64,000 nt of DNA, taken from assembly GCA_900467685.1 (NCBI GenBank), contig UBQX01000029.1, positions 62,001 to 126,000 of the forward strand. Direction: 5' to 3'. Position numbers and translations under genes: made by a program. Under the pieces are notes generated by a model. It was not told the origin of the DNA and made no database searches. It saw nothing but the letters and a program-made list of their open reading frames with translations. The stretch comes from Hyphomicrobiales bacterium. Its GTDB lineage: Bacteria; Pseudomonadota; Alphaproteobacteria; Rhizobiales; Rhizobiaceae. This document shows, one piece after another, positions 1 through 64,000 of the stretch (the first letter of the stretch is position 1; the number at the start of each line of letters is the position of its first letter).

Positions 1-1
1 G

Positions 2-217
2 ATTCGCCGCGGTGGCTCGGTCGTGACGGCGCGTGTTGACGAAAGCCGCGCCGCTTCCGCAGAAGCCATCCTCAGCAGGTCGCCGCGCGTCGATATAGCC
101 GCTCGTCGCGCGAGCTACGCCGATCAGGGCTGGACCCGCTTCGACGAAAATGCCGATCCCTACACGCCTTCGCAGATTGCTGCGGAGCGTGAGCGATATC
201 GCACAACACGTATCTAA
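2..217 (+). CDS. general stress protein, C-terminal fragment
   Basis: The reading frame is open from the left edge and stops at TAA 215-217, so this is the 3' end of a gene that begins outside the window. It encodes a Gly-Gly-Ser-Val-Val-Thr-Ala-Arg-Val strand, then a conserved tail with WTRFDENA and PYTPSQIAAER. From family knowledge this resembles the end of the heat/salt-stress YflT/YsnF-like proteins of rhizobia, in which a glycine-rich membrane-active region precedes such a tail. A GTG at 23 is internal to the frame and need not be the start. The stress genes downstream fit. The exact family is an inference because the N-terminus is missing. Confidence 0.6.
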   Translation: MRRGGSVVTARVDESRAASAEAILSRSPRVDIAARRASYADQGWTRFDENADPYTPSQIAAERERYRTTRI

Positions 218-229
218 AGAGCAGCGTCG

Positions 230-256
230 GCCCCGGACCCATCGGTCCGGGGCTTT
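230..256 (+). terminator. rho-independent terminator
   Basis: A perfect 10-bp stem (230-239 with 244-253, GCCCCGGACC / GGTCCGGGGC) closes a 4-base loop and is followed by TTT. It sits 13 bases after the stop of the preceding stress gene and before the EcfG promoter of the next one. Confidence 0.75.
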
Positions 257-298
257 CGCGATTTCAGCAGGCTGACCACCCGGGAGAGGCGCACGGGA

Positions 299-323
299 GG
301 AACCATTGGAGCACTGGAAGGTT
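299..323 (+). promoter_or_regulatory. EcfG/RpoE2-type general stress promoter
   Basis: GGAAC at 299-303 and GTT at 321-323 are separated by 17 bases, matching the alphaproteobacterial EcfG consensus GGAAC-N16/17-(C)GTT. Transcription would begin near 330, which places the ATG at 363 just downstream and excludes the TTG at 306 as a start. Confidence 0.65.
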
Positions 324-362
324 AGGCTTCCGATACTTCCCATGACCCGATCGGATCCTCAA

Positions 363-866
363 ATGTCTTCCGAAAAGACCCTCTCCGACCTGTTCCTCGA
401 CACCCTCAAGGACATCTACTTCGCCGAAAAGCAAATCCTGAAGGCCCTTCCGAAGATGGCGCGCGCTGCGCAATCCGAAGAGGGAAAGGCGGGGTTCTTG
501 CAGCACCGTGAAGAAACTCTGGGCCAGATCGAGCGCCTGGAACAGGTGTTCGGGCTTTTGGAAAAGCCGCCGCGTGGAAAGACGTGCGAAGCCATCCAGG
601 GCATCCTCGCCGAAGGAGAAGAGATCATGGAGGAATATAAAGGCACTTCGGCCCTCGATGCAGGCCTCATCGCCTCGGCACAGGCAGTCGAACACTATGA
701 AATCGCGCGATACGGCACGCTCAAAGCCTGGGCCAAGCAGCTGGGTCTCAAGGAGGCCGTTTCCCTGCTCGACGCCAATCTCCAAGAGGAGATTGCGACG
801 GACGAAAAGTTGACAGCGCTCGGCGAAGCGACCGCCAATCCCAAGGGCGCAAACAAAGCCAAATAA
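363..866 (+). CDS. ferritin-like DUF892 (YciE/YciF) stress protein
   Basis: A 167-residue protein beginning [11 protein letters not shown], with the DUF892 opening ([17 protein letters not shown]) and Glu/His positions spaced through helices as in ferritin-like four-helix bundles (AEKQ near the start, [26 protein letters not shown] at the end). Members are cytoplasmic, stress-induced and may bind a di-metal centre; their biochemical role is not settled. I chose ATG 363 because family members start here and the EcfG promoter at 299-323 lies upstream. In-frame TTG 306 and ATG 342 are alternatives. katE follows after 88 bases with no clear terminator, so co-transcription is possible. Confidence 0.88.
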
Positions 867-954
867 TCATCTCGATGCAAAGCAGGTCGCCTATCGGGCG
901 GCCTGTCCGTCTAGGCGCGCCGCCTCACCCGATCACTCACTCCAGGAGCAAACC

Positions 955-3099
955 ATGGCCAAGACTTCAACCCGTGGGACCGTCGCGTCCAAGACGGTCA
1001 CAGCCAAGATCCACGACCAGAAGATGGAACGCGGTCAGGGCGGCGAATTGCATCCGATTGCCGAGGGGGATGCGCCGGTGATGACGACGGCGCAGGGCGG
1101 ACCCGTCGCTGACGATCAGAATTCCCTGCGGGTCGGCTCGCGCGGCCCGCTCGTCGTGGACGACTTCCACTTCCGCGAGAAGATTTTTCACTTCGACCAC
1201 GAGCGCATTCCCGAACGGGTGGTTCATGCCCGCGGCTACGGGGCGCACGGCTATTTTGAAACGTATGAATCGCTGGCCAAGTTCACCAAGGCCGATATCT
1301 TTCAGCGCGCCGGTGAAAAGACCGAGGCCTTCGTCCGTTTTTCAACGGTGGCAGGCAACAAGGGCTCGGCCGACCTCGCCCGCGATGTGCGCGGATTTGC
1401 CGTGAAGCTCTATACCAAGGAGGGAAACTGGGACCTTGTTGGCAACAACATTCCGGTTTTCTTCATTCAGGATGCCATCAAGTTTCCCGATCTTGTCCAC
1501 GCCGCCAAGCAGGAGCCCGATCGGGCTTTCCCGCAGGCCCAGACCGCGCATGATAACTTCTGGGACTTTATCAGCCTGACGCCGGAAAGCATGAACATGG
1601 TCATGTGGATCATGTCAGACCGTACCATTCCGCGCTCCTTCCGCTTCATGGAGGGCTTCGGTGTCCACACGTTCCGTTTCGTGAACGCGAAAGATGAATC
1701 CACCTTCGTGAAGTTTCACTGGAAACCGAAGCTGGGTCTTCAGTCGGTCGCCTGGAACGAGGCCGTCAAGATCAATGGCGCCGACCCGGATTTTCACCGA
1801 CGCGATCTCTGGCAATCCATCCAGTCAGGCAACTTTCCGGAATGGGAATTGCAGGTGCAGCTTTTCGATCAGGAATTTGCCGACAGTTTCGATTTCGACG
1901 TGCTGGACCCGACGAAGATCATTCCCGAAGAAATCCTCGCTCCGGTCCCTATTGGCCGGCTGGTGCTGGACCGCATGCCCGACAATTTCTTTGCCGAGAC
2001 CGAACAGGTCGCGTTCATGACACAGAACGTGCCGCCGGGGATTGATTTCAGCAACGACCCGCTGCTGCAGGGCCGCAATTTTTCCTATCTCGATACGCAG
2101 CTCAAGCGCCTTGGCGGGCCGAATTTCACCCACCTGCCGATCAATGCGCCGAGATGTCCCTTTGCGAATTTCCAGCAGGATGGGCATATGGCGATGCGCA
2201 ATCCCGTCGGCCGAGCCAACTATCAGCCGAACTCGTTTGGCGAGGGGCCGCGGGAATCGCCGTCGCGAGGCTTCAGGCATTTCCCGGCAGAAGAGCAGGG
2301 CGCGAAGGCCCGTCTGCGACCCGAGAGCTTTGCCGACCATTACAGTCAGGCGCGGCAGTTCTACCTCAGCCAGACACCGCCCGAGCAACGCCATATCGCC
2401 GCCGCTCTGACCTTCGAGTTGAGCAAGGTCGAGACCGCCGCCATCCGCGAGCGCATGGTTTCACATCTCCTGAATATAGATGAGACCCTGGCGACGACCG
2501 TTGCCCACAAGCTTGGCCTCCAGTCGATGCCGAAAGCTGCGGATGCCGCAGTCCCTACGCGGCAGGATCTCGAACCCGCACCTTCGCTTAGCATCGTCGA
2601 GCGCGGCCCGAAACGCTTCGAAGGCCGCAAGCTGGGCATCCTGGTGACCGATGGCGTCGATGCAAAGCTGCTGAAAGGGCTGACGACGGCGATCACCAAG
2701 GAAAAGGCAGTGTTCGAGCTGATTGCCCCCAAGGTCGGCGGTGTTCAAGCCTCTGATGGAAGCTGGATCGAGGTGCATCACATGATCGACGGCGGGCCTT
2801 CTGTCCTTTTCGACGCGGTCGCGCTGCTGACGTCGGCGGCGGCGGTCGAGGATCTTGTCAAGGAGGCGACCGCGCGCGATTTTGTCGCCGACGCATTCCA
2901 GCACTGCAAGTTCATCGGCTATGAGCAGTCGGCTATGCCGCTTCTTGAAAAGGCAGGGATCGCAGGTGCCCTTGACGAAGGCGTCGTCGCTTTGCCGGGT
3001 GAAGAAGGCCTTGCCGGCTTCGTCTCTCTGCTCGGCAAATTGCGGGTCTGGGGACGAGAGCCTTCTGTCAAGTTGGGCCAGGCCTCAACCGCGCAGTAG
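955..3099 (+). CDS. katE: large-subunit catalase HPII (clade 2)
   Basis: This 714-residue enzyme disproportionates hydrogen peroxide in the cytoplasm. The catalytic His is at residue 91 ([11 protein letters not shown]) and the distal Asn at 164 ([17 protein letters not shown]). The heme-side segment [16 protein letters not shown] follows, and the tail from about residue 560 ([15 protein letters not shown]...) is the DJ-1/PfpI-like domain that marks large-subunit catalases. The length is normal for KatE. A good ribosome site (CCAGGAGC) precedes ATG 955. I see no EcfG promoter in the 88-base gap, so expression may come from the DUF892 promoter or from a promoter I do not recognise. Confidence 0.97.
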
Positions 3100-3577
3100 G
3101 CTTGTGCCGCGATTGGCCACCGGTACCCTGGATAAGAGCGAGCATCGGTCGCCGACTCATAGAAGCGAAGTCAGGTTAGCCCCTGACTTCAGCACGAAAT
3201 CGCGCCGGGCGCGAGCAATCAGCTTAGTCTGTCCGCTCGTGTCCGGCGCAATTAAGATTGCGCACGTGCGCTCGTATGAAATCGGATTGGCCGGCCAAGG
3301 TGGGGATCAATACATCACCGCACCTTGCGTCGTGCGGGATGTGTTGAGGCGCGGGCCGGACAGGTGGGACGCTCGACTGCCATTTCGTTGGCCGCAGAGA
3401 GAAACCGGAAAAATCTCTGCGTTCATCATCCCTGTCACGTCCGGTTGACACGGCGCGCGGCTCATAGGTCAGAAGCTAAAAAAGCTGCCTTTGTTCCGCG
3501 GCCAACGTGAAAAAGGGGAAAGACGGGCAGCGTCGCTATTCGGCGACTGCGCAGGACGGAAAGGCGGAGGCTTTGAA
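3100..3577. other. intergenic stretch with two stem-loops
   Basis: No convincing gene in this 478-base stretch. A perfect 9-bp stem (3167-3175 with 3182-3190, 6-base loop) lies 67 bases past katE and could end its transcript, although no T-run follows. A second perfect 6-bp stem is at 3246-3263. A GGGAC...CGTT pair at 3366-3389 is a one-mismatch EcfG-like motif and too weak to call as a promoter. Confidence 0.5.
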
Positions 3578-3982
3578 ATGAACGATGTACCACAAGCCGG
3601 CACAACAGCCTTGATGTATGAGGCCTATATCGCCTGCCTGAATGCCCGTGACTGGAGCCAGCTTGGAGCGTTTGTGGCGACCGATGTCGTCCACAACGGG
3701 CGCCTGCTGGGAGCGGATGGATACAGGGCTATGCTGGAAGAAAACTGCCGGGACATTCCTGATCTTCACTTCAACGCCGACCTTGTCGTCGCAGATGAAG
3801 GTCATGTCGCCTGCCGGCTTCGTTTCGACTGCACGCCCGTCAAAGATTTCCTCGGCGTGCTGGTCAATGGTCGGCGCGTCGTCTTCCACGAACATGCCTT
3901 TTACACATTGAGAGACGGCAAGATTGCCGAGGTGTTCTCTGTCATCGACAAGGCGGCCGTGGAAGCGCAGTTAAGGTCCTGA
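3578..3982 (+). CDS. SnoaL-fold (NTF2-like) protein
   Basis: A 134-residue protein with the layout of SnoaL-like/ester-cyclase NTF2 folds: an N-terminal helix (ALMYEAYIACLNARDW), the segment FVATDVVHNGRLLGADGYRAML, the IPDLHFNADLVVADEGHVACRLRF strand pair, and a final sheet with HEHAFYTLRDGKIAEVFSVID. These small cone-barrel proteins may be cyclases, isomerases or ligand binders; the substrate is unknown. ATG 3578 is chosen because AAGGCGGAGG lies just upstream and family members begin shortly before the first helix. It stands between katE and the kaiC operon on the same strand, which suggests a stress-related role by context only. Confidence 0.8.
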   Translation: MNDVPQAGTTALMYEAYIACLNARDWSQLGAFVATDVVHNGRLLGADGYRAMLEENCRDIPDLHFNADLVVADEGHVACRLRFDCTPVKDFLGVLVNGRRVVFHEHAFYTLRDGKIAEVFSVIDKAAVEAQLRS

Positions 3983-4031
3983 AGATCAGTTTCGGTCGGA
4001 TTGCCCGCACTATGCAATGCACGTCGCTGCA

Positions 4032-4057
4032 GGAACCAAACGCAACCCTCCCGCGTT
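4032..4057 (+). promoter_or_regulatory. EcfG/RpoE2-type general stress promoter for kaiC
   Basis: GGAAC at 4032-4036 and CGTT at 4054-4057, spaced 17 bases, give a full match to GGAAC-N17-CGTT. The expected start of transcription near 4065 leaves a leader of about 35 bases before ATG 4100. Confidence 0.7.
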
Positions 4058-4099
4058 CCGACCTGGATATTTCTCAGCTACCCCTTCCGCGGAGCAGGT

Positions 4100-5608
4100 A
4101 TGGAAGACAGGACAATCGGAAAAGCAAGAACTGGCGTTGACGGACTGGACGATGTGTTGTCGGGCGGGCTTTCCCGCAAGCGAGTCTTCCTGCTCGAGGG
4201 GTCTCCCGGCTCCGGCAAGACCACCATCGCGCTTCAGTTTCTGCTGGAAGGCGCAGCGGAAGGAGAGCAGTGCCTCTATATCACCCTGTCGGAAACGGAA
4301 GAGGAACTTCGCGACAGCGCCTTGTCGCACGGGAAGGACATTCCGGATCTCATCGAAGTTTTCGAGCTGGTCCCGCCTGAGAGCCTCCTGGATGCGAACC
4401 AGCAGCAAAGCCTCCTCTACTCGTCCGATCTGGAACTCGGCGAGACGACGAAACTCATTTTCGAAGCTCTTGAGCGGGTGAAGCCAAAACGGGTCGTGAT
4501 CGACAGCCTTTCCGAGATAAGGCTGCTGGCCCAGAATTCCCTGCGTTATCGACGGCAAATTCTGGCGCTCAAACATTTCTTCTCGCGCATGGACTCGACC
4601 GTCCTGCTGCTGGACGACATGACCTCAGATGCAACGGACAAGACGGTCCACAGCGTCGTCCATGGCGTGATCCATCTGGAGCAGCTTGCGCCGAATTATG
4701 GGTCCGAGCGCCGGCGGCTGCGCGTCTTGAAGTACCGTGGTCAGGCTTTTCGGGGCGGGTACCACGACTTCACCATCAAGACCGGCGGAGTGGAGGTCTT
4801 CCCGCGCCTGCGCGCCGTGGAACACAAGCCCGGTTTTGATCGGACGATGTTGGCGACGGGTATGAAAGAATTCGATGACCTGCTCGGCGGAGGGATCGCC
4901 AGCGGGTCCAGCACCCTGCTGATCGGGCCTGCCGGGACGGGGAAAAGCCTTTTTGCCCTGCAGTTCGTCGAAGCCGCCATACGACGCGGAGAGAATGCTG
5001 CGGTCTTCATTTTCGATGAGGAACTTGGCTTGCTGTTTGCGCGGACGAAAGCAATCGGGCTCGACCTCGAGGCTCTGTCTGCCCAGGGACAATTGCATAT
5101 CGAACAGCTGGATGCCGCAGAACTGTCGCCCGGAGAGTTTGCACAACGCGTAAGGGACAGGGTGGCCTCCTTTGACGCGAAGACTGTCGTCATCGACAGC
5201 ATCAACGGCTATCAGGCAGCCATGCCGGAAGAGAATGCGCTGATCCTGCATATGCATGAACTGCTGCAGTATCTGAACCGGCAGGGTGCCAATACATTCA
5301 TCACCGTCGCGCAGCATGGCCTGGTCGGTGACATGAAATCGCCGGTAGATGTGACGTATCTGGCGGATACCGTCATCCTGCTCAGATATTTCGAGGCCAA
5401 GGGTCAGGTGCGCAGGGCAGTCTCCGTCATCAAGAAGCGGACAGGGCAACATGAAGATACCATCCGGGAATACAGAATTGGCAAAGCCGGTCTCGAACTC
5501 GGCGACCCGTTGACCGGCTTCCAGGGCATCCTCCGGGGCGTGCCCATTTTGGTGGAGGATCGGCCACGTCTCTTGCCGACTCCCGAGGAGGGCGGCCCTG
5601 ATTCCTGA
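4100..5608 (+). CDS. tandem-domain KaiC-like ATPase
   Basis: A 502-residue protein with two RecA/KaiC domains. The first has Walker A GSPGSGKT at residues 34-41 and SETEEE, the second has GPAGTGKS at 276-283, each followed by a Walker B region (RVVIDSLSEIR and TVVIDSINGYQ). KaiC-family ATPases form hexamers, and in cyanobacteria KaiC autophosphorylates in the circadian clock; relatives in other bacteria act with histidine kinases in stress signalling. ATG 4100 follows GGAG at 4091 and lies below the EcfG promoter, so upstream TTG/ATG codons are rejected. The downstream kinase gene overlaps or abuts the stop. No kaiB or kaiA is present here. Target and partner are inferred from context. Confidence 0.92.
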   Translation: MEDRTIGKARTGVDGLDDVLSGGLSRKRVFLLEGSPGSGKTTIALQFLLEGAAEGEQCLYITLSETEEELRDSALSHGKDIPDLIEVFELVPPESLLDANQQQSLLYSSDLELGETTKLIFEALERVKPKRVVIDSLSEIRLLAQNSLRYRRQILALKHFFSRMDSTVLLLDDMTSDATDKTVHSVVHGVIHLEQLAPNYGSERRRLRVLKYRGQAFRGGYHDFTIKTGGVEVFPRLRAVEHKPGFDRTMLATGMKEFDDLLGGGIASGSSTLLIGPAGTGKSLFALQFVEAAIRRGENAAVFIFDEELGLLFARTKAIGLDLEALSAQGQLHIEQLDAAELSPGEFAQRVRDRVASFDAKTVVIDSINGYQAAMPEENALILHMHELLQYLNRQGANTFITVAQHGLVGDMKSPVDVTYLADTVILLRYFEAKGQVRRAVSVIKKRTGQHEDTIREYRIGKAGLELGDPLTGFQGILRGVPILVEDRPRLLPTPEEGGPDS

Positions 5609-7637
5609 AGGTGACATTGTCTGTCTGATTCATGCGCCATTCGGCCGCGACGAGAGGATTGCCGGCGCGTTGTTAGAGGAGGCCGGCCTGAAATCCGAGA
5701 CGTCTGCGACGCTGGATGCGCTCGCGTCCCGGCTGGGGGATCGTGTCGCTTTCGTCGTTGTGACAGAGGAAGCTCTGTTTTCTGCGGACCTGCGCCCGCT
5801 CGCGTCCTGGGTCAAGGCGCAACCAACCTGGTCCGACCTTCCATTCATCATCCTGACAGCCCGCGGCGGTGGTCCGGAACGCAATCCCGCCGCCGCCCGC
5901 TGGTCCGACATACTCGGCAATGCCAGCTTCATCGAGCGACCGTTCCATGCGACCACGTTCATCAGCGTCGCGCGATCCGCCTCACGGGCGCGGCAACGGC
6001 AATATGATGCGGCTTTGCGCATGGAGGCTCTCAACGAGGGTGAGCGTCGCCTCCAGACCGCGCTGGCAGCCGGGCGACTGGGGACCTGGGAGCTTGATCT
6101 GGCAACTCACGATCTGACGACGTCGCCCGCCTGCAGGCAGATCTTTGGTCGCGCTATGGGGGAGAGCCTGACATACGAGGCCTTCCTGCAAACCTTCCAT
6201 CCGGAAGACAAGGCGACCATGATGCAGGCGGTCGCGACAACGATTGCAGAAGGAACCGATCACGCTCTCGTCTGCCGGACGATCTGGCCCGATGGCACGG
6301 ACCATTGGACCGAAATTCGGGCGCAGCTCCATCGCGACCGGACAGGCGTGCCGGTCAGGCTCGTCGGTGTTTGCGCGGACGTCACTGCACGCATAGAGGC
6401 GGAAGAACAGCAGCGCCGCCTCAATGAGGTGCTGGAAGAGCGCGTGGCTGAAAGAACGCGTGAGCTCCAGGAAGCCTACAGGCTTGTGCTCGCCGAAGCC
6501 AAACAGCGGGAACGCGCGGAGGAGCAGCTTCGTCAGGCGCAGAAGATGGAGACCATCGGGCAGCTCACGGGCGGGATTGCGCATGACTTCAACAATCTCT
6601 TGATGGTCGTGCTCGGCAATCTTCAACTCCTCAACAAGCACGTCGCAGGCGATGCAAAGGCAACACGGCTGATTGACGGCGCCCTCCAGGGTGCCCAGCG
6701 TGGCGCCTCGCTCACACAGCGGCTCCTTGCCTTCGCCCGCAAACAGGACCTCCAAGTGACCCCGGTAAACCTGAATGCGCTGGTGCGGGATATGGAGGAT
6801 CTTTTGCAGCGCTCCGTAGGGTCCAGGGTTGCCATAGAACTGGCCGGCCCGCAGCGCCTTCCACCGGTTTTGGCGGATGCAAATCAGGTGGAACTCGCCC
6901 TCCTCAACCTGACAGTGAACGCGCGCGACGCGATGCCGGAGGGTGGCACGGTGCGGATCGCATTGAGGGAAGCCGAGCAGCGATCGGAGGTGGATTCGCT
7001 TTCTCCCGGGCGCTACGTCGTTCTGTCCGTTATCGACCAAGGCCAAGGCATGGATCTGGTGACCCTGCAAAGAGCGATAGAGCCCTTCTTCTCGACAAAG
7101 GAATTGGGCAAGGGCACGGGTCTTGGCCTCTCCATGGTCCATGGTTTGGCTCTGCAGATGAACGGTGGTCTGAAGCTGATCAGTGCGATCGGCGAGGGGA
7201 CGACGGCCGAACTGTGGATCCCTGTCGCGACAGACGATACTGCAGAACAAGAATCCGTTCCGTCGACCGAAAATAGCCCGAGGCTCCGCGCGTCAAGGCG
7301 GATATTGCTGGTCGATGACGACGTTCTGATCGCGATGAGTTCCACGGATATGCTGATCGATCTCGGCCACGAGGTTGTGGAGGTCCATTCCGGCAGGGAT
7401 GCCCTCAGGATCATCGATAGCGGCGAGAATTTCGATCTCCTGATCACCGATTACTCGATGCCCGGCATGACGGGGATGGAGCTGGCGAAGGCGGCACGCG
7501 ATCGGCTTCCGGAATTGCCCATCCTGCTTGCCTCCGGCTATGCGGACTTGCCGCCCGGCATTGAAATCGATGTGGTCCGGTTGGGAAAACCCTACACCCA
7601 GGATCAGCTGGCGGCAGTGATTGACAAGATGCTGTAA
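5601..7637 (+). CDS. hybrid sensor histidine kinase (receiver-like, PAS, HisKA, HATPase, REC), atypical start
   Basis: From the first ordinary start (TTG 5670) the protein has 655 residues: an N-terminal receiver-like region, a PAS domain (~115-235), a coiled coil, HisKA with phospho-acceptor His305 (GGIAHDFNN), HATPase ([27 protein letters not shown]), and a C-terminal receiver with Asp594 (LLITDYSMPG). The same frame continues upstream without a stop and encodes GDIVCLIHAPFGRDERIAG, which looks like the first strand and helix of the N-terminal domain. This suggests a start at ATT 5601 or CTG 5598, six to eight bases after GGAGGGCGG and overlapping the kaiC stop. The coordinate given assumes ATT 5601. 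It probably works with the KaiC-like protein in a phosphorelay. Confidence 0.85.
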   Translation: MPEGDIVCLIHAPFGRDERIAGALLEEAGLKSETSATLDALASRLGDRVAFVVVTEEALFSADLRPLASWVKAQPTWSDLPFIILTARGGGPERNPAAARWSDILGNASFIERPFHATTFISVARSASRARQRQYDAALRMEALNEGERRLQTALAAGRLGTWELDLATHDLTTSPACRQIFGRAMGESLTYEAFLQTFHPEDKATMMQAVATTIAEGTDHALVCRTIWPDGTDHWTEIRAQLHRDRTGVPVRLVGVCADVTARIEAEEQQRRLNEVLEERVAERTRELQEAYRLVLAEAKQRERAEEQLRQAQKMETIGQLTGGIAHDFNNLLMVVLGNLQLLNKHVAGDAKATRLIDGALQGAQRGASLTQRLLAFARKQDLQVTPVNLNALVRDMEDLLQRSVGSRVAIELAGPQRLPPVLADANQVELALLNLTVNARDAMPEGGTVRIALREAEQRSEVDSLSPGRYVVLSVIDQGQGMDLVTLQRAIEPFFSTKELGKGTGLGLSMVHGLALQMNGGLKLISAIGEGTTAELWIPVATDDTAEQESVPSTENSPRLRASRRILLVDDDVLIAMSSTDMLIDLGHEVVEVHSGRDALRIIDSGENFDLLITDYSMPGMTGMELAKAARDRLPELPILLASGYADLPPGIEIDVVRLGKPYTQDQLAAVIDKML

Positions 7638-7730
7638 TGGAGGTGGCGATCAATTGTGGGCGCCAACTCTCTCTGAACCTTCCCCGAAAACGCGACATGT
7701 GACTTGCGAGAGGAAATGTTCCGCTGCTTT

Positions 7731-7755
7731 GGAACTTTCCTAGAGCTGGGGAGTT
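7731..7755 (+). promoter_or_regulatory. EcfG/RpoE2-type general stress promoter for receiver gene
   Basis: GGAAC at 7731-7735 and GTT at 7753-7755 with 17 bases between. The motif sits in the 152-base gap between the hybrid kinase and the receiver gene, 35 bases above ATG 7790, so the receiver and the following kinase can be transcribed independently of kaiC. Confidence 0.65.
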
Positions 7756-7789
7756 TTGCGAGGATTAAGGAAATTTTGTTGAGGGGCAT

Positions 7790-8161
7790 ATGAGCTTTCC
7801 GGCCGCTGTTCGCGTCTTCGTCGTCGAGGACGAACAACTTGTTGTCATGATGATCGAGTCGATGCTGGAAGAGCTGGGATGCACGATGTCAGGGACAGCG
7901 CATTCCGTCCCTGATGCACTGTCAGCCGTGGAAAATGGAAATGTCGCGTTCGATGTTGCCCTGCTTGATCTTAATCTCGGGGGCGTAAAGGTCTTTCCCG
8001 TAGCTGCAGCCCTCATGGCGAAGGGTCTGCCGTTCGTTATATCGAGCGGCTATGACGCGAGTGTTGTCCCAGAGGATTTCCGGCATATGCCGATCGTTCC
8101 AAAGCCGTTTCGGATCGAGGAACTGGACGCAGCCCTTCGCAAGGCGGTCGCCAAAGCCTGA
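7790..8161 (+). CDS. single-domain response regulator
   Basis: The 123 residues are a bare receiver domain: acidic pair in VVEDEQ (Glu13/Asp14), phospho-acceptor Asp60 in FDVALLDLNLGG, the Ser of VISSGYD and Lys in VPKPFR. There is no output domain, so it would relay phosphate or bind a protein partner. It has its own EcfG-type promoter and is followed after 42 bases by a very large hybrid kinase on the same strand. It is probably a shuttle between the neighbouring hybrid kinases; the partner is inferred. Confidence 0.93.
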   Translation: MSFPAAVRVFVVEDEQLVVMMIESMLEELGCTMSGTAHSVPDALSAVENGNVAFDVALLDLNLGGVKVFPVAAALMAKGLPFVISSGYDASVVPEDFRHMPIVPKPFRIEELDAALRKAVAKA

Positions 8162-8203
8162 CGCTTTCATCATGCCCGATGCTCGAGCCGCCGGAGAGTG
8201 CTG

Positions 8204-11200
8204 ATGAGTGTGCCTCATCTCGAGACTGCAAACGCGACGACCAATCTCAATTTTCTGGCGGGCGGCGGCGAGATGGGGGCTCTCATCCGCGCGCATGACT
8301 GGAGCAATACGGTTCTCGGTGCTCCCGAATCCTGGCCGCAGAGCCTGAAGACCGCCGTGCGCATCATGCTGACGTCCCGGCAGCCGATTTGGATCGGATG
8401 GGGCGAACGGCTCATCTATCTTTATAACGATGCATACAAATCCATTATCGGCGGCAAGCACCCGTGGGCGCTCGGGCGGCCGACAGCCGAAGTCTGGCGC
8501 GAAATCTGGCCGGAAATCGGGCCCATGTTGACCACCGCCATGGGGGGCGTCGAAGGGACCTATGTGGAAGAACAGCTCCTGATCATGGAGCGTCACGGAT
8601 ATCCGGAGGAGACGTATTACACCTTCTCCTATAGTCCCATTCCAACGGATGACGGCACGCCGGGCGGCATCATTTGCGCCAACACTGACGACACAAGACG
8701 GGTGATAGGCGACCGGCAGCTGCGACTGTTGCGAGAACTCGCTGCCCGCACCGTGGATGCGCGATCCTGGCAGGAGGCCTGTGACCGGAGCATTCGCGCG
8801 CTTGCCACCAATCAGCACGACGTGACCTTTGCGCAGCTTTTCATCGCCTGTGCCAACGGGCGGGACATGAGTCTTGCGGCCTCGTTCGGTGTGCCGGAAG
8901 ATGGGGGAGAATCGCATGCGCAAACCTGGCCGATTTCCAAGGTGCTGAACGAGCACCAGCTGCTGGTCGTCGAGGACATTGCGGCTCTTCTTCCGGGTGC
9001 GCCGCCGAAGGGTGCTTGGGATCTTGAAAGCAAACAGGCAGCCATTCTCCCCGTGCAACCTTCAGGGGACACGGGCAGGGCGGGCGTGCTGGTGGTGGGT
9101 CTGAGCCCATACCGCCAGTTCGATGAGAACTACCGCGGGTTCCTCGACCTTGCGGCGGGTCAGATCGCTGCTGCTATCGCCAATGCTGATGCCTATGAGG
9201 AGGAGCGGCGGCGCGTCGAGGCGCTCGCGGAACTCGATCGTGCAAAGACGGCCTTCTTTTCGAACGTCTCCCATGAGTTCCGCACACCGTTGACCCTCAT
9301 GCTGGGGCCGCTCGAGGATGCGCTTTCGGGACATATGCAGCATGAGCAGATGCGTTCTCAGGTGGAACTTGCGCATCGCAATGGAAGCCGCCTCTTGCGG
9401 CTGGTCAACAGTCTTCTCGATTTCTCGCGGATCGAGGCCGGGCGTGTCCGCGCAACATATAGGGCGACGGACCTCTGCGAATTCACCGCCGATATCGCAG
9501 CCAGCTTCCGTTCTGCCATCGAGCGCGCCGGGCTGAAGCTCGAACTCGACTGCCAGTCGCTTTCCGAACCTGTCTTCATCGATCGCGAGATGTGGGAGAA
9601 GGTGATCCTCAACCTCCTGTCCAATGCCTTCAAGTTCACGATGGAGGGGGAGATCGGCGTCTCCGTTCATCAAGCTGCGGACGGTCATTCTGCGGTGGTG
9701 GAGGTATGGGATACGGGCGTAGGCATCCCGACCGAGGAAATGCCCCGTCTGTTCGAGCGCTTTCATCGCATAGAAGCGACACGGGGGCGCAGTTTCGAGG
9801 GAAGCGGCATCGGTCTGGCGCTCGTTCACGAGCTTGTGACGCTGCATGGCGGCGCGATCTCGGCAAGAAGCATCGAGGGCAAGGGCACGACCTTCACCGT
9901 GACGCTTCCCCTGGGACGGGCGCATCTGCAATCGGACAAGGTTGTTGAGGAGCAGGCTCATGCGGCGGCGGTCGTTTCCAGATCGCATGAATTCATCGAG
10001 GAGGCGTTGCGTTGGCTGCCCGACGGGGCCGACCGGGAGGCTGCATCGGAGATTTCGGCGTTCGGCCTGAATGCCCTGACGGTCCAGGGCGGTCCTGGTC
10101 AGGGTGCCGGAAAGAGAGTCCTTCTGGCGGACGACAATGCCGACATGCGCTCCTATGTCGGCCGCCTTCTCGAAGCCCAAGGCTACCAGGTCGTGGTCGC
10201 GCCGGATGGGGAGCTTGCCCTTGAACTCGCCCGCCAGCGCAAACCCGAACTCATCCTGACCGACGTGATGATGCCGAAGCTCGACGGTTTCGGCCTCCTC
10301 CGGGCAGTTCGCGCCGATGAACGTCTTGCTGAAGTGCCCGTCATCATGCTGTCGGCGCGGGCGGGAGAGGAAGCGAAGGTCGAGGGGCTGGATGCCGGCG
10401 CCGATGACTATCTGATCAAGCCCTTCGCTGCGCGCGAACTTGTCGCCCGGGTTCATTCCAACATCCAGATGGCCGAGATCCGGCGCGAGGCTGCGCGCGC
10501 CGTCTTCAGGAGCGAGCAACGTTTTCTCATGACGCAGGAGCGTCTGAGCCTTGCGCTCTCGACAGGACGCGTTGCCGTGTTCGACTGGTCGGTCGATAGC
10601 GACCGCCTTGCGATCCAGGGACCGCTCGCCGAGGTTTTCGGCGTCAATCCCTCCGATGCGGAAGCCGGGCTTCCGCTGCAGGACTTCGTGGCCGGCATCG
10701 ACCCCAGGGATGTCGATGCCGTGTTGGCGGTACTCGGACGTTCCGTCGAGACCGGGGAACCCTATGAGGCGGAATACCGTGTCCACGGCAGCGGTGACGA
10801 GCGCGTCGTGGTTGCCCGCGGCCGCGTGGAAACCGACAGCAACGGTCACAAGAATATGTCCGGCGTGGTGATCGACATCACAGCAGAGCGCAGGGCCGCG
10901 CGGGAACTCGAGGAGCAGATGCGCGCGCTCTCGATCCTGAACCGGACGGCCAATGCCATATCGGGCAATCTCGATCAGGAAAAGCTGGTTCAGGCGATCA
11001 CCGATGCCAGCGTGGAACTGAGCGGTGCCGAATTCGGCGCCTTCTTTCATAACGTCGTCGATGAGCAAGGCGGAAGATACACGCTCTATAGCCTTTCGGG
11101 CGTGCCGCGCGAGGCGTTTGCGCAGTTCCCCATGCCGCGGAACACGGACGTCTTTCATCCGACCTTTGCCGGCACGGAAGTCGTTCGGTCGCCGGACGTT

Positions 11201-12694
11201 ACAGCCGACCCCCGCTATGGCAAGAGCGCGCCGTATTTCGGCATGCCGGAGGGACATCTTCCGGTTCGCAGCTACATGGCCGTGCCGGTGAAGTCACGAA
11301 ACGGGGAGGTGATCGGCGGATTGTTCTTTGGGCATTCCGAGGCGGACATGTTCGACATGCGCGCCGAGGAGCGTGTTCTGGCGCTCGCAAGCCAGGCCGC
11401 GGTGGCGATTGATAATGCGCAGCTGTTTCACGCCGCCGAACGTGAGCTCGCCCAGCGTCGTGCGGCGGAAGAGGAGCTCCAGGCGCTAAACTCCACGCTC
11501 GAACAGCGCGTCGCCGATGAAATCGCCGAGCGGGCTAAGGCGGAAGACGCCTTGCGCCAGGCGCAGAAAATGGAGGCCGTCGGCCAGCTCACCGGTGGCG
11601 TCGCGCATGATTTCAACAACCTGCTGACCGTCATCATCGGCGGGCTCGACACGATCAAGCGCAGCAGGCCGGGCGATGAGGCACGGATTGCCCGCGCGGC
11701 GGACATGGCGCTGCAGGGCGCGCATCGCGCGGCCAGCCTGACCGGACGTCTGCTCGCCTTTTCGCGCCGCCAGCCGCTCAATCCCAAGCCAGTCGATCCG
11801 AATATACTCGTGCGCGACATGAACGAGCTTCTCCATCGCAGCATAGGCGAACATATCGAACTCGAGGGCGTGCTGGCGCCTCGGGTGTGGACCATAGAAG
11901 CGGATCAGAACCAGCTGGAAAGCGCGATCATCAATCTGGCGGTCAATGCCCGCGATGCCATGCCGGCGGGTGGAAAACTGACCATCGAGACTGCGAACAC
12001 CGCGCTTGACGAGAGCTATGTGGCCACCGACGCCGAGGTCGTGCCGGGTCAATATGTCATGATCGCTGTCAGCGATTCCGGAACCGGGATGTCCATCGAG
12101 ACGCTCAACCGCGCCTTTGAACCCTTCTATACGACCAAGGAGGTCGGACGCGGGACCGGACTTGGGCTGAGCATGGTCTACGGCTTCGTCAAGCAGTCGG
12201 GCGGGCATGTGACGATCTATAGCGAGGAAGGGCAGGGAACGACGATCAAGCTCTACTTCCCGCGCTACCGAGGCGAAACCGACGCCAAGGGCGCGGAGGC
12301 AGATGTTTTTGTTCCGGCCAGCAGCGATGGCGAGGTCATTCTTGTCGTCGAGGATAATGATGACGTCCGCGCCTACAGCACGATGATTCTGTCCGAACTG
12401 GGCTACACGGTTCTGGAGGCGTCCGAATGTGAAGCAGGCCTTGCGATCCTGAAGACGGAACAGCGGATCGATCTTCTCTTTACCGATGTCGTCCTGCCGG
12501 GCCGAACCGGAAAGCAACTTGCTGACGAGGCCGCGAAAATACGTCCCGGCCTCAAGGTCCTGTTCACGACAGGCTATTCCCGCAATGCCATCGTGCACCA
12601 TGGCAGACTGGACGCGGGGCTGGAGCTGATCTCCAAGCCGTTCACCTTCGAGCAATTGGCAACCCGCGTCAGAGATGTGATCGATCGCACGTGA
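8204..12694 (+). CDS. giant double hybrid sensor histidine kinase
   Basis: A 1496-residue soluble protein with two complete kinase modules. The order is: N-terminal PAS-like sensor ([22 protein letters not shown]), GAF-like region, HisKA with His357 (SHEFRTPLT), HATPase, receiver with Asp687 ([13 protein letters not shown]), PAS (~775-890), GAF (~905-1080), second HisKA with His1135 (GGVAHDFNN), HATPase ([14 protein letters not shown]), and final receiver with Asp1428 ([13 protein letters not shown]). No membrane segment is visible. ATG 8204 has GGAG eight bases upstream; GTG 8198 is an alternative. It follows the receiver gene closely. Two kinase types in one chain (SHEFR and HDFNN) suggest a fusion of two pre-existing hybrid kinases. 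The signal is unknown. Confidence 0.93.
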
Positions 12695-13422
12695 CCTTCT
12701 GATCCCGGTGCCTCTGCCTCCCGCCAGACCTGGGGTCATGCCCCGCGGCTGCAACCGGGTCAGATGCAAGCCGACTGGAGGCTGTCGATTTTTCCGCTTG
12801 TCACTTCACCGTCCCGCAAGCCGTGCCTTCGCGGTTTCGGTAACCGGCGAATAAATTTCGGACGGAGCGAATGATCCAGGTCGAGGTCCTGGACGAGACG
12901 ATCGGCGTATCGCGGATGACTCTAAGAGGGCAGTGGGAGAAATGGCGGGAGGACGTGACGGCTGGCAGGGTTCTGCCGGTTTAGCCTCTGCCAGCGCCCA
13001 GGCTTCAGTGTCATGGGCGGCGCCATCCCTGCCTGAATGCCGAGATACCGCTATCCGGTACCCAGCCATAGGCTCGTTAAGCGCATTCACGCAGCCATGC
13101 CCGAAGGCTCGGAACCTTTAGCGTCGGCTTTCGCCGAAATATCGCCTTTGGAAGCAAGTTCGCAATTTTATGCTGCTCTGTCGGATCAAACCGAACGATA
13201 CGTCTCCGCAGTCGTGACAGACTGATAAAACACAAGACCCGAGGGAGCAGCCTCGGCAACGAATACGCAGAATTCATCGCCATACGCCCAAGTGCTCGCG
13301 GCGAGCAATCAGCGCCAAGGGAGAAAAGGCGCGAGATGGGGGTGGCGCAAGCAATATTCACCGGGGCCGAAAAGTCCGCACAAGACGGACGTCACCCAAT
13401 CAAAGCAAAGAAGGGGAATGAC
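12695..13422. other. 728-base gap upstream of the oligopeptide-type ABC operon
   Basis: Apart from a doubtful 37-codon frame at 12871-12984, I see no supportable gene. The 3' half presumably carries the promoter of the downstream ABC operon, but no motif is clear enough to call. A GGAAC near 13109 lacks the matching GTT. Confidence 0.4.
12871..12984 (+). CDS. doubtful 37-residue small ORF
   Basis: ATG 12871 to TAG 12984 encodes a 37-residue peptide with a protein-like composition (MIQVEVLDETIGVSR..., GQWEKWREDV). GGAG lies three bases before the ATG, closer than ideal. It could be a true small protein, a remnant of a larger gene, or chance. I recognise no family. Confidence 0.2.
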   Translation: MIQVEVLDETIGVSRMTLRGQWEKWREDVTAGRVLPV

Positions 13423-15024
13423 ATGACCGACAAGATTACCAACTGGACGAAATCGGACGACGCCCGCGTCGAAGACGCCATCCGTCGCGGCGCCACCCGT
13501 CGCGATCTCTTGAAGATGATGCTGGCGAGCGGCGTTGCCCTCTCCGCTGGCGGCGCCATCTTCGGCCGTGCCGAGCAGGCGGTTGCCGCGACGCCGGTTT
13601 CCGGCGGCCACATGAAGGCGGCCGGCATTTCCTCCTCCAATGCCGACACGCTCGACCCGGCCAAGGCCTCGCTCGGCACCGACTACGCACGATGCTGCAT
13701 GGTCTACAATCGCCTGACCTTCATCGACGTCACCGGCATTCCCCAAATGGAACTCGCCGAAAAGCTCGAGACCAAGGATGCCAAGACCTGGACTGTCACG
13801 CTTCGCAAGGGCGTCACGTATCACAACGGCAAGACCCTGTCCTCCGCCGACGTCGTGTTTTCGCTGAAGCGCCACCTCGATCCGGCCGTCGGCTCGAAGG
13901 TTGCGAAGATCGCCGCCCAGATGACCGAGATCAAGGCGATCGACCCGTTGACCGTCGAAATCGTGCTGAAGGCGCCCAACGCCGACCTTCCGTACATTCT
14001 GGCACTGCATCAATTCATGATCGTGCAGGACGGAACGACCGACTTTTCGAAGGGCATCGGCACCGGCGCCTTCGTCCTGGAAACGTTTGAGCCTGGCGTC
14101 CGCTCCATCGTCAAGAAGAACACGAACTACTGGAAGCCGAACCTGCCGCATCTCGATTCCTTCGAGTATTTCGCCATCAGCGATGCCAGCGCCCGCGTCA
14201 ATGCGTTGCTGGCGGGCGATATCCAGTTCTGCTCGGCTGTCGATCCCCGTTCCGCCAAGCTGTTGGATGGACAAAAGGGCTTTCAGCTTTCCAGGACGAA
14301 CACAGGCCTCTATACGAACCTGAACATTCGTCTCGACCTGAACAAGCCCGATTTCGTGACGGGTATGAAATATCTCGTCGATCGCGAGCAGATCGTGAAC
14401 GCGGCGCTTCGTGGCTTCGGTGAAGTCAGTAACGACCAGCCGATTTCCTCGGCCAACGCCTTCCACAATCCGAACCTGAAGCCAAAGGCATTCGACCCCG
14501 ACAAGGCCAAGCACTATTTCCAGAAGGCGGGCGTTCTCGGTCAGTCGATCCCGGTCGTGGCTTCCCAGGCGGCAGACTCGTCTGTCGATATGGCGATGAT
14601 CATCCAGGCTTCGGGTGCAGAGATCGGCCTGAAGCTCGATATCCAGCGCGTGCCTTCGGATGGCTATTGGGACAAGTACTGGCTCAAGGCACCGATCCAC
14701 TTCGGCAACATCAACCCGCGGCCGACGCCGGACATCTATTTCTCGCTGCTTTACTCGTCCGATGCGCCGTGGAACGAAAGCCAGTTCAAGTCGCCGAAGT
14801 TCGACTCCATGATGCTGGAAGCGCGCGGATCGCTCGACGATGCCAAGCGTCACGAGATCTACAACGAGATGCAGACCATGATCTCGGAAGAGGCCGGCAC
14901 CATCATCCCGGCCAACACGATGAATTCCGATGGCATTTCCAGCAAGGTCAAGGGCCTTCTGCCCAACCCGCTCGGCGGCATGATGGGCTACGCCATGGCC
15001 GAATATGTCTGGCTGGAAGCCTGA
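13423..15024 (+). CDS. ABC transporter substrate-binding protein, family 5 (Dpp/Opp type)
   Basis: A 533-residue periplasmic binding protein. The N-terminus carries a twin-arginine motif (TRRDLL, Arg26-Arg27) followed by a hydrophobic stretch and an AEQAVAA cleavage region, so export as a folded protein is likely. The mature part has the family-5 hallmarks LDPAKA, VTYHNGKTLSSADVVFSLKRHLDP and SDASARVNALLAGDIQ. Such proteins bind di/oligopeptides or, in rhizobial sugar loci, uronate oligosaccharides. ATG 13423 follows AAGAAGGGG. A stem-loop separates it from the permease genes. The convergent kduI operon hints at a sugar-acid oligomer ligand, which is an inference. Confidence 0.93.
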   Translation: MTDKITNWTKSDDARVEDAIRRGATRRDLLKMMLASGVALSAGGAIFGRAEQAVAATPVSGGHMKAAGISSSNADTLDPAKASLGTDYARCCMVYNRLTFIDVTGIPQMELAEKLETKDAKTWTVTLRKGVTYHNGKTLSSADVVFSLKRHLDPAVGSKVAKIAAQMTEIKAIDPLTVEIVLKAPNADLPYILALHQFMIVQDGTTDFSKGIGTGAFVLETFEPGVRSIVKKNTNYWKPNLPHLDSFEYFAISDASARVNALLAGDIQFCSAVDPRSAKLLDGQKGFQLSRTNTGLYTNLNIRLDLNKPDFVTGMKYLVDREQIVNAALRGFGEVSNDQPISSANAFHNPNLKPKAFDPDKAKHYFQKAGVLGQSIPVVASQAADSSVDMAMIIQASGAEIGLKLDIQRVPSDGYWDKYWLKAPIHFGNINPRPTPDIYFSLLYSSDAPWNESQFKSPKFDSMMLEARGSLDDAKRHEIYNEMQTMISEEAGTIIPANTMNSDGISSKVKGLLPNPLGGMMGYAMAEYVWLEA

Positions 15025-15037
15025 TCGAACCGACCGT

Positions 15038-15061
15038 GTCCGGGTGCTCAGGCTCCCGGAC
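15038..15061 (+). terminator. stem-loop after binding-protein gene
   Basis: A perfect 7-bp stem (15038-15044 with 15055-15061, GTCCGGG/CCCGGAC) and 10-base loop, 13 bases after the binding-protein stop and about 190 bases before the permease. With no T-run it is more likely an mRNA-stabilising or attenuating element than a full terminator. Confidence 0.45.
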
Positions 15062-15254
15062 GCCACGGCCGTTCGTCGCTGTTTCAGGGTGCAAAATATC
15101 GCCCTGCAAATGCCGGCCTGCCCTGATGGCTCCCTGGGGGGGAGCACGTACCCGTCATGCCAGGCAAAAAAAACCGCAGTTCGTATCGGCGCGGCATGCT
15201 TTAATCCGAAATGCGGTGCGGCTGTCGTCCGTCATATGCGGCTGGAGATCTCTC

Positions 15255-16205
15255 ATGAATGCTGAAATCCCAACCATGATTGGAAAACGGCTGATCCTCA
15301 GCGTGATCACGCTGCTGATCGTTTCCTTCGCGGTCTTCTTCGCCACCAACATGCTACCGGGCGATACGGCGGCCATCCTGCTCGGCCAGGCCGCAACGCC
15401 GGAGGCGGTGGAGGGACTTCGCCATGCCATGCATCTCGACGAACCGGCCGTACTGCGCTTCCTGCGCTGGCTTGGCGGCGTTTTCACGGGCGATCTCGGC
15501 ACGTCCTACGCCAACAACATGTCCATCGCGACGCTGATCGGCAGCCGTTTCGTCAACACGATGGAGCTTGCGGGCATCACCACCCTCGTCGCCGTGCCGC
15601 TCGCCCTGACCCTCGGCATCACGGCCGCCGTGATGCGCGGCTCGGTCTATGACCGCATCGTGACGGTGTTGACGATCGGCGTAATCTCGGTTCCCGAATT
15701 CGTGGTCGCCTCGACGGCCGTGCTGATCTTCGCCGTTTATCTCAAATGGCTGCCGGCGATTTCCTTCGTCAACGAGGTGCATTCGCTTTCGGACCTGTTG
15801 CGCATGTATGCGATGCCGGTCGTGACGCTCACCTTCGTCGTCTCGGCCCAGATCATCCGCATGACCCGCGCCGCCGTGATCGAGACGCTCTCCACCCCCT
15901 ATGTCGAGATGGCGCTGCTGAAAGGCGCCTCGCGCAGCCGGATCGTCCTGAGGCATGCGCTACCCAACTCGCTCGGTCCCATCGTCAACGCGCTTGCGCT
16001 CTCGCTCTCCTATCTCATCGGCGGGGTCATCATCATCGAGACGATCTTCAACTATCCAGGCATCGCCAAGCTCATGGTCGATGCGGTAGCCACGCGTGAC
16101 CTGCCGCTCATCCAGACCTGTGCCCTGATCTTCTGCCTCGGCTACCTGATCCTGATCACCATTGCCGACATTATCGCTATCCTGTCCAATCCGAGGCTCC
16201 GCTGA
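15255..16205 (+). CDS. ABC transporter permease, DppB type
   Basis: The 316-residue inner-membrane protein opens with a hydrophobic segment (LILSVITLLIVSFAVFFATNMLPGD, the ATNMLPGD being typical of DppB/OppB) and ends with the EAA-loop region of this family (VEMALLKGASRSRIVLRHALPNSLGPIVNALAL). About six membrane spans are visible. ATG 15255 follows GGAGATC; the frame is open much further upstream but that part overlaps the binding-protein gene in another frame. Its stop overlaps the next ATG by one base, indicating coupled translation. Confidence 0.94.
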   Translation: MNAEIPTMIGKRLILSVITLLIVSFAVFFATNMLPGDTAAILLGQAATPEAVEGLRHAMHLDEPAVLRFLRWLGGVFTGDLGTSYANNMSIATLIGSRFVNTMELAGITTLVAVPLALTLGITAAVMRGSVYDRIVTVLTIGVISVPEFVVASTAVLIFAVYLKWLPAISFVNEVHSLSDLLRMYAMPVVTLTFVVSAQIIRMTRAAVIETLSTPYVEMALLKGASRSRIVLRHALPNSLGPIVNALALSLSYLIGGVIIIETIFNYPGIAKLMVDAVATRDLPLIQTCALIFCLGYLILITIADIIAILSNPRLR

Positions 16206-17068
16206 TGACGCAAAGCGCCCTGTCGCCCTCCCGCACCACCTCGCTCACCGGCATGTTCGGTTACACATTCAGCCCCGTGGGCATGATTGCCCTTGTGGTC
16301 ATCCTCTTCTGGGCTGTCGTCGCCATCTTCGGGCCGCAGCTCGCGCCCTATCCCGTCGGCAAGATCGTCGACATGGACTATTTCGGCCCGATCAGTTCCA
16401 AGCTCTGGCTGGGGTCGGACTATCTCGGCCGCGACATGTTCTCACGCATCATTTTCGGCGCCCGCTACACGCTGGGCATTGCGCTGGCCGGCGTGCTGAT
16501 CGCCTCGACCAGCGGCGTCATCCTCGGCATGGCGGCGGCCGTCATCGGCGGCTGGTTCGATACCGTGCTCAGCCGCTTCATGGACGCCATGATCTCCATT
16601 CCGAGCAAGCTCTTCGGTCTGGTCGTCGTGGCCGCCGTCGGCTCGTCGCTGCCTGCCCTGATCATGACGCTCGCCGTCATCTACATTCCGGGCTCCTATC
16701 GCTTCGCCCGTGCGCTTGCGGTGAACGTCAACACAATGGATTTCATCACCGTTGCCCGCATTCGCGGCGAAAACACCTTTTATCTGGCGGTGTCGGAGAT
16801 ATTGCCCAATATCATCCGGCCGGTTCTGGCCGATTTCGGGCTGCGCTTCGTCTTCATCGTTCTGCTGCTCTCCGGCCTCTCCTTCCTCGGCCTCGGCGTT
16901 CAGCCGCCGCTCGCCGACTGGGGCGCGCTGGTGCATGAAAACATTCAGGGCCTTTCCTTTGGATCGGCCGCCGTCATCGCGCCGTCGATTGCCATCGCGA
17001 GCCTGACAATCAGCGTCAATCTGCTGATCGACAACCTTCCCCGCAAGATCCGCGACCGGAGCGCCTGA
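16205..17068 (+). CDS. ABC transporter permease, DppC type
   Basis: A 287-residue inner-membrane partner of the preceding permease. It has the DppC features: an N-terminal span, then LGSDYLGRDMFSRIIFGARYTLGIAL, and the EAA loop DFITVARIRGENTFYLAVSEILPNIIRPVLADFGLR, with a terminal LGVQPPLADWGALV. It begins on the overlapping TGATG of the DppB-type gene and is followed two bases later by the ATPase gene, so the three form one translational unit. Confidence 0.95.
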   Translation: MTQSALSPSRTTSLTGMFGYTFSPVGMIALVVILFWAVVAIFGPQLAPYPVGKIVDMDYFGPISSKLWLGSDYLGRDMFSRIIFGARYTLGIALAGVLIASTSGVILGMAAAVIGGWFDTVLSRFMDAMISIPSKLFGLVVVAAVGSSLPALIMTLAVIYIPGSYRFARALAVNVNTMDFITVARIRGENTFYLAVSEILPNIIRPVLADFGLRFVFIVLLLSGLSFLGLGVQPPLADWGALVHENIQGLSFGSAAVIAPSIAIASLTISVNLLIDNLPRKIRDRSA

Positions 17069-17069
17069 C

Positions 17070-18725
17070 ATGAGCAAGATTGTCGAAATCCGGAACCTTC
17101 GTGTAGAGGCCACCACCGACTCCGGTCGCCGCATCGAGATCATCAAGGGCATCGATATCGAGATCGCGAAGGGCGAGATCGTTGCTCTGATCGGAGAAAG
17201 CGGCTCCGGCAAGACCACCATCGCGCTGACCCTGATGGGGCACACCCGCCCCGGCTGTCGCATTTCGGACGGTTCGATTCTGGTCGATGGCAAGGACATG
17301 GCGAAGCTTTCCGAACGAGAGCGCTCCGCCGTGCGCGGCACGGAAGTGGCCTATGTGCCGCAGAGTGCCGCCGCCGCCTTCAATCCGTCGCAGACGATCA
17401 TGGATCAGGTCATCGAGGTGACCCGCATCCATGGCCTGATGACGCCGGAAAAGGCGCGTGAACGGGCCGTCGAACTCTTCCGGGCGCTGTCGCTCCCATC
17501 GCCTGAAACGATCGGCACCCGCTATCCTCATCAGGTCTCTGGCGGACAGCTGCAGCGTCTCGCTGCCGCCATGGCGCTGATCGGCGATCCCAAGCTCGTC
17601 ATCTTCGACGAGCCGACCACCGCGCTGGATGTGACGACCCAGATTGATGTTCTCAGAGCCTTCAAGTCGGTGATGAAGGCCGGCGGCATTTCCGGCGTCT
17701 ATGTCTCGCACGACCTCGCCGTTGTCGCGCAGATCGCCGACCGGATCGTCGTGCTCAAGGGCGGCGAAGTGCAGGAGAAAGGCACGACGGATGCCATCCT
17801 TTCGGCGCCGAAGCACGCCTACACCCGGGAACTTCTGGCCGCCTTCGAGCCAAAGGAAACCCAATTTGCCGAACAACCCATCGAGAAGCCGCGCCCGCTT
17901 CTCGAGATCGAGAATGTCATTGGCGGCTATGGACCGATTCAGCCGAATGGCCTGCCCTTCATCCAGGCTGTCCGTTCGGTCAGCCTGTCGGTGCAGAAAG
18001 GTCGTAACCTCGGCATCATCGGCGAATCCGGCTGCGGGAAATCGACGCTGGCGCGCTGCATCGCCGGCATCCTTCCCGCCAATGCCGGCAACATCGTCTT
18101 CGACGGCAAGGAACTTGACCATGCCGCGCGTCGGCGCACGCGCGACCAGTTGCGCGAAATGCAGATCGTCTTCCAATATGCCGATACGGCGCTCAACCCG
18201 GCCAAGCCCATCGATGACATTCTCGGTCGGCCCTTGAGCTTCTATCACGGCCTGAGCGGCAAGGCCCGCTCGGCGCGCGTCGAAGAACTGCTCGACATGG
18301 TGCAATTGCCGAAGTCGCTGCGCTATCGCCATCCGTCCGAACTGTCAGGCGGGCAGAAGCAGCGCATAAACTTTGCACGTGCGCTTGCCGCCAATCCGAA
18401 GCTGATCATCTGCGACGAGATCACGTCCGCGCTCGACACCGTGGTTGCGGCTGCGATTATCGAGCTGCTGAAGGAATTGCAGCGCGAACTCGACCTCTCC
18501 TACATCTTCATCAGCCATGACCTTTCGGTGGTCGAGGCGATCTGCGACGAGATCGTGGTCATGTATCGTGGCGAGAAGGTCGAGCACCTGACGCGCGAGG
18601 ACGTGAAAGCCCCGACGCATCCCTATTCGAAACTGCTCTTCTCCTCCGTGCCGAAACTCGACCCGACCTGGCTCGACAATCTGGTTCTGGAGCCGGAGCT
18701 GGTGCGGCAGTATGGCGGGGCGTAA
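17070..18725 (+). CDS. fused ABC transporter ATPase, DppD-DppF type
   Basis: The 551 residues hold two complete nucleotide-binding domains, replacing the usual DppD and DppF pair. Domain 1 has Walker A GESGSGKT (~48-55), signature VSGGQLQR and Walker B LVIFDEPTTALD. Domain 2 has GESGCGKS, signature LSGGQKQR and LIICDEITSALD. It energises uptake by the two permeases from the cytoplasmic face. The Glu-for-Asp pattern in the second Walker B (CDEITSALD) is common in this family. It ends 53 bases from the convergent kduI stop. Confidence 0.96.
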   Translation: MSKIVEIRNLRVEATTDSGRRIEIIKGIDIEIAKGEIVALIGESGSGKTTIALTLMGHTRPGCRISDGSILVDGKDMAKLSERERSAVRGTEVAYVPQSAAAAFNPSQTIMDQVIEVTRIHGLMTPEKARERAVELFRALSLPSPETIGTRYPHQVSGGQLQRLAAAMALIGDPKLVIFDEPTTALDVTTQIDVLRAFKSVMKAGGISGVYVSHDLAVVAQIADRIVVLKGGEVQEKGTTDAILSAPKHAYTRELLAAFEPKETQFAEQPIEKPRPLLEIENVIGGYGPIQPNGLPFIQAVRSVSLSVQKGRNLGIIGESGCGKSTLARCIAGILPANAGNIVFDGKELDHAARRRTRDQLREMQIVFQYADTALNPAKPIDDILGRPLSFYHGLSGKARSARVEELLDMVQLPKSLRYRHPSELSGGQKQRINFARALAANPKLIICDEITSALDTVVAAAIIELLKELQRELDLSYIFISHDLSVVEAICDEIVVMYRGEKVEHLTREDVKAPTHPYSKLLFSSVPKLDPTWLDNLVLEPELVRQYGGA

Positions 18726-18777
18726 TGCCCCGTGACAGCCTGAAACAGGGCCGCGAGGCAGGCTACATCATTCATCG

Positions 18778-19602
18778 CTATTTCAAATCGGCCGGCTGCA
18801 CGAAGTCCATGTCGGTATAGTCGATGTTGTCGCCGGCCATGGCCCAGATGAACGTGTACCCACCGATCCCTGCGCCGGCGTGGATTGACCATGGCGGAGA
18901 AATCGCAGCCTCCTCGTTGGCGATCACCATATGGCGCGTTTCCTGCGGTTCACCCATGAGATGCAGGACGCGGGATTCCGGCGCCATGTTGTAATAGAGA
19001 TAGGCCTCCATGCGCCGGTCGTGCACATGCGCCGGCATCGTGTTCCAGACCGAGCCGTCTTCGAGCGTGGTGTAGCCGAGCACGAGCTGGCAGCTTTCCA
19101 TCACGAGCGGGTGGATGAACTGGTTGATCGTGCGCTTGTTGGAAGTCTCGATGGCACCCGTCTTCATCTGGCGCGAGTCCGAAAGCCGGATCAGCTTTGC
19201 CGGAAGAGGGCGGTGGGCCGGGGCAGAGACGAGATAGTAGCGACCATTGCCCGCAAGCGTCACCGGCCCGCTGCCCTGGCCCAGATAAAGCACGTCGCCG
19301 TGGTCCATCGCGTAGGTTTCGCCATTGGCGCGCACCTCGCCCGTTTCGCCGATATTGACGATGCCGAGTTCGCGGCGCTCAAGGAAGGTCGCGGTGCGCG
19401 TCTCCTCCACCTTGTCGAGCACCAGTTCGCCGCCCGCCGGAACTGCGCCGCCCAGCACGAAGCGGTCGTAATGGGTGTAGACGAGGCGGATTTCGCTGTC
19501 ACGGAAGAGGTCGGTCGCGAGAAAGTTCTTCCTCAGCGCTTCCGTGTCCATGGTTTTTGCGTGGTCCTGATGGATCGCATGGCGGGTTTCAACGGTCAGC
19601 AT
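18778..19602 (-). CDS. kduI: 5-dehydro-4-deoxy-D-glucuronate isomerase
   Basis: The 274-residue cupin-fold enzyme interconverts 5-keto-4-deoxyuronate and 2,5-diketo-3-deoxygluconate, the step after unsaturated uronate is released from pectin or glycosaminoglycan fragments. Recognisable family stretches are VYTHYDRFVLGGAVP, YLGQGSGPVTL, metal-binding MPAHVHDRRMEAYLY, ETRHMVIANEEAAISPPWSIHAG and GGYTFIWAMAGDNIDYTDMD. His in PAHVHDRRMEAY and the later IHAG are the zinc ligands expected from the family. It is the last gene of the eight-gene minus-strand operon, 11 bases below the DUF2264 gene. Its usual follow-on enzyme KduD is not in the window. Confidence 0.97.
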   Translation of the reverse strand: MLTVETRHAIHQDHAKTMDTEALRKNFLATDLFRDSEIRLVYTHYDRFVLGGAVPAGGELVLDKVEETRTATFLERRELGIVNIGETGEVRANGETYAMDHGDVLYLGQGSGPVTLAGNGRYYLVSAPAHRPLPAKLIRLSDSRQMKTGAIETSNKRTINQFIHPLVMESCQLVLGYTTLEDGSVWNTMPAHVHDRRMEAYLYYNMAPESRVLHLMGEPQETRHMVIANEEAAISPPWSIHAGAGIGGYTFIWAMAGDNIDYTDMDFVQPADLK

Positions 19603-19613
19603 GGCTGGTCCTT

Positions 19614-21494
19614 TCAGTTCGGTCGCGGCCCGGAAGCGGGCTTCGGTTTCAGCGTGAAGACGCCCGGCGGAACGCCATGCGCGTCGAAATGAGCCTTGAG
19701 GGCGGCAAGTTCGGGGGCCTGCGGCGGCGAGACGGCCTGCGCGCGGGCGCGATCGTCGAGCGGCAGCGCCATGGCGGCGGTCATCAGCACGGTCACGCCG
19801 GCCGGAACTGTGCCGGTCAGTTGCGGCACGATGGTTTTGGCATGGATGAGGTTTGTGTTGGGCAGCGGGAAATGCGCCCGCGCCGCCCGCTTCGCCGGAT
19901 GGGTAAGGTCATGGATGGCGCTGATGTCGGTCGCGTTCTCGGCCTGCGCATGGCCTTCGCCGATGGCAGTCCGGTCCGCGCCGAAATCGGAGCGACGGAT
20001 CGCGAAGCCACCCTCGATCGTCTTCAGCGCCTCGCTCGTCTCGATGCGATGGATCCGGATATGCCACGGGTTGGCTGGTATAAGCCAGGTTTCGACTGTC
20101 ACGGAGTCGAAGACCCGCCATTTTGAGTAGAGCCTGTCCCCCGCAATTAGGGCCTCGTCGAGCATCTCACGCATGCCGAAATGGATGCCGTCCTTCGAAA
20201 AGCCGATCATGCCATCGAGCGCTGCGCCCTCGAAATGCCGGTCGTTCGCCTCGACGGAGAAGCCGTAGCGGGTCGAATAGACGAACTTGGCGTATTTCTC
20301 GGCTGCGACACGCATCAGGTCGTGCTCCTGCCCGGAGGACAGAACGACCACGTTGCCCGGCGTGTGCATCGCCACCATGCCGGGCTGCGTCAGCGGGATC
20401 GGCGCGTCGAAGGTGGGAGCGGGCAGTTCCTCGGCTGTCCAGAAGGGATGATCCTCCGGGATCGCCAGCGGCAGAAAGGCCTTCATCGCCCAATAGGGTG
20501 AGCCGGCGGAATTGTAGCTCTCGCTCAGAAACAGGTTCGGATAGGAATAGCCGATGGACAGAACGCCGTCGCGGTCCGTCATCGGCTGGTCGGCCCACCA
20601 GCGCAGATGTCTCAAGTAATAGCCCTTGATCTCCCCCCAGGGCAGGGCGTCCACATCGGCATAGGCAAGGGCTGCCCAGAAGCCGGCGGCGGCGAAGCGA
20701 TAGGTCTGGCTGCGGCCGAAGGCTAGGCTTGCGCCATCCGGGCCGTACCAATGGCGGATGTCGAGCGCGAAGCGTCTTGCGCGGGTGCGGAAGCGTTCGG
20801 CGCGCGCATCGTCACCCTTTTGAAGCCGCGCATAGATCAGGCCGTAGAAATGCATGGCGAACGGGATGTAATGGTCCATACGGCGGACCGGCCCGTCGCG
20901 ATACCAGCCATCCTCGAGTTCAAAGGCTTCGAGATCGTCGAGATAGTCGCCGGTGCCTTTGCGATCGAAGGCGATGCCGCATTGTTCGAGCCCGAGATCG
21001 ACCAGCACGCGGAAGAATTTCCAGTTGTTGTCGACATAGTCCCGGTCACGGGCCTTCAGGAGATAGGTCGCGACAATAGCCTTTTCTTCGACACTCAGCG
21101 GATCGAAGACATGTTCGGGTACGAGGCGCAGCGCCAGACCTATGGCCGCAAGCTCGACAAGCCGCTGGTTGCGGTCGGCGACATCACCCCAATAATCGGG
21201 ATGGTTCGGGTCCATGCCGGAGACGAGGCCGCGCCGGTAAAGGTCCCAATGCTCAAAAGAACCGCCGCCGGAAACGAGCGGTGCTAGGCCCCAGAGCGGA
21301 CGGGCGAAGCCTTCGAGATCGGCTGCAGCGCGGTCGAAAATGGCGGCGGATGCGCTGAGAGCGACCCGCGCGCCGCTGTCGGAAAACCATGGCAGCAACG
21401 GGTTGAAGACATCGAGCGCGGCTTTGGCCACGTCCCCACGCGTGGATAGCGGATTGCCGTGGAGCGGGTTTGCCTGAAGAATGCGATCGGTCAC
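19614..21494 (-). CDS. DUF2264 family protein
   Basis: A 626-residue protein matching DUF2264 in its N-terminal two-thirds: GRPLWGLAPL-like segment (ARPLWGLAPLVSGGG), NPDHPDYWG-type motif (DPNHPDYWGDV), DNNWKFFRVLVDLGL, DGWYRDGP, MHFYGLIYAR, and FGRSQTYRFAAAGFWAALAYAD. The rest is a beta-rich domain. Family members occur in polysaccharide-use loci and have a predicted alpha/alpha-barrel like those of glycoside hydrolases, but no activity is established for this one. No signal peptide is visible, so it should act in the cytoplasm on imported material. The ABC binding-protein gene lies just upstream, separated by a stem-loop. Confidence 0.88.
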   Translation of the reverse strand: MTDRILQANPLHGNPLSTRGDVAKAALDVFNPLLPWFSDSGARVALSASAAIFDRAAADLEGFARPLWGLAPLVSGGGSFEHWDLYRRGLVSGMDPNHPDYWGDVADRNQRLVELAAIGLALRLVPEHVFDPLSVEEKAIVATYLLKARDRDYVDNNWKFFRVLVDLGLEQCGIAFDRKGTGDYLDDLEAFELEDGWYRDGPVRRMDHYIPFAMHFYGLIYARLQKGDDARAERFRTRARRFALDIRHWYGPDGASLAFGRSQTYRFAAAGFWAALAYADVDALPWGEIKGYYLRHLRWWADQPMTDRDGVLSIGYSYPNLFLSESYNSAGSPYWAMKAFLPLAIPEDHPFWTAEELPAPTFDAPIPLTQPGMVAMHTPGNVVVLSSGQEHDLMRVAAEKYAKFVYSTRYGFSVEANDRHFEGAALDGMIGFSKDGIHFGMREMLDEALIAGDRLYSKWRVFDSVTVETWLIPANPWHIRIHRIETSEALKTIEGGFAIRRSDFGADRTAIGEGHAQAENATDISAIHDLTHPAKRAARAHFPLPNTNLIHAKTIVPQLTGTVPAGVTVLMTAAMALPLDDRARAQAVSPPQAPELAALKAHFDAHGVPPGVFTLKPKPASGPRPN

Positions 21495-21536
21495 GGGGCG
21501 CGTCTGCCTGATTACCTGGAACTGAAGAGTGGTGAT

Positions 21537-21563
21537 GGGCCGGAAGCCTCGTCCTTCCGGCCC
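21537..21563 (-). terminator. stem-loop after binding-protein gene
   Basis: A perfect 10-bp stem (21537-21546 with 21554-21563, 7-base loop) directly after the binding-protein stop at 21571 on the minus strand. No T-run follows, so transcription into DUF2264-kduI can probably continue while the upstream message is protected. Confidence 0.55.
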
Positions 21564-21570
21564 AAAGGGC

Positions 21571-22830
21571 TTACTGAGCAGACAGGATCGGCTTCACGCC
21601 GTCGGTCATTTCCTTCAGCCCGTCATCGACCTTGATATTGTTGGTCATGATCTCGTCATGGGCGCGGTTCAGCACCACCTCGACCTGTGCCGCCTTCAGG
21701 TTGACCGGCATTTCGAGATAGGTGTTGACGGTCTTCATCGCTTCCTTGCTGCCGGCATCCGCCGGGAAACCATCCGTGCCGGTGATCTTCGAGAGCACCG
21801 CATCGTCGCGCATTGCCGGGATCGTACCGGTGCCGGCGAGAATAGCCGCGCCTTCGGGACCGGCGACGAACTTCACGAAATCGAGTGCGGCTTCCTTGTG
21901 CTTGGAGTTGACCGAAACACCGATGCTCGTCACCTGGCTCGCGGTCGTGCCGGCCGCAACGCCGTCCGGATGCGGATATTTCGCGATACCCCATTTGGAG
22001 GCCTTGGACTCGCCCGACTTCACCTTGGCGATCTGCGTGCCGATGAACCATGTGCCCATGGGCAGCATGGCGACCGTGCCGTTGAAGAAGGGACCGGAAT
22101 AGTGCGTCTTGGTGGTCTTGAGCGAGGCATAGGTCGGGATCGCGCCGTCATCCTGCAGCTTCAGCGCCCGCTCGTAATAGGGCTTGAGGAAGCTGTAATC
22201 GTCGGCCACCAGCGTATGCTTGCCATCGAGAATGGCGGGCAGTTCGACTGTCGAGCGCCAGACATGCAGGAGTGAACCATAGACCTTGTTGGCGCCGAAA
22301 CCGCTGGTCAGCTTGCGGGCGGTATCGGCCCACTGGTCGAGCGTCATATCGTTCGTCGGGTAGGCCACGCCTGCCTTGTCGAAAATGTCCTTGTTGTAAT
22401 AGAGCACCCAGAAATCGGTGCGGAAGGGCAGGGCATAGAGCCCGCCTTCGACGGTGAGCGCCTCGATCAGGCCGGCATAGGGCTTCGGATCGGCCACCGC
22501 GCCCTTCACGTCGGTCAGAAGCTTCGACTTGACGAGATTGGCATAGCCAGGCACGTCCTTGACCGTGATGACGTCGAGATCGCCGCCGCCGCCGGTCAGC
22601 TGCGTCTGCAGAACGGTCATGTAGTCGGTCGAGCCAAGGTCGGTATAGTTGATCTTCACGTCCGGATGCTTGGCCTGGTAGGCATCGATCAGCGGCTGGT
22701 AGAAGGGGGCCTTGGCGAAGTCCCATAGCGCCCAGTTGAGCGTCACCTGTTCGGCATTGGCGCCGCCGGCCATCAGGAAGGCCAGGCTGCCGACCACGGT
22801 CAGCGATGTCGTCATCAGCATGCGTTTCAT
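21571..22830 (-). CDS. sugar ABC transporter substrate-binding protein, family 1
   Basis: A 419-residue periplasmic protein with a Sec signal peptide (MKRMLMTTSLTVV... ending GGANA) and the family-1 pattern: FYQPLIDAYQAKHPDVKINYTDLGS, GGGGDLDVITVKDVP, LPFRTDFWVLYYNKDIFDKAGV, MLPMGTWFIGTQ, and KEAALDFVKFVAGPEG near the end. It would deliver an oligosaccharide to the permeases at 25914-27704. ATG 22830 follows GGGAG; the open frame extends upstream but without family similarity. It sits between DUF624 and DUF2264 rather than next to the permeases. Likely ligand, from the neighbours, is a uronate-containing oligosaccharide. Confidence 0.94.
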   Translation of the reverse strand: MKRMLMTTSLTVVGSLAFLMAGGANAEQVTLNWALWDFAKAPFYQPLIDAYQAKHPDVKINYTDLGSTDYMTVLQTQLTGGGGDLDVITVKDVPGYANLVKSKLLTDVKGAVADPKPYAGLIEALTVEGGLYALPFRTDFWVLYYNKDIFDKAGVAYPTNDMTLDQWADTARKLTSGFGANKVYGSLLHVWRSTVELPAILDGKHTLVADDYSFLKPYYERALKLQDDGAIPTYASLKTTKTHYSGPFFNGTVAMLPMGTWFIGTQIAKVKSGESKASKWGIAKYPHPDGVAAGTTASQVTSIGVSVNSKHKEAALDFVKFVAGPEGAAILAGTGTIPAMRDDAVLSKITGTDGFPADAGSKEAMKTVNTYLEMPVNLKAAQVEVVLNRAHDEIMTNNIKVDDGLKEMTDGVKPILSAQ

Positions 22831-22876
22831 GTCTCGTCTCCCACTGTTCTTGGCGTCACGCGCCGGATATTGCCTG

Positions 22877-23578
22877 TCATGCCTCCCCCGCGCGCTCCTC
22901 CTTGGCGCGGACGAGGCATTGCACGGTTTCAAGAACGCTGAAGGCAATGGCCAGCGTCCCGAAGGCAAAGTTGATGATCGCCGGCATGACCAGCGTCACC
23001 GGATAGAAAAGGATGTGGATGAGCCAGAGGGCGGCCACGAAGCCAAGGGCGGCAAGCGGCTTGCCCGGTCGCGCAAGTGCGGCAAGAAGCGAAAGGCGCA
23101 GGATGTCGCCGAGGCTGAAATCCGAAATCACGAGCAGCGCGAAGGCATAGGTGCCTGCAATCGCGAAGAGGCAGGCAACTCCCACCGCAAGCGCTAGAGG
23201 CACCGCGTAGAGCGGCGAGGCCACGGCAAGCTCCGCATAGGAGAAGGCCGCGTAGCCGGGAATTGCCAAGGCGGCGGCGATACCCAGACCGAGCAGGCTC
23301 GCGCGGATGAAATTTCGGCGGAAGGCCTGAACGAAATCTTCCACCAGATAGACATTGCGGTCTTCCGCCATCGTGAGCGTGACCCGCATCATCGCGGCGA
23401 AGGCTGCGGGAATGGTGACGAGGGGCAGGCAGGCAAGCACGAAAATGAGGTTAAGCTTCATCAGCTCGATCCCCTCGCGCCACATGGTCTCCGCCACCAG
23501 CGCCAGACCGGTCCGCTTCGGCGCATCTTTCGAAATGCCCGGCCCTTCGGCGAAATAGTGGTCGGCGAGCCATCTCAT
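22877..23578 (-). CDS. DUF624 (YesL-like) membrane protein
   Basis: A 233-residue protein with about five or six hydrophobic segments (MKLNLIFVLACLPLVTIPAAFAAMMRV, ASLLGLGIAAALAIPGY, VPLALAVGVACLFAIAGTYAFALLV, LAALGFVAALWLIHILFYPVTLVMP). This matches the DUF624/YesL family, named from the Bacillus rhamnogalacturonan locus and regularly found with sugar ABC importers of oligogalacturonides. Its function is not established; a link to the permease complex is plausible. Its ATG overlaps the stop of the ATPase gene by four bases, so the two are translationally coupled. Confidence 0.85.
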   Translation of the reverse strand: MRWLADHYFAEGPGISKDAPKRTGLALVAETMWREGIELMKLNLIFVLACLPLVTIPAAFAAMMRVTLTMAEDRNVYLVEDFVQAFRRNFIRASLLGLGIAAALAIPGYAAFSYAELAVASPLYAVPLALAVGVACLFAIAGTYAFALLVISDFSLGDILRLSLLAALARPGKPLAALGFVAALWLIHILFYPVTLVMPAIINFAFGTLAIAFSVLETVQCLVRAKEERAGEA

Positions 23579-24714
23579 GCCGCGATCCCCCGGGGCTGCG
23601 GAGCATCGGAGAAGAGCGAGAGTTCGCTCTTCGGATCGAAGAGATGGGCCGCGCTCATGTCGACCAGCAGGTTGAGCGTCTCGCCCTCGGCAGCCTTGCA
23701 GCGCGGCGAAACCTTGGCGGTGATCGGCCGGCCGGCCCAGGTGAGGCCCAGATGCACCTCAGACCCCATCGGCTCGGTCAGTTCCACCACGGCGCTCATC
23801 TGCGCCAGGGCTTCTGCCGGGATATCGTCAGGCGCGACCTCGTGGAAATTCTCCGGACGGATGCCCAGAACCGCCTCGCGTCCCTCGTAAGCCGCGATCC
23901 GTGACTGGTCGAGATTACCGGGCATCGGCAAGTTCTGCCCTTCGAAGCGGGCGACGAAACCCTGACCGTCGCGAAGGATCGTCACCGGCAGCATGTTCAT
24001 CTGCGGTGCGCCGATGAAGCCGGCGACGAACATGTTGACGGGGCGGTCATAGAGGTTCTGCGGTGTATCGACCTGCTGGATATGGCCGTCCTTCATGACG
24101 ACGATGCGGTCCGCCATGGTCATGGCTTCCACCTGATCGTGGGTAACATAGATGAAGGTCGCACCGAGGCGCTTGTGCAGCTTGGCGATCTCGGCGCGCA
24201 TCGTGCCGCGGAGTTTAGCGTCGAGGTTGGAGAGCGGCTCGTCGAGCAGGAAGACTTCCGGATTGCGCACCATGGCGCGGCCCAGCGCCACGCGCTGCCG
24301 CTGCCCGCCCGAAAGCGCCTTCGGCTTGCGGTTCAGAAGATGCTCGATGTCGAGGATCTTCGCGGCTTCCATGACCTTGCGGTCGATCTCGTCTCGCGGG
24401 GCTTTGCGCAGCATCAGGCCGAAAGCCATGTTCTTGTAGACCGTCATATGCGGATAGAGCGCATAGTTCTGGAAGACCATCGCAATATCGCGGTCCTTGG
24501 ACGGCACGTCGTTGACCACCTCGTCCCCGATGACGAGATCGCCGCCCGAGACTTCCTCGAGACCCGCAATCATCCGAAGCGTCGTCGATTTGCCGCAGCC
24601 GGAGGGGCCGACGAGAATGATGAATTCCTTGTCGGCGATCTCGAGATCGATATCGTGCACCACGGTCAGTGCGCCGTAGGTCTTGTTCAGCTTGCGAAGC
24701 GAAATCGATGCCAT
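23575..24714 (-). CDS. sugar ABC transporter ATPase, UgpC/MsmX type
   Basis: A 379-residue ATPase with Walker A GPSGCGKS (~37-44), Q-loop MVFQNYALYPHMTVYKN, signature LSGGQRQR, Walker B VFLLDEPLSNLDAKLR and switch His in YVTHDQVEAMTMADR, followed by the C-terminal TOBE regulatory domain (IRPENFHEV, VVELTEPMGSEVHL). This class drives CUT1-type sugar importers, here the two permeases of the same operon. It lies between the GH88 gene (16 bases upstream) and DUF624 (4-base overlap). Confidence 0.96.
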   Translation of the reverse strand: MASISLRKLNKTYGALTVVHDIDLEIADKEFIILVGPSGCGKSTTLRMIAGLEEVSGGDLVIGDEVVNDVPSKDRDIAMVFQNYALYPHMTVYKNMAFGLMLRKAPRDEIDRKVMEAAKILDIEHLLNRKPKALSGGQRQRVALGRAMVRNPEVFLLDEPLSNLDAKLRGTMRAEIAKLHKRLGATFIYVTHDQVEAMTMADRIVVMKDGHIQQVDTPQNLYDRPVNMFVAGFIGAPQMNMLPVTILRDGQGFVARFEGQNLPMPGNLDQSRIAAYEGREAVLGIRPENFHEVAPDDIPAEALAQMSAVVELTEPMGSEVHLGLTWAGRPITAKVSPRCKAAEGETLNLLVDMSAAHLFDPKSELSLFSDAPQPRGIAA

Positions 24715-24730
24715 ATAATTTCTCCGAACC

Positions 24731-25909
24731 TCACCACCAGTAGGACGACCAGGGGCGGGAAAGGCGGGTCAGCGCCTCCATGTAATAATAATCCCCCCAG
24801 GCCACGCACTCGTCGACGCCCTCGCCGCGGCAGGTGTTGTAGGGGCTCTTCTTGGAATAGGTGCCGTGCAGGACGAGGCCGTTCGACGTGGACGGATCCT
24901 TGACGGCATAGTTGTCGATGAGGCTCGCCACCATACGCCGCGCCGTCGTCCGCAACTCCTCGGCGCGCGCGGCATCGTCGACCAGATCGGCCATTTCCAG
25001 CAGCCCGCAGGCAACGATCGCGGCGGACGAGGAATCGCGCGGCTCGTCGCCTTCGGTGAAGATCAGGTCCCAATAGGGAACGAGGTCCTGTGGCAGGCGC
25101 TTCAGGTAATAGGCGAGCAGCCGGTCGAAGGCTTGCATATATTCCGGCCGGCCCTCGTGGCGGTAGCAGAGCGCCATGCCGTAAATGCCCCAGGCCTGCC
25201 CGCGCGCCCAGGAGGAATCGTCGCGATAGCCCTGCTTGGTCGCACCATGCGAGGGCGCGCCGGTGGCCGGGTCCATGAAGAAGGTGTGATAGGTGGAATC
25301 GTCCGGCCGGATGGAGTGCTTCAGCGTCGTTGCGGCATGGATGCGGGCGATCTCTCGGTAACGCGGATTGCCGGTTTCGCGCGCGGCCCAGTAGAGCAGC
25401 GGCAGGTTCAGGAGGCAGTCGATGATGTAGCGGTAATTGCCCGGCTCGCTCATGCGGCCCCAGGCCTGGATGAAGCCACCCACTTCATGGAAACGCTCAA
25501 CCAGCTGGTCGGCGGCGAGCAGCGCGGCCTTCCGGGCATCCTCATCGCCGGCCAGCTTGAAGGCGGCGATGCAGCTCGGATTGTAGAGAAAGCCCATGTC
25601 GTGATGGTCTGTCTCGATGCGATTGACGATGCGGTGCAGGAAGCTCTGCACATGAATCTGCCCTGCATGGCGGAAGGTCTTGTCGCCGGTCGCCTCATAG
25701 GCCAGCCAGATTTCGCCCGGCCAGAAGCCGGCCGTCCACTGGTCGTTCTCGACGGCCGGATAGATGTTGTTGACGCTCGAATGGTTCTGCGCGCGGTAGG
25801 TGAAGTGCGGCAGGTTCGCCCGCACCTGTGCGACCGCTACATCAAGCGCTTGCGCCACTTGCGCGTCGGTCGCGGGCGTAAGGAGGTCCGCCTGGGAGTG
25901 AATGGTCAT
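24731..25909 (-). CDS. glycoside hydrolase family 88, unsaturated glucuronyl hydrolase
   Basis: The 392-residue enzyme removes the 4,5-unsaturated uronic acid that lyases leave at the non-reducing end of pectin or glycosaminoglycan oligosaccharides. Both Asp residues known from family 88 are visible: Asp104 in HHDMGFLYNPS and Asp164 in YIIDCLLNLPLLYWA. WTAGFWPGEIWLAYE and SSWARGQAWGIYGMALCYRH are further family stretches. No signal peptide is present, so it is cytoplasmic and works after import. It lies between the permease genes (4-base gap) and the ATPase gene. The product, 5-keto-4-deoxyuronate, is the substrate of KduI in the same operon. Whether it prefers chondroitin/heparin-type or pectin-type fragments cannot be read from sequence. 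Confidence 0.94.
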   Translation of the reverse strand: MTIHSQADLLTPATDAQVAQALDVAVAQVRANLPHFTYRAQNHSSVNNIYPAVENDQWTAGFWPGEIWLAYEATGDKTFRHAGQIHVQSFLHRIVNRIETDHHDMGFLYNPSCIAAFKLAGDEDARKAALLAADQLVERFHEVGGFIQAWGRMSEPGNYRYIIDCLLNLPLLYWAARETGNPRYREIARIHAATTLKHSIRPDDSTYHTFFMDPATGAPSHGATKQGYRDDSSWARGQAWGIYGMALCYRHEGRPEYMQAFDRLLAYYLKRLPQDLVPYWDLIFTEGDEPRDSSSAAIVACGLLEMADLVDDAARAEELRTTARRMVASLIDNYAVKDPSTSNGLVLHGTYSKKSPYNTCRGEGVDECVAWGDYYYMEALTRLSRPWSSYWW

Positions 25910-25913
25910 GCGG

Positions 25914-26765
25914 TCAGCCCTTCAAGCCGCTCGATGCAATGCCTTCTACGAAGAAGCGCTGCAGAGCCAGAAACACGATGAGAACGGGAACGAGCGAGAC
26001 CATGGAGGCCGCCATGATCAGCCCGTATTCGGTCGAATATTGCGTGATGAACATGCGGATGCCGATCTGCACGGTCTTCAGCTCCGTCTTGGTCAGGTAG
26101 ATCAGCGGTCCGAGGAAATCGTTCCAGGTGCTGACGAAGGTGAAGATCGTCAGCGTCGAGAGCGCCGGCTTCGAAAGCGGCAGCATGATGCGGAACCAGA
26201 TCTGGTATTCGTTCATCCCGTCGATGCGCGCCGCCTCGCAAAGCTCGTCCGGGATGCTCATGTAGAACTGCCGCATGAGGAACACGCCGAAGGCGGTGAA
26301 GGCCTGCAGGCAGATGAGCGCGAGATGCGTGTTGTTGAGCCCCAGCGCCCGCATTTCCACGAATTGCGGCACCATATAGACCTGCCAGGGCATGGCGATG
26401 GTGGCGATATAGGCGAGGAACAGGACCTCGCGATAGGCAAAGCGGAGCTTGGCGAAGGCGTAAGCCGCGAAACTCGACGTGAACAGCTGCAAGAGCGTTA
26501 CGATCACCGTCAGCTTTGTCGTATTGTAGATGAAGAGCGCCAGCGGGATCTTCGTCCAGATATCGACATAGTTCTGCCAGCGCGGATGCGACGGGATCCA
26601 TTCGATCGGGAAGGCGAAGACATCGCGGTCGAGCTTCAGCGAGGCCGAAAGCATCCAGACGAAGGGCATCAGCATGACCACGGTGATCGCGATCACCAGC
26701 ACATAGAGCGCGATCGTCTTCAGGCGGATTTTCTGGCCGAACAGGGTCAGCGGCTTTTTCACCAT
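25914..26765 (-). CDS. sugar ABC transporter permease, MalG type
   Basis: A 283-residue inner-membrane protein with six predicted spans, starting with TIALYVLVIAITVVMLMPFVWMLSASLK and containing the EAA loop DELCEAARIDGMNEYQIWFRIMLPLSKPALSTLTIFTF, diagnostic for CUT1 MalG-type permeases. It pairs with the MalF-type permease four bases upstream and with the UgpC-type ATPase of the operon. GH88 follows after four bases. Confidence 0.96.
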   Translation of the reverse strand: MVKKPLTLFGQKIRLKTIALYVLVIAITVVMLMPFVWMLSASLKLDRDVFAFPIEWIPSHPRWQNYVDIWTKIPLALFIYNTTKLTVIVTLLQLFTSSFAAYAFAKLRFAYREVLFLAYIATIAMPWQVYMVPQFVEMRALGLNNTHLALICLQAFTAFGVFLMRQFYMSIPDELCEAARIDGMNEYQIWFRIMLPLSKPALSTLTIFTFVSTWNDFLGPLIYLTKTELKTVQIGIRMFITQYSTEYGLIMAASMVSLVPVLIVFLALQRFFVEGIASSGLKG

Positions 26766-26768
26766 CGC

Positions 26769-27704
26769 TCAGTCCTCCCTCGTCAGGCGGAACTGGACGA
26801 CGGTGACGGTCAGCACCATGAGGAAGAGGACAAGCGCGACCATGCTGGAATAGCCGAGATCCCAGGAAATGAACGCCTCGTTATAGACGTGGTAGACCAG
26901 CACAAGCGTCGATGTGCCGGGCCCGCCTTCCGTCAGCAGCATGATCTGGTCGAACACCTTGAAGGACTGGATCGTCAGCATGACGGAGACGAAGAAGGTG
27001 GTGGGTCCCAACTGCGGCACGGTCACATACCAGAACTTCTGCCAGCCGTTCGCGCCATCGAGATCGGCGGCCTCATAAAGCTCGGGGCTGATGCCCTGCA
27101 GGCCGGCGAGATAGATGACCATGTAATAGCCCATGCTCTTCCAGATGCCGAAAAGAATGACTGTCACCATGGCCCAGGAGTTGGACGCCGCCCAGCCGGG
27201 CAGGTTTTTCGGATCGACGCCGAGTTCGTAGAGCAGCATGTTCACCGGCCCCATTTCGGGGTTGAAGATCATGTTCCAGACGACGGCGACGGCGACCAGC
27301 GAGGCGACGTAAGGGAAGAACATGGCCGCGCGGAAGAAGTTGCGGCCTTTCAGCTTCTGGTTCAGCAGCACGGCGAGACCCAGCGAACAGCAAAGCGTCG
27401 CCGGAACCGAGACGGCCGTGTAGATCAGTGTGTTCCAGAAAGCGGTGATGAAGGAGCGGTCGGAGAAAAGCCGCCAGAAATTGTCGAGCCCTGCAAAGGT
27501 AATGGCGTTGGAACCATCCCAATGCATGAAGGCCAGCGCGAAGGCGAAGAGGATGGGGCCGAGCGTGAAAATCAGGAAGCCGAGAAAATTGGGCGCTATG
27601 AAGGACAGCGCGACCAGCGTCGAACGCCGCTGGCGCTGCCGCTTCGTCAGACGCTTCGGCCGGACGGCGACCGGAATGTCGAAATCTTCTCGCGCGACGA
27701 CCAA
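26769..27704 (-). CDS. sugar ABC transporter permease, MalF type
   Basis: A 311-residue inner-membrane protein and the first gene of the minus-strand operon. After a basic N-terminus (KRLTKRQRQRR) come about six spans (LVALSFIAPNFLGFLIFTLGPILFAFALAF...) and the EAA loop ELYEAADLDGANGWQKFWYVTVPQLGPTTFFV, as in MalF/UgpA-type permeases. The upstream region 27705-27900 is shared with the divergent heparinase gene and holds inverted-repeat operator candidates. Confidence 0.95.
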   Translation of the reverse strand: MVVAREDFDIPVAVRPKRLTKRQRQRRSTLVALSFIAPNFLGFLIFTLGPILFAFALAFMHWDGSNAITFAGLDNFWRLFSDRSFITAFWNTLIYTAVSVPATLCCSLGLAVLLNQKLKGRNFFRAAMFFPYVASLVAVAVVWNMIFNPEMGPVNMLLYELGVDPKNLPGWAASNSWAMVTVILFGIWKSMGYYMVIYLAGLQGISPELYEAADLDGANGWQKFWYVTVPQLGPTTFFVSVMLTIQSFKVFDQIMLLTEGGPGTSTLVLVYHVYNEAFISWDLGYSSMVALVLFLMVLTVTVVQFRLTRED

Positions 27705-27762
27705 ACCGTCTCCTCCTCCAGACCGCCTCCCTCCGGCTCTCAGAGAACCAAGGCGACCTCCC

Positions 27763-27783
27763 GAAATATGTCAGACATATTTC
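27763..27783. promoter_or_regulatory. inverted-repeat operator in divergent promoter region
   Basis: Perfect 9-bp inverted repeat GAAATATGT / ACATATTTC with a 3-base spacer, 59 bases from the start of the permease operon. The half-site GAAATATGT recurs exactly at 30545-30553 upstream of the GntR-family gene, so this is the best candidate operator for that regulator. Confidence 0.6.
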
Positions 27784-27834
27784 CAAATTCATCCAATAAG
27801 TGACAAAACAAATCGGGTCTGTAAAGATGGATTC

Positions 27835-27850
27835 TTGGAATTTGTATGAT
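27835..27850 (+). promoter_or_regulatory. second operator-like site before heparinase gene
   Basis: TTGGAATTTGTATGAT matches TTGAAATATGTATGAT at 30543-30558 in 14 of 16 positions. It lies 51 bases before the heparinase-like start and probably marks control of that gene by the same regulator. Confidence 0.45.
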
Positions 27851-27900
27851 AGAAGCGGGCACGCGGTTGCATTGGGAGCGCGGCGGGAGATGAGGCAAGC

Positions 27901-29712
27901 ATGTTGAGCGAGCGTCTTGGGCAGATTCCGGATGCCTTGTCCGGCTTCGCGATTGCGCCGGCTGGGCAGGACCGCGCGCGATGGCAAGCGCTGCCGGGCG
28001 ACCTGCGAGCGGCGCTCGTCGCGGCGGGCGAGGCGGCTCTCTCCGGAGATTGGCCGGCGCTGCCGGCAACGCTTTATCTCGGCTATACCCGCAACGGAAA
28101 CCGGGTCGATTTCGAGACCGTCTATTTCGCCCGCCGCCGCCGGCTGAACGATCTCGTTCTGGCCGAATGCGTTGAGTGGCAAGGCCGGTTCCTTGATGCG
28201 ATCGTGGACGGGCTCTGGGCGATCGCGGAGGAAAGCGGCTGGCAATTGCCGGCGCATAATTCCTATGTGCGCGGCGGGCCGCGTTTTGCCCTGCCGGATC
28301 CGCAACGGCCGGTCATCGACCTCTTCGCCGCCGAAACGGGCGCCTTGCTGGCCGCGGCGCGTCAGTTGCTCGGCGCGGCGCTCGAAGAGGCCGCGCCCGG
28401 TCTCTCCGCGCGTCTGGAGAGCGAATTGCACCGCCGCATTATCCAGCCCTATCTCACCCAGCATTTCTGGTGGATGGGAAACGGCGACGAGCCGATGAAC
28501 AACTGGACCGTCTGGTGCACCCAGAATGTGCTCTGGACCGTCTTCGCGCTGGAAACCGACAACGACACCTGCAGCGCTGTGGTCCGCAAGGCCTCCGGCA
28601 GCATCGATGCCTTCCTCAAGGACTATGGTGAGGACGGCGCCTGCGAGGAGGGCGCGCAATATTACCGCCACGCGGGGCTCTGCCTCTTCAATGCGCTGGC
28701 CACGCTCTCGGCGATTGCTCCGGAGGCCTTCGCGCCTGTCTTTCAGCAACCGAAGATCCGCAACATCGCCGAGTATATCTTGAACGTCCATGTCGACCGC
28801 CGGCGCTATTTCAATTTCGCCGACTGCGCCGCCGTTTGCGAGCCCTGCAGTGCGCGCGAATATCTCTTCGGAAAGGCCGTCGGGTCGGAAGCGTTGGCGG
28901 CCTTTGCGGCGGCCGATTGGGCCGATGGCGGGGACACCCTTCTGAAGGGTGAGATCAATCTGGGCTATCGCCTGCAAGCCCTGTTCACGGCGGCCGAGAT
29001 GCGTGTTGCGGAGGCGCAATATCCGGAAAAGAAAGATGTCTTCTACCCGAGTGTCGGCCTTCTCATCGCCCGCGACGACCGCTTCCAGCTTGCCGTAAAG
29101 GCCGGCGACAATGGCGACAGCCACAATCACAACGATGTCGGAAGCGTCACGCTCTATCGTGATGGCAAGCCGTTCCTGATCGATGTCGGCGTCGGCACCT
29201 ATACGGCCAAGACCTTCTCGCCCAAGCGTTACGAGATCTGGACGATGCAGTCGGCCTTTCACAATCTGCCGACCTTTGAAGGCGTCATGCAGCAGGATGG
29301 CGAGGCCTACGCCGCGCGAGACGTGGCGGTCGATCTCGCGGACGGACAGGCGTCAATGTCCATGGAGATCGCCGGAGCCTATCCGCCCGAGGCGGGGCTG
29401 CGATCCTATCGCCGCACTGTCCGCCTCGTGAAAGGCAGCCATGTCGAAATCCATGACATCCATGAGGGTGATCGGCCGGCGGAGCTGTCTCTGATGTTCG
29501 GGCAGGAGCCGCAGATCGAGGACGGTTTGATCCGGCTTCACGGCGTCGGCGCGCTTGCCATTGAGGGCGGTGGAGCGCCACGTGTCGAGACGATTGACAT
29601 TGACGATGCGCGGCTTCGCGGGTCATGGCCGGAGACGATCTATCGCGTGCTGATTCCCTTCGTTGGACGGGAATTGCGGGTTCGCACGGTCGAGGAGCAG
29701 GGTGAACAATGA
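27901..29712 (+). CDS. heparinase II/III family polysaccharide lyase
   Basis: A 603-residue protein with an N-terminal alpha/alpha barrel (YLGYTRNGNRVDFE, NNWTVWCTQNVLWT, DYGEDGACEEGAQYYRHAGLCLFNALATL) and a C-terminal beta domain with the heparinase II/III signature DSHNHNDVGSVTLYRDGKPFLIDVGVGTYT. Such lyases cut uronate-containing polysaccharides by beta-elimination, leaving the unsaturated end that GH88 removes. I see no signal peptide, so it is likely a cytoplasmic oligosaccharide lyase. ATG 27901 follows GGGAGATGAGG. The next gene overlaps by four bases. Divergent from the ABC/GH88 operon and sharing operator-like sites with it. Confidence 0.9.
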   Translation: MLSERLGQIPDALSGFAIAPAGQDRARWQALPGDLRAALVAAGEAALSGDWPALPATLYLGYTRNGNRVDFETVYFARRRRLNDLVLAECVEWQGRFLDAIVDGLWAIAEESGWQLPAHNSYVRGGPRFALPDPQRPVIDLFAAETGALLAAARQLLGAALEEAAPGLSARLESELHRRIIQPYLTQHFWWMGNGDEPMNNWTVWCTQNVLWTVFALETDNDTCSAVVRKASGSIDAFLKDYGEDGACEEGAQYYRHAGLCLFNALATLSAIAPEAFAPVFQQPKIRNIAEYILNVHVDRRRYFNFADCAAVCEPCSAREYLFGKAVGSEALAAFAAADWADGGDTLLKGEINLGYRLQALFTAAEMRVAEAQYPEKKDVFYPSVGLLIARDDRFQLAVKAGDNGDSHNHNDVGSVTLYRDGKPFLIDVGVGTYTAKTFSPKRYEIWTMQSAFHNLPTFEGVMQQDGEAYAARDVAVDLADGQASMSMEIAGAYPPEAGLRSYRRTVRLVKGSHVEIHDIHEGDRPAELSLMFGQEPQIEDGLIRLHGVGALAIEGGGAPRVETIDIDDARLRGSWPETIYRVLIPFVGRELRVRTVEEQGEQ

Positions 29713-30497
29713 TCGCGCTTCGCATTGAAGATGCTCAAAGCACTGTTGTCGCGCAGAGCGAAGGCGGCACGGAAGCCGTCCTCTTCGCGCGCCACGTCTT
29801 TGCCGAGGGAGACCGGCTTGTCGTGGCGGTCGAGGGCGCGCCGTGCCATCTCGACATCACGCTCGACGCTGGCATGCCGCCGGCGCGCGTTTACCTCCGC
29901 GAAAGCCCGCTTACCTTCACTGTTCCCTTTGGTGCGCGGCGCAAGGCCTATCCGCCACAGGCATTTTCGGGCGAATTGCAGCGCCTGTCCTGCCGGCTCG
30001 TACGGCCGGAAGAGCTGGCCGCGCGGCGCAATCTGGCGCTCAATCCTTATGACGACCATGGAGAGGCGCGGGCGTTTCCGCATGCCTTTGCCAATGTGGA
30101 AACGCGCGGCGAGGCGGTCTTCGCCGCGCGCAACGCCATCGACGGCGAAAAGGCAAACACCGATCACGGCTTCTGGCCCTTCACCAGCTGGGGGATCAAT
30201 CGCGATCCGGAGGCGACGCTGACCATCGATTTCGGCCGGCCCGTGACCGTCGATGAGATCGTCTTCACGCTACGCGCGGATTTTCCGCACGACGCCTGGT
30301 GGGAGCGCGCCAGCCTGACCTTTCTGCCCGATGGTGAGACCCACACGTTCCCGCTCGTGAAGACCGGCGCGCCACAGAGATTTGCCATCGAGGCGAGGCG
30401 GGTCGAAAGCGTCCGCCTTCACTCACTGATCAAGGCGGACGACCCGTCGCCCTTTCCGGCGCTGACCCAGATTGAGTTTTGGGGCAAAGAAGATTGA
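29709..30497 (+). CDS. carbohydrate-binding-like (discoidin/F5-8 type) protein
   Basis: A 262-residue protein starting within the heparinase stop (ATGA, 4-base overlap). The C-terminal half resembles a galactose-binding jelly-roll of the discoidin type: NAIDGEKANTDHGFWPFTSWGINRDPEATLTIDFGRPVTVDEIVFTLRADFPHDAWWERASLTF and a closing strand TQIEFWG. The N-terminal half is beta-rich and unrecognised. No signal peptide. It probably assists the lyase, or forms a hydrolytic or binding partner; this is inferred from the overlap alone. Confidence 0.7.
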   Translation: MIALRIEDAQSTVVAQSEGGTEAVLFARHVFAEGDRLVVAVEGAPCHLDITLDAGMPPARVYLRESPLTFTVPFGARRKAYPPQAFSGELQRLSCRLVRPEELAARRNLALNPYDDHGEARAFPHAFANVETRGEAVFAARNAIDGEKANTDHGFWPFTSWGINRDPEATLTIDFGRPVTVDEIVFTLRADFPHDAWWERASLTFLPDGETHTFPLVKTGAPQRFAIEARRVESVRLHSLIKADDPSPFPALTQIEFWGKED

Positions 30498-30535
30498 TGT
30501 GGCTGTTCGCGAATTGAAAAAACGATAGTCAACAG

Positions 30536-30558
30536 ACTTATTTTGAAATATGTATGAT
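30536..30558 (+). promoter_or_regulatory. operator-like site at regulator gene
   Basis: ACTTATTT-TG-AAATATGT is an imperfect palindrome (7 of 8 pairs), and TTGAAATATGTATGAT matches the site before the heparinase gene. It overlaps the non-preferred ATG 30550 of the GntR gene, which suggests autoregulation from ATG 30592. Confidence 0.5.
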
Positions 30559-30591
30559 GAATTACGGAAGCAGAGCAGCGTGGGGGCTGGA

Positions 30592-31335
30592 ATGGCAGGG
30601 GTGCAGGGTCGTGTCGATGTGCGAAAAAACGGCACGCTGGTGTCGCGTCTGATTGACGACCTGCGCCAGTCCATCGCTTCGGGTGCTTTTGCGCCGGGGG
30701 GACGCCTGCCGACCGAAGCGCAACTGTCGGAAACCCATGGGGTGAGCCGGACTGTGGTGCGCGAAGCAATTGCGGCGCTTCGGGCCGATCATCTGGTCGA
30801 TGCCCGTCAGGGCTCCGGCGTCTATGTCCTGAAGACTGCGGCGACCGTCCAGCCGGAGCGGATCGACAAGGATCGCGTGGCCTCGGTGCTTGAGGTGCTG
30901 GAAATCCGCACCCCGCTCGAGATCGAGGCCGCAGGCCTTGCCGCCCTTCGGCGCTCGCCTTCGCAGGAAGAATATATTTTCGACTGTCACGCCCGCGTCT
31001 TCGCCTGTATCGAAGCCGGCGAGCCGATCAGAGAGGCGGATTTTGCCCTGCATCTCGCCATCGCTGAGGCAACCAACAACCCGCAGTTTTCCAGCTTTTT
31101 GCGCTCTCATGGCGTCGCGGCCATTCCCCAGGCCGAGATTGTCACCGATGCGCAGCAAGACCGGCAGGTCGCCTATCACAAGCAGCTCTATAAGGAGCAC
31201 GAGGCGATCGTTCTCGCCATCTCCAATGGGGATGAGGATGTTGCCCGCGAGGCGATGAAGGCGCATCTGAAGGGCAGCCAGGTGCGGCACCGCGAACTCC
31301 TGCGGGACGGCAGGCTTCGTTCGGGCTCTCGCTGA
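30592..31335 (+). CDS. GntR/FadR-family transcriptional regulator
   Basis: A 247-residue regulator. The N-terminal winged helix is typical of FadR-type GntR proteins (LIDDLRQSIASGAFAPGGRLPTEAQLSETHGVSRTVVREAIAALRADHLV..., then RQGSGVYV). The C-terminal FCD ligand domain has EVLEIRTPLEIEAAGLAALR, FALHLAIAEATNNPQF and YKEHEAIVLAISNGDEDVAREAMKAHL with the metal-binding Asp/His pattern. ATG 30592 follows GGGGCTGGA; ATG 30550 lies in an operator-like repeat and is less likely. It follows the lyase operon on the same strand and probably represses both divergent operons, releasing on a uronate-pathway intermediate. Confidence 0.92.
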   Translation: MAGVQGRVDVRKNGTLVSRLIDDLRQSIASGAFAPGGRLPTEAQLSETHGVSRTVVREAIAALRADHLVDARQGSGVYVLKTAATVQPERIDKDRVASVLEVLEIRTPLEIEAAGLAALRRSPSQEEYIFDCHARVFACIEAGEPIREADFALHLAIAEATNNPQFSSFLRSHGVAAIPQAEIVTDAQQDRQVAYHKQLYKEHEAIVLAISNGDEDVAREAMKAHLKGSQVRHRELLRDGRLRSGSR

Positions 31336-31489
31336 AGGCTGCCCGCCTTGCTGGTCAACGCAATTGGCTCCGCGGTCTTTGCCCGATCATCTCGATGGGG
31401 GTCGAATAGGCAAGGCTTCCAGCGCGTGAACCACTAAGCGTTGCGGTACTGCAGGATCGGCATCGAATTCAAAGACGGAGGCTGTCCGA

Positions 31490-32932
31490 TCAGCCGACCG
31501 CCCCGATGCCTTGTGTTGCCAGTGCGCGTTCCACTCTGCCAGTCCATGCCGCGTTGGTCGTAAGGGCTGCCGGAAAAAGACCGGGCAGGGAATAGAGTGC
31601 GCGAGCAATGCTTGCGCCATCCCGCTCAGCGTTGTTCAAGATCGCAGCGATTTCGCCGGCACGCGGGTCGCGCAAGTCATAAGACTTGCCTTGCCCGTCG
31701 TGACCCAACGCATAGCGCATCCAGCCCGCCACGGCGATGGCGAAGGTTTCGGCATCCTCGCCTCGGGCCAGGGCTTCCATTGCGGGCTGCAGAAGCCGTT
31801 GCGGCAGTTTCTGGGTGCCGTCCATGGCGATCTGGTAGGTGCGGTGGGCGATGGCGCGGTTTTCGAAACGGGCGATGAGGGCGCGGGCATACTCGTCGAA
31901 ATCGATGCCGGCGAGAGGATCGAGCGTTAGGGCGGCTGCCTTCATGTGGCGTTCGGCGAGTGATTTCAGGCCCGCATCCTGCATCGTGTCGCGGATGAAT
32001 TCGTGGCCGGCGATGAAACCGAGATAGGCAAGCAGCGAATGCGCGCCGTTGAGCATGCGCAGCTTCATCTTCTCGTAAGCCGAAACATCGGAGACCATCA
32101 GCGCGCCCGCTTCTTCCCAGGCGGGGCGGCCGTTAACGAAGTGATCCTCGATCACCCATTGCGAGAACGGCTCGGTCTCGATGGGCGCGCGGTCGGCGTG
32201 ACCTGTGAGACGCTCTGCGTCCGCATAGGTCTCGTCGGTGCTGGCCGGCGTGATGCGGTCGACCATGGTGGAGGGGAAGGGGACGTTGTCCTCGATCCAG
32301 CGGCGCAGCGCCGGATCGACGCGCTCGGCGAAGTCCAGCGTCAGGCGTTTCAGCACGGTGCCGTTACCCGGCAGGTTGTCGCAGCTGAGCGGTGTGAACG
32401 GGTTCAGCCCTTGCGCCCGGCGCGCGGCTAGCCCGGCGACGATATATCCGATGACGCCGCGCGGCTGCGTTGGATTGGCGAGATCGGCGGCGATGTCGGG
32501 ATGGGCGAGATCGAGGCCGCCGGTGCGCGGGTCGAGCCCGTAGGCCTTTTCGGTGACGGTCAGGCTGACGATGCGGATGGCGGGATCGGCGAGGCGCTTG
32601 AGCAGGCCGGCGGGATCGCGGATGGCGGCGCGGGCCTTCACGATGGAGCCGATGACGCGGGCGGTCGTGCCGGCCGTGTCGCGCGTCAGCAGCGTGTAGA
32701 GCCCGTTCTGCTCGTTCAGATGATCGACCACATCGGTGCTGCGCAGGCTGACGGCTTCGATGCCCCAGCGATTGTCCTTCGCCAGCACATCGTCCGTATA
32801 GACAGCGAGATGGGCACGGAAGAACGCGCCCGGCCCGAGATGCAGGATGCCGGCGGTGAGCGCATCGCGGCGATAGGCCGGACGGATGACGGAGGCGGGG
32901 AGGCCGTCCAGGTTCTGCAGGCGTGTCGTCAC
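31490..32932 (-). CDS. uxuB: D-mannonate oxidoreductase (fructuronate reductase)
   Basis: A 480-residue long-chain mannitol-dehydrogenase-family enzyme that interconverts D-fructuronate and D-mannonate with NAD(H). Visible features are ILHLGPGAFFRAHLAVYTDDVL at the nucleotide-binding N-terminus, TVTEKAYG, FTPLSCDNLPGNG, PFPSTMVDRITPAS and the catalytic-type Lys stretch EKMKLRMLNGAHSLLAYLG. It is the third gene of a minus-strand operon uxuA-uxaC-uxuB and overlaps uxaC by four bases. The GntR gene before it is convergent. Confidence 0.95.
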   Translation of the reverse strand: MTTRLQNLDGLPASVIRPAYRRDALTAGILHLGPGAFFRAHLAVYTDDVLAKDNRWGIEAVSLRSTDVVDHLNEQNGLYTLLTRDTAGTTARVIGSIVKARAAIRDPAGLLKRLADPAIRIVSLTVTEKAYGLDPRTGGLDLAHPDIAADLANPTQPRGVIGYIVAGLAARRAQGLNPFTPLSCDNLPGNGTVLKRLTLDFAERVDPALRRWIEDNVPFPSTMVDRITPASTDETYADAERLTGHADRAPIETEPFSQWVIEDHFVNGRPAWEEAGALMVSDVSAYEKMKLRMLNGAHSLLAYLGFIAGHEFIRDTMQDAGLKSLAERHMKAAALTLDPLAGIDFDEYARALIARFENRAIAHRTYQIAMDGTQKLPQRLLQPAMEALARGEDAETFAIAVAGWMRYALGHDGQGKSYDLRDPRAGEIAAILNNAERDGASIARALYSLPGLFPAALTTNAAWTGRVERALATQGIGAVG

Positions 32933-34344
32933 AGCTTGTAGGCCTTTTTCGCATTGGCATAGCAGAGATCGTGCGCCACGATTTCCGCTTCCTGGCTTGT
33001 CATCCGGTGTTCGGTGACGAGACCTGAAAGGTAGCGGCAGACCTCGCGGCGCCAGACATCATGCCGCGCGGGGATGGAGAGCAGCGCCCGTGTATCGTCA
33101 TTGAAGCCGGCGAGATTGGCGAAGCCTGCCGTCTCCGAGACCTGATCGAGATAGCGGCGAATGCCGGCCGGGCTGTCGTGAAACCACCACGGAGGGCCGA
33201 TCATCAGGCATTCCCAATAGCCGGCCATGGGGGCCAGCTCGCGGGCATAGGTCGTCTCGTCCAGCGTGAAGAGCAGGATCTTCAGGCCCGGCGCATGGCC
33301 ATGCTTCGAGAGCAGCGCGTTGAGCCCGCCGACCCAATCGGTGCGGCCGGGGATGTCGGCGCCCATGTTCGGACCGCGGGAGGTAAAGAGCGCGGTATCG
33401 GTATTCCGGCGGGAGCCTGCATGGATCTGCATCACCATGCCGTCTTCGGCGGATAGCCCCGCCATTTCCGTCAGCATCTGGCCTCGGAAAAGTTCGGCAT
33501 CCGCAGAAGAGAGCGGCCCCTTCAGCGCCTTGTCGAGCAGCGCCTGTTTTTCACCCGGCGCGAGATCTGCCGTGAAGGCGGAGGGCACGCCATGGTCGGT
33601 CGCGGTCGCGCCGAACTGGCGGAAATAGGCGCGGCGGTTGCGATGCGCGGCGATCATGCCGTCCCAGCGGGTGACGTCCTCGCCGGTCATTTCACCAAGC
33701 TTGATGAGGTTGTCGCGGAAGCCGGGCGCGTCCGGGTCGGTCACGCTGTCGGGACGATAGGTCGTGCGCACCTTGCCGATCCAGCCGTCGGCGGCAAGCT
33801 TCTGGTGGTGGGGGAGCGGATCGAGCGCGCCTTCGGTCGTCGCAATCGTTTCGATGCCGAAGCGCGTCAGCAGCGCGCGCGGGCGGAATTCCGGCGTGGC
33901 GAGCTGGGCATTGATATGGTCGTAGAGCCGGTCGGCGTTCTGAGCCGTCAGGGCCTCGTCGCAGCCGAGAACGGCGGACATGGCATGATCGACCCAGAGG
34001 CTCGAGGGCGTGCCGCGAAAGAGTGAATAGTGCGCGGCGAAGGCCCGCCAGATATCACGCCCCTTCGCCACCGGCTTGCCGTCGAGGCGGGGAACGCCGA
34101 GATCGTCGAGTTTCACGCCGACGCTGTTCAGCATGCGGAAGAGATAGTGATCCGGGATCACCAGCAGCGCCGAGGCATCCTCGAAGGCCGTGTCATTGGC
34201 AAACCACGACGGCTCCGTATGGCCGTGGGGGCTCACGATGGGCAGGTCGCTGACCGTTTCATAAAGATCGCGGGCGACCGTGCGGGTGGCAGGGTCGGCC
34301 GGAAAAAGCCGGTCGGGATGGAGGATGCCGTTCTTGCTATCCAT
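32929..34344 (-). CDS. uxaC: glucuronate isomerase
   Basis: The 471-residue amidohydrolase-fold enzyme converts D-glucuronate to D-fructuronate (and galacturonate to tagaturonate). Family stretches include SPHGHTEPSWFANDTAF near residue 38 (metal His pair), LLVIPDHYLFRMLNSVGV, MVMQIHAGSRRNTDTALF, ARELAPMAGYWECLMIGPPWWFHDSPAGI and a closing FNDDTRALLSIPARHDVWRR. Normal length. Four-base overlap with uxuB downstream and a nine-base gap to uxuA upstream show one transcript. Confidence 0.97.
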   Translation of the reverse strand: MDSKNGILHPDRLFPADPATRTVARDLYETVSDLPIVSPHGHTEPSWFANDTAFEDASALLVIPDHYLFRMLNSVGVKLDDLGVPRLDGKPVAKGRDIWRAFAAHYSLFRGTPSSLWVDHAMSAVLGCDEALTAQNADRLYDHINAQLATPEFRPRALLTRFGIETIATTEGALDPLPHHQKLAADGWIGKVRTTYRPDSVTDPDAPGFRDNLIKLGEMTGEDVTRWDGMIAAHRNRRAYFRQFGATATDHGVPSAFTADLAPGEKQALLDKALKGPLSSADAELFRGQMLTEMAGLSAEDGMVMQIHAGSRRNTDTALFTSRGPNMGADIPGRTDWVGGLNALLSKHGHAPGLKILLFTLDETTYARELAPMAGYWECLMIGPPWWFHDSPAGIRRYLDQVSETAGFANLAGFNDDTRALLSIPARHDVWRREVCRYLSGLVTEHRMTSQEAEIVAHDLCYANAKKAYKL

Positions 34345-34353
34345 GTCAGTTCC

Positions 34354-35541
34354 TCAATTCGGGACCGCGCCGAGCGCGTAGAGAATGCCGCGCAGTTCGG
34401 CGAGCCCGCGCATGCGGCCGATGGCCGGATAGCCGGGCGTCACAGTCTTTGTGAGATCATCGAGCATCCGGTGGCCATGGTCGGAGCGGAATACCATTTG
34501 CGAGGCGGTATCGCGCTTGCGATCCTCCGCGACGAGTTCCTTGAGCACCGCCACCATGTCGACATCGCCCTCCAGATGCGCGCTTTCATGGAAGGAGCGG
34601 CCGTCACCCTCGCGCTTGGTGGCGCGGAGGTGGACGAAATGGATGCGTTCTGCAAAGCGGCGGGCTATGGCGGGCAGGTCGTTGTCGGCGCGCACGCCCA
34701 GGCTGCCGGTGCAGTAGCACATGCCGTTGGCGGGCGAGGGCACGGCATCGAAGAGGGCTGCGTAATCTTCAGCCGTGGAGGCGATACGCGGCAGGCCGAA
34801 GAGCGGGCGCGGCGGATCGTCGGGATGCAGCGTCAGCTTGACGCCGCGGGCTTCCGCGGCAGGGGTGACGGCCTCCAAGAACTCGATGAGATGCTGGCGC
34901 AGTTTCGCGGCATCGATGCCGGCATATTGCGCGAGCTTGTCGCGGAAGCCCGGCACGGTCATCGGCTCTGTGGTCGAGCCCGGAAGCGCGGAGGTGATGA
35001 TGCGGGTGATCTCGGCAATCTCGGCCTCGCTCATGGATTCGAAAACGAAGCGGGCGCGGGCGCGATCCTGCGCCGAATATTCGGCCTCGGCGCCGGCACG
35101 CTGCAGGACATGGAGGTCGAAGGCGGCAAAGCGCTCGTGGTCGAAGCGCATGGCGGTGGCACCGGTCTCGATTTCATAGTCGAGTTCGGTGCGCGTCCAG
35201 TCCACCACGGGCATGAAATTGTAGCAGACGATGGGGATGTCGCAGGCGGCGACGGCTTCCAGGCTCGCAATCCACGCCTCGATCTCGGCTTTCGCCTTGC
35301 CGCCCATGCGCTTCACCGCATCGGGGATCGGAATGCTTTCCACGACCGACCACGTGAGCGGCGAGCGGCCCGCCGGTGTCGTCTCGATCATAGACTTGCG
35401 CTCGGCGACTTCGGCCTCCGTCCAGACCCTGCCGATCGGAACCTGATGCAGCGAGGATACGATATTCGTCGCGCCGGTCTGGCGCACCTCGTCCAGCGTG
35501 ACCGGGGCCTCCGGCCCGAACCATCTCCAACCCTGCCGCAA
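34354..35541 (-). CDS. uxuA: mannonate dehydratase
   Basis: A 395-residue TIM-barrel enzyme that dehydrates D-mannonate to 2-keto-3-deoxygluconate. It begins MRQGWRWFGPEAPVTLDEVRQTGATNIVSSLHQVP and shows the UxuA metal-binding segments VCYNFMPVVDWTRT, LTLHPDDPPRPLFGLPRIAS, NGMCYCTGSLG, IHFVHLRATKREGDGRSFHES and VFRSDHGHRMLDD. First gene of the glucuronate operon, 40 bases downstream of the GntR gene on the same strand, so all four may be co-transcribed. Confidence 0.97.
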   Translation of the reverse strand: MRQGWRWFGPEAPVTLDEVRQTGATNIVSSLHQVPIGRVWTEAEVAERKSMIETTPAGRSPLTWSVVESIPIPDAVKRMGGKAKAEIEAWIASLEAVAACDIPIVCYNFMPVVDWTRTELDYEIETGATAMRFDHERFAAFDLHVLQRAGAEAEYSAQDRARARFVFESMSEAEIAEITRIITSALPGSTTEPMTVPGFRDKLAQYAGIDAAKLRQHLIEFLEAVTPAAEARGVKLTLHPDDPPRPLFGLPRIASTAEDYAALFDAVPSPANGMCYCTGSLGVRADNDLPAIARRFAERIHFVHLRATKREGDGRSFHESAHLEGDVDMVAVLKELVAEDRKRDTASQMVFRSDHGHRMLDDLTKTVTPGYPAIGRMRGLAELRGILYALGAVPN

Positions 35542-35581
35542 CTTTGTCTCCTCCTGCCTGTCTTTTGTTGTTTGTCCGCGC

Positions 35582-36304
35582 TTAGCGGAAGTAATTCGGG
35601 TGTTTCAGCCGCAATTCCGCGACATCGGGGATGACGGCGCTCAGGTGATGCAGGATCGCCGCGCGGGCAGCACCTGCATCGTGGGCGGCAATCGCGTCGC
35701 GAATGTCGACATGTTCCTGGATGACCTTGTCCATGCGCCCGAGGATGGGCAGCGTGATGCGTCGCGCGCGGTCGATCTGTACCTTCACCGATTTGAGGAT
35801 CGTCCAGATGCCCGGATAGCCGGCGATCTGGGTGATCGCTTCATGGAAGGCCTCGTCTTCCTCGTGAAAGCCGGACGTGTCGCCAAGTGCCGCGCGCGTG
35901 CGCTGGCGGCTGATAATGGCGTCCAGCCGGGCAATCGCGCCGGCATCGGCAATTTCGGTGGCTCTCTCTACGGTGGTCGATTCCAGCGCCTTGCGCACCA
36001 CTACGGCTTCGGGAATAGCCGAGACGGGGATGCGGGACACGACGGTGCCCGACTGCGGATAGATATCGACGAGGCCCCCTTCGGACAGGCGCAGCAGCGC
36101 CTCCCGCACCGGCGTGCGGCTGACGCCAAATTCTTCGGCGATCTTCTTTTCCTGCAGCGCCATGCCCGGCGGCATCTTCAGCGACAGGATATCGGCATGC
36201 AGCCGCTCATAGATGGCGCGCGCCGTGGTCACGCGCACAAGGCCGACCGGCCTTCTCGCTGCGGAAGTGTCGTCGAGAGTGGGGGCGAGTTCGTTTTGTG
36301 TCAT
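35582..36304 (-). CDS. GntR-family transcriptional regulator (FadR subgroup)
   Basis: A 240-residue regulator. The DNA-binding domain is ARAIYERLHADILSLKMPPGMALQEKKIAEEFGVSRTPVREALLRLSEGGLV..., followed by an FCD-type helical ligand domain with EEDEAFHEAITQIAGYP and QEHVDIRDAIAAHDAGAARAAILHHL. ATG 36304 is chosen over the adjacent TTG 36307. It heads the minus-strand uxuA-uxaC-uxuB group and is divergent from the ABC operon starting at 36475. A palindrome at 36333-36340 in the shared region is its probable binding site; the effector may be fructuronate or glucuronate. Confidence 0.92.
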   Translation of the reverse strand: MTQNELAPTLDDTSAARRPVGLVRVTTARAIYERLHADILSLKMPPGMALQEKKIAEEFGVSRTPVREALLRLSEGGLVDIYPQSGTVVSRIPVSAIPEAVVVRKALESTTVERATEIADAGAIARLDAIISRQRTRAALGDTSGFHEEDEAFHEAITQIAGYPGIWTILKSVKVQIDRARRITLPILGRMDKVIQEHVDIRDAIAAHDAGAARAAILHHLSAVIPDVAELRLKHPNYFR

Positions 36305-36316
36305 CAAGGGGCTCTG

Positions 36317-36344
36317 TTGACAGGGTTAAGTGTACTAGTATATC
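36317..36344 (+). promoter_or_regulatory. putative sigma-70 promoter with palindromic operator
   Basis: TTGACA at 36317-36322 and TATATC at 36339-36344 are 16 bases apart, oriented toward the ABC operon at 36475. The 8-bp palindrome TACTAGTA (36333-36340) overlaps the -10, as expected for repression by the divergent GntR regulator. Confidence 0.5.
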
Positions 36345-36474
36345 AGTTAAGCAGACTTGCCAAGGGGCGCGGCGGAGGAGGTCGCGCCTGACTGAAAATT
36401 TCAGAGCATTTCGCAGTCGATTTCATGGGGCCTGGGCACCTTTGTGCCGGCCTGAAACAATGGGAGGAGCCAGC

Positions 36475-37650
36475 ATGAAAATTACACGTAGAACATTTGT
36501 CGGAGGCGCGGCCGGCGCGGTTGTCATGGGGTCGTTTCCCAGCCGTCTGTTTGCGGAAATCAAAAAGCCCGCAAGCCCCGTCACCATAACGGTGGCCGAC
36601 GTTGCCGGCAATCTGGCGCTCACGCAGGGCATGTTCGAAGCCTATGCGGCGCAGAAGCCGGACTGGGTTTCCAGGTTCGCCTTCACCAAGGCGCCGGCGC
36701 CGGAACTGCCGGGCAAGATCAAGGCGCAGCAGACGGCCGGCAAGGTGGATATCGACCTCGTGCTGACCGGCACGGATGCGCTTTCCGCAGGCCTTGACCA
36801 GGGCCTCTGGCTCGATCTCGGCTCGCACAAGGCCGACCTGCCGGATCTTGAAAAGATCTATCTGCCGCAGGCCTGGAAGATGCAGGCGCTGGCCAAGGAT
36901 CAGGGTGTCGTCGTCACCTATTATCCCTCCGGTCCGCTTCTCGAATACATGCCGGACAAGGTGAAGACACCGCCGAAGAACGCACAGGAACTGATGGACT
37001 GGGCGAAGCAGAACAAGGACCGCTTCATTTATGCCCGTCCGGCCAATTCCGGCCCCGGCCGCACCTTCCTCATGGGCCTGCCCTATCTGCTGGGCGACAA
37101 GGATCCGCTGGACCCGACCAACGGCTGGGCCAAGACCTGGGAATATCTCGCCGCGCTGGGTGAAAACATCCAGTACTACCCGAGCGGCACGACGCAGGTC
37201 TGCAAGGAACTCGGCGAGGGCACCCGCGATATGATGGTCTCGACCACCGGCTGGGACATCAACCCGCGCGCGCTCGGCATCGTTCCGGCCGAAGCCAAGG
37301 TCGCCAAGCTCGATGGCTTCCACTGGGTCACCGACGCGCATTATGCCGTCGTGCCGAAGGGCGTTGCGGATGAGAAGGTGGCCGTGCTGATGGACGTGCT
37401 GAACTTCATCTTGCAGCCGAAGCAGCAGGCGATCGCCTTCGATGCCGGCTATTTCTATCCGGGCCCGGCGGTCAAGGACGTCACGCTCGAAATGGCGCCG
37501 CAGAAGAGCCAGGACACGATCAAGGAATTCGGCCGGCCGGAATATGCCGACTGGATCGCCAACAATCCGCTCGAAGTGCCGCTTCAGCCCAAGCAGATGG
37601 TGGAAGCCTTCCGCATCTGGGACGAGAAGATCGGTTCCAAGAAGGGCTGA
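36475..37650 (+). CDS. ABC transporter substrate-binding protein (PotD/iron type)
   Basis: A 391-residue periplasmic protein with a twin-arginine start (MKITRRTFVGGAAGA...) and a class resembling PotD/AfuA binding proteins: VTITVADVAGNLALTQGMFEAYA, DIDLVLTGTDALSAGLDQGLWLDL, DQGVVVTYYPSGPLLEY, NPRALGIVPAEAKVAKLDGFHWVTDAHYAVVPKG. ATG 36475 follows GGGAGGAG. It leads an operon with an ATPase and two permeases, and a strong hairpin separates it from the ATPase. The ligand is unknown. Position beside the uronate genes and the shared GntR site suggest a sugar acid or a related oligomer rather than iron or polyamine. Confidence 0.92.
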   Translation: MKITRRTFVGGAAGAVVMGSFPSRLFAEIKKPASPVTITVADVAGNLALTQGMFEAYAAQKPDWVSRFAFTKAPAPELPGKIKAQQTAGKVDIDLVLTGTDALSAGLDQGLWLDLGSHKADLPDLEKIYLPQAWKMQALAKDQGVVVTYYPSGPLLEYMPDKVKTPPKNAQELMDWAKQNKDRFIYARPANSGPGRTFLMGLPYLLGDKDPLDPTNGWAKTWEYLAALGENIQYYPSGTTQVCKELGEGTRDMMVSTTGWDINPRALGIVPAEAKVAKLDGFHWVTDAHYAVVPKGVADEKVAVLMDVLNFILQPKQQAIAFDAGYFYPGPAVKDVTLEMAPQKSQDTIKEFGRPEYADWIANNPLEVPLQPKQMVEAFRIWDEKIGSKKG

Positions 37651-37672
37651 TTGCAGGCTGAAGCAAAACAAA

Positions 37673-37699
37673 GCGATGCGGGCCTCGCGCCCGCATCGC
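37673..37699 (+). terminator. strong stem-loop after binding-protein gene
   Basis: A perfect 11-bp stem (37673-37683 with 37689-37699) with a 5-base loop, 23 bases after the binding-protein stop, followed by CTGTCTTTCC. Likely partial terminator or 3' stabiliser that lowers ATPase and permease expression relative to the binding protein. Confidence 0.65.
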
Positions 37700-37724
37700 C
37701 TGTCTTTCCGGAATGGAGCATAGA

Positions 37725-38828
37725 GTGAACGCAGTGGCAGAACATGCGAGCCCCGCAGCAGGTGCATCGCGCATTGGCGGACGTCTTGAACTGGACGGCC
37801 TGCGCCGGTCCTTCGGCGCCTATAATGCGCTGGCAGGCATCGATATCGCCATCGAGCCGGGCGAGTTCATCGCGCTGCTCGGCCCTTCGGGCTGCGGCAA
37901 GTCGACGGCGCTCAACTGCATTGCCGGACTGCTGGAACTTACCGGCGGCGAAATCCGTCTCGGCGGCCGCCGCATCGACCAGCTGGAGCCGGAAAAGCGC
38001 GGCTTCGGCATGGTGTTCCAGAGCTATGCCCTGTTTCCGCATATGAGCGTGCGCAAGAATGTCGGCTTCGGCCTTGCCATGCAGGGCATCAAGGGACCGG
38101 AGGCGGAGAAGCGAATCCGCGATGCACTTGCCATGGTGCGCCTCGAAAGCCAGGCCGACAAGCTGCCGGGGCAACTTTCCGGTGGCCAGCAGCAGCGCGT
38201 GGCCATCGCGCGCGCCATCGTCATCCGTCCGCCCATCGTGCTGATGGACGAGCCGCTTTCGAATCTCGATGCCAAGCTGCGTCTGGAAATGCGCGCCGAA
38301 ATCCGCGCCATCCACGACCAGATCGGCTCCACCACCATTTACGTGACGCATGATCAGGACGAGGCGTTGTCGCTGGCCGACCGCATCGTCGTCATGAGCC
38401 AGGGCCATATCCAGCAGGTCGGCACGCCGGAAGAGCTCTATCAGCGGCCGGTCAATCTCACTGTCGCCGATTTCATGGGCTTCCGCACCCGCATGCCCGG
38501 CCGCATCGTCTCGGTGACCGGCGACGAGGCCGAGATCGAGGTCGATGGCAGCCGCTTCGACGGTCTGGTGCGCGAAAGCCTGCAGGCCGGCCAGAGTGCG
38601 GTTCTCGCCATTCGCCCGGAAGACCTTGTTGCCAGCGCTACAGGTCCGGGAATTGCCGCGACCGTGGTCAGCATCGAATATCGCGGCCGCGCCTTCTTCG
38701 GCCTGGCGCGCACCGCTGCAGGGGCGGAGCTCTATTTCCGCGCCGACGAGCCGCTGTCGCGCGGGTCTGCCGCTTATCTGTCGCCGGCGCCCGGCCGTGC
38801 GCTGATCTTCCGGGACGACGTGGCATGA
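37725..38828 (+). CDS. ABC transporter ATPase (PotA/UgpC type)
   Basis: A 367-residue ATPase with Walker A GPSGCGKS, Q-loop MVFQSYALFPHMSVRKN, signature LSGGQQQR, Walker B IVLMDEPLSNLDAKLR, switch YVTHDQDEALSLADR and a TOBE tail (LAIRPEDLVAS, VVSIEYRGRAFF). GTG 37725 is chosen because GGAG lies six bases before it; the ATG at 37713 has no ribosome site. The first permease overlaps its stop by four bases. Confidence 0.94.
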   Translation: MNAVAEHASPAAGASRIGGRLELDGLRRSFGAYNALAGIDIAIEPGEFIALLGPSGCGKSTALNCIAGLLELTGGEIRLGGRRIDQLEPEKRGFGMVFQSYALFPHMSVRKNVGFGLAMQGIKGPEAEKRIRDALAMVRLESQADKLPGQLSGGQQQRVAIARAIVIRPPIVLMDEPLSNLDAKLRLEMRAEIRAIHDQIGSTTIYVTHDQDEALSLADRIVVMSQGHIQQVGTPEELYQRPVNLTVADFMGFRTRMPGRIVSVTGDEAEIEVDGSRFDGLVRESLQAGQSAVLAIRPEDLVASATGPGIAATVVSIEYRGRAFFGLARTAAGAELYFRADEPLSRGSAAYLSPAPGRALIFRDDVA

Positions 38829-39706
38829 GCGCGCCTTCGCTCCGCAGCCGGCTTGCAGCGCAGGGGATCGACGGCACGACGCTGCTCCTGCTGCCGGGGC
38901 TCCTCTTCATCCTCGCGCTCTTCATCTACCCCTTCGCCTTCGGGGTGATCGACTCGCTGCGGCCGAAGGATGGCGGGGCGTGGTATGCGAATTATGCGAA
39001 ATTCTTCGGCGATCCCTATCAATACGGCACCATTGCCGCGACGCTGTGGCTGGCTCTGCCGGTCACGATCGTCAATCTGGCGCTGGCCGTGCCGATCGCC
39101 TTCCGCGTTCGCCTCATGCGCCGGCAACGCCTGCTCACCACCATCCTCGTCCTGCCGATCACGCTGGGCACGGTCTTCGTGGCCGATGGGCTGCTGACCT
39201 TTCTCGGGCCTCGCGGCTGGTTCAACCATGTGCTGATGCTGCTCGGCATCCTGCATGAACCGCTGAAGCTCACCAACAATTACTGGGGTGTCTTCGCCTC
39301 GCTGCTGATCACCGGCTTTCCCTTCGCCTTCCTGCTGACGCTCTCCTACGTTTCCGGGATCGATCCGGCCATCGAGCAGGCGGCGGCGACGCTCGGGGCG
39401 GGGGCGCGCCAACGGTTTCAGCGCATCTTCCTGCCGCTGCTCGTGCCGGGGCTGGCGGTCACCTTCTGCCTGTCCTTCGTGCAGGCCTATGCCGTCTTCC
39501 CCTCAGCCGTCCTTCTCGGCGCACCCGCCGGCCCGACGCGTGTCATTTCGATCGCGGCCTATCAGGCGGCCTTCGAGCAATATGATCACTCCATGGGCTC
39601 GGCGATCGCGCTCGTCATGGGCGGCGTCGAGCTGGTCGTGGTCGTGCTGGTTCTGGCACTGCGCTCCCTCTTCTATCGCGGCCCGGCCGGCGGCACGAAA
39701 GGTTGA
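38825..39706 (+). CDS. ABC transporter permease, PotB type
   Basis: A 293-residue inner-membrane protein with six predicted spans, beginning with TLLLLPGLLFILALFIYPFAFGVIDSL. The EAA loop is IEQAAATLGAGARQRFQRIFLPLLVPGLAVTFCLSFV. It starts within the ATPase stop and precedes the second permease by four bases. Works with the binding protein at 36475. Confidence 0.95.
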   Translation: MSAPSLRSRLAAQGIDGTTLLLLPGLLFILALFIYPFAFGVIDSLRPKDGGAWYANYAKFFGDPYQYGTIAATLWLALPVTIVNLALAVPIAFRVRLMRRQRLLTTILVLPITLGTVFVADGLLTFLGPRGWFNHVLMLLGILHEPLKLTNNYWGVFASLLITGFPFAFLLTLSYVSGIDPAIEQAAATLGAGARQRFQRIFLPLLVPGLAVTFCLSFVQAYAVFPSAVLLGAPAGPTRVISIAAYQAAFEQYDHSMGSAIALVMGGVELVVVVLVLALRSLFYRGPAGGTKG

Positions 39707-39710
39707 TCCG

Positions 39711-40553
39711 ATGATCCGTGACAAGGGCCTCGCCTCGAAACTCTGGCGCTTCGCCATCTGGGCCGTCGCCGGCCTCTTCGTCCTCAATCTCGCTGGCGTG
39801 ATAGCCGTCGTGATCATCAACTCTTTCGCCACCCGCTGGCTGGGCACCTGGCTTCCGGCCGGTTGGACGACGCGCTGGTATTTCGATGCCTGGAGCGAGT
39901 TCCAGCTGTCGGATGTGGTTCTGGTGACCTTCGAGATCGTCTTCACCGTGACGATTCTGTCCGGCCTGCTCGGTGTCGTGACGGCCTATGCGCTGGCGCG
40001 GCGCGATTTTCCGGGCAAGAAGATCGTCGTTCTCCTCTTCCTGCTGCCGCTCCTCATCCCGACGCTGACCTACGGCATTCCACTGGCGACAGTGCTCTAC
40101 CAGTTCGGGCTCGGCGGTACGTTCTGGGGCGTGGTGCTGATCAACCTCGTGCCGTCCTTCCCCTTCGTCGTGCTGGTCATGATCCCCTTCATCGAGCAGA
40201 TCGATCCGCGCATCGAGGCCGCCGCACGCGTCTTCGGGGCAGGGACGACGAGCCTGTTCCTTCGCATTCTTCTACCGCTCTTGTTGCCGGGCATGCTCGC
40301 CGCGCTGCTTCTCGTGCTGGTCCGGGCGCTTGCGATGTTCGAACTGACCTTCCTCGTCGCCGGCCCGACGACGCAGACGCTGGTCGTTTCGCTCTATTAC
40401 GCCGTCTTCGCCTCGGGCGTACGCGCCGCGCAGTCCATCGACGCGATGGCGGTCATCTACATGGTCACGACCCTGTTCTGGCTGGTGATTGCCTTGCAAT
40501 TCGTCAACCCGACACAGATCGTCACACGCGCCAAGCAGCAATCGGCGCATTGA
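39711..40553 (+). CDS. ABC transporter permease, PotC type
   Basis: A 280-residue inner-membrane protein with six spans (WAVAGLFVLNLAGVIAVVIINSFATRW..., IVVLLFLLPLLIPTLTYGIPLATVLY) and EAA loop IEAAARVFGAGTTSLFLRILLPLLLPGMLAALLLVLV. ATG 39711 lies just after the first permease stop; the frame is open far upstream but there it overlaps that gene. It is the last gene of the four-gene transporter operon. Confidence 0.95.
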   Translation: MIRDKGLASKLWRFAIWAVAGLFVLNLAGVIAVVIINSFATRWLGTWLPAGWTTRWYFDAWSEFQLSDVVLVTFEIVFTVTILSGLLGVVTAYALARRDFPGKKIVVLLFLLPLLIPTLTYGIPLATVLYQFGLGGTFWGVVLINLVPSFPFVVLVMIPFIEQIDPRIEAAARVFGAGTTSLFLRILLPLLLPGMLAALLLVLVRALAMFELTFLVAGPTTQTLVVSLYYAVFASGVRAAQSIDAMAVIYMVTTLFWLVIALQFVNPTQIVTRAKQQSAH

Positions 40554-40714
40554 TGCGCCGGCATCGCGATTGCTGATCAGATTTGAGGAAGCCGTGGCCT
40601 GGCGCGGAATGGATGCGGGCAGCGGAGCACACGATCGATAGGAAGCAACCCTTCCATGAGGTGCAGCCACATGTGATGGCCGATCACCTCAGGACCAGAA
40701 GATCGGGTAAACGG

Positions 40715-40948
40715 TCAGCAGTTTCCGACTTTGCTGCTGACGAGGGAAGCGAGCATGACGCTCGAAATATCCGTCTTCATGCCGTCCTTGAGGACGCCCG
40801 CGAGTTCCTGTGCGGCGCTGGACAGATAATAGATGGTGTTCTCCAGCTTCATTTCGTCGGCAATCGCCTGCGCGTAGATGATCATGTTCAAAAGCGCGAT
40901 CATCTCGCCGGTGCTTTCGTTTTCTTCAGGACGGGTGGCAGTTCGCAT
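40715..40948 (-). CDS. small hypothetical protein downstream of tfuA
   Basis: A 77-residue protein from ATG 40948, or 87 residues from ATG 40978; neither start has a clear ribosome site. It is mostly helical by composition (GEMIALLNMIIYAQAIADEMKLENTIYYLSSAAQELAGVLKD) and ends ...VSSKVGNC with a C-terminal Cys. I recognise no family. It is on the same strand as tfuA and about 115 bases downstream, so it could be part of the YcaO cluster, perhaps as a binding or accessory protein. This is based only on position. Confidence 0.5.
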   Translation of the reverse strand: MRTATRPEENESTGEMIALLNMIIYAQAIADEMKLENTIYYLSSAAQELAGVLKDGMKTDISSVMLASLVSSKVGNC

Positions 40949-41061
40949 GGGGAGGATTCCAAATTGTTGTATCCTCATATTGTCAGAGCCCAGATCGATT
41001 TGCGCGTTGCAGAACCGTTGCACACGCAGGAGGCGCCATGACGAGCAACCACAAGGCTGTT

Positions 41062-41769
41062 TTAGCAATCTACGTTATATAGGCTGCGCCAGAGCGGTGT
41101 CTGATTGAAACTCCAGTCGCGCTTCGCCTCCGGTTCCGTCGCCGGATCAAGCGCCGCCATTGCAGTAACCAGTTCCATCGCGTCCAGCCGTTTTTGGTCC
41201 ACCCAGGCCTCGGCCACAACCGCGTGCAAGGCTTCGAACGCCATGCCCGCGGTTTCCGCGACTTGTCGCCATGTCCGGTCCTTGAAGAAGAGGCGCCTCG
41301 CCGCGAGGGAAATGCTTTCACAGTTGCCCTGTGGCAGAAGGCCCAAGGTCTGGGCGCGCTGAAGTGTTGCGTCCACGTTGACGAGCGGGATCGAGAGCGG
41401 GGCATATTTAAGTTCGCGCGGGGCATGCAGGAGGGCGACATCGCCATCGTCCCATCGCCGGCCTGTCCTGTAGTCCTCGTAGATCTGGCCAATCCCGATC
41501 ATTCCGAATGCCGCGCATTCAACCGCCCGGAGGGCGCCCATGCTGGAGGCTCCGAGAACGGGAACGCCCTGGGAAAGCGCATAGAGGATTTCCTTGTGCC
41601 AGACCGGGGCGACAAACTCGAACTGACCGTCGATCAATCCAATGGCCTTCGCCCCGTCCTGCAGCGCCTTCATGATGTCACCCTGCGTCGCAGGCGGCAG
41701 GATATTAGTGTCGCCGGAGGCCATTTCAGAGGCGTCCGGAAGACTGGGCCCGGCAAAAACGACTTTCAT
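41062..41769 (-). CDS. tfuA: TfuA-like YcaO partner protein
   Basis: A 235-residue TfuA-family protein, recognisable by MKVVFAGPSLP at the start, ILPPATQGDIMKALQDGAKAIGLIDGQFE, the core VWHKEILYALSQGVPVLGASSMGALRAVE and GMIGIGQIYEDYRTGRRWDDGDVALLHAP. TfuA proteins accompany a subset of YcaO enzymes and are needed for backbone thioamide formation, probably by supplying sulfur; the family name comes from the trifolitoxin locus of Rhizobium. It overlaps the ycaO gene by four bases (ATGA), so both are made together. No McrA gene is present, so the target must be another polypeptide, most likely the 85-residue peptide encoded upstream. Confidence 0.95.
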   Translation of the reverse strand: MKVVFAGPSLPDASEMASGDTNILPPATQGDIMKALQDGAKAIGLIDGQFEFVAPVWHKEILYALSQGVPVLGASSMGALRAVECAAFGMIGIGQIYEDYRTGRRWDDGDVALLHAPRELKYAPLSIPLVNVDATLQRAQTLGLLPQGNCESISLAARRLFFKDRTWRQVAETAGMAFEALHAVVAEAWVDQKRLDAMELVTAMAALDPATEPEAKRDWSFNQTPLWRSLYNVDC

Positions 41770-42968
41770 CGGAGGCTCCTTGAAATCGCCCGGCTCCCGA
41801 GGCTTTGCCGGCGGTCGCCTTCAGGATTTTCGAGCTCGGGCGCGACGACCTTGACGACACTGACCGGCAGCCAGGCGGGCTGCAGATCGACGGCATAAAG
41901 TTTTCGAATCCTGGCACGCCGCAGTTGCTCGATAACCACCGACAGGCCCTCGGCGGAATTCGTGGCGTCATGCCTCGGCAAATCCTCGCAGCTGGCCCTC
42001 GGTGCAGCCTCGAAGGCCTTCAAATGGCTTTGATCGGCGGGACGGGCGAAAATCTCCGGGACCAGATCATCGCGCGCACCGCCGATGAAGGTCATTCTGG
42101 ACTGCACCGCCTCTGAAATCGCTCGGGCTACCGCCACGGCAGGATCGAGCGAGGCGCCCGCGCCCAATGTCAGGTCGACATGGCGAAGCGGACGTGGAAA
42201 TTGCGTCTGCCGGGGTTTCAGAAGGGCTGCGGCGACGGCGATCCCGATATCCGTCGTAATGTCGAAAAGTGCCAGTTCCAGCCCGGCCCGCTCGATGCGG
42301 TCAAGCATCTCCTTGACGCTGCCCGGCTGCCAGACACCATCGAGCTGCATACGTCTGACAAATCGAGTCCGGCTCGGCTCGACGCTCCACAGCGTCAGCG
42401 CGTCCCGTTCCACGCGTTCAAGAAGGCCATGAAGCCGCGCTTCGTCCCGCTCATTTCCCGATGCAAGACCGTCCGAGGAGCGCCAGTAACGAGGCTTCTT
42501 AACCGTGCGATCGAACGAGATTGCATCGAACGGCAGCCAGACAGGATCTCCTCCCATGAGATCGGCCGCTTCGACCCACGCCGTTTCCTCATCTTCGCCG
42601 AGCGGCAGTTGGCCGGATGAGAGCAGGCTGTCGATGCTGTCAAAGCGTGCCGCCCCGCCCTGCAGGACGCTCTTGCATGTCAACACGGTCTTACAGGCCG
42701 GTTCCGTTGCAACAGCGCGCTCTACCCCCTCCATGGCGGCTGACGTTCTCGCCTCTGCATCGCTGAGCCCCTTGCCCTGCGCAATCACGATGGCCTTGGC
42801 ATTGGGGGCGTAGGCACACCAGACAGGCAGCCCGACATTGTCGAGCCCTGTCTGGCTTGCCACCCTCGTGATTCCCAATCGGGAAAGATGAGGGCTTATT
42901 TTCTCGAACGTCTCTTCCGGCGAACAGGCACGAAAGAGGCTGGTCGATGTTGGCCGGTCAGCCTTCAT
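41766..42968 (-). CDS. YcaO-domain peptide-modifying enzyme
   Basis: A 400-residue YcaO enzyme, which uses ATP to activate a peptide-backbone amide for cyclodehydration or thioamidation. Motifs for ATP/Mg binding are in place: SAAMEGVERA, ARLHGLLERVERDALTLW and ISEAVQSRMTFIGGARDDL. The C-terminus ends ...NPEGDRRQSLGSRAIS without the PxPxP of azoline-forming YcaOs, which together with the adjacent TfuA points to thioamidation. ATG 42968 lies inside the last codons of the repeat-peptide gene (11-base overlap), so it should be translated by re-initiation. Upstream in-frame starts lie deeper in that gene and are rejected. Confidence 0.95.
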   Translation of the reverse strand: MKADRPTSTSLFRACSPEETFEKISPHLSRLGITRVASQTGLDNVGLPVWCAYAPNAKAIVIAQGKGLSDAEARTSAAMEGVERAVATEPACKTVLTCKSVLQGGAARFDSIDSLLSSGQLPLGEDEETAWVEAADLMGGDPVWLPFDAISFDRTVKKPRYWRSSDGLASGNERDEARLHGLLERVERDALTLWSVEPSRTRFVRRMQLDGVWQPGSVKEMLDRIERAGLELALFDITTDIGIAVAAALLKPRQTQFPRPLRHVDLTLGAGASLDPAVAVARAISEAVQSRMTFIGGARDDLVPEIFARPADQSHLKAFEAAPRASCEDLPRHDATNSAEGLSVVIEQLRRARIRKLYAVDLQPAWLPVSVVKVVAPELENPEGDRRQSLGSRAISRSLR

Positions 42969-43215
42969 GCAGACCCGAGGCAACCTCGTGAAGCCCGTTT
43001 GCCACCTCGTGCAGCCCGGCAGCCGCTTCGCTGGCGGTTGAGACTGCAATTGCAAAATCGACGCCCTTGACCACGGTCGCCCCGACCTTTCTCAGAGCAG
43101 CGGTCTTGGCGAGGTCGCCTTCAGTGCTTTCGAAAGGGGTGACGGTGCCCGATTTCAGATCCACCATCCACAGCCCGTCCTCGCCTGTGATCCCGATTAC
43201 AACAACCTTAGCCAT
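42958..43215 (-). CDS. putative repeat-bearing precursor peptide of the YcaO-TfuA cluster
   Basis: An 85-residue protein with a strong ribosome site (AAGGAG, six bases) before ATG 43215. Residues 1-60 form a compact, mixed alpha/beta-like leader (MAKVVVIGITGEDGLW..., LKSGTVTPFES, LRKVGATVVKGVDFAI). Residues 65-85 are three consecutive heptads of the form Ala-X-Gly-Leu-His-Glu-Val/Gly. It has no Cys, and the repeats have no Thr. Its stop overlaps the ycaO start. The layout (leader plus repeated tail, directly before a YcaO gene) is what a ribosomal peptide precursor would show. I recognise no named family; the precursor role is inferred. Confidence 0.75.
   Translation of the reverse strand: MAKVVVIGITGEDGLWMVDLKSGTVTPFESTEGDLAKTAALRKVGATVVKGVDFAIAVSTASEAAAGLHEVANGLHEVASGLHEG
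42961..43023 (-). repeat. three tandem 21-base (heptapeptide) repeats at peptide C-terminus
   Basis: Residues 65-71, 72-78 and 79-85 read AAGLHEV, ANGLHEV and ASGLHEG. The DNA differs at synonymous positions (CTGCACGAG, CTTCACGAG, CTGCATGAA), so the peptide sequence rather than the DNA seems to be conserved. Confidence 0.9.
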
Positions 43216-43228
43216 CACTATCTCCTTG

Positions 43229-45052
43229 TTAAAAACCAGCCTTCAAAAGGCCCTCGCGATAAAGTTCAGTCTGCCATGATTCCTTGTGAGGGATCATGGC
43301 CAGCCATTTCTCCACATCAAAATCGGGATTGTCGCGCATCACCTTCAATCTGCACGCGCGCGCTTTTGCTGCATTGCCGAGCATTCCCCAACAGGCCGCA
43401 GCCAGTCGCGATGCCGGGTTTGGATCGCGCATACGCTCGATATGGGAAAGCGCACGCTCATGTTCGCCCAGGAAGTAGCTCGCACCCGCGGCAGTCCACA
43501 GATACGTGTCCGGGCTGAGCGGGTTCAGCTCCATGGCGGCCATGATTTTCTCGTAGGCTGCATCCGGCCTGCTTCCGTGATTGAGACTGTCGGCATAGCT
43601 GCATAGGGCGTCGGCATAATGAGGGCTCACGGATTCGGCGCGTTTCAGCGCATCCAGGCTCTCGTCAATCTTGCCCATATAAAGCTGGCTCACGCCCAGT
43701 TCCTTCAGTGCACCGGAGCATGTCTCATCCCGATCCACTGCAGCCGACGTCAGGCGCTCTGCCTCAAGCAGGAGCTCCGTATCGCCGCGAGCGGTCAACA
43801 CCCACTCCAGGCTCAGTGTCCTGGCGACGCCGGCGAGCCCCAAGGCGAAGCCGCGCTGGTGGTCCAGCGCCTCGCGGAAATATCTCCGCGCCCTTCTGAC
43901 GGAAGGCAAGCTGACGCTCGAGAGGCTGCGCAGACCCCTCAGATAGGCAAAATAGGCCTCGGGACTGGCCTGGAAATCCACGGTCTGCGCCGCCTTCTGT
44001 TCGACACGCTGCGCAATGACGGAACGGATCATATCCGCAATTTGCCGCCTCTGCTCCAGCAAGCCGTCGGGGGTCACGGCAAATCGTGCTGCCCAGATTA
44101 CCTCGTCGGCGGGCAGGAAAATCAACTGTGCGAACAGGTAGTCACCCGACCGCCGCGTATCGAGCGCGAAATGCACCTGATGGCGTCTCAAGGCTTCGGC
44201 CTTGTCTCGAGCGGCCTTGATCTGCTCGGACGTGTAGGGAGCAATGACGGAGACCGACCGGCTGGCACAGAGATCGATCGTCAGATCCTCGATCAGGGCG
44301 TTGGATACCGACTGCTGCTTGACCGCCAATCCGCTTTCGTCCGGCGGCAGGAGTGCCAGACGCGGAGGCAGGCTCGCTGTCCCGGCATTTCCGGCGCCTT
44401 CCGTGCCAGCGTCGCGCAGATAGGCGTCGGCCATCACCCTTGCTGTGGGACGTGGGCTGGAAACTGCCGTGGTACCGTGCAACAGGCGCGCCCGGACATC
44501 TTCATCCTCTGGATTGTGCTCGAGCAGGACGAAGGCTGCACGCTTTGCTGCGGACTTGGTGGCTTCATCGTCTTGCGCCTTCGTCGCCTCGAAGAAGGCC
44601 TGGCGCAACGCCACCAGCATCCGGTTTCGCACATCTCGCACCCAGAGGTCCAAGCGCTCGGAACCTTGCCCATACGAGGGCAGGAACTGTTTGGTTACCC
44701 GGTCCGACAGGGCAGCAAGATCGGTTGCGGGTGACACGGGAGACAGGATGTCGATCTCGCATTCGACCACGCCCTGCCTGATCGACACATGCCGGTCATC
44801 GACATCGAGAAGGTGCTCGCCTTCAGCCGGAAGCGCATTCGTCAACCGGCGAAGCAGCGAGCGCAGATTGGTGGGTGCGGCTTCCCTTGCGTGAGGCCAC
44901 AGGAACTGCGCCAGTTCCCGGCGGCTGACAGGACCTCTTTGATCGTGAAGATAGGCCAGCAGCGCAATCGAGAGGTCGGGAACCCGCAAGGGTTCGCCCG
45001 TATCCGGCCGCAGGAGTTGAGCGGCGCCAAATGTGACGAGCTTATATCTCAC
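43229..45052 (-). CDS. SARP-like winged-helix regulator with TolB-like and TPR domains
   Basis: A 607-residue soluble regulator. Residues ~1-100 form a winged-helix DNA-binding domain of the SARP/OmpR kind (LSIALLAYLHDQRGPVSRRELAQFLWPHAREAAPTNLRSLLRRLTNALP). Around 230-340 is a TolB-N/FlgO-like domain (LALLPPDESGL..., LIEDLTIDLCASRSVSVIAPYTSEQI). From ~370 are several TPR-like helix pairs (AYFAYLRGLRSLSS, GALKELGVSQLYMGKIDESLDALKRAE, AACWGMLGNAAKARACRL). It overlaps the XRE gene by four bases and precedes the repeat-peptide gene by 13 bases, so it probably activates this cluster. The sensed signal is unknown. Confidence 0.85.
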   Translation of the reverse strand: MRYKLVTFGAAQLLRPDTGEPLRVPDLSIALLAYLHDQRGPVSRRELAQFLWPHAREAAPTNLRSLLRRLTNALPAEGEHLLDVDDRHVSIRQGVVECEIDILSPVSPATDLAALSDRVTKQFLPSYGQGSERLDLWVRDVRNRMLVALRQAFFEATKAQDDEATKSAAKRAAFVLLEHNPEDEDVRARLLHGTTAVSSPRPTARVMADAYLRDAGTEGAGNAGTASLPPRLALLPPDESGLAVKQQSVSNALIEDLTIDLCASRSVSVIAPYTSEQIKAARDKAEALRRHQVHFALDTRRSGDYLFAQLIFLPADEVIWAARFAVTPDGLLEQRRQIADMIRSVIAQRVEQKAAQTVDFQASPEAYFAYLRGLRSLSSVSLPSVRRARRYFREALDHQRGFALGLAGVARTLSLEWVLTARGDTELLLEAERLTSAAVDRDETCSGALKELGVSQLYMGKIDESLDALKRAESVSPHYADALCSYADSLNHGSRPDAAYEKIMAAMELNPLSPDTYLWTAAGASYFLGEHERALSHIERMRDPNPASRLAAACWGMLGNAAKARACRLKVMRDNPDFDVEKWLAMIPHKESWQTELYREGLLKAGF

Positions 45053-45495
45053 TGGCGGTCCGCGGAGAGTGCGGAAAGCCCTTCCGCAGCATGGCCGCCA
45101 TCACGCCGGTCGGATGCAGCTAGTGCATCAACGAGGTCCACGACCTTTTGGCGGATTTGCGGGTCCCGGATGGCGCTGAAGCTGTTGGCCAGCGACAGAA
45201 ACTCCTTCGAAGCCAGCACGTTCGACAGCGAGTGGGCTTCCTGCTTTTCTATTTCGTGATCAAGACCGCGAGAGGCCTCCTCGAAGAAGAAGGAAATCGG
45301 TGCGCCGAGCACTTCCGCAATCCGTTGAAGCCGGCTTGCGCCCACACGGTTCACGCCCTTCTCGTATTTCTGGACTTGCTGAAACGTTACCCCCAGATGC
45401 TCCCCGAGCTTCTCCTGGCTCATGCCGAGCGCCATACGGCGTTGCCGAACGCGCGATCCGACGAGCTGGTCGATCGGGGTTGATTTCTTTTGCAT
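45049..45495 (-). CDS. XRE-family transcriptional regulator
   Basis: A 148-residue protein. The helix-turn-helix lies at about residues 10-66 (LVGSRVRQRRMALGMSQEKLGEHLGVTFQQVQKYEKGVNRVGASRLQRIAEVL) and a helical C-terminal part follows (FLSLANSFSAIRDPQIRQKVVDLVDALA). This form is common in rhizobia. ATG 45495 has GGAGGT upstream. First gene of the cluster and overlapping the SARP-like gene, so likely the entry regulator or autorepressor. A perfect palindrome at 45595-45607 lies 100 bases upstream. Confidence 0.93.
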   Translation of the reverse strand: MQKKSTPIDQLVGSRVRQRRMALGMSQEKLGEHLGVTFQQVQKYEKGVNRVGASRLQRIAEVLGAPISFFFEEASRGLDHEIEKQEAHSLSNVLASKEFLSLANSFSAIRDPQIRQKVVDLVDALAASDRRDGGHAAEGLSALSADRQ

Positions 45496-45594
45496 GCGAT
45501 TTACCTCCAGAGTTACACATATGTTCGCGCGAATTCGTCGCAACTGCAACCGCCCAGGCAAACCGGATCAAACTCTTCGCACAATAATCTTGCG

Positions 45595-45607
45595 ATTGAT
45601 GATCAAT
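45595..45607. promoter_or_regulatory. palindrome upstream of the XRE gene
   Basis: ATTGAT-G-ATCAAT is a perfect 6-1-6 inverted repeat in the 457-base gap 45496-45952. Its distance and symmetry fit an operator for the XRE regulator, but no promoter elements can be confirmed. Confidence 0.35.
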
Positions 45608-45721
45608 TCTGCCGCCAACCTCTCGCTTCCTGCCGATGAGCTTTCTCGAGGCTTCCATGCGAAGAGGATTTCGGGAGGCTGCAGTTACGTCGGCCCGGTT
45701 CTACACGGTGGGTTCCAATGA

Positions 45722-45738
45722 GCATTCAAAATGAATGC
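45722..45738. promoter_or_regulatory. palindrome between the XRE and FAD oxidoreductase genes
   Basis: GCATTCA-AAA-TGAATGC is a perfect 7-3-7 inverted repeat, 215 bases before the oxidoreductase start. The rest of the gap 45496-45952 holds no gene that I can support. Confidence 0.3.
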
Positions 45739-45952
45739 CCGAATGACGCCCTTGCGTCGAGAAGATTTGGGTCTGTCGCCGTGAGGCAGACTGTGCAGGG
45801 CACGCCATTTCTCTGTCAGCCCTGAAACCGGAAATGCTGCATAAGATTTCGATCCGTGACGCCAGACCGGAATTTTCTGCCGTCGCCGGGCAAACTGCGG
45901 TTCCGCGTGCGCAGAACAATCGCCTAGTGTGGGTCTATACATGGAGACACCA

Positions 45953-47275
45953 ATGCCCGCACCATTGACCCTGATCGAGACACCTTCGAACCCGCCGCAA
46001 GAGGCCGACGTCGTCGTCATCGGGGGCGGCATCGTTGGATCGTTCACGGCTTATTTCCTGGCGCAGCGCGGGCTGAAGACCGTGCTGCTCGAGAAAGGCC
46101 GTATCGGGGCGGAGCAGTCGAGCCGGAACTGGGGCTGGTGTCGCCAGCAGAATCGTGATGCGCGCGAGCTTCCGATCGCGACCAAGAGCCTCGACCTCTG
46201 GGAACGCTTCGTGGCCGAAACCGGCGAGGATATTGGCTTTAGCCGCTGCGGCCTCCTCTATCTGAGCAACAATGAAGCCGAAATTGAAGGCTGGGCGCGC
46301 TGGCGCGACTTTGCCAGGACTGCCGGCGTGACGACCCATATGTTGTCATCCGCCGAAGCTGCCGAAAAGGGGCGGGCAACGGGCCGCTCCTGGAAAGGTG
46401 GTGTCTTCTCGCCAACCGACGGCATCGCCGATCCTTCCAAGGCGGCTCCGGCCGTGGCGCGTGCCATCATGAAGCTTGGCGGCACCGTTATCCAGAACTG
46501 CGCGGCGCGCGGCGTGGAGACCGAAGGCGGCCGTCTGAGCGCGGTCGTCACCGAGAGAGGCACGATCCGCACGAAGATCGCGATCCTCTCCGGCGGGGCA
46601 TGGGCCTCCTCGTTCTGCCGACAGCTGGGCATTCGCTTCCCCCAGGCCTCGATCCGCTCCTCCATCGTCACCGTTTCGGGCGCAGCGGGCATTCCGCCGG
46701 CGCTGCACACAAAGGACATTTCGGTTACAAGCCGCAGCAATGGCGATTACACGCTTTCGATCAGCGGCCGCGCGCGCGTCGATCTCACGCCCCAGCAGGT
46801 GCGCTTCCTGCCGCAATTCCTCCCCATGTTCCTCAAGCGTTGGCAACTGCTTTCCCCCGGAGGCATCGAAGGCGTTCGAAGCGGGCATGAGACGCTGTCT
46901 CGCTGGCGGCTCGACCGTCCAACTCCGATGGAACGCATGCGCATCCTCGATCCGAAGCCAGACCAGGGCACGCTCCGTCTCATACATCAGCGTGCGCTGG
47001 ACCTGCTGCCGGACTTGAAGAGCACAAGGATCACAGGCACCTGGGCCGGCTATATCGATTCCACGCCGGACGGCGTGCCGGGCATCGGGGAAATCGAAAG
47101 CCTGCCGGGCTTCATCCTTGCCGCCGGCTTTTCCGGCCATGGTTTCGGCATCGGTCCGGGTGCCGGCCATCTGATCGCCGACATTGCATCCGGCGCGGAA
47201 CCCATTGTCGATCCGAAACCGTACCATCCATCCCGCTTCGCGGCTTCGGCCTGGGGCAAGGTCTCCGAGTTTTAG
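45953..47275 (+). CDS. FAD-dependent oxidoreductase, DAO family
   Basis: A 440-residue flavoprotein of the D-amino acid/sarcosine oxidase (DAO) family. The N-terminal Rossmann motif is VVVIGGGIVGSFTAYFLAQRGLKTVLLEK, then SSRNWGWCRQQNRDARELPIA. The C-terminal closure GFILAAGFSGHGFGIGPGAGHLIADIASG is typical. Substrate is probably an N-methyl or D-amino acid. ATG 45953 follows GGAG by six bases; ATG 45941 and GTG 45929 lack as good a site. No signal peptide. Divergent from the YcaO cluster and convergent with lhgO. No functional link to either is evident. Confidence 0.92.
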   Translation: MPAPLTLIETPSNPPQEADVVVIGGGIVGSFTAYFLAQRGLKTVLLEKGRIGAEQSSRNWGWCRQQNRDARELPIATKSLDLWERFVAETGEDIGFSRCGLLYLSNNEAEIEGWARWRDFARTAGVTTHMLSSAEAAEKGRATGRSWKGGVFSPTDGIADPSKAAPAVARAIMKLGGTVIQNCAARGVETEGGRLSAVVTERGTIRTKIAILSGGAWASSFCRQLGIRFPQASIRSSIVTVSGAAGIPPALHTKDISVTSRSNGDYTLSISGRARVDLTPQQVRFLPQFLPMFLKRWQLLSPGGIEGVRSGHETLSRWRLDRPTPMERMRILDPKPDQGTLRLIHQRALDLLPDLKSTRITGTWAGYIDSTPDGVPGIGEIESLPGFILAAGFSGHGFGIGPGAGHLIADIASGAEPIVDPKPYHPSRFAASAWGKVSEF

Positions 47276-47390
47276 CGCAATCTTGACGGTCAGCCTGGGA
47301 TTACGCCGCTGCGTTGGAACTCCGCCCAAGGCGTGAGCACAGCTCCGGATCCGAAGGCGGTTCGGATGATCGCCAAAGAGACTCCTGCGC

Positions 47391-48587
47391 CTAGTTGCCC
47401 ATTGAACGCAGCCTTGCGGCGATCATCTCGGCAATGGGGATTGCCGAGGTTGCGGCCGGGGAGGGAGCGTTGCAGACATGCAGCGTTCTGTCCGTCTGGG
47501 CGAACAGAAAGTCATGCACGAGGGAGCCATCCGCCCTGACGGCTTGAGCTCTGATGCCGGCTTCGTGTGGCAACAGGTCGCTGAGCCGCAGTTCGGGGCA
47601 ATATTTTCGGCACTCTTCGAGATATCCCGGCTTCCAGAGTGAATTTCGAAGTTCCGTCACGGCCGAACGGCGATTGGCAAAGACCGTTTTCCAGAATCCG
47701 GGAAACAACGCGTAATCCATCACATCCGAAAGATTGAACGACAGCTGCGGATAGCCTTCGCGGGAAAATCCAATCACCGCGTTCGGACCCACCGTGACAC
47801 TGCCGTCGATCATGCGGGTCAGGTGCACGCCGAGAAAGGGGAGGGACGGATCCGGGACGGGATAGATCAGGTGCTGAACGATTTGGTTCTTGTCTGAGGG
47901 CAACCGATAATATTCGCCGCGGAAGGGGACGATCCGGAAGTCCATGGCGAGGCCGGCCAGGCGTGCGAGGCGGTCGGCCTGAAGTCCGCCGCAGACAATC
48001 AACTCGTTGGCCTGCCAGCTTGCACCTTCGCCGTTAACTTCCACGCAGTCGATCTTTTCGCGAATGCCGGTGACGGGGGTCGAAAGACGTATCTCTCCAC
48101 CGCCGGCGATGATGCGCTCGCCCATCTTGCGGCACACATCGAGATAGCTGACGATACCGGTCGAAGGCACATGGAGAGCACCCATGCCGATAATGTTGGG
48201 CTCCCGCTCGACCAACTCTCCTGCGGAGAGGCGATGCACTTCGATCGTGTTCTGCCTCGACCTCTCGAAAAGTGCGTCCATACGCACCACCTCCTGATCC
48301 GAGGTGGCGACGACGAGCTTGCCGCACACGTCGTAGCGGATGGAATTCTGCTCGCAGAATTCCTTGGTCGCGATGGCCCCCTTGCGGCAGAGTTCCGCCT
48401 TCAGGCTTCCGGGCGCGTAGTAGATGCCGGCGTGGATGACGCCGCTATTATGACCTGTCTGGTGCTTCCCGAGCGAAATTTCCTTTTCCAGGAGGATGAG
48501 GCTGCTGCCGGGCCGGGCGTCGAGAAGGCGCATGGCGGTCGCAAGTCCGACGATGCCGCCGCCAATAATGCAGTAATCGTATTTCAA
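47391..48587 (-). CDS. lhgO: L-2-hydroxyglutarate oxidase
   Basis: A 398-residue FAD enzyme that oxidises L-2-hydroxyglutarate to 2-oxoglutarate. It shows YCIIGGGIVGLATAMRLLDARPGSSLILLEKE, the LhgO signature GKHQTGHNSGVIHAGIYYAPGSLKAELCRKGA, IVPFRGEYYRLP and PFLGVHLTRMIDGSVTVGPNAV. Normal length. Located alone, tail-to-tail with the DAO oxidoreductase. The 311 bases upstream (48588-48898) hold no supportable gene and separate it from the ABC permease. Confidence 0.93.
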   Translation of the reverse strand: MKYDYCIIGGGIVGLATAMRLLDARPGSSLILLEKEISLGKHQTGHNSGVIHAGIYYAPGSLKAELCRKGAIATKEFCEQNSIRYDVCGKLVVATSDQEVVRMDALFERSRQNTIEVHRLSAGELVEREPNIIGMGALHVPSTGIVSYLDVCRKMGERIIAGGGEIRLSTPVTGIREKIDCVEVNGEGASWQANELIVCGGLQADRLARLAGLAMDFRIVPFRGEYYRLPSDKNQIVQHLIYPVPDPSLPFLGVHLTRMIDGSVTVGPNAVIGFSREGYPQLSFNLSDVMDYALFPGFWKTVFANRRSAVTELRNSLWKPGYLEECRKYCPELRLSDLLPHEAGIRAQAVRADGSLVHDFLFAQTDRTLHVCNAPSPAATSAIPIAEMIAARLRSMGN

Positions 48588-48898
48588 CGCATTCGCTCCT
48601 TCAGAACTTCACGCGGTCTCGGGGTGTCGCCCGGCACCGCCCTGAAGTTTGACATGGTCATTGCGAAGCCCATAAACGCGCCACCCAAGGTCAATTGCCC
48701 GCGCAGCCGGCTGTTCGACCGGGAGCATGAGGTCCACGACTCGGACGCGCCGGCCTCTCATCCAACATCGGTGAATAACTGTAGGGAGCGCGGCCCGGTC
48801 GTCAATTGGCCACGCCTCGGTTCGTTGAACGAACTGGCATCGATGGGAGACGTTCCAGCGCAAAGCCGGGCAGGCGAGAGTCTATCCGTCTTGTCGGC
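48588..48898. other. 311-base gap upstream of lhgO
   Basis: I see no credible gene, hairpin or clear promoter motif here. Because both flanking genes are on the minus strand, it must hold the lhgO promoter and the end of the ABC operon. Confidence 0.4.
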
Positions 48899-49858
48899 TC
48901 ATGACGCGACCCTTGCGCCACGGCCGTAGACGAGCAGCATGCCGATGAGGACGGCGCCGTAGATGATCTGCCGACCGGCCTCGGGCATCTGCATGATGGA
49001 AAGGACGGAGTTCAGGAGAACGATCAGCACCACGCCGACAAGCGTGCCGACATAGCGGCCCTGGCCGCCGAGGATGCGGGTGCCGCCCAGCACGACGGCG
49101 GCGATGGCCGGCAGTAGGTAGGGTAGCCCCATGCCCTGATAGGCCTTGGCTGAATATCCGGCGAGCAGCACGCCGGCTATTGCCGCGCAGACGCCGGACA
49201 CCATGAAGGCGCCGATGATGACCATGCGGGTCCGTATCCCAGAGAGAAAGGCGGCGCCCTCGCGATTGCCGGTGGCGTAGACCGAGCGCCCGAAGCTCGT
49301 TCGGGTCAGGATCAGCGCGACGCAGACCGAGACGAAGGCCCAGACGAAGATCGCGACGGGTATGCCGAGCAGGCGTTCTGCCGCGAGAAAGCGCATGAGC
49401 GGCGTTGCCTGATCCTGCGGCGCAAACCCGCCGGTATGGGCGACCATGAGGCCGCGCAGCACGGAATCCACGCCCAGCGTGAAGATCATCGAGGGGATGC
49501 GCAGATAGGCGATCCCGAGCCCATTCACCAGTCCGACGGCCAGGCCGACAGCAATGCCGGTGGGCAAGGCCATGTCGCCGCCGACGCTCGCCGCCATCAT
49601 GGCGGACGCTGTCAGCGTCCACGGCACGGAGAGGTCGATATGGCCGAGCAGGATGACCATCATCATGCCCGCCGCCACGATGCCGAGGAAGGATCCCGTC
49701 TGCAATTGCTGCAGCAGATAGTTGGGTGAGAGAAGCGGGGCCGAACCCTGGACGCTGAGCGTATAGGCCGTACCGATCAGCAGGATCACCATGATGAACA
49801 GCGATGCGACGGCAATCGGTTTGTTCTCTGGCCGAATGGTGGAAAAGAGACTGTTCAT
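48899..49858 (-). CDS. CUT2 sugar ABC transporter permease, RbsC type (second)
   Basis: A 319-residue inner-membrane permease with about nine or ten hydrophobic stretches and RbsC/YjfF-type features: GHIDLSVPWTLTASAMMAA, NGLGIAYLRIPSMIFTLGVDSVLRG, GRSVYATGNREGAAFLSGIRT, LPYLLPAIAAVVLGGTRILGGQGRYVGTLVGVVLIVLLNSVL. ATG 49858 is well placed 8 bases beyond the preceding stop. The frame runs open into the upstream gene but without similarity. It is the last gene of the operon binding protein-ATPase-permease-permease. Confidence 0.95.
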   Translation of the reverse strand: MNSLFSTIRPENKPIAVASLFIMVILLIGTAYTLSVQGSAPLLSPNYLLQQLQTGSFLGIVAAGMMMVILLGHIDLSVPWTLTASAMMAASVGGDMALPTGIAVGLAVGLVNGLGIAYLRIPSMIFTLGVDSVLRGLMVAHTGGFAPQDQATPLMRFLAAERLLGIPVAIFVWAFVSVCVALILTRTSFGRSVYATGNREGAAFLSGIRTRMVIIGAFMVSGVCAAIAGVLLAGYSAKAYQGMGLPYLLPAIAAVVLGGTRILGGQGRYVGTLVGVVLIVLLNSVLSIMQMPEAGRQIIYGAVLIGMLLVYGRGARVAS

Positions 49859-49866
49859 CTGATCAC

Positions 49867-50916
49867 CTAGCGAAAAAGGTCCAGGTTGTTCTTGACCCGC
49901 AGGGTGCGCAGCGCCCCGAGGCTGACGGCGGCCAGCAGCACGAGGCCCTCGATGAGTGGCTGCAGAAGCGGGTCTATCGAAACGATCCGGAAATAGAAAG
50001 AAATGACACGCAGGATGCAGGCTCCGACGAGCGAGGCGATGGCGCCGCCGATTCCGCCAAGGAGCGACGTGCCGCCCAGCACGACGGCAGCGATGGAATT
50101 GAGCGTATAGGCGCCTGCCTGCATCACGTCGGCATTCCCCGACGATGTCTGGATCGCCAGGTAAAGCCCGCCGCAGGCTGCGAAGAATCCGGCGAGGGCA
50201 AAAGCCGCAATCTTTGCCCGGTTGATCGGCAGACCGGACATGTAGGCGGCACCTTCTGCCGAACCGATGGCATAGACAGTGCGCCCGGTGACGGACTTGC
50301 GGAAGGGGATCCAGACCAGAACGGCCACGGCCAGCAGCGCGAGCAGCGGGACGGGTATCCAGGCGACGGGAGCAAACCATCCCGCGTCCGGATTGAACAG
50401 ATGATAGGTCTCGACAAGGTCGCGAAGGCTGTTGGTGACGGCCCAGTTCAGGTCCGCGTCGATTTCGCCGCCGGGTTTCGGGCGGATGAAGAGCGCAAGG
50501 CCGATGGCGATGGCGCCGGTGGCCAGTGTCACGATGATCGGCTGCAGCCGCCCGTAGACGACGATGATCCCGTTCAGAAGGCCGAAGGCCGTGCCCGAAA
50601 GCAGGGTCATGACCATGCCGAACAGGATGGTGGCCGGAGAGCCATGGACGAGTTCGGATGCGATGCAGGAGGTAAGCGTCATCACCGCGCCGACACTCAG
50701 GTCGAGACCGCCGAGCAGAACAGGCACGGTCTGGGCCATGGCAAGAAAGGCAATGGCAGCCATCTCGTTGGCATTCTGCACCAGCACGGCGGAGGAGAAG
50801 CCGTGTGGGTGAAGGATATTGTAGACGAGATAGATGATGACCAGCAGCGCAACCGCGCCGTAAAACGCGCGGCTTTGGCGGATGCTGGCGGCAAGGGCAT
50901 TCTTGAAACTTTCCAT
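49867..50916 (-). CDS. CUT2 sugar ABC transporter permease, RbsC type (first)
   Basis: A 349-residue inner-membrane permease with LLGGLDLSVGAVMTLTSCIASEL, NGIIVVYGRLQPIIVTLATGAIAIGLAL, GRTVYAIGSAEGAAYMSGLPI and YTLNSIAAVVLGGTSLLGGIGGAIASLVGACIL. A GAGGG ribosome site precedes ATG 50916; ATG 50928 overlaps the ATPase stop (ATGA) and is an alternative. Together with the next gene it would make a heterodimeric channel. Confidence 0.95.
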   Translation of the reverse strand: MESFKNALAASIRQSRAFYGAVALLVIIYLVYNILHPHGFSSAVLVQNANEMAAIAFLAMAQTVPVLLGGLDLSVGAVMTLTSCIASELVHGSPATILFGMVMTLLSGTAFGLLNGIIVVYGRLQPIIVTLATGAIAIGLALFIRPKPGGEIDADLNWAVTNSLRDLVETYHLFNPDAGWFAPVAWIPVPLLALLAVAVLVWIPFRKSVTGRTVYAIGSAEGAAYMSGLPINRAKIAAFALAGFFAACGGLYLAIQTSSGNADVMQAGAYTLNSIAAVVLGGTSLLGGIGGAIASLVGACILRVISFYFRIVSIDPLLQPLIEGLVLLAAVSLGALRTLRVKNNLDLFR

Positions 50917-50924
50917 GCCTGCCC

Positions 50925-52457
50925 TCATGCTGCCGACTGCGTGTTGATGTTGAGCGATGCCGCAACGATGGCTTCCTCGTTGATGGCGCTGCCCTTGAGT
51001 TCCGTGGTGATTGTACCGTCGTACATGACGGCCACGCGGTCGCAGCAGCCGACGAGTTCGGCATAGTCGGTCGAATAGAAGAGGATCGCCTTCCCCTCGT
51101 CGGCAAGTTCGCGCATCAGCTTGTAGATTTCCTGCTTCGTCCCGACATCGATGCCGCGGGTGGGGTCGTTGAGCAGGATCACATCCGGTTCGGTCATCAG
51201 CCACTTGGCGATTACGACCTTTTGCTGGTTTCCGCCGGAGAGCGTTGCCACGGCGTCGGTCGCCTTGTTGACCTTGATCTGCAGCTTGCGGATCCCCTCC
51301 TCCACGGCTGCCTTTTCCTTGCCGCTGTCGATGAAGGGGCCGCTCGATACCCTGTCGAACGATGCGGCGAGCAGATTGTCGGCGATCGACATGGGCAGCA
51401 TGAGCCCTTCCGTCTTCCGGTCCTCCGGAACGAGGGCAATGCGTGTCTTGCCGGTCTTTGCCGCGTGGGGCGAGGAAGGCGAGATTGGCGTTCCGGCGGC
51501 TCTGATCTCGCCGCCAACACCTCTCAGGACCCCGAAGAGGGCGAGCAGCAGTTCCTTCTGCCCTTGACCGTCCAGCCCGCCAAGGCCGACGATTTCGCCC
51601 CTGCCGACCGTGAGATTGATACCCTTCAAGCGGTTTTCCCAGGTGAGGCTGTCGATCTCGAAATAGGGTGCGGTGTCGCGCGGCGCCGGCTTTTGCGGGA
51701 AATGCGCCTCCACGTCGCGACCGATCATCATGCGCACGATCTCCGCCGGAGAGCGTTCGCCTTTCATGAATGTGTCGACATGGCTGCCGTTCCGAAACAC
51801 GGAAAGCGTGTCGCAGAGCCGCTCGACCTCGTGCATGCGGTGAGAGATGAACAGCGACGCGACGTTTTCGGCCTTCAACTCACCGAGCAGCCCATAGACG
51901 GTTTCGACGTCGCGGCTCGTGAGTGCAGAGGTCGCCTCGTCGAGGATCAGCACCCGCGGTGCCATGCCGAGCGCCTTGGCGATTTCCACCATCTGCCGGC
52001 GCGAGAGGGAAAGGTCGCGGACCAACGTGTTCGGGTTGACGTCCTCGCATCTGATGCGGGCAAGCAGCGCCTCGGCACGGTGCCTTTGTGCCCGGCCGTC
52101 GATGAGGCCAAAACGGCGCGGGGGATCGGAAATCGAGATATTGTCGGCGACCGTGAGGTCGGGCATGAGGGACAGTTCCTGGAAAATGCAGACGATCCCG
52201 GCTCGCGCCGCCTCGGAGGGGGAGCGGAAACGCACCTGCTGGCCGTTGAGACGCATCTCGCCGCTATAAGGCTGCAGCACGCCGGACATGATCTTGATCA
52301 GCGTCGACTTGCCGGCGCCGTTTTCGCCGAGGATGGCGTGGGTGCTGCCGCTGCGGCAGGAAAAATCGACCTCCTTCAGCGCCCGCGCGCCCGAGAAGGA
52401 TTTGGAAATTCCGCGCAATTCGATAATCGGCATGCCCGCCGAGGTCTTGTCGCTCAC
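50925..52457 (-). CDS. CUT2 sugar ABC transporter ATPase, RbsA/MglA type
   Basis: A 510-residue ATPase with two tandem domains. Domain 1 has Walker A GENGAGKS, Q-loop CIFQELSLMPDLTVADN and Walker B VLILDEATSAL. Its signature region (LSLSRRQMVEIAKAL) deviates as in RbsA. Domain 2 has a degenerate Walker A (GLDGQGQKE), LVPEDRKTEGL, signature LSGGNQQKVVIAKWL and LLNDPTRGIDVGTK. Domain 2 degeneracy is normal for this family. GTG 52457 is chosen because GGAGGAG precedes it; a short N-terminal tail before MPIIELRGISKSF is otherwise unremarkable. It follows the binding-protein gene on the same strand. Confidence 0.94.
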   Translation of the reverse strand: MSDKTSAGMPIIELRGISKSFSGARALKEVDFSCRSGSTHAILGENGAGKSTLIKIMSGVLQPYSGEMRLNGQQVRFRSPSEAARAGIVCIFQELSLMPDLTVADNISISDPPRRFGLIDGRAQRHRAEALLARIRCEDVNPNTLVRDLSLSRRQMVEIAKALGMAPRVLILDEATSALTSRDVETVYGLLGELKAENVASLFISHRMHEVERLCDTLSVFRNGSHVDTFMKGERSPAEIVRMMIGRDVEAHFPQKPAPRDTAPYFEIDSLTWENRLKGINLTVGRGEIVGLGGLDGQGQKELLLALFGVLRGVGGEIRAAGTPISPSSPHAAKTGKTRIALVPEDRKTEGLMLPMSIADNLLAASFDRVSSGPFIDSGKEKAAVEEGIRKLQIKVNKATDAVATLSGGNQQKVVIAKWLMTEPDVILLNDPTRGIDVGTKQEIYKLMRELADEGKAILFYSTDYAELVGCCDRVAVMYDGTITTELKGSAINEEAIVAASLNINTQSAA

Positions 52458-52539
52458 GATGTCTGCTCCTCCGGGCCTGTGTGCCCCATGCACTGATGCA
52501 ACCCGTCGCGCCCGGCCCACGGCCGGGACGGCGGTTGAA

Positions 52540-52565
52540 AGCATGCCGGCCTGGACCGGCATGCT
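52540..52565 (-). terminator. stem-loop after binding-protein gene
   Basis: A perfect 10-bp stem (52540-52549 with 52556-52565, AGCATGCCGG/CCGGCATGCT) and a 6-base loop, 18 bases after the binding-protein stop on the minus strand. A second perfect 7-bp hairpin (52511-52527) follows before the ATPase gene. Confidence 0.6.
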
Positions 52566-52583
52566 CCCATGTCGGCACGCAGC

Positions 52584-53720
52584 TTACTTCGTGTTGGACT
52601 CGTTCTGCGCCATGATGGCGGGCCCCGAGATGTTCACGCCGCAGGGCGGGAACTCGTTGACGGTGAAGAAATTGTCCGGAAGATTGGACCAGTAGTTCTC
52701 GCCGTCCTTGAGTTCCTTGTAGGTGGCAACCGGCAGCGGCACGGAGATCAGCTGAGGCATGACATTGCCTTCGAGAGCGGAGACTGCCGCCTTCATCGCG
52801 ATGGCGACGAGGCCCGGAGACTGGCCGATGGAAATGCCCTTCAGACCGTCGGCAGAGTGGGCAGCAATGGCCTTGCGGAAGCCGTTTTCGGACTCGCCGG
52901 CAATCGGCACCCACGGATGCTTGGCATCCTTGAGGGCCTGGATGACCCCGTTGGACCCACCCTGGCCGACAACGGCATCGAACTTGCCATGGACGGCAAT
53001 GGCGTCGGCGACCACCTTCTGCGTGGTGCCATCATCCCAGTTGCCGACAACGGAGACCATCTCCCACTTGCCGCCATCCTTCTTGAACACCTCGTTGATG
53101 CCGACCGAGCGGTCGCGGTCAACGGAGTTGCCGGGCAGGCCGCGAACTTCGAGGATCTTGCCGCCCTTGACGCCCTTGGCATGCAGCTCGTCCAGCGCGA
53201 ACTGGCCCCACTTGCGGCCCATTTCGAGCTGGTTCTCGTTCACCTGCATGACCTTGTCGGTATCGAGAACGTTGTCGAAGGGTACCAGCACGACATTGTT
53301 CTTGTCGGCCAGGCGGATGACGCGATCGAAGCCATCGGGCGCGACCGCGATCGTGACGATGGCGTCATAGCCCTGGTTGATGAAGTCCTCGATGGCGCCC
53401 AGCTGGGCCGGTGCGTCCGTGCCGGTGGATACGACCTTGAATTCGGCGATCTTGCCCTTCATGGCCGGATCTTCGGCATAGGCCTTGGCAGTCTTGATCA
53501 TCTGGATGCGCCAGGTGTTGCCGACGAAGCCGTTGACGATGGCGACCTTGTAGGGTCCCTTCTTCTTCTCCCATTGCAGGTATTTCGTGTCCGCAGCCCA
53601 GGGTGCAAAGCACTTGGGCTCGGCGCCCGGGCCAGAGACGATCTTGGGGCCGGCTTGCGACATGCCCGCGCTGAACAGGACGGCCGCTGCCGTCGAAAAC
53701 AATAAAGCCTTCAGTTTCAT
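52584..53720 (-). CDS. CUT2 sugar ABC transporter substrate-binding protein
   Basis: A 378-residue periplasmic protein with a Sec signal peptide (MKLKALLFSTAAAVLFSAGMSQAG). The mature part has the ribose-binding fold of this class: YKVAIVNGFVGNTWRIQMIKTAKAYA, VSTGTDAPAQLGAIEDFINQGYDAIVTIAVAPDGFDRVIRLAD, VPFDNVLDTDKVMQV, KFDAVVGQGGSNGVIQALKDAKHPWVPIAGESENG. ATG 53720 follows GAGGAGGAAAA. It heads a four-gene operon. The sugar is unknown; GNTW/NENQ pocket differences from RbsB suggest a larger or altered ligand. Confidence 0.94.
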   Translation of the reverse strand: MKLKALLFSTAAAVLFSAGMSQAGPKIVSGPGAEPKCFAPWAADTKYLQWEKKKGPYKVAIVNGFVGNTWRIQMIKTAKAYAEDPAMKGKIAEFKVVSTGTDAPAQLGAIEDFINQGYDAIVTIAVAPDGFDRVIRLADKNNVVLVPFDNVLDTDKVMQVNENQLEMGRKWGQFALDELHAKGVKGGKILEVRGLPGNSVDRDRSVGINEVFKKDGGKWEMVSVVGNWDDGTTQKVVADAIAVHGKFDAVVGQGGSNGVIQALKDAKHPWVPIAGESENGFRKAIAAHSADGLKGISIGQSPGLVAIAMKAAVSALEGNVMPQLISVPLPVATYKELKDGENYWSNLPDNFFTVNEFPPCGVNISGPAIMAQNESNTK

Positions 53721-53943
53721 TTTCCTCCTCCTTCGGCACCCTCTCTCCGGTGCCCGCTTTGGCAGACGCCACCCCATGCGCGCGTCCCATGCAACTGCAG
53801 GAGGGCCTCCTCCATCCGGCAGCATCCCTGACCGTTCCGCCTGCTGTGGCACGCTCGAAATTGCCTGCGTCTCCTCAGTCGCTGGACAACCTAAGCGTTT
53901 TTGTAGGCGGAACTCATATACGGCAATTAACAGGGCGATGAGG

Positions 53944-53970
53944 TTATAAGTCAATAATAATATTACTAAT
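53944..53970 (-). promoter_or_regulatory. AT-rich promoter/operator before binding-protein gene
   Basis: An AT-rich island in an otherwise GC-rich gap (53721-54099) that holds no gene. It contains the palindrome TAATATTA (53958-53965) and, on the minus strand, TTGACT followed directly by TATAAC (about 53944-53949), a plausible -10. The same TAATATTA core and TTGACTTA recur at 56982-56995, which suggests a shared regulator, perhaps the LacI protein encoded between them. Confidence 0.4.
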
Positions 53971-54099
53971 AGGGAATAAAAAACCGGCGACGGCCATTGT
54001 CGCCTCTTGCGATAGAGTCAATGAAAGAGGTCGCTGCGGTTCAGCAGGCCACATGGGTCTGGGATGATGACGTCGCGTCGCCGGCGCGAGGCCTGAAGG

Positions 54100-55110
54100 T
54101 CAGCCGGAGGCGCGCTCCACGAGCTGGCACTCCACCTTGAGCTGGTCATGCGAGCTGTTCAGTCCACCGGCGATGTCCTGGATGAGTTCCACGGCCATGG
54201 AGCCCATCTCATACATGGGCAGGTGATAGGTCGTCAGCGGCGGTCGGGTGAACTGTGCGATGTCGCGATTGTCGAAGCCGACAACCGACACGTCTTCGGG
54301 AATGCGTTTGCCCAGTTCCTTCAGAGCTTCGATACAGCCGATGGCCATCAGGTCGTTGGCGCAGAAGATCCCGTCTGGCGGGCTCGGGAGCTTCATCAGC
54401 TCGTGGGTTTTTGTGTAGCCCGATGAAGGTTCCCAGTTGCCGTAATGAACGAGCTTCGGGTCGAAGGCGAGATCATTGCTGGCCAGCGCCTGCTTGTAGC
54501 CGTGCAGGCGGTCGCGCGGATTATCCAAGCCTTCCTGGCCGTTGATCAGGGCAATGCGCTTGCGCCCGTTGCGGATCATCCGCTCGGTGGCCGCGCGGGC
54601 TCCGGCAACGTCTCCGGGGATGATGGACGGCAGGCGGCGCTGCTGGTCATAGCAGTTGACGAGAACGGAAGGCGCGCGGAACAGCGCTTCCGGAGGCTCC
54701 ACCTTGCGGGTCAGGATAGTGCCAAAGATATAGCCCACGAGCGTCTGGCTTTCGCAGACCGAGAACACGGCCTCCTGCGGGTCTTCATCCTTGCGGTAAA
54801 CGCCCAGCGTCACGATCATGCCGAGTTCGAGGGCCTTTTGGCGCGCGCCTTCATAGGCCAGGGCCATCCAGGGGTCGGTCGTCAGTTCGTCGACGGCGAA
54901 AACGATGACCTTGTTGCCATTGCCGTTGGCGGAGGTCGTGCGATTGGAAAGCTTGTAGCCAAGTTCCGCAGCGGCATCGAAGACGCGTTTCCGTGTCGCT
55001 GCACTGAAACGCGCTCCGGAGCTGCCATTGAGAATGAGTGAGACTGTCGCCTGTGAGACGCCCGCTCGCGCGGCGACATCCATCATCGTGGGTTTCAATG
55101 CATTCTCCAT
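54100..55110 (-). CDS. LacI-family transcriptional regulator
   Basis: A 336-residue regulator with an N-terminal helix-turn-helix ([44 protein letters not shown]) and a periplasmic-binding-protein-like sugar domain ([94 protein letters not shown]). ATG 55110 is used; GTG 55122 is possible. It is 37 bases after the permease gene on the same strand, so it may close the ATPase-permease-LacI operon. Probable regulator of the surrounding sugar transporters. Confidence 0.94.
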
Positions 55111-55147
55111 GACCAATGCCACAGTTGGCTGTCATGCATTCCATCGT

Positions 55148-56137
55148 TCATGACCTGAAATGCCTGATCCGATCGAATGCCACGGCAACTATGATGAAGG
55201 TACCTATGAACATTCCCTGCCAGAATGTCGAGATACCCAAAAGGATCATCGAATTGCGGATGACCTCTATCAACAGCGCACCGAGGACCGCGCCAATCGC
55301 GGTGCCTTCGCCGCCAGCCAGATTTGCTCCGCCGATGACCGCAGCCGCAATCACGGTCAGTTCCATCGACTGGCCGAGATTCGTCGTGACGCTGCCGAGC
55401 CATCCGGCCATCAGGATCCCCGCCAGCCCCGCCGTGAAGGCGGAAAACATATAGATGCTGACCTTGATGCGTTTCACCGGAATGCCAGTGAGAAGTGCTG
55501 CGTTTTCGTTGCCGCCGATCGCGAAGACATACTGACCCCAGCGGGTCCATTTGAAGGCGAGTGAGATGATCATCGCCAGCAGCGCGAGCGCGTAGAGCGG
55601 GTGGGGGATGCCCAGTGTCGAGCCGCCGCCGATCCAGAGCAGCAGGCCATGGTCCGGCCCGAACTCCCACATCATCTTATTATCCGAGAGAACCATCGCG
55701 AGCGAGCGGACGCCGGACAGGGTTCCAAGCGTCACCACGAATGCGGGCATGCCCCCATAGGCGATGAGCAGTCCATTGAGCAGGCCGACGAGCAGCACGA
55801 TGCCGAGCGATAGACTTGCCGCGAGCCAGAATCCCATGCCGCCGGCCATGAGGACGCTGATCACCATCGCGCCGAGAACCACCGAGGAGCCGACGGAAAG
55901 GTCGATGCCGCCGGATGCAATCACGGTCGTCATGCCGATGGCGATAATGCCGACAAAGGCGAAGTTTCGCGCGACGTTGAAAAGGTTCCTCTCCGTCGCG
56001 AATGTGTCCGTCAACAGGGTGAGCGCGAGGCAGGCCACCACGGCGGCCACGAAGACCCAGAAAAGCTGAAGGTTCATCATGCGAGCGAGAAGGTTCCTGT
56101 GCTCGCTTCGCGCGATCGCGTGTTCGATTGTCGTCAT
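55148..56137 (-). CDS. CUT2 sugar ABC transporter permease, FrcC/RbsC type
   Basis: A 329-residue inner-membrane permease with GMTTVIASGGIDLSVGSSVVLGAMVISVLMAGGMG, NGLLIAYGGMPAFVVTLGTLSGVRSLAMVLSD, GQYVFAIGGNENAALLTGIPVKRIKVSIY and TNLGQSMELTVIAAAVIGGANLAGGEGTAIGAVLGALLIEVIRNSM. ATG 56137 has GGGAG upstream; ATG 56161 overlaps the ATPase gene. It pairs with the single-domain ATPase. No binding-protein gene lies on this strand, so it probably uses one from the divergent group. Confidence 0.94.
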   Translation of the reverse strand: MTTIEHAIARSEHRNLLARMMNLQLFWVFVAAVVACLALTLLTDTFATERNLFNVARNFAFVGIIAIGMTTVIASGGIDLSVGSSVVLGAMVISVLMAGGMGFWLAASLSLGIVLLVGLLNGLLIAYGGMPAFVVTLGTLSGVRSLAMVLSDNKMMWEFGPDHGLLLWIGGGSTLGIPHPLYALALLAMIISLAFKWTRWGQYVFAIGGNENAALLTGIPVKRIKVSIYMFSAFTAGLAGILMAGWLGSVTTNLGQSMELTVIAAAVIGGANLAGGEGTAIGAVLGALLIEVIRNSMILLGISTFWQGMFIGTFIIVAVAFDRIRHFRS

Positions 56138-56150
56138 TTGTCGCGTCTCC

Positions 56151-56891
56151 CTATGCTGCATCGATCGCGCCCGTAATCAATCCGGTCACCTCTTCGGGAG
56201 AGGATCGACTGGCCTCTTTGTTGGCGACGAGTTCGCCACGCCTCAGCACGGTGATCCTGTCGGCGACGCTGAAGACGTCCGGCATCCGGTGGGAAATGAG
56301 GATCACGGTGATGCCCTGGTCCCGCAACCGGCGGATCAGGTCGAGCACTTCCTGCACCTGCCGCACCGAAATGGCGGCCGTTGGCTCATCCATCATCACA
56401 ATCTTGGGTTTCGACAGGAGCGTGCGCGCAATGGCGACTGCCTGGCGCTGGCCGCCGGACATTTTCCGGACGAGATCGCGCGGGCGGGTCTCGGATTTCA
56501 GCTGCTTGAAAAGGTCGGCCGCCACCTCGTTCATGTGGCGGTAGTCGACATATCTGAGCGGTCCCAGCCTCGCCATTGCCTCGCGGCCGAGGAATACGTT
56601 CGAGGCTGCGGAGAGATTGTCGCAAAGCGCAAGATCCTGATAGACGACCTCGATGCCCTCTCTCTGCGCATCCTTCGGTTTGTGAAAGACGACCGGTTTG
56701 CCGTCGATTTTCAACTCGCCCGCGGACGGAGCGAAGTTCCCGGCAATGATTTTGACCAGCGTGCTCTTGCCCGCCCCGTTGTCACCCATCAGACCCAGAA
56801 CCTGACCGGGTTCCAGTGAAAGGGAAACCGAGGACAGGGCCTGGATCGCCCCGTAACTCTTCGATATCCCCGACAAAACCAGCCTGGACAT
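56151..56891 (-). CDS. single-domain sugar ABC transporter ATPase, FrcA type
   Basis: A 246-residue ATPase with one nucleotide-binding domain: Walker A GDNGAGKS (~37-44), VVYQDLALCDNLSAASNVFLGRE, signature MSGGQRQAVAIARTLL, Walker B IVMMDEPTAAISV and SHRMPDVFSVADRITVL. It resembles the fructose-importer FrcA rather than the tandem RbsA. It would work as a homodimer with the permease at 55148-56137. ATG 56891 follows GGGGAGGAG; upstream in-frame starts are less likely. Confidence 0.95.
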   Translation of the reverse strand: MSRLVLSGISKSYGAIQALSSVSLSLEPGQVLGLMGDNGAGKSTLVKIIAGNFAPSAGELKIDGKPVVFHKPKDAQREGIEVVYQDLALCDNLSAASNVFLGREAMARLGPLRYVDYRHMNEVAADLFKQLKSETRPRDLVRKMSGGQRQAVAIARTLLSKPKIVMMDEPTAAISVRQVQEVLDLIRRLRDQGITVILISHRMPDVFSVADRITVLRRGELVANKEASRSSPEEVTGLITGAIDAA

Positions 56892-56981
56892 GCGCGGCTC
56901 CTCCCCATTTTTTGAAGCAGAACAAGGCGTTTCCTCCTGCCTCGTTCTCCCGTCGCCCATCGCGAATAAATTAATAATAGC

Positions 56982-57009
56982 TTGACTTAATATTATTAGT
57001 AAATAAATA
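56982..57009 (+). promoter_or_regulatory. putative promoter with TAATATTA operator
   Basis: TTGACT (56982-56987) and TAAATA (57004-57009) are 16 bases apart and point to the epimerase operon starting at 57049. The palindrome TAATATTA (56988-56995) lies in the spacer. The AT-rich region also divides the divergent ATPase gene, whose promoter must be nearby. Confidence 0.45.
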
Positions 57010-57048
57010 TCTCAACCAAAGAGAGAAAAATAGCAAGTGGGGGAACGC

Positions 57049-58029
57049 ATGAAGCTGCTGGTGACAGGTGCGGCCGGAAAAGTGGGGCACGCCTTTCTGC
57101 CTGCCTTCCTGAACGCGCCGCGGTTTTCCAGCTGGGAGGTTGTCGCGCTTTGCCACAACCGGGTCATCGAAGCCGGCGAACGGGTGCACGTGGTGCGCGG
57201 TTCGATCTCGGATGAGGCCATTGTTGCGCAGGCGCTCGATGGCGTGTCGCATGTCCTGCATCTGGCAGCCGTCAAGGAGACGCCGGATCTCGCCATCGAT
57301 GTCGCCCTGAAGGGCCTCTATCTGTTGCTCGAAAGGTTCCGCGTCTCGGCAGACGCGCGTCAGTTCATGCTGCTCAGCGGCGATTGCGTCGTCGGCCATA
57401 TCTTTCAGGATTACGCGGCGCCCATCACCGAAGAGGCGCCGCGTCGGGCCTATCCGGGCAGCTATGCGCTGACCAAGGTCCTCGAAGAGGTGATGCTGGA
57501 ACAGTACGCGATCCAGTACGGGCTCAACGTGACGACGCTGCGCGCGCCCTGGATCATGGAGAAGGACGACTTCCGCTACGCGCTCCGGCTGGACGACACG
57601 CAGTTCGGCGGGCCGGCGTGGGACACGCTCATCGACCAGATGACGCTCGAACGGGCGCGGCGCGGCGGCTACTACCCGGTCATGAAGGATGTGAACGGAG
57701 ACTACCTCAAGCGGAACTTCGTCCATGTCGACGATCTGGTCGAGGCAATCCTGCTCTCGCTCGATAACCCCCGCGCCTATGGCGAGCTGTTCAATATCGC
57801 AATGAGCGAGCCGGTCGATTACGGCGCGCTGGGGCCGTTGCTCGACAGGATCGAACGGCTTGAGGGGCTCGAGATCGAGACCCCTTTTCACAGCAACTGG
57901 CTCGACAGCACCAAGGCCCGGAAGGTGCTTGGCTGGAACCCTTCGGTCGACCTCGAGACGTTGGTCGAACGTGCATGGAAATACCGGCGCGGGGAGGGAG
58001 ACCCGCGCATCGTCTGGTATCCCGGCTGA
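57049..58029 (+). CDS. NAD-dependent epimerase/dehydratase (SDR extended)
   Basis: A 326-residue Rossmann-fold protein with the GXXGXXG motif (KLLVTGAAGKVG), a DxxHLAA segment (VSHVLHLAA), and YALTKVLEE, where the YxxxK form of the catalytic pair is Tyr-Ala-Leu-Thr-Lys. It probably oxidises or epimerises a sugar or sugar nucleotide; uronate dehydrogenases belong to this superfamily. ATG 57049 follows GGGGGA. It is the first gene of a plus-strand run with two sugar-binding proteins, an ATPase and a permease, so it likely acts on the imported sugar. Confidence 0.88.
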   Translation: MKLLVTGAAGKVGHAFLPAFLNAPRFSSWEVVALCHNRVIEAGERVHVVRGSISDEAIVAQALDGVSHVLHLAAVKETPDLAIDVALKGLYLLLERFRVSADARQFMLLSGDCVVGHIFQDYAAPITEEAPRRAYPGSYALTKVLEEVMLEQYAIQYGLNVTTLRAPWIMEKDDFRYALRLDDTQFGGPAWDTLIDQMTLERARRGGYYPVMKDVNGDYLKRNFVHVDDLVEAILLSLDNPRAYGELFNIAMSEPVDYGALGPLLDRIERLEGLEIETPFHSNWLDSTKARKVLGWNPSVDLETLVERAWKYRRGEGDPRIVWYPG

Positions 58030-58071
58030 GGACGCTTCCTTCGTCGGCTTTTGCAAAGGAGGAGAAGTGCA

Positions 58072-59064
58072 ATGAAATTGAGATACTTGGCAATGACCGC
58101 CCTTTCGGCGATCGCGTTTTATGCCGGCCACGCCGGTGCCGCCGACAAGAAGACACTGGCCATCGTTGTGAAGGGACTGGACAACCCCTTCTTCGAGCAG
58201 ATCAACCTGGGTTGCAAGAAGTGGCTCTCGGAACACCCCGACAGCGAATACAAATGCCTCTACACGGGACCAGCCTCATCGGCCGACGAGGCTGGTGAAG
58301 TCCAGATCGTCGACGACCTTCTGACCAAGGGCGTCGCCGCGATCGCGATTTCGCCGTCGAATGCGCCGGCCATGGCCAACCGGATTCGCGAAATCGCGCC
58401 CAAGGTTCCCGTCATGACAATCGATGCCGACTTCCTCGAGGCGGACCGGAAGCTGCGCCAGACCTATCTGGGAACCGACAACTATCTGATGGGCGTGAAG
58501 ATGGCCGAGCAGGCCAAGGCGCTCAAGGCGAAGGGCGGGTCTGTCTGCCTGCAGCTCGGTAACGTCGCGGCAGCCAATATCAATGCCCGCGCGCAAGGGT
58601 TCCGCGACACCCTGGCAGGCGCGAAGAATGTCGACAGACTGACCGGGCAGAACGGCTGGAAGGAAATCGAGGGTTGCCCCGTCTTCACCAATGACCAGGC
58701 CGATCTAGCCAATCAGCAGATGTCGGATGTCTTCACGGCCCATGCCGACCTCGATGCCTTCATCCTGATCGGCGGTTGGGCGCAGTTTGCCCCGCAGGCT
58801 TATACCCAGGTCACCAACCAGGTAATGGACAAGCTGAAATCGAAGAAGCTCGTGATCATCGCCGGCGATACCTTGCCGCCGCAGACGCAAGCCTTCCGTG
58901 AGGGACGCAGTCACGCGCAGGTCGGCCAGCGGCCTTTCGAAATGGGTTATCGCGCACCGGATGTCATGATCCAGCTGATCAAGGGCGAGAAGGTCGATGA
59001 CCCGCTTTACACCGGTCTCGACGTCTGCACGGCCGAAGCGCCGGGCTTCTGCGAGAAGAACTGA
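58072..59064 (+). CDS. sugar ABC transporter substrate-binding protein, FrcB/RbsB type
   Basis: A 330-residue periplasmic protein with a signal peptide (MKLRYLAMTALSAIAFYAGHAGA) and the type-1 sugar-binding fold: TLAIVVKGLDNPFFEQINLGCKKW, YTGPASSADEAGEVQIVDDLLTKGVAAIAISPSNAPAM, DADFLEADRKLRQTYLGTDNYLMG and a C-terminal DVCTAEAPGFCEKN. Five Cys suggest disulfides. ATG 58072 has AAGGAGGAG. It could serve the divergent FrcA/FrcC-type pair, which lacks its own binding protein, or the RbsA/RbsC pair downstream. A strong hairpin separates it from the next binding protein. Confidence 0.94.
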   Translation: MKLRYLAMTALSAIAFYAGHAGAADKKTLAIVVKGLDNPFFEQINLGCKKWLSEHPDSEYKCLYTGPASSADEAGEVQIVDDLLTKGVAAIAISPSNAPAMANRIREIAPKVPVMTIDADFLEADRKLRQTYLGTDNYLMGVKMAEQAKALKAKGGSVCLQLGNVAAANINARAQGFRDTLAGAKNVDRLTGQNGWKEIEGCPVFTNDQADLANQQMSDVFTAHADLDAFILIGGWAQFAPQAYTQVTNQVMDKLKSKKLVIIAGDTLPPQTQAFREGRSHAQVGQRPFEMGYRAPDVMIQLIKGEKVDDPLYTGLDVCTAEAPGFCEKN

Positions 59065-59118
59065 GACCTCCGGGCGGGGCAGTCGGCCCACATCGATCTT
59101 GCGCCGCTCAATACGGAC

Positions 59119-59151
59119 GTTCCGGAGCGCAGAGGTTCCGCGCTCCGGAAC
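59119..59151 (+). terminator. strong stem-loop between two binding-protein genes
   Basis: A perfect 12-bp stem (59119-59130 with 59140-59151) with a 9-base loop, 55 bases after the first binding-protein stop. It could terminate or stabilise that message. Confidence 0.65.
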
Positions 59152-59206
59152 GCTATCTTCAACCTGAAAAATTGCGGTCCGGTGGAGCGGGCCTTGGGAG
59201 GACATC

Positions 59207-60154
59207 ATGAAGAAGATTATCGGAATTTCGGCCCTTGCGGCGCTCGCGCTGAGCGCCACGACGGCCATGGCCGCAGACAAGCCGGCGCTGGCTTTTGTCG
59301 TCAATGCGGCCTCTGATTTCTGGAAGCTCGCCGAAGCCGGCGTAAAGGCGGCACAGAAAGAACTGCCGGGGTATGAACTGCAATTCCGCTACCCCGCGCA
59401 GGGGACGGCGGCCCTGCAGAACGCATTGATGGACGATCTGGTCGCCGCCGGCACGGACGCGATCATGATTTCGTCCGCCGATCCGAAGAACTCGATCGAT
59501 GCGTTCAACCGGATCGCCGGGCAGGTGCCGCTGTTCACCACAGATAGCGACGCGCCGCAGTCCAAGCGCATTGCCTATCTCGGCTCGTCCAACACGGATG
59601 CCGGCGTGCAGGCCGGGGAGATCGCCGTAAAGGCCCTGCCCAAGGGCGGCAAGTGCATGGGCTTTGTCGGGTTCCTCGGGGCCGACAACGCGAAGGAGCG
59701 TATCGCCGGGTTCAGGAAAGCCGTCGAGGGCAAGGGCATCGAACTGGTCGATGTTCGCGGCGACGATGTAGACTTTCCCCGGGCCCGCTCGAATGTCGAC
59801 GACGTGCTGGCAGCCAATCCGGAAATCACCTGCATGGTCGGGTTCTATTCCTACAATCCGCCCAAGATCTACGAAGCGTTGAAAGCAGCCGGCAAGCTCG
59901 GCAAGATCACGGTCGTGGCCTTTGATGAAGATCCGGTCACGCTGGGCGCGGTGAAGGACGGATCCTTTGCCGGGACGGTTGTTCAGGATCCGTATCAATG
60001 GGGATACCAGGGCATGAAGCTGATGGCGTCCTATCTCGAAGGCGACAAGTCCAAGGTTCCGCAGAACGGGCTCATCATCGTGCCGACAAAGGTGATCGAC
60101 AAGGCGAATGTCGATGCCTTCTCGGCCGAGTTGAAGGCGCGCATCGGCGGCTGA
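59207..60154 (+). CDS. sugar ABC transporter substrate-binding protein, RbsB type
   Basis: A 315-residue periplasmic protein with a signal peptide (MKKIIGISALAALALSATTAMAADK). Fold-1 features include LAFVVNAASDFWKLAEAGVKAAQKEL, YPAQGTAALQNALMDDLVAAGTDAIMISSADPKNSIDAFNRIAGQVPLFTTDSDAP, RIAYLGSSNTDAGVQAGEIAVKALP and VVAFDEDPVTLGAVKDGSFAGTVVQDPYQWGYQGM. ATG 59207 follows GGGAGGACATC. It precedes the tandem ATPase and permease and should be their binding protein. Confidence 0.95.
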   Translation: MKKIIGISALAALALSATTAMAADKPALAFVVNAASDFWKLAEAGVKAAQKELPGYELQFRYPAQGTAALQNALMDDLVAAGTDAIMISSADPKNSIDAFNRIAGQVPLFTTDSDAPQSKRIAYLGSSNTDAGVQAGEIAVKALPKGGKCMGFVGFLGADNAKERIAGFRKAVEGKGIELVDVRGDDVDFPRARSNVDDVLAANPEITCMVGFYSYNPPKIYEALKAAGKLGKITVVAFDEDPVTLGAVKDGSFAGTVVQDPYQWGYQGMKLMASYLEGDKSKVPQNGLIIVPTKVIDKANVDAFSAELKARIGG

Positions 60155-60176
60155 GCGGACATTAATCTCAATGCTG

Positions 60177-60206
60177 GCCTGCGCGCAGCCAAACATGCGC
60201 GCAGGC
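60177..60206 (+). terminator. stem-loop after binding-protein gene
   Basis: A perfect 11-bp stem (60177-60187 with 60196-60206, 8-base loop) 22 bases after the binding-protein stop and before the ATPase gene. Confidence 0.6.
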
Positions 60207-60231
60207 CCATGAGTTGAGCCTCGGAGCGCGC

Positions 60232-61734
<1,503 letters not shown>

Positions 61735-61744
61735 GAAGATGCAC

Positions 61745-62743
61745 ATGCACAAGAAAGATCTGGGCCTTGCGGTACTCGTCCTTTGCGTCGGCGCGGTCGT
61801 TGCCTTCGTCAATCCAAGGTTCATCTCGCCGGTCAATCTGGCCAATACGGCAAACCTCATAGGACTTTTCGGCCTGTTCTCGATCGCCGAAGCCTTCGTC
61901 ATCGTGACGGGCGGGATCGAGCTTTCCATCGGCTCGGTCATTGCGCTTCTGGGCGTCATCTTTATCGATCTCATCGCTGTCTGGGGCATTGCCTGGCCGA
62001 TATCGCTGGCGATCGTGCTGGGACTGGGCGTCTTGATCGGCCTGCTGCACGGATGGCTGGTCACCCGGCTTCACCTCCAGCCATTCGTCGTCACGCTCTG
62101 CGGTCTCCTGATCTACCGTGGCGTGGCCCGCTTCTACACCAGGGATGGAACGGCGGGGTTCAGCTTCGGATCGGACTTCCCAATGCTCGAACACATCGTT
62201 GCCGGGCGCACGGCCGGGATACCGCATTCGGTCCTCGCCTTTGGCCTGGCCGCGGTCATCGCATGGTTCATCCTGCATCGCACGGTGTTCGGCCGCCATC
62301 TCTTCGCGGTCGGCAAAAACGAAGTGGCGGCGCGCTATGCGGGGATCGACACCCGCCGGGTGATCGTGTCCGCTTACGTGCTCTGCATTTTCCTCACCGC
62401 CGTCTCGGCCGTCTTCTTCGCGATGTACACACGCTCGGTCCAGCCGGCGTCGCACGGGAATTTCTACGAACTCTACGGGATCGCGGCCGCGGTGCTTGGC
62501 GGTTTTTCCCTGCGCGGCGGCGAAGGGTCCATTGTCGGCGTGGTGCTCGGTGTCATCCTGCTTCAGGTTCTGCAGAACCTCGTCAATCTGCTGGGTATTC
62601 CCTCGTCGCTGAACTTCGCCGTCATGGGCAGCGTCATCCTCGTCGGCGTGATCGCGGACACGCAGATCAGCGCCTACCGGGAGCGGCGGCGGCATATGGC
62701 AACAATGGCGGGCCTTGCGAAGCCGGCGGCGGACGCCGGCTGA
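61745..62743 (+). CDS. CUT2 sugar ABC transporter permease, RbsC type
   Basis: A 332-residue inner-membrane permease with VIVTGGIELSIGSVIALLGVIF, GWLVTRLHLQPFVVTLCGLLIYRGVARF, GRHLFAVGKNEVAARYAGIDTRR and GNFYELYGIAAAVLGGFSLRGGEGSIVGVVLGVILLQVLQNLVNLLG. AGGAAG at 61733-61738 is correctly spaced for ATG 61745, with ATG 61739 a weaker choice. Last gene of the epimerase/binding-protein operon. Confidence 0.95.
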   Translation: MHKKDLGLAVLVLCVGAVVAFVNPRFISPVNLANTANLIGLFGLFSIAEAFVIVTGGIELSIGSVIALLGVIFIDLIAVWGIAWPISLAIVLGLGVLIGLLHGWLVTRLHLQPFVVTLCGLLIYRGVARFYTRDGTAGFSFGSDFPMLEHIVAGRTAGIPHSVLAFGLAAVIAWFILHRTVFGRHLFAVGKNEVAARYAGIDTRRVIVSAYVLCIFLTAVSAVFFAMYTRSVQPASHGNFYELYGIAAAVLGGFSLRGGEGSIVGVVLGVILLQVLQNLVNLLGIPSSLNFAVMGSVILVGVIADTQISAYRERRRHMATMAGLAKPAADAG

Positions 62744-62865
62744 GCGTTTCTCTATGTCGGTAGACTCCGTTCGACGGTGGCAGGCCGGGCGAGGCGGGAC
62801 ATTGACTGAGGGCCGATCTGCTGACGGATGCGGACCGTCCAGAGGCATTTGAGTGCGGCCTCGTC

Positions 62866-64000
62866 CTAAGACCTGCCGTCTCCGGGACGAGACGCTGAGG
62901 ACGTCGTGGCGATCGGGATGGTGACTTCCGCCTCGAAGCCGCTCGAGCGGCCGCGTGCCGGCGAAAGGAGCCGGAGTGATCCGTCTGTCCGCTCGCAGAT
63001 GGTCCGGACGATTGCCAGCCCCAGCCCGCTGCCCTCGTTTGTCTTGCCACCGCGCTCGAAACGATCTTCCAGCCGGGCCAGCAAGTCTGGCGGAATGGTG
63101 GTGGCCTCGTTGACGACACGCAGGACGCCGGTTTCATCGAACGAAACGTCAATGGGCTTCCCCGGTGCCCCGTGTCGTAGGGCATTCTCGATCAGATTGC
63201 GGACGAGGATTCCGAAGATGTCCGGGTCCATGTCGGAAAGGACCGGGGAACCGGGTCTCGAGAGCGCAATCTCCGCGTCGCCGGCCAGATGTCTGATGTC
63301 GCCGACCACGATGTCGAGAACCGGACGAAGATCGCCAGCCACATCCTTGCGCATTTGTCCGCCCTCGACACGAGCAAGCTGCATCAGTTTCTCGGACAGC
63401 CGGGCCAGGCGTTTCAAGGTTGCTTCGATCTCGCCCGCGCGCCGGCGCACGTTTTCGTCGGAGGTTTCACTTCGCAGGCGTTGGGACTGCGCTATGGCAC
63501 CGGCCAGCGGTGTGCGCAATTCATGCGCGGCGTTGGCGGCAAAGGTCCGCTCGGCTTCGAATGCTGCGCGCAATCTCGTCAGGAGCTGATTGAGCTCGGC
63601 CACGGCGGGTTCGAGTTCGGCCGGCGGGGCATGTTCGACAGCGATGGGCGACAGGTCATAGGCGCCACGGGCAGCAAGCGCGCCGCTGAGTTCCCGCACC
63701 GGTGTCAGGCTGCGGCGCACGGCAAAGGCGATGCCGAGGAGGCTGAGCGGGATCATCGCAACGAGGGGAAGGCCGAGAGAGAGCTGCATCCGCCAGGCGA
63801 GCTGCTGTCTGTGTGCGAGGGGTTCGGCCACGGTGATCGTGATGCTGCCGCGCAGGGCCTCTTCGCTGTAGAAGCGATAGTTGCGATCCTCGCTGAAGCC
63901 GACCCCCGCAAAAGCCGGGAAAATGGAGGCGTCTGCCTTATGCGATTGCAGCAGAACCTTGCCGTCAGCATTGCGCACCACATAGGTGAAGAACTCGTCA
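62866..64000 (-). CDS. sensor histidine kinase, 5'-truncated by the window edge
   Basis: The frame runs off the right edge; the GTG at 63981 is internal, since the codons before it read DEFFTYVVRNADGK. What is present is a QseC/TctE-type sensor: the end of a periplasmic domain, a membrane span (LGLPLVAMIPLSLLGIAFAV), a HAMP-like region (RSLTPVRELSGALAARGAYDLSPI), HisKA with AANAAHELRTPLAGAIAQ, and HATPase with NLIENALRHG, GSGLGLAIVRTI. It would pair with a response regulator outside the window. It is convergent with the sugar operon. Confidence 0.93.
   Translation of the reverse strand, partial: DEFFTYVVRNADGKVLLQSHKADASIFPAFAGVGFSEDRNYRFYSEEALRGSITITVAEPLAHRQQLAWRMQLSLGLPLVAMIPLSLLGIAFAVRRSLTPVRELSGALAARGAYDLSPIAVEHAPPAELEPAVAELNQLLTRLRAAFEAERTFAANAAHELRTPLAGAIAQSQRLRSETSDENVRRRAGEIEATLKRLARLSEKLMQLARVEGGQMRKDVAGDLRPVLDIVVGDIRHLAGDAEIALSRPGSPVLSDMDPDIFGILVRNLIENALRHGAPGKPIDVSFDETGVLRVVNEATTIPPDLLARLEDRFERGGKTNEGSGLGLAIVRTICERTDGSLRLLSPARGRSSGFEAEVTIPIATTSSASRPGDGRS

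Follow-up and report, generated by a model that had tools for sequence, protein, structure and literature searches.

The locus described here, in a 64,000-nucleotide stretch of Rhizobiaceae DNA (the window), exemplifies a cassette conserved in Rhizobiales, in which an XRE regulator, a SARP/TPR regulator, a precursor peptide, YcaO, TfuA, an operator and a small helical protein follow each other in this order. The full set of six genes was detected in 61 of the 80 loci retained from a YcaO scan; these were the best 80 of 243, which biases the sample to close relatives. We give roughly even odds (about 0.5) to the view that the cassette is a self-contained ribosomal-peptide system equipped with its own output switch. 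In the mechanism that we propose, TfuA would pass sulfur to YcaO, which, guided by the N-terminal leader, would introduce thioamides into the precursor encoded next to it. Each unit of the short C-terminal core would receive one in its backbone, probably at a conserved (A/S)-G step. The SARP/TPR regulator would bind a repeat with an 11-bp period and activate the gene of the small helical protein, and the modified core, once released, might be sensed by the TPR part of the regulator, with the small protein as the output.

Gene content and distribution of the cassette

All genes of the window cassette lie on the minus strand. The XRE-family helix-turn-helix regulator (148 aa, 45049..45495; HTH_3, 1.3e-13) overlaps by 4 bases with a SARP-like regulator of 607 aa that has a GTG start (43229..45052), and a gap of 13 bases separates the latter from the 85-aa precursor peptide (42958..43215). 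The peptide gene overlaps by 11 bases with that of YcaO (400 aa, 41766..42968; PF02624, 1.2e-64), which in turn overlaps by 4 bases with that of TfuA (235 aa, 41062..41769; PF07812, 4.7e-41). The five minus-strand genes and the overlaps of 4, 11 and 4 bases given in the initial annotation agree with these coordinates and family matches. The small unknown gene that it listed as trailing them (77 aa, C-terminal GNC; 40715..40948) is real, but instead of being a bystander it is conserved as the sixth gene of the cassette and is preceded by a putative operator of its own. Its start was set at ATG 40948 because ATG 40978 falls inside the putative promoter; in the relatives, start codons were picked by a script. 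The XRE gene lies near YcaO in 75 of the best 80 loci. The small gene was matched in 94 of the 113 loci that contain YcaO or the peptide, with a profile grown on open reading frames that carried an upstream extension including the translated operator, on which some matches lean and on which the match at L058 rests solely.

The distribution of the cassette is patchy, as it is present in two of six genomes of its own genus. A sample of the class contained the family in its own genome only (1/385), and 6 of 398 genomes in a phylum sample gave matches, all within its own family. Plasmid records yielded 45 matches, all in Rhizobiaceae genera by name and none outside the order. No clean empty site was found in sister genomes: in the stretches examined, G001, G004 and G005 have the permeases and neither the cassette nor the oxidoreductase. 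The cassette is common to many root-associated bacteria.

The peptide as candidate substrate

Members of the peptide family have an N-terminal leader that is conserved and a C-terminal core that varies and is present in single or tandem copies. In the window peptide, which had been annotated as a repeat peptide, the leader covers approximately residues 1-62 and the core approximately residues 63-85, and the tail indeed contains GLHE three times. The core follows the pattern (A/S)-G-x-hydrophobic-(D/E) in the family, and at least two copies follow one leader in 18 of 108 distinct peptides from several lineages (one spurious row was dropped). The window peptide has no Pfam or NCBIfam match above cut-off, and its leader has no PqqD-type Pfam match. 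An RRE-like fold of the leader was considered and rejected: the top Foldseek matches were lasso RRE proteins (5v1u), with an E-value of 0.47 and a TM-score of 0.28, which is not significant. The dN/dS values of the peptide and the small gene, 0.061 and 0.096, respectively, against the same-genus relative L143, together with the recurrence of the small gene, lead us to reject the idea that either is a chance open reading frame.

The peptide adjoins YcaO in 77 of the best 80 loci. Of the 38 places examined that carry a homologue of the peptide, 33 were beside YcaO, four were without YcaO and one was cut by a contig end (the partial place G452:C10:56098 was left out of the count). Homologues occurring chiefly away from YcaO, a distribution that the initial annotation regarded as telling against its proposal, are ruled out by these places. 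Because the peptide is kept beside YcaO, has a leader and a core, carries repeated cores and has homologues that mostly accompany YcaO, it is the best substrate candidate, and we regard it with considerable confidence as the substrate of YcaO, in line with the earlier suggestion that it is the natural candidate.

Operator, regulators and possible roles of the product

Between TfuA and the small gene lies a putative direct-repeat operator, TGCAACG-GTTC-TGCAACG (41005..41022, minus strand), that is, an 11-bp-period repeat of the form TGCAACG-N4-TGCAACG. Perfect repeats of this period were found in 45 of 59 dereplicated gaps versus 0 of 59 control stretches, and several loci without a small-gene match do carry the operator. 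Genome-wide, a 23-base pattern with 0-3 mismatches allowed had a single match, which leaves no further site for a wider regulon at that threshold; a reversed-pattern control likewise gave one match and, at ≤3 mismatches, the window has 7 matches where 7.7 are expected by chance, so that only the exact operator site is meaningful. Four one-mismatch sites are present in other genomes, and G021 contains only two exact sites, each upstream of a small-family gene. A conserved operator upstream of the XRE gene was considered and rejected, as at most 13 of the 69 dereplicated regions there had a motif in common. A candidate -10 region (40977..40984, minus strand) lies about 20-22 bases past the operator; it is weak in the window and clearer in relatives. 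Among 71 promoters, 38 have the repeat 21-22 bases away from the -10 candidate and 12 have no candidate, as counted without a shuffle control.

The regulator is predicted to comprise an OmpR-type DNA-binding domain, a BTAD, a middle domain and TPRs. Its earlier labelling as a SARP is weak for the window protein on its own, which is below the cut-off for Trans_reg_C (E 0.17); in the family, Trans_reg_C (best 1.5e-4) and BTAD (best 8e-4) were each matched in 2 of 37 members, and a TPR model in up to 31 of them. AfsR-like SARP activators share the OmpR-type domain, the BTAD and the C-terminal TPRs, as well as direct repeats of 11-bp period near -35, according to PMC10936776. Unlike those described there, the cassette regulator is alphaproteobacterial, has an apparent single target and contains a middle domain without a NOD assignment; in addition, the SARP arrangement, in which the 3' repeat is 8 bp from the -10, was not found in the cassette promoters, where the candidate -10 lies 21-22 bases from the repeat.

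The half-site tracks residue 65 of the regulator, which is located in the predicted recognition helix. All 46 S65 regulators are accompanied by TGCAACG at 0-1 mismatches, and 41 of 44 K65 regulators by TGTCACG at 0-2 mismatches; no clear site was seen in the other three K65 loci and in 7 of 13 Q65 loci. Positions 65 and 68 rank second and third among the 607 regulator columns for discriminating the half-sites, although few independent switches lie behind this association, since the half-site classes are clade-bound. Given the 11-bp repeat upstream of the small gene and the tracking of the half-site by residue 65, the regulator most likely switches on this gene, and we hold it to be highly probable that it acts there at the putative operator. 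The XRE protein is a less likely operator binder, because its best discriminating columns (103, 1, 123, 33 and 92) are outside the recognition helix as we assigned it, and because the repeats are direct and not inverted. The XRE protein follows the same clades as the regulator, however, which leaves this reading some probability. Two regulator genes are present, as annotated, but they look like a dedicated switch for the small gene and not merely stacked regulators.

The regulator adjoins the peptide in all 38 places examined, including the four without YcaO. In the RRNPP regulators of Firmicutes, a single XRE-TPR protein responds to an unmodified exported peptide. The likeness to that system concerns the arrangement only, a TPR regulator gene beside a short peptide gene; the cassette has a SARP-TPR protein and a separate XRE protein, and its peptide adjoins modification enzymes. 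Core distances correlate with TPR distances given YcaO, albeit weakly (r 0.245, 0/999 permutations), and also with those of the DNA-binding domain (0.187). The lack of a transporter or peptidase common across clades also speaks against this reading, as it offers no route for release of the core. We propose only tentatively that the peptide may be the ligand of the regulator, and it is rather doubtful that the complete scheme applies, in which the TPR half of a SARP-like activator would read a thioamidated ribosomal core, often made in several copies, and fire essentially one promoter, that of the helical effector.

The same chemistry could instead yield a secreted antimicrobial or competition factor, with the small protein as a co-induced immunity or self-control factor. 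This is possible though not probable. Characterised YcaO/TfuA peptides include bioactive compounds, as far as covered by the survey of Malit et al. 2021 (PMC8120280), and a core that varies between lineages, like the patchy presence within the genus, would fit a competition trait. However, the operator stands ahead of the small gene alone and not of the peptide, regulator and peptide stay together where the enzymes are absent, and the 8-kb flanks have no transporter or peptidase common across clades and no recognised shared immunity gene. The missing transporter is not decisive, because thiovarsolin, as reported in the same survey, is made without need of its transporter.

It is improbable that the small helical protein is the main substrate or a partner of YcaO/TfuA, with its conserved C-terminus as the site. 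Its distances do track those of YcaO given the TPR (r 0.48, 0/999), far more closely than those of the TPR (0.056, 161/999), a pattern that also counts against the main reading. Within the TGCAACG class, 32 of the 41 distinct tails listed end in G-x-C, and the loci L071 and L114 keep XRE, YcaO and the small gene while regulator and peptide are gone. Against this, the C-terminus differs across clades (ending in C, H, Q or N), the protein has no tandem core and a separate promoter, and the small gene is retained without YcaO at L148 and at the second G021 locus. An AF2 model of the protein is a helical hairpin, for which no significant structural match was found.

Predicted chemistry and relation to known systems

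We consider a thioamide to be the likely modification. The nearest solved relatives of the window YcaO and TfuA are MJ1094 (6pe3; 1e-36) and 6xp8 (1.8e-28), respectively, and the closest NCBIfam models, TIGR03266 and NF033432, describe the YcaO/TfuA system that thioamidates the McrA glycine in methanogens. The cassette differs from that system in scoring under the equivalog cut-offs (213 vs 365 and 176 vs 235) and in that the genome has no mcrA: PF02249 gave 0 matches in the whole genome, with two methanogen controls positive, which bears out the earlier statement and rules out McrA as the target. The annotated YcaO-TfuA pairing stands for the window and for 68 of the best 80 loci, in which the genes are adjacent, but TfuA is not beside YcaO in the other 12; in Ensifer G049 it is present elsewhere. 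Although the YcaO family performs several reactions and the window protein matches the SagD-family model TIGR03604 below cut-off (1.1e-30), azole/azoline (LAP/TOMM-type) or amidine formation is improbable in view of the frequent adjoining TfuA, of GLHE units in the window core that have no Cys, Ser or Thr save one Ser, and of shared neighbours among which neither a dehydrogenase nor an E1-like/ocin-ThiF partner was seen (open reading frames of at least 90 aa in the 8-kb flanks, compared by clustering and not by HMM family).

In the thiovarsolin system varAYTO, precursor, YcaO and TfuA suffice to make thioamidated peptides, and the precursor is organised like ours, with 0 to 5 repeats of the core behind a leader that is conserved, according to PMC6511847. 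That system is actinobacterial, its core is APR/GPR versus (A/S)-G-x-hydrophobic-(D/E) here, and it has a heme oxygenase-like VarO, which is not among the shared neighbours of the cassette. According to PMC8120280, every TfuA-YcaO thioamidated RiPP known so far is of actinobacterial origin, and "TfuA-related" clusters, with adjacent YcaO and TfuA and short open reading frames nearby, are known in bulk in Proteobacteria (>500 in Rhizobium), with Rhizobium and Agrobacterium as dominant families. The initial view that the system cannot be assigned to a known class was therefore too strong. The text consulted names neither a precursor family of this kind nor the operator, the TPR circuit or the sixth gene, and the wider literature consulted holds no description of the family, operator or circuit; the supplementary tables of Malit et al. 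may list the peptide unnamed. Both the peptide family and its switch seem to be new to the literature.

Rhizobia very commonly carry YcaO/TfuA clusters, and the cassette supplies a precursor family that is defined and whose cores can be read. The cassette moreover offers a one-promoter reporter for the regulator and natural knock-out-like variants without TfuA, YcaO or peptide. With these resources combined, the substrate, the product and its role can be tested directly in common laboratory rhizobia. If the proposed scheme is true, it would constitute a peptide-sensing circuit of Gram-negative bacteria whose signal carries a modified backbone, and should the peptide prove to be the ligand, thioamidation of the backbone would acquire a role in signalling.

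Cassette make-up and distribution

The initial annotation is confirmed, and the locus proved richer than described there. The five minus-strand genes that it had listed, encoding an XRE protein, a SARP-like TPR regulator, an 85-aa precursor peptide, YcaO and TfuA, are borne out together with their overlaps by the window sequence and by family matches, and a profile search found no mcrA in the host genome, as had been claimed. The small gene said to follow them is present, but it is part of the same unit and not a bystander. The host genome (5.05 Mb, with the window on contig C10) holds one YcaO and one TfuA. Convergent ABC transporter genes (an ATPase and two permeases, 37713-40576) adjoin the cassette on the opposite strand; they also occur in three genomes without the cassette (G001, G004 and G005), and are therefore likely unrelated to it. 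FAD-dependent oxidoreductase-like ORFs, identified by eye, flank it at 45929-47275 (plus strand) and 47391-48587 (minus strand).

Peptide homologues were found in 10 of 101 relatives by peptide search, and a profile matched 30 of the 397 genomes from the order. In the phylum, 6 of 398 genomes had one, all six within the window's own family; in the class, a search of 385 genomes gave no match beyond the window's own genome. A scan of named genomes for YcaO yielded 243 relatives; the best 80 were retained, all labelled Rhizobiales in their titles. Near YcaO and on the same strand, these best 80 loci contain the peptide (77), the regulator (77), XRE (75), the small gene (72) and TfuA (68), the six-gene set being complete in 61. 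Clustering of flanking ORFs of at least 90 aa revealed no further family at a fixed place across clades: the larger common groups are clade-specific neighbours, and one loose group, from 34 loci, has scattered positions on both strands.

The peptide had been proposed as the candidate substrate, and its association with the enzyme held when approached from the peptide side, since 33 of 38 distinct places lie beside YcaO, 4 lack it, and 1 is cut by a contig end. The regulator is beside the peptide in all 38. In each of the four genomes whose peptide lacks a neighbouring YcaO, both YcaO and TfuA occur elsewhere, and two of these genomes (G008 and G014) also contain a second, complete cassette. 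Loci L125, L129, L148 and L149 have regulator and peptide without YcaO and TfuA; L148 still carries the XRE gene, the operator and the small gene, and a second complete cassette, with a different operator type, is present in the same genome.

TfuA is not adjacent in 12 of the best 80 (of 243) YcaO loci. Ten are Sinorhizobium/Ensifer records (L072, L073, L079, L085, L090, L105, L106 and L120, together with L078 and L081), and the other two are L117 (Sinorhizobium) and L071 (Rhizobium). The first eight of these and L117 have peptide and YcaO with no same-strand TfuA beside them; in L073, TfuA is nearby on the opposite strand. In genome G049, TfuA sits on a contig without YcaO, and sulfur delivery may therefore act in trans. 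L071 and L114 are internal deletions, in which XRE, YcaO and the small gene (and, in L114, TfuA) are retained and the regulator and peptide between them are missing.

Precursor peptide and likely chemistry

The first 25 residues of the peptide (MxxxVVxGxxGExGLWxxDLxxGTV) are conserved even among very divergent members, and its short, variable tail typically has the form (A/S)-G-x-hydrophobic-(D/E). No Pfam or NCBIfam model matched above cut-off. The AlphaFold2 model, of moderate confidence (pLDDT 76.7, pTM 0.49), contains three strands and helices, and no significant structural neighbour of it was found. Between the window and the same-genus relative L143, the core is identical (dN 0, 4 synonymous changes), and the whole-peptide dN/dS of 0.061 is the lowest among the six genes. 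With one spurious row (L059) removed, a script counted 2 to 7 tandem core copies in 18 of the 108 distinct peptides; inspection by eye gave 8 for L151 and 6 for L142. In L151, L152 and L142, long repeats of AASH-aromatic-aromatic units accompany loss of the middle of the leader, and the modified step may be Ser-His instead of Gly. In L045 and L053, YcaO is preceded by a tandem pair of differing precursor genes.

The nearest solved structures by sequence are MJ1094 for YcaO (1e-36) and 6xp8 for TfuA (1.8e-28), and the best NCBIfam matches of both are McrA-glycine thioamidation models, each below cut-off. These structures and models favour thioamidation over azoline formation, short of proof, and make it the likely chemistry of the cassette. 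According to PMC13063428, TfuA is a hydrolase that draws its sulfide from a carrier, a ThiS-like thiocarboxylate; uL16, by contrast, is thioamidated there by a YcaO without TfuA. The best functional precedent is that of the thiovarsolins (PMC6511847), which have repeated cores and for which varA, varY and varT suffice for thioamidated products.

Operator, regulator and small protein

Perfect 7-base direct repeats with a period of 11, TGCAACG-N4-TGCAACG in the window, occur in 45 of 59 dereplicated gaps between TfuA and the small gene; other periods from 8 to 25 never exceed 4 of 59, and control stretches from the upstream coding region had none with a period of 11, and no period gave more than 6 there. 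The repeat is followed after 21 or 22 bases by a candidate -10-like hexamer in 38 of 71 distinct promoters (raw counts, without shuffle control), and 12 of the 71 have none at up to 2 mismatches; that of the window is weak. The host genome contains a single match, an exact one, to the extended operator pattern at up to 3 mismatches. Eight genomes contain 9 exact sites, one per cassette (in G014, the copy without YcaO) and one extra in G021. The latter precedes another member of the small-gene family (4.5e-26), which has an XRE gene (2.4e-38) as its neighbour, and the 9-kb stretch around the site has no peptide, YcaO or regulator, so that exact sites and small-family genes co-occur even outside the full cassette. 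This locus (L184:4195-5456, on contig C15 of G021), with XRE, exact operator and small gene, represents either a remnant of the cassette or a satellite of it.

In a tree of 107 regulators, TGCAACG sites are confined to one region and TTTCACG sites to one clade. Among 607 regulator columns, 27, 65 and 68 best discriminate the half-site classes, the latter two in a segment which we take, from the fold, to align with the OmpR/SARP recognition helix. When 4 regulators without YcaO are left out, the site that residue 65 predicts is present in 46 of 46 loci with S65 (0-1 mismatches), in 41 of 44 with K65 (0-2 mismatches; no clear site in 3) and in 6 of 13 with Q65 (1-2 mismatches; none in 7). At the sequence level, this match is strong but not independent evidence that the regulator acts at the operator, because the half-site classes are clade-bound.

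An iterated profile detected the small protein in 94 of 113 loci. It is modelled as a helical hairpin (residues 7-32 and 36-56, pLDDT about 88-97), the tail being disordered, and fold and family searches gave no significant match. The tails mostly have a G-x-C ending in the TGCAACG class, and H, Q or N in other clades.

A possible signalling role within a known kind of cluster

The presence of the regulator beside the peptide in all 38 places examined, the small gene as the only evident target, and a correlation between core and TPR distances given YcaO (r 0.245, 0/999 permutations, 64 loci) make it suggestive that the peptide is a ligand of the regulator. Leader and YcaO distances given TPR are likewise correlated (r 0.277, 0/999 permutations, 64 loci). 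Against the ligand reading, the effects are small, core distances show a correlation with the DNA-binding domain as well (0.187), and it is YcaO (0.48), not TPR (0.056), that the small protein tracks; we therefore hold it tentatively, at somewhat below even odds.

Within the open-licence PubMed Central literature, searches turned up nothing on the precursor, operator or circuit. PMC8120280 reports 2,326 non-redundant TfuA-related clusters, more than 500 of them in Rhizobium, with 797 precursor families, and the peptide may therefore be among these, unnamed. Within the known kind of YcaO/TfuA peptide cluster, the cassette brings a precursor family and a regulatory circuit that are both new, and the boldest reading compatible with the evidence is that the peptide may have a signalling role.
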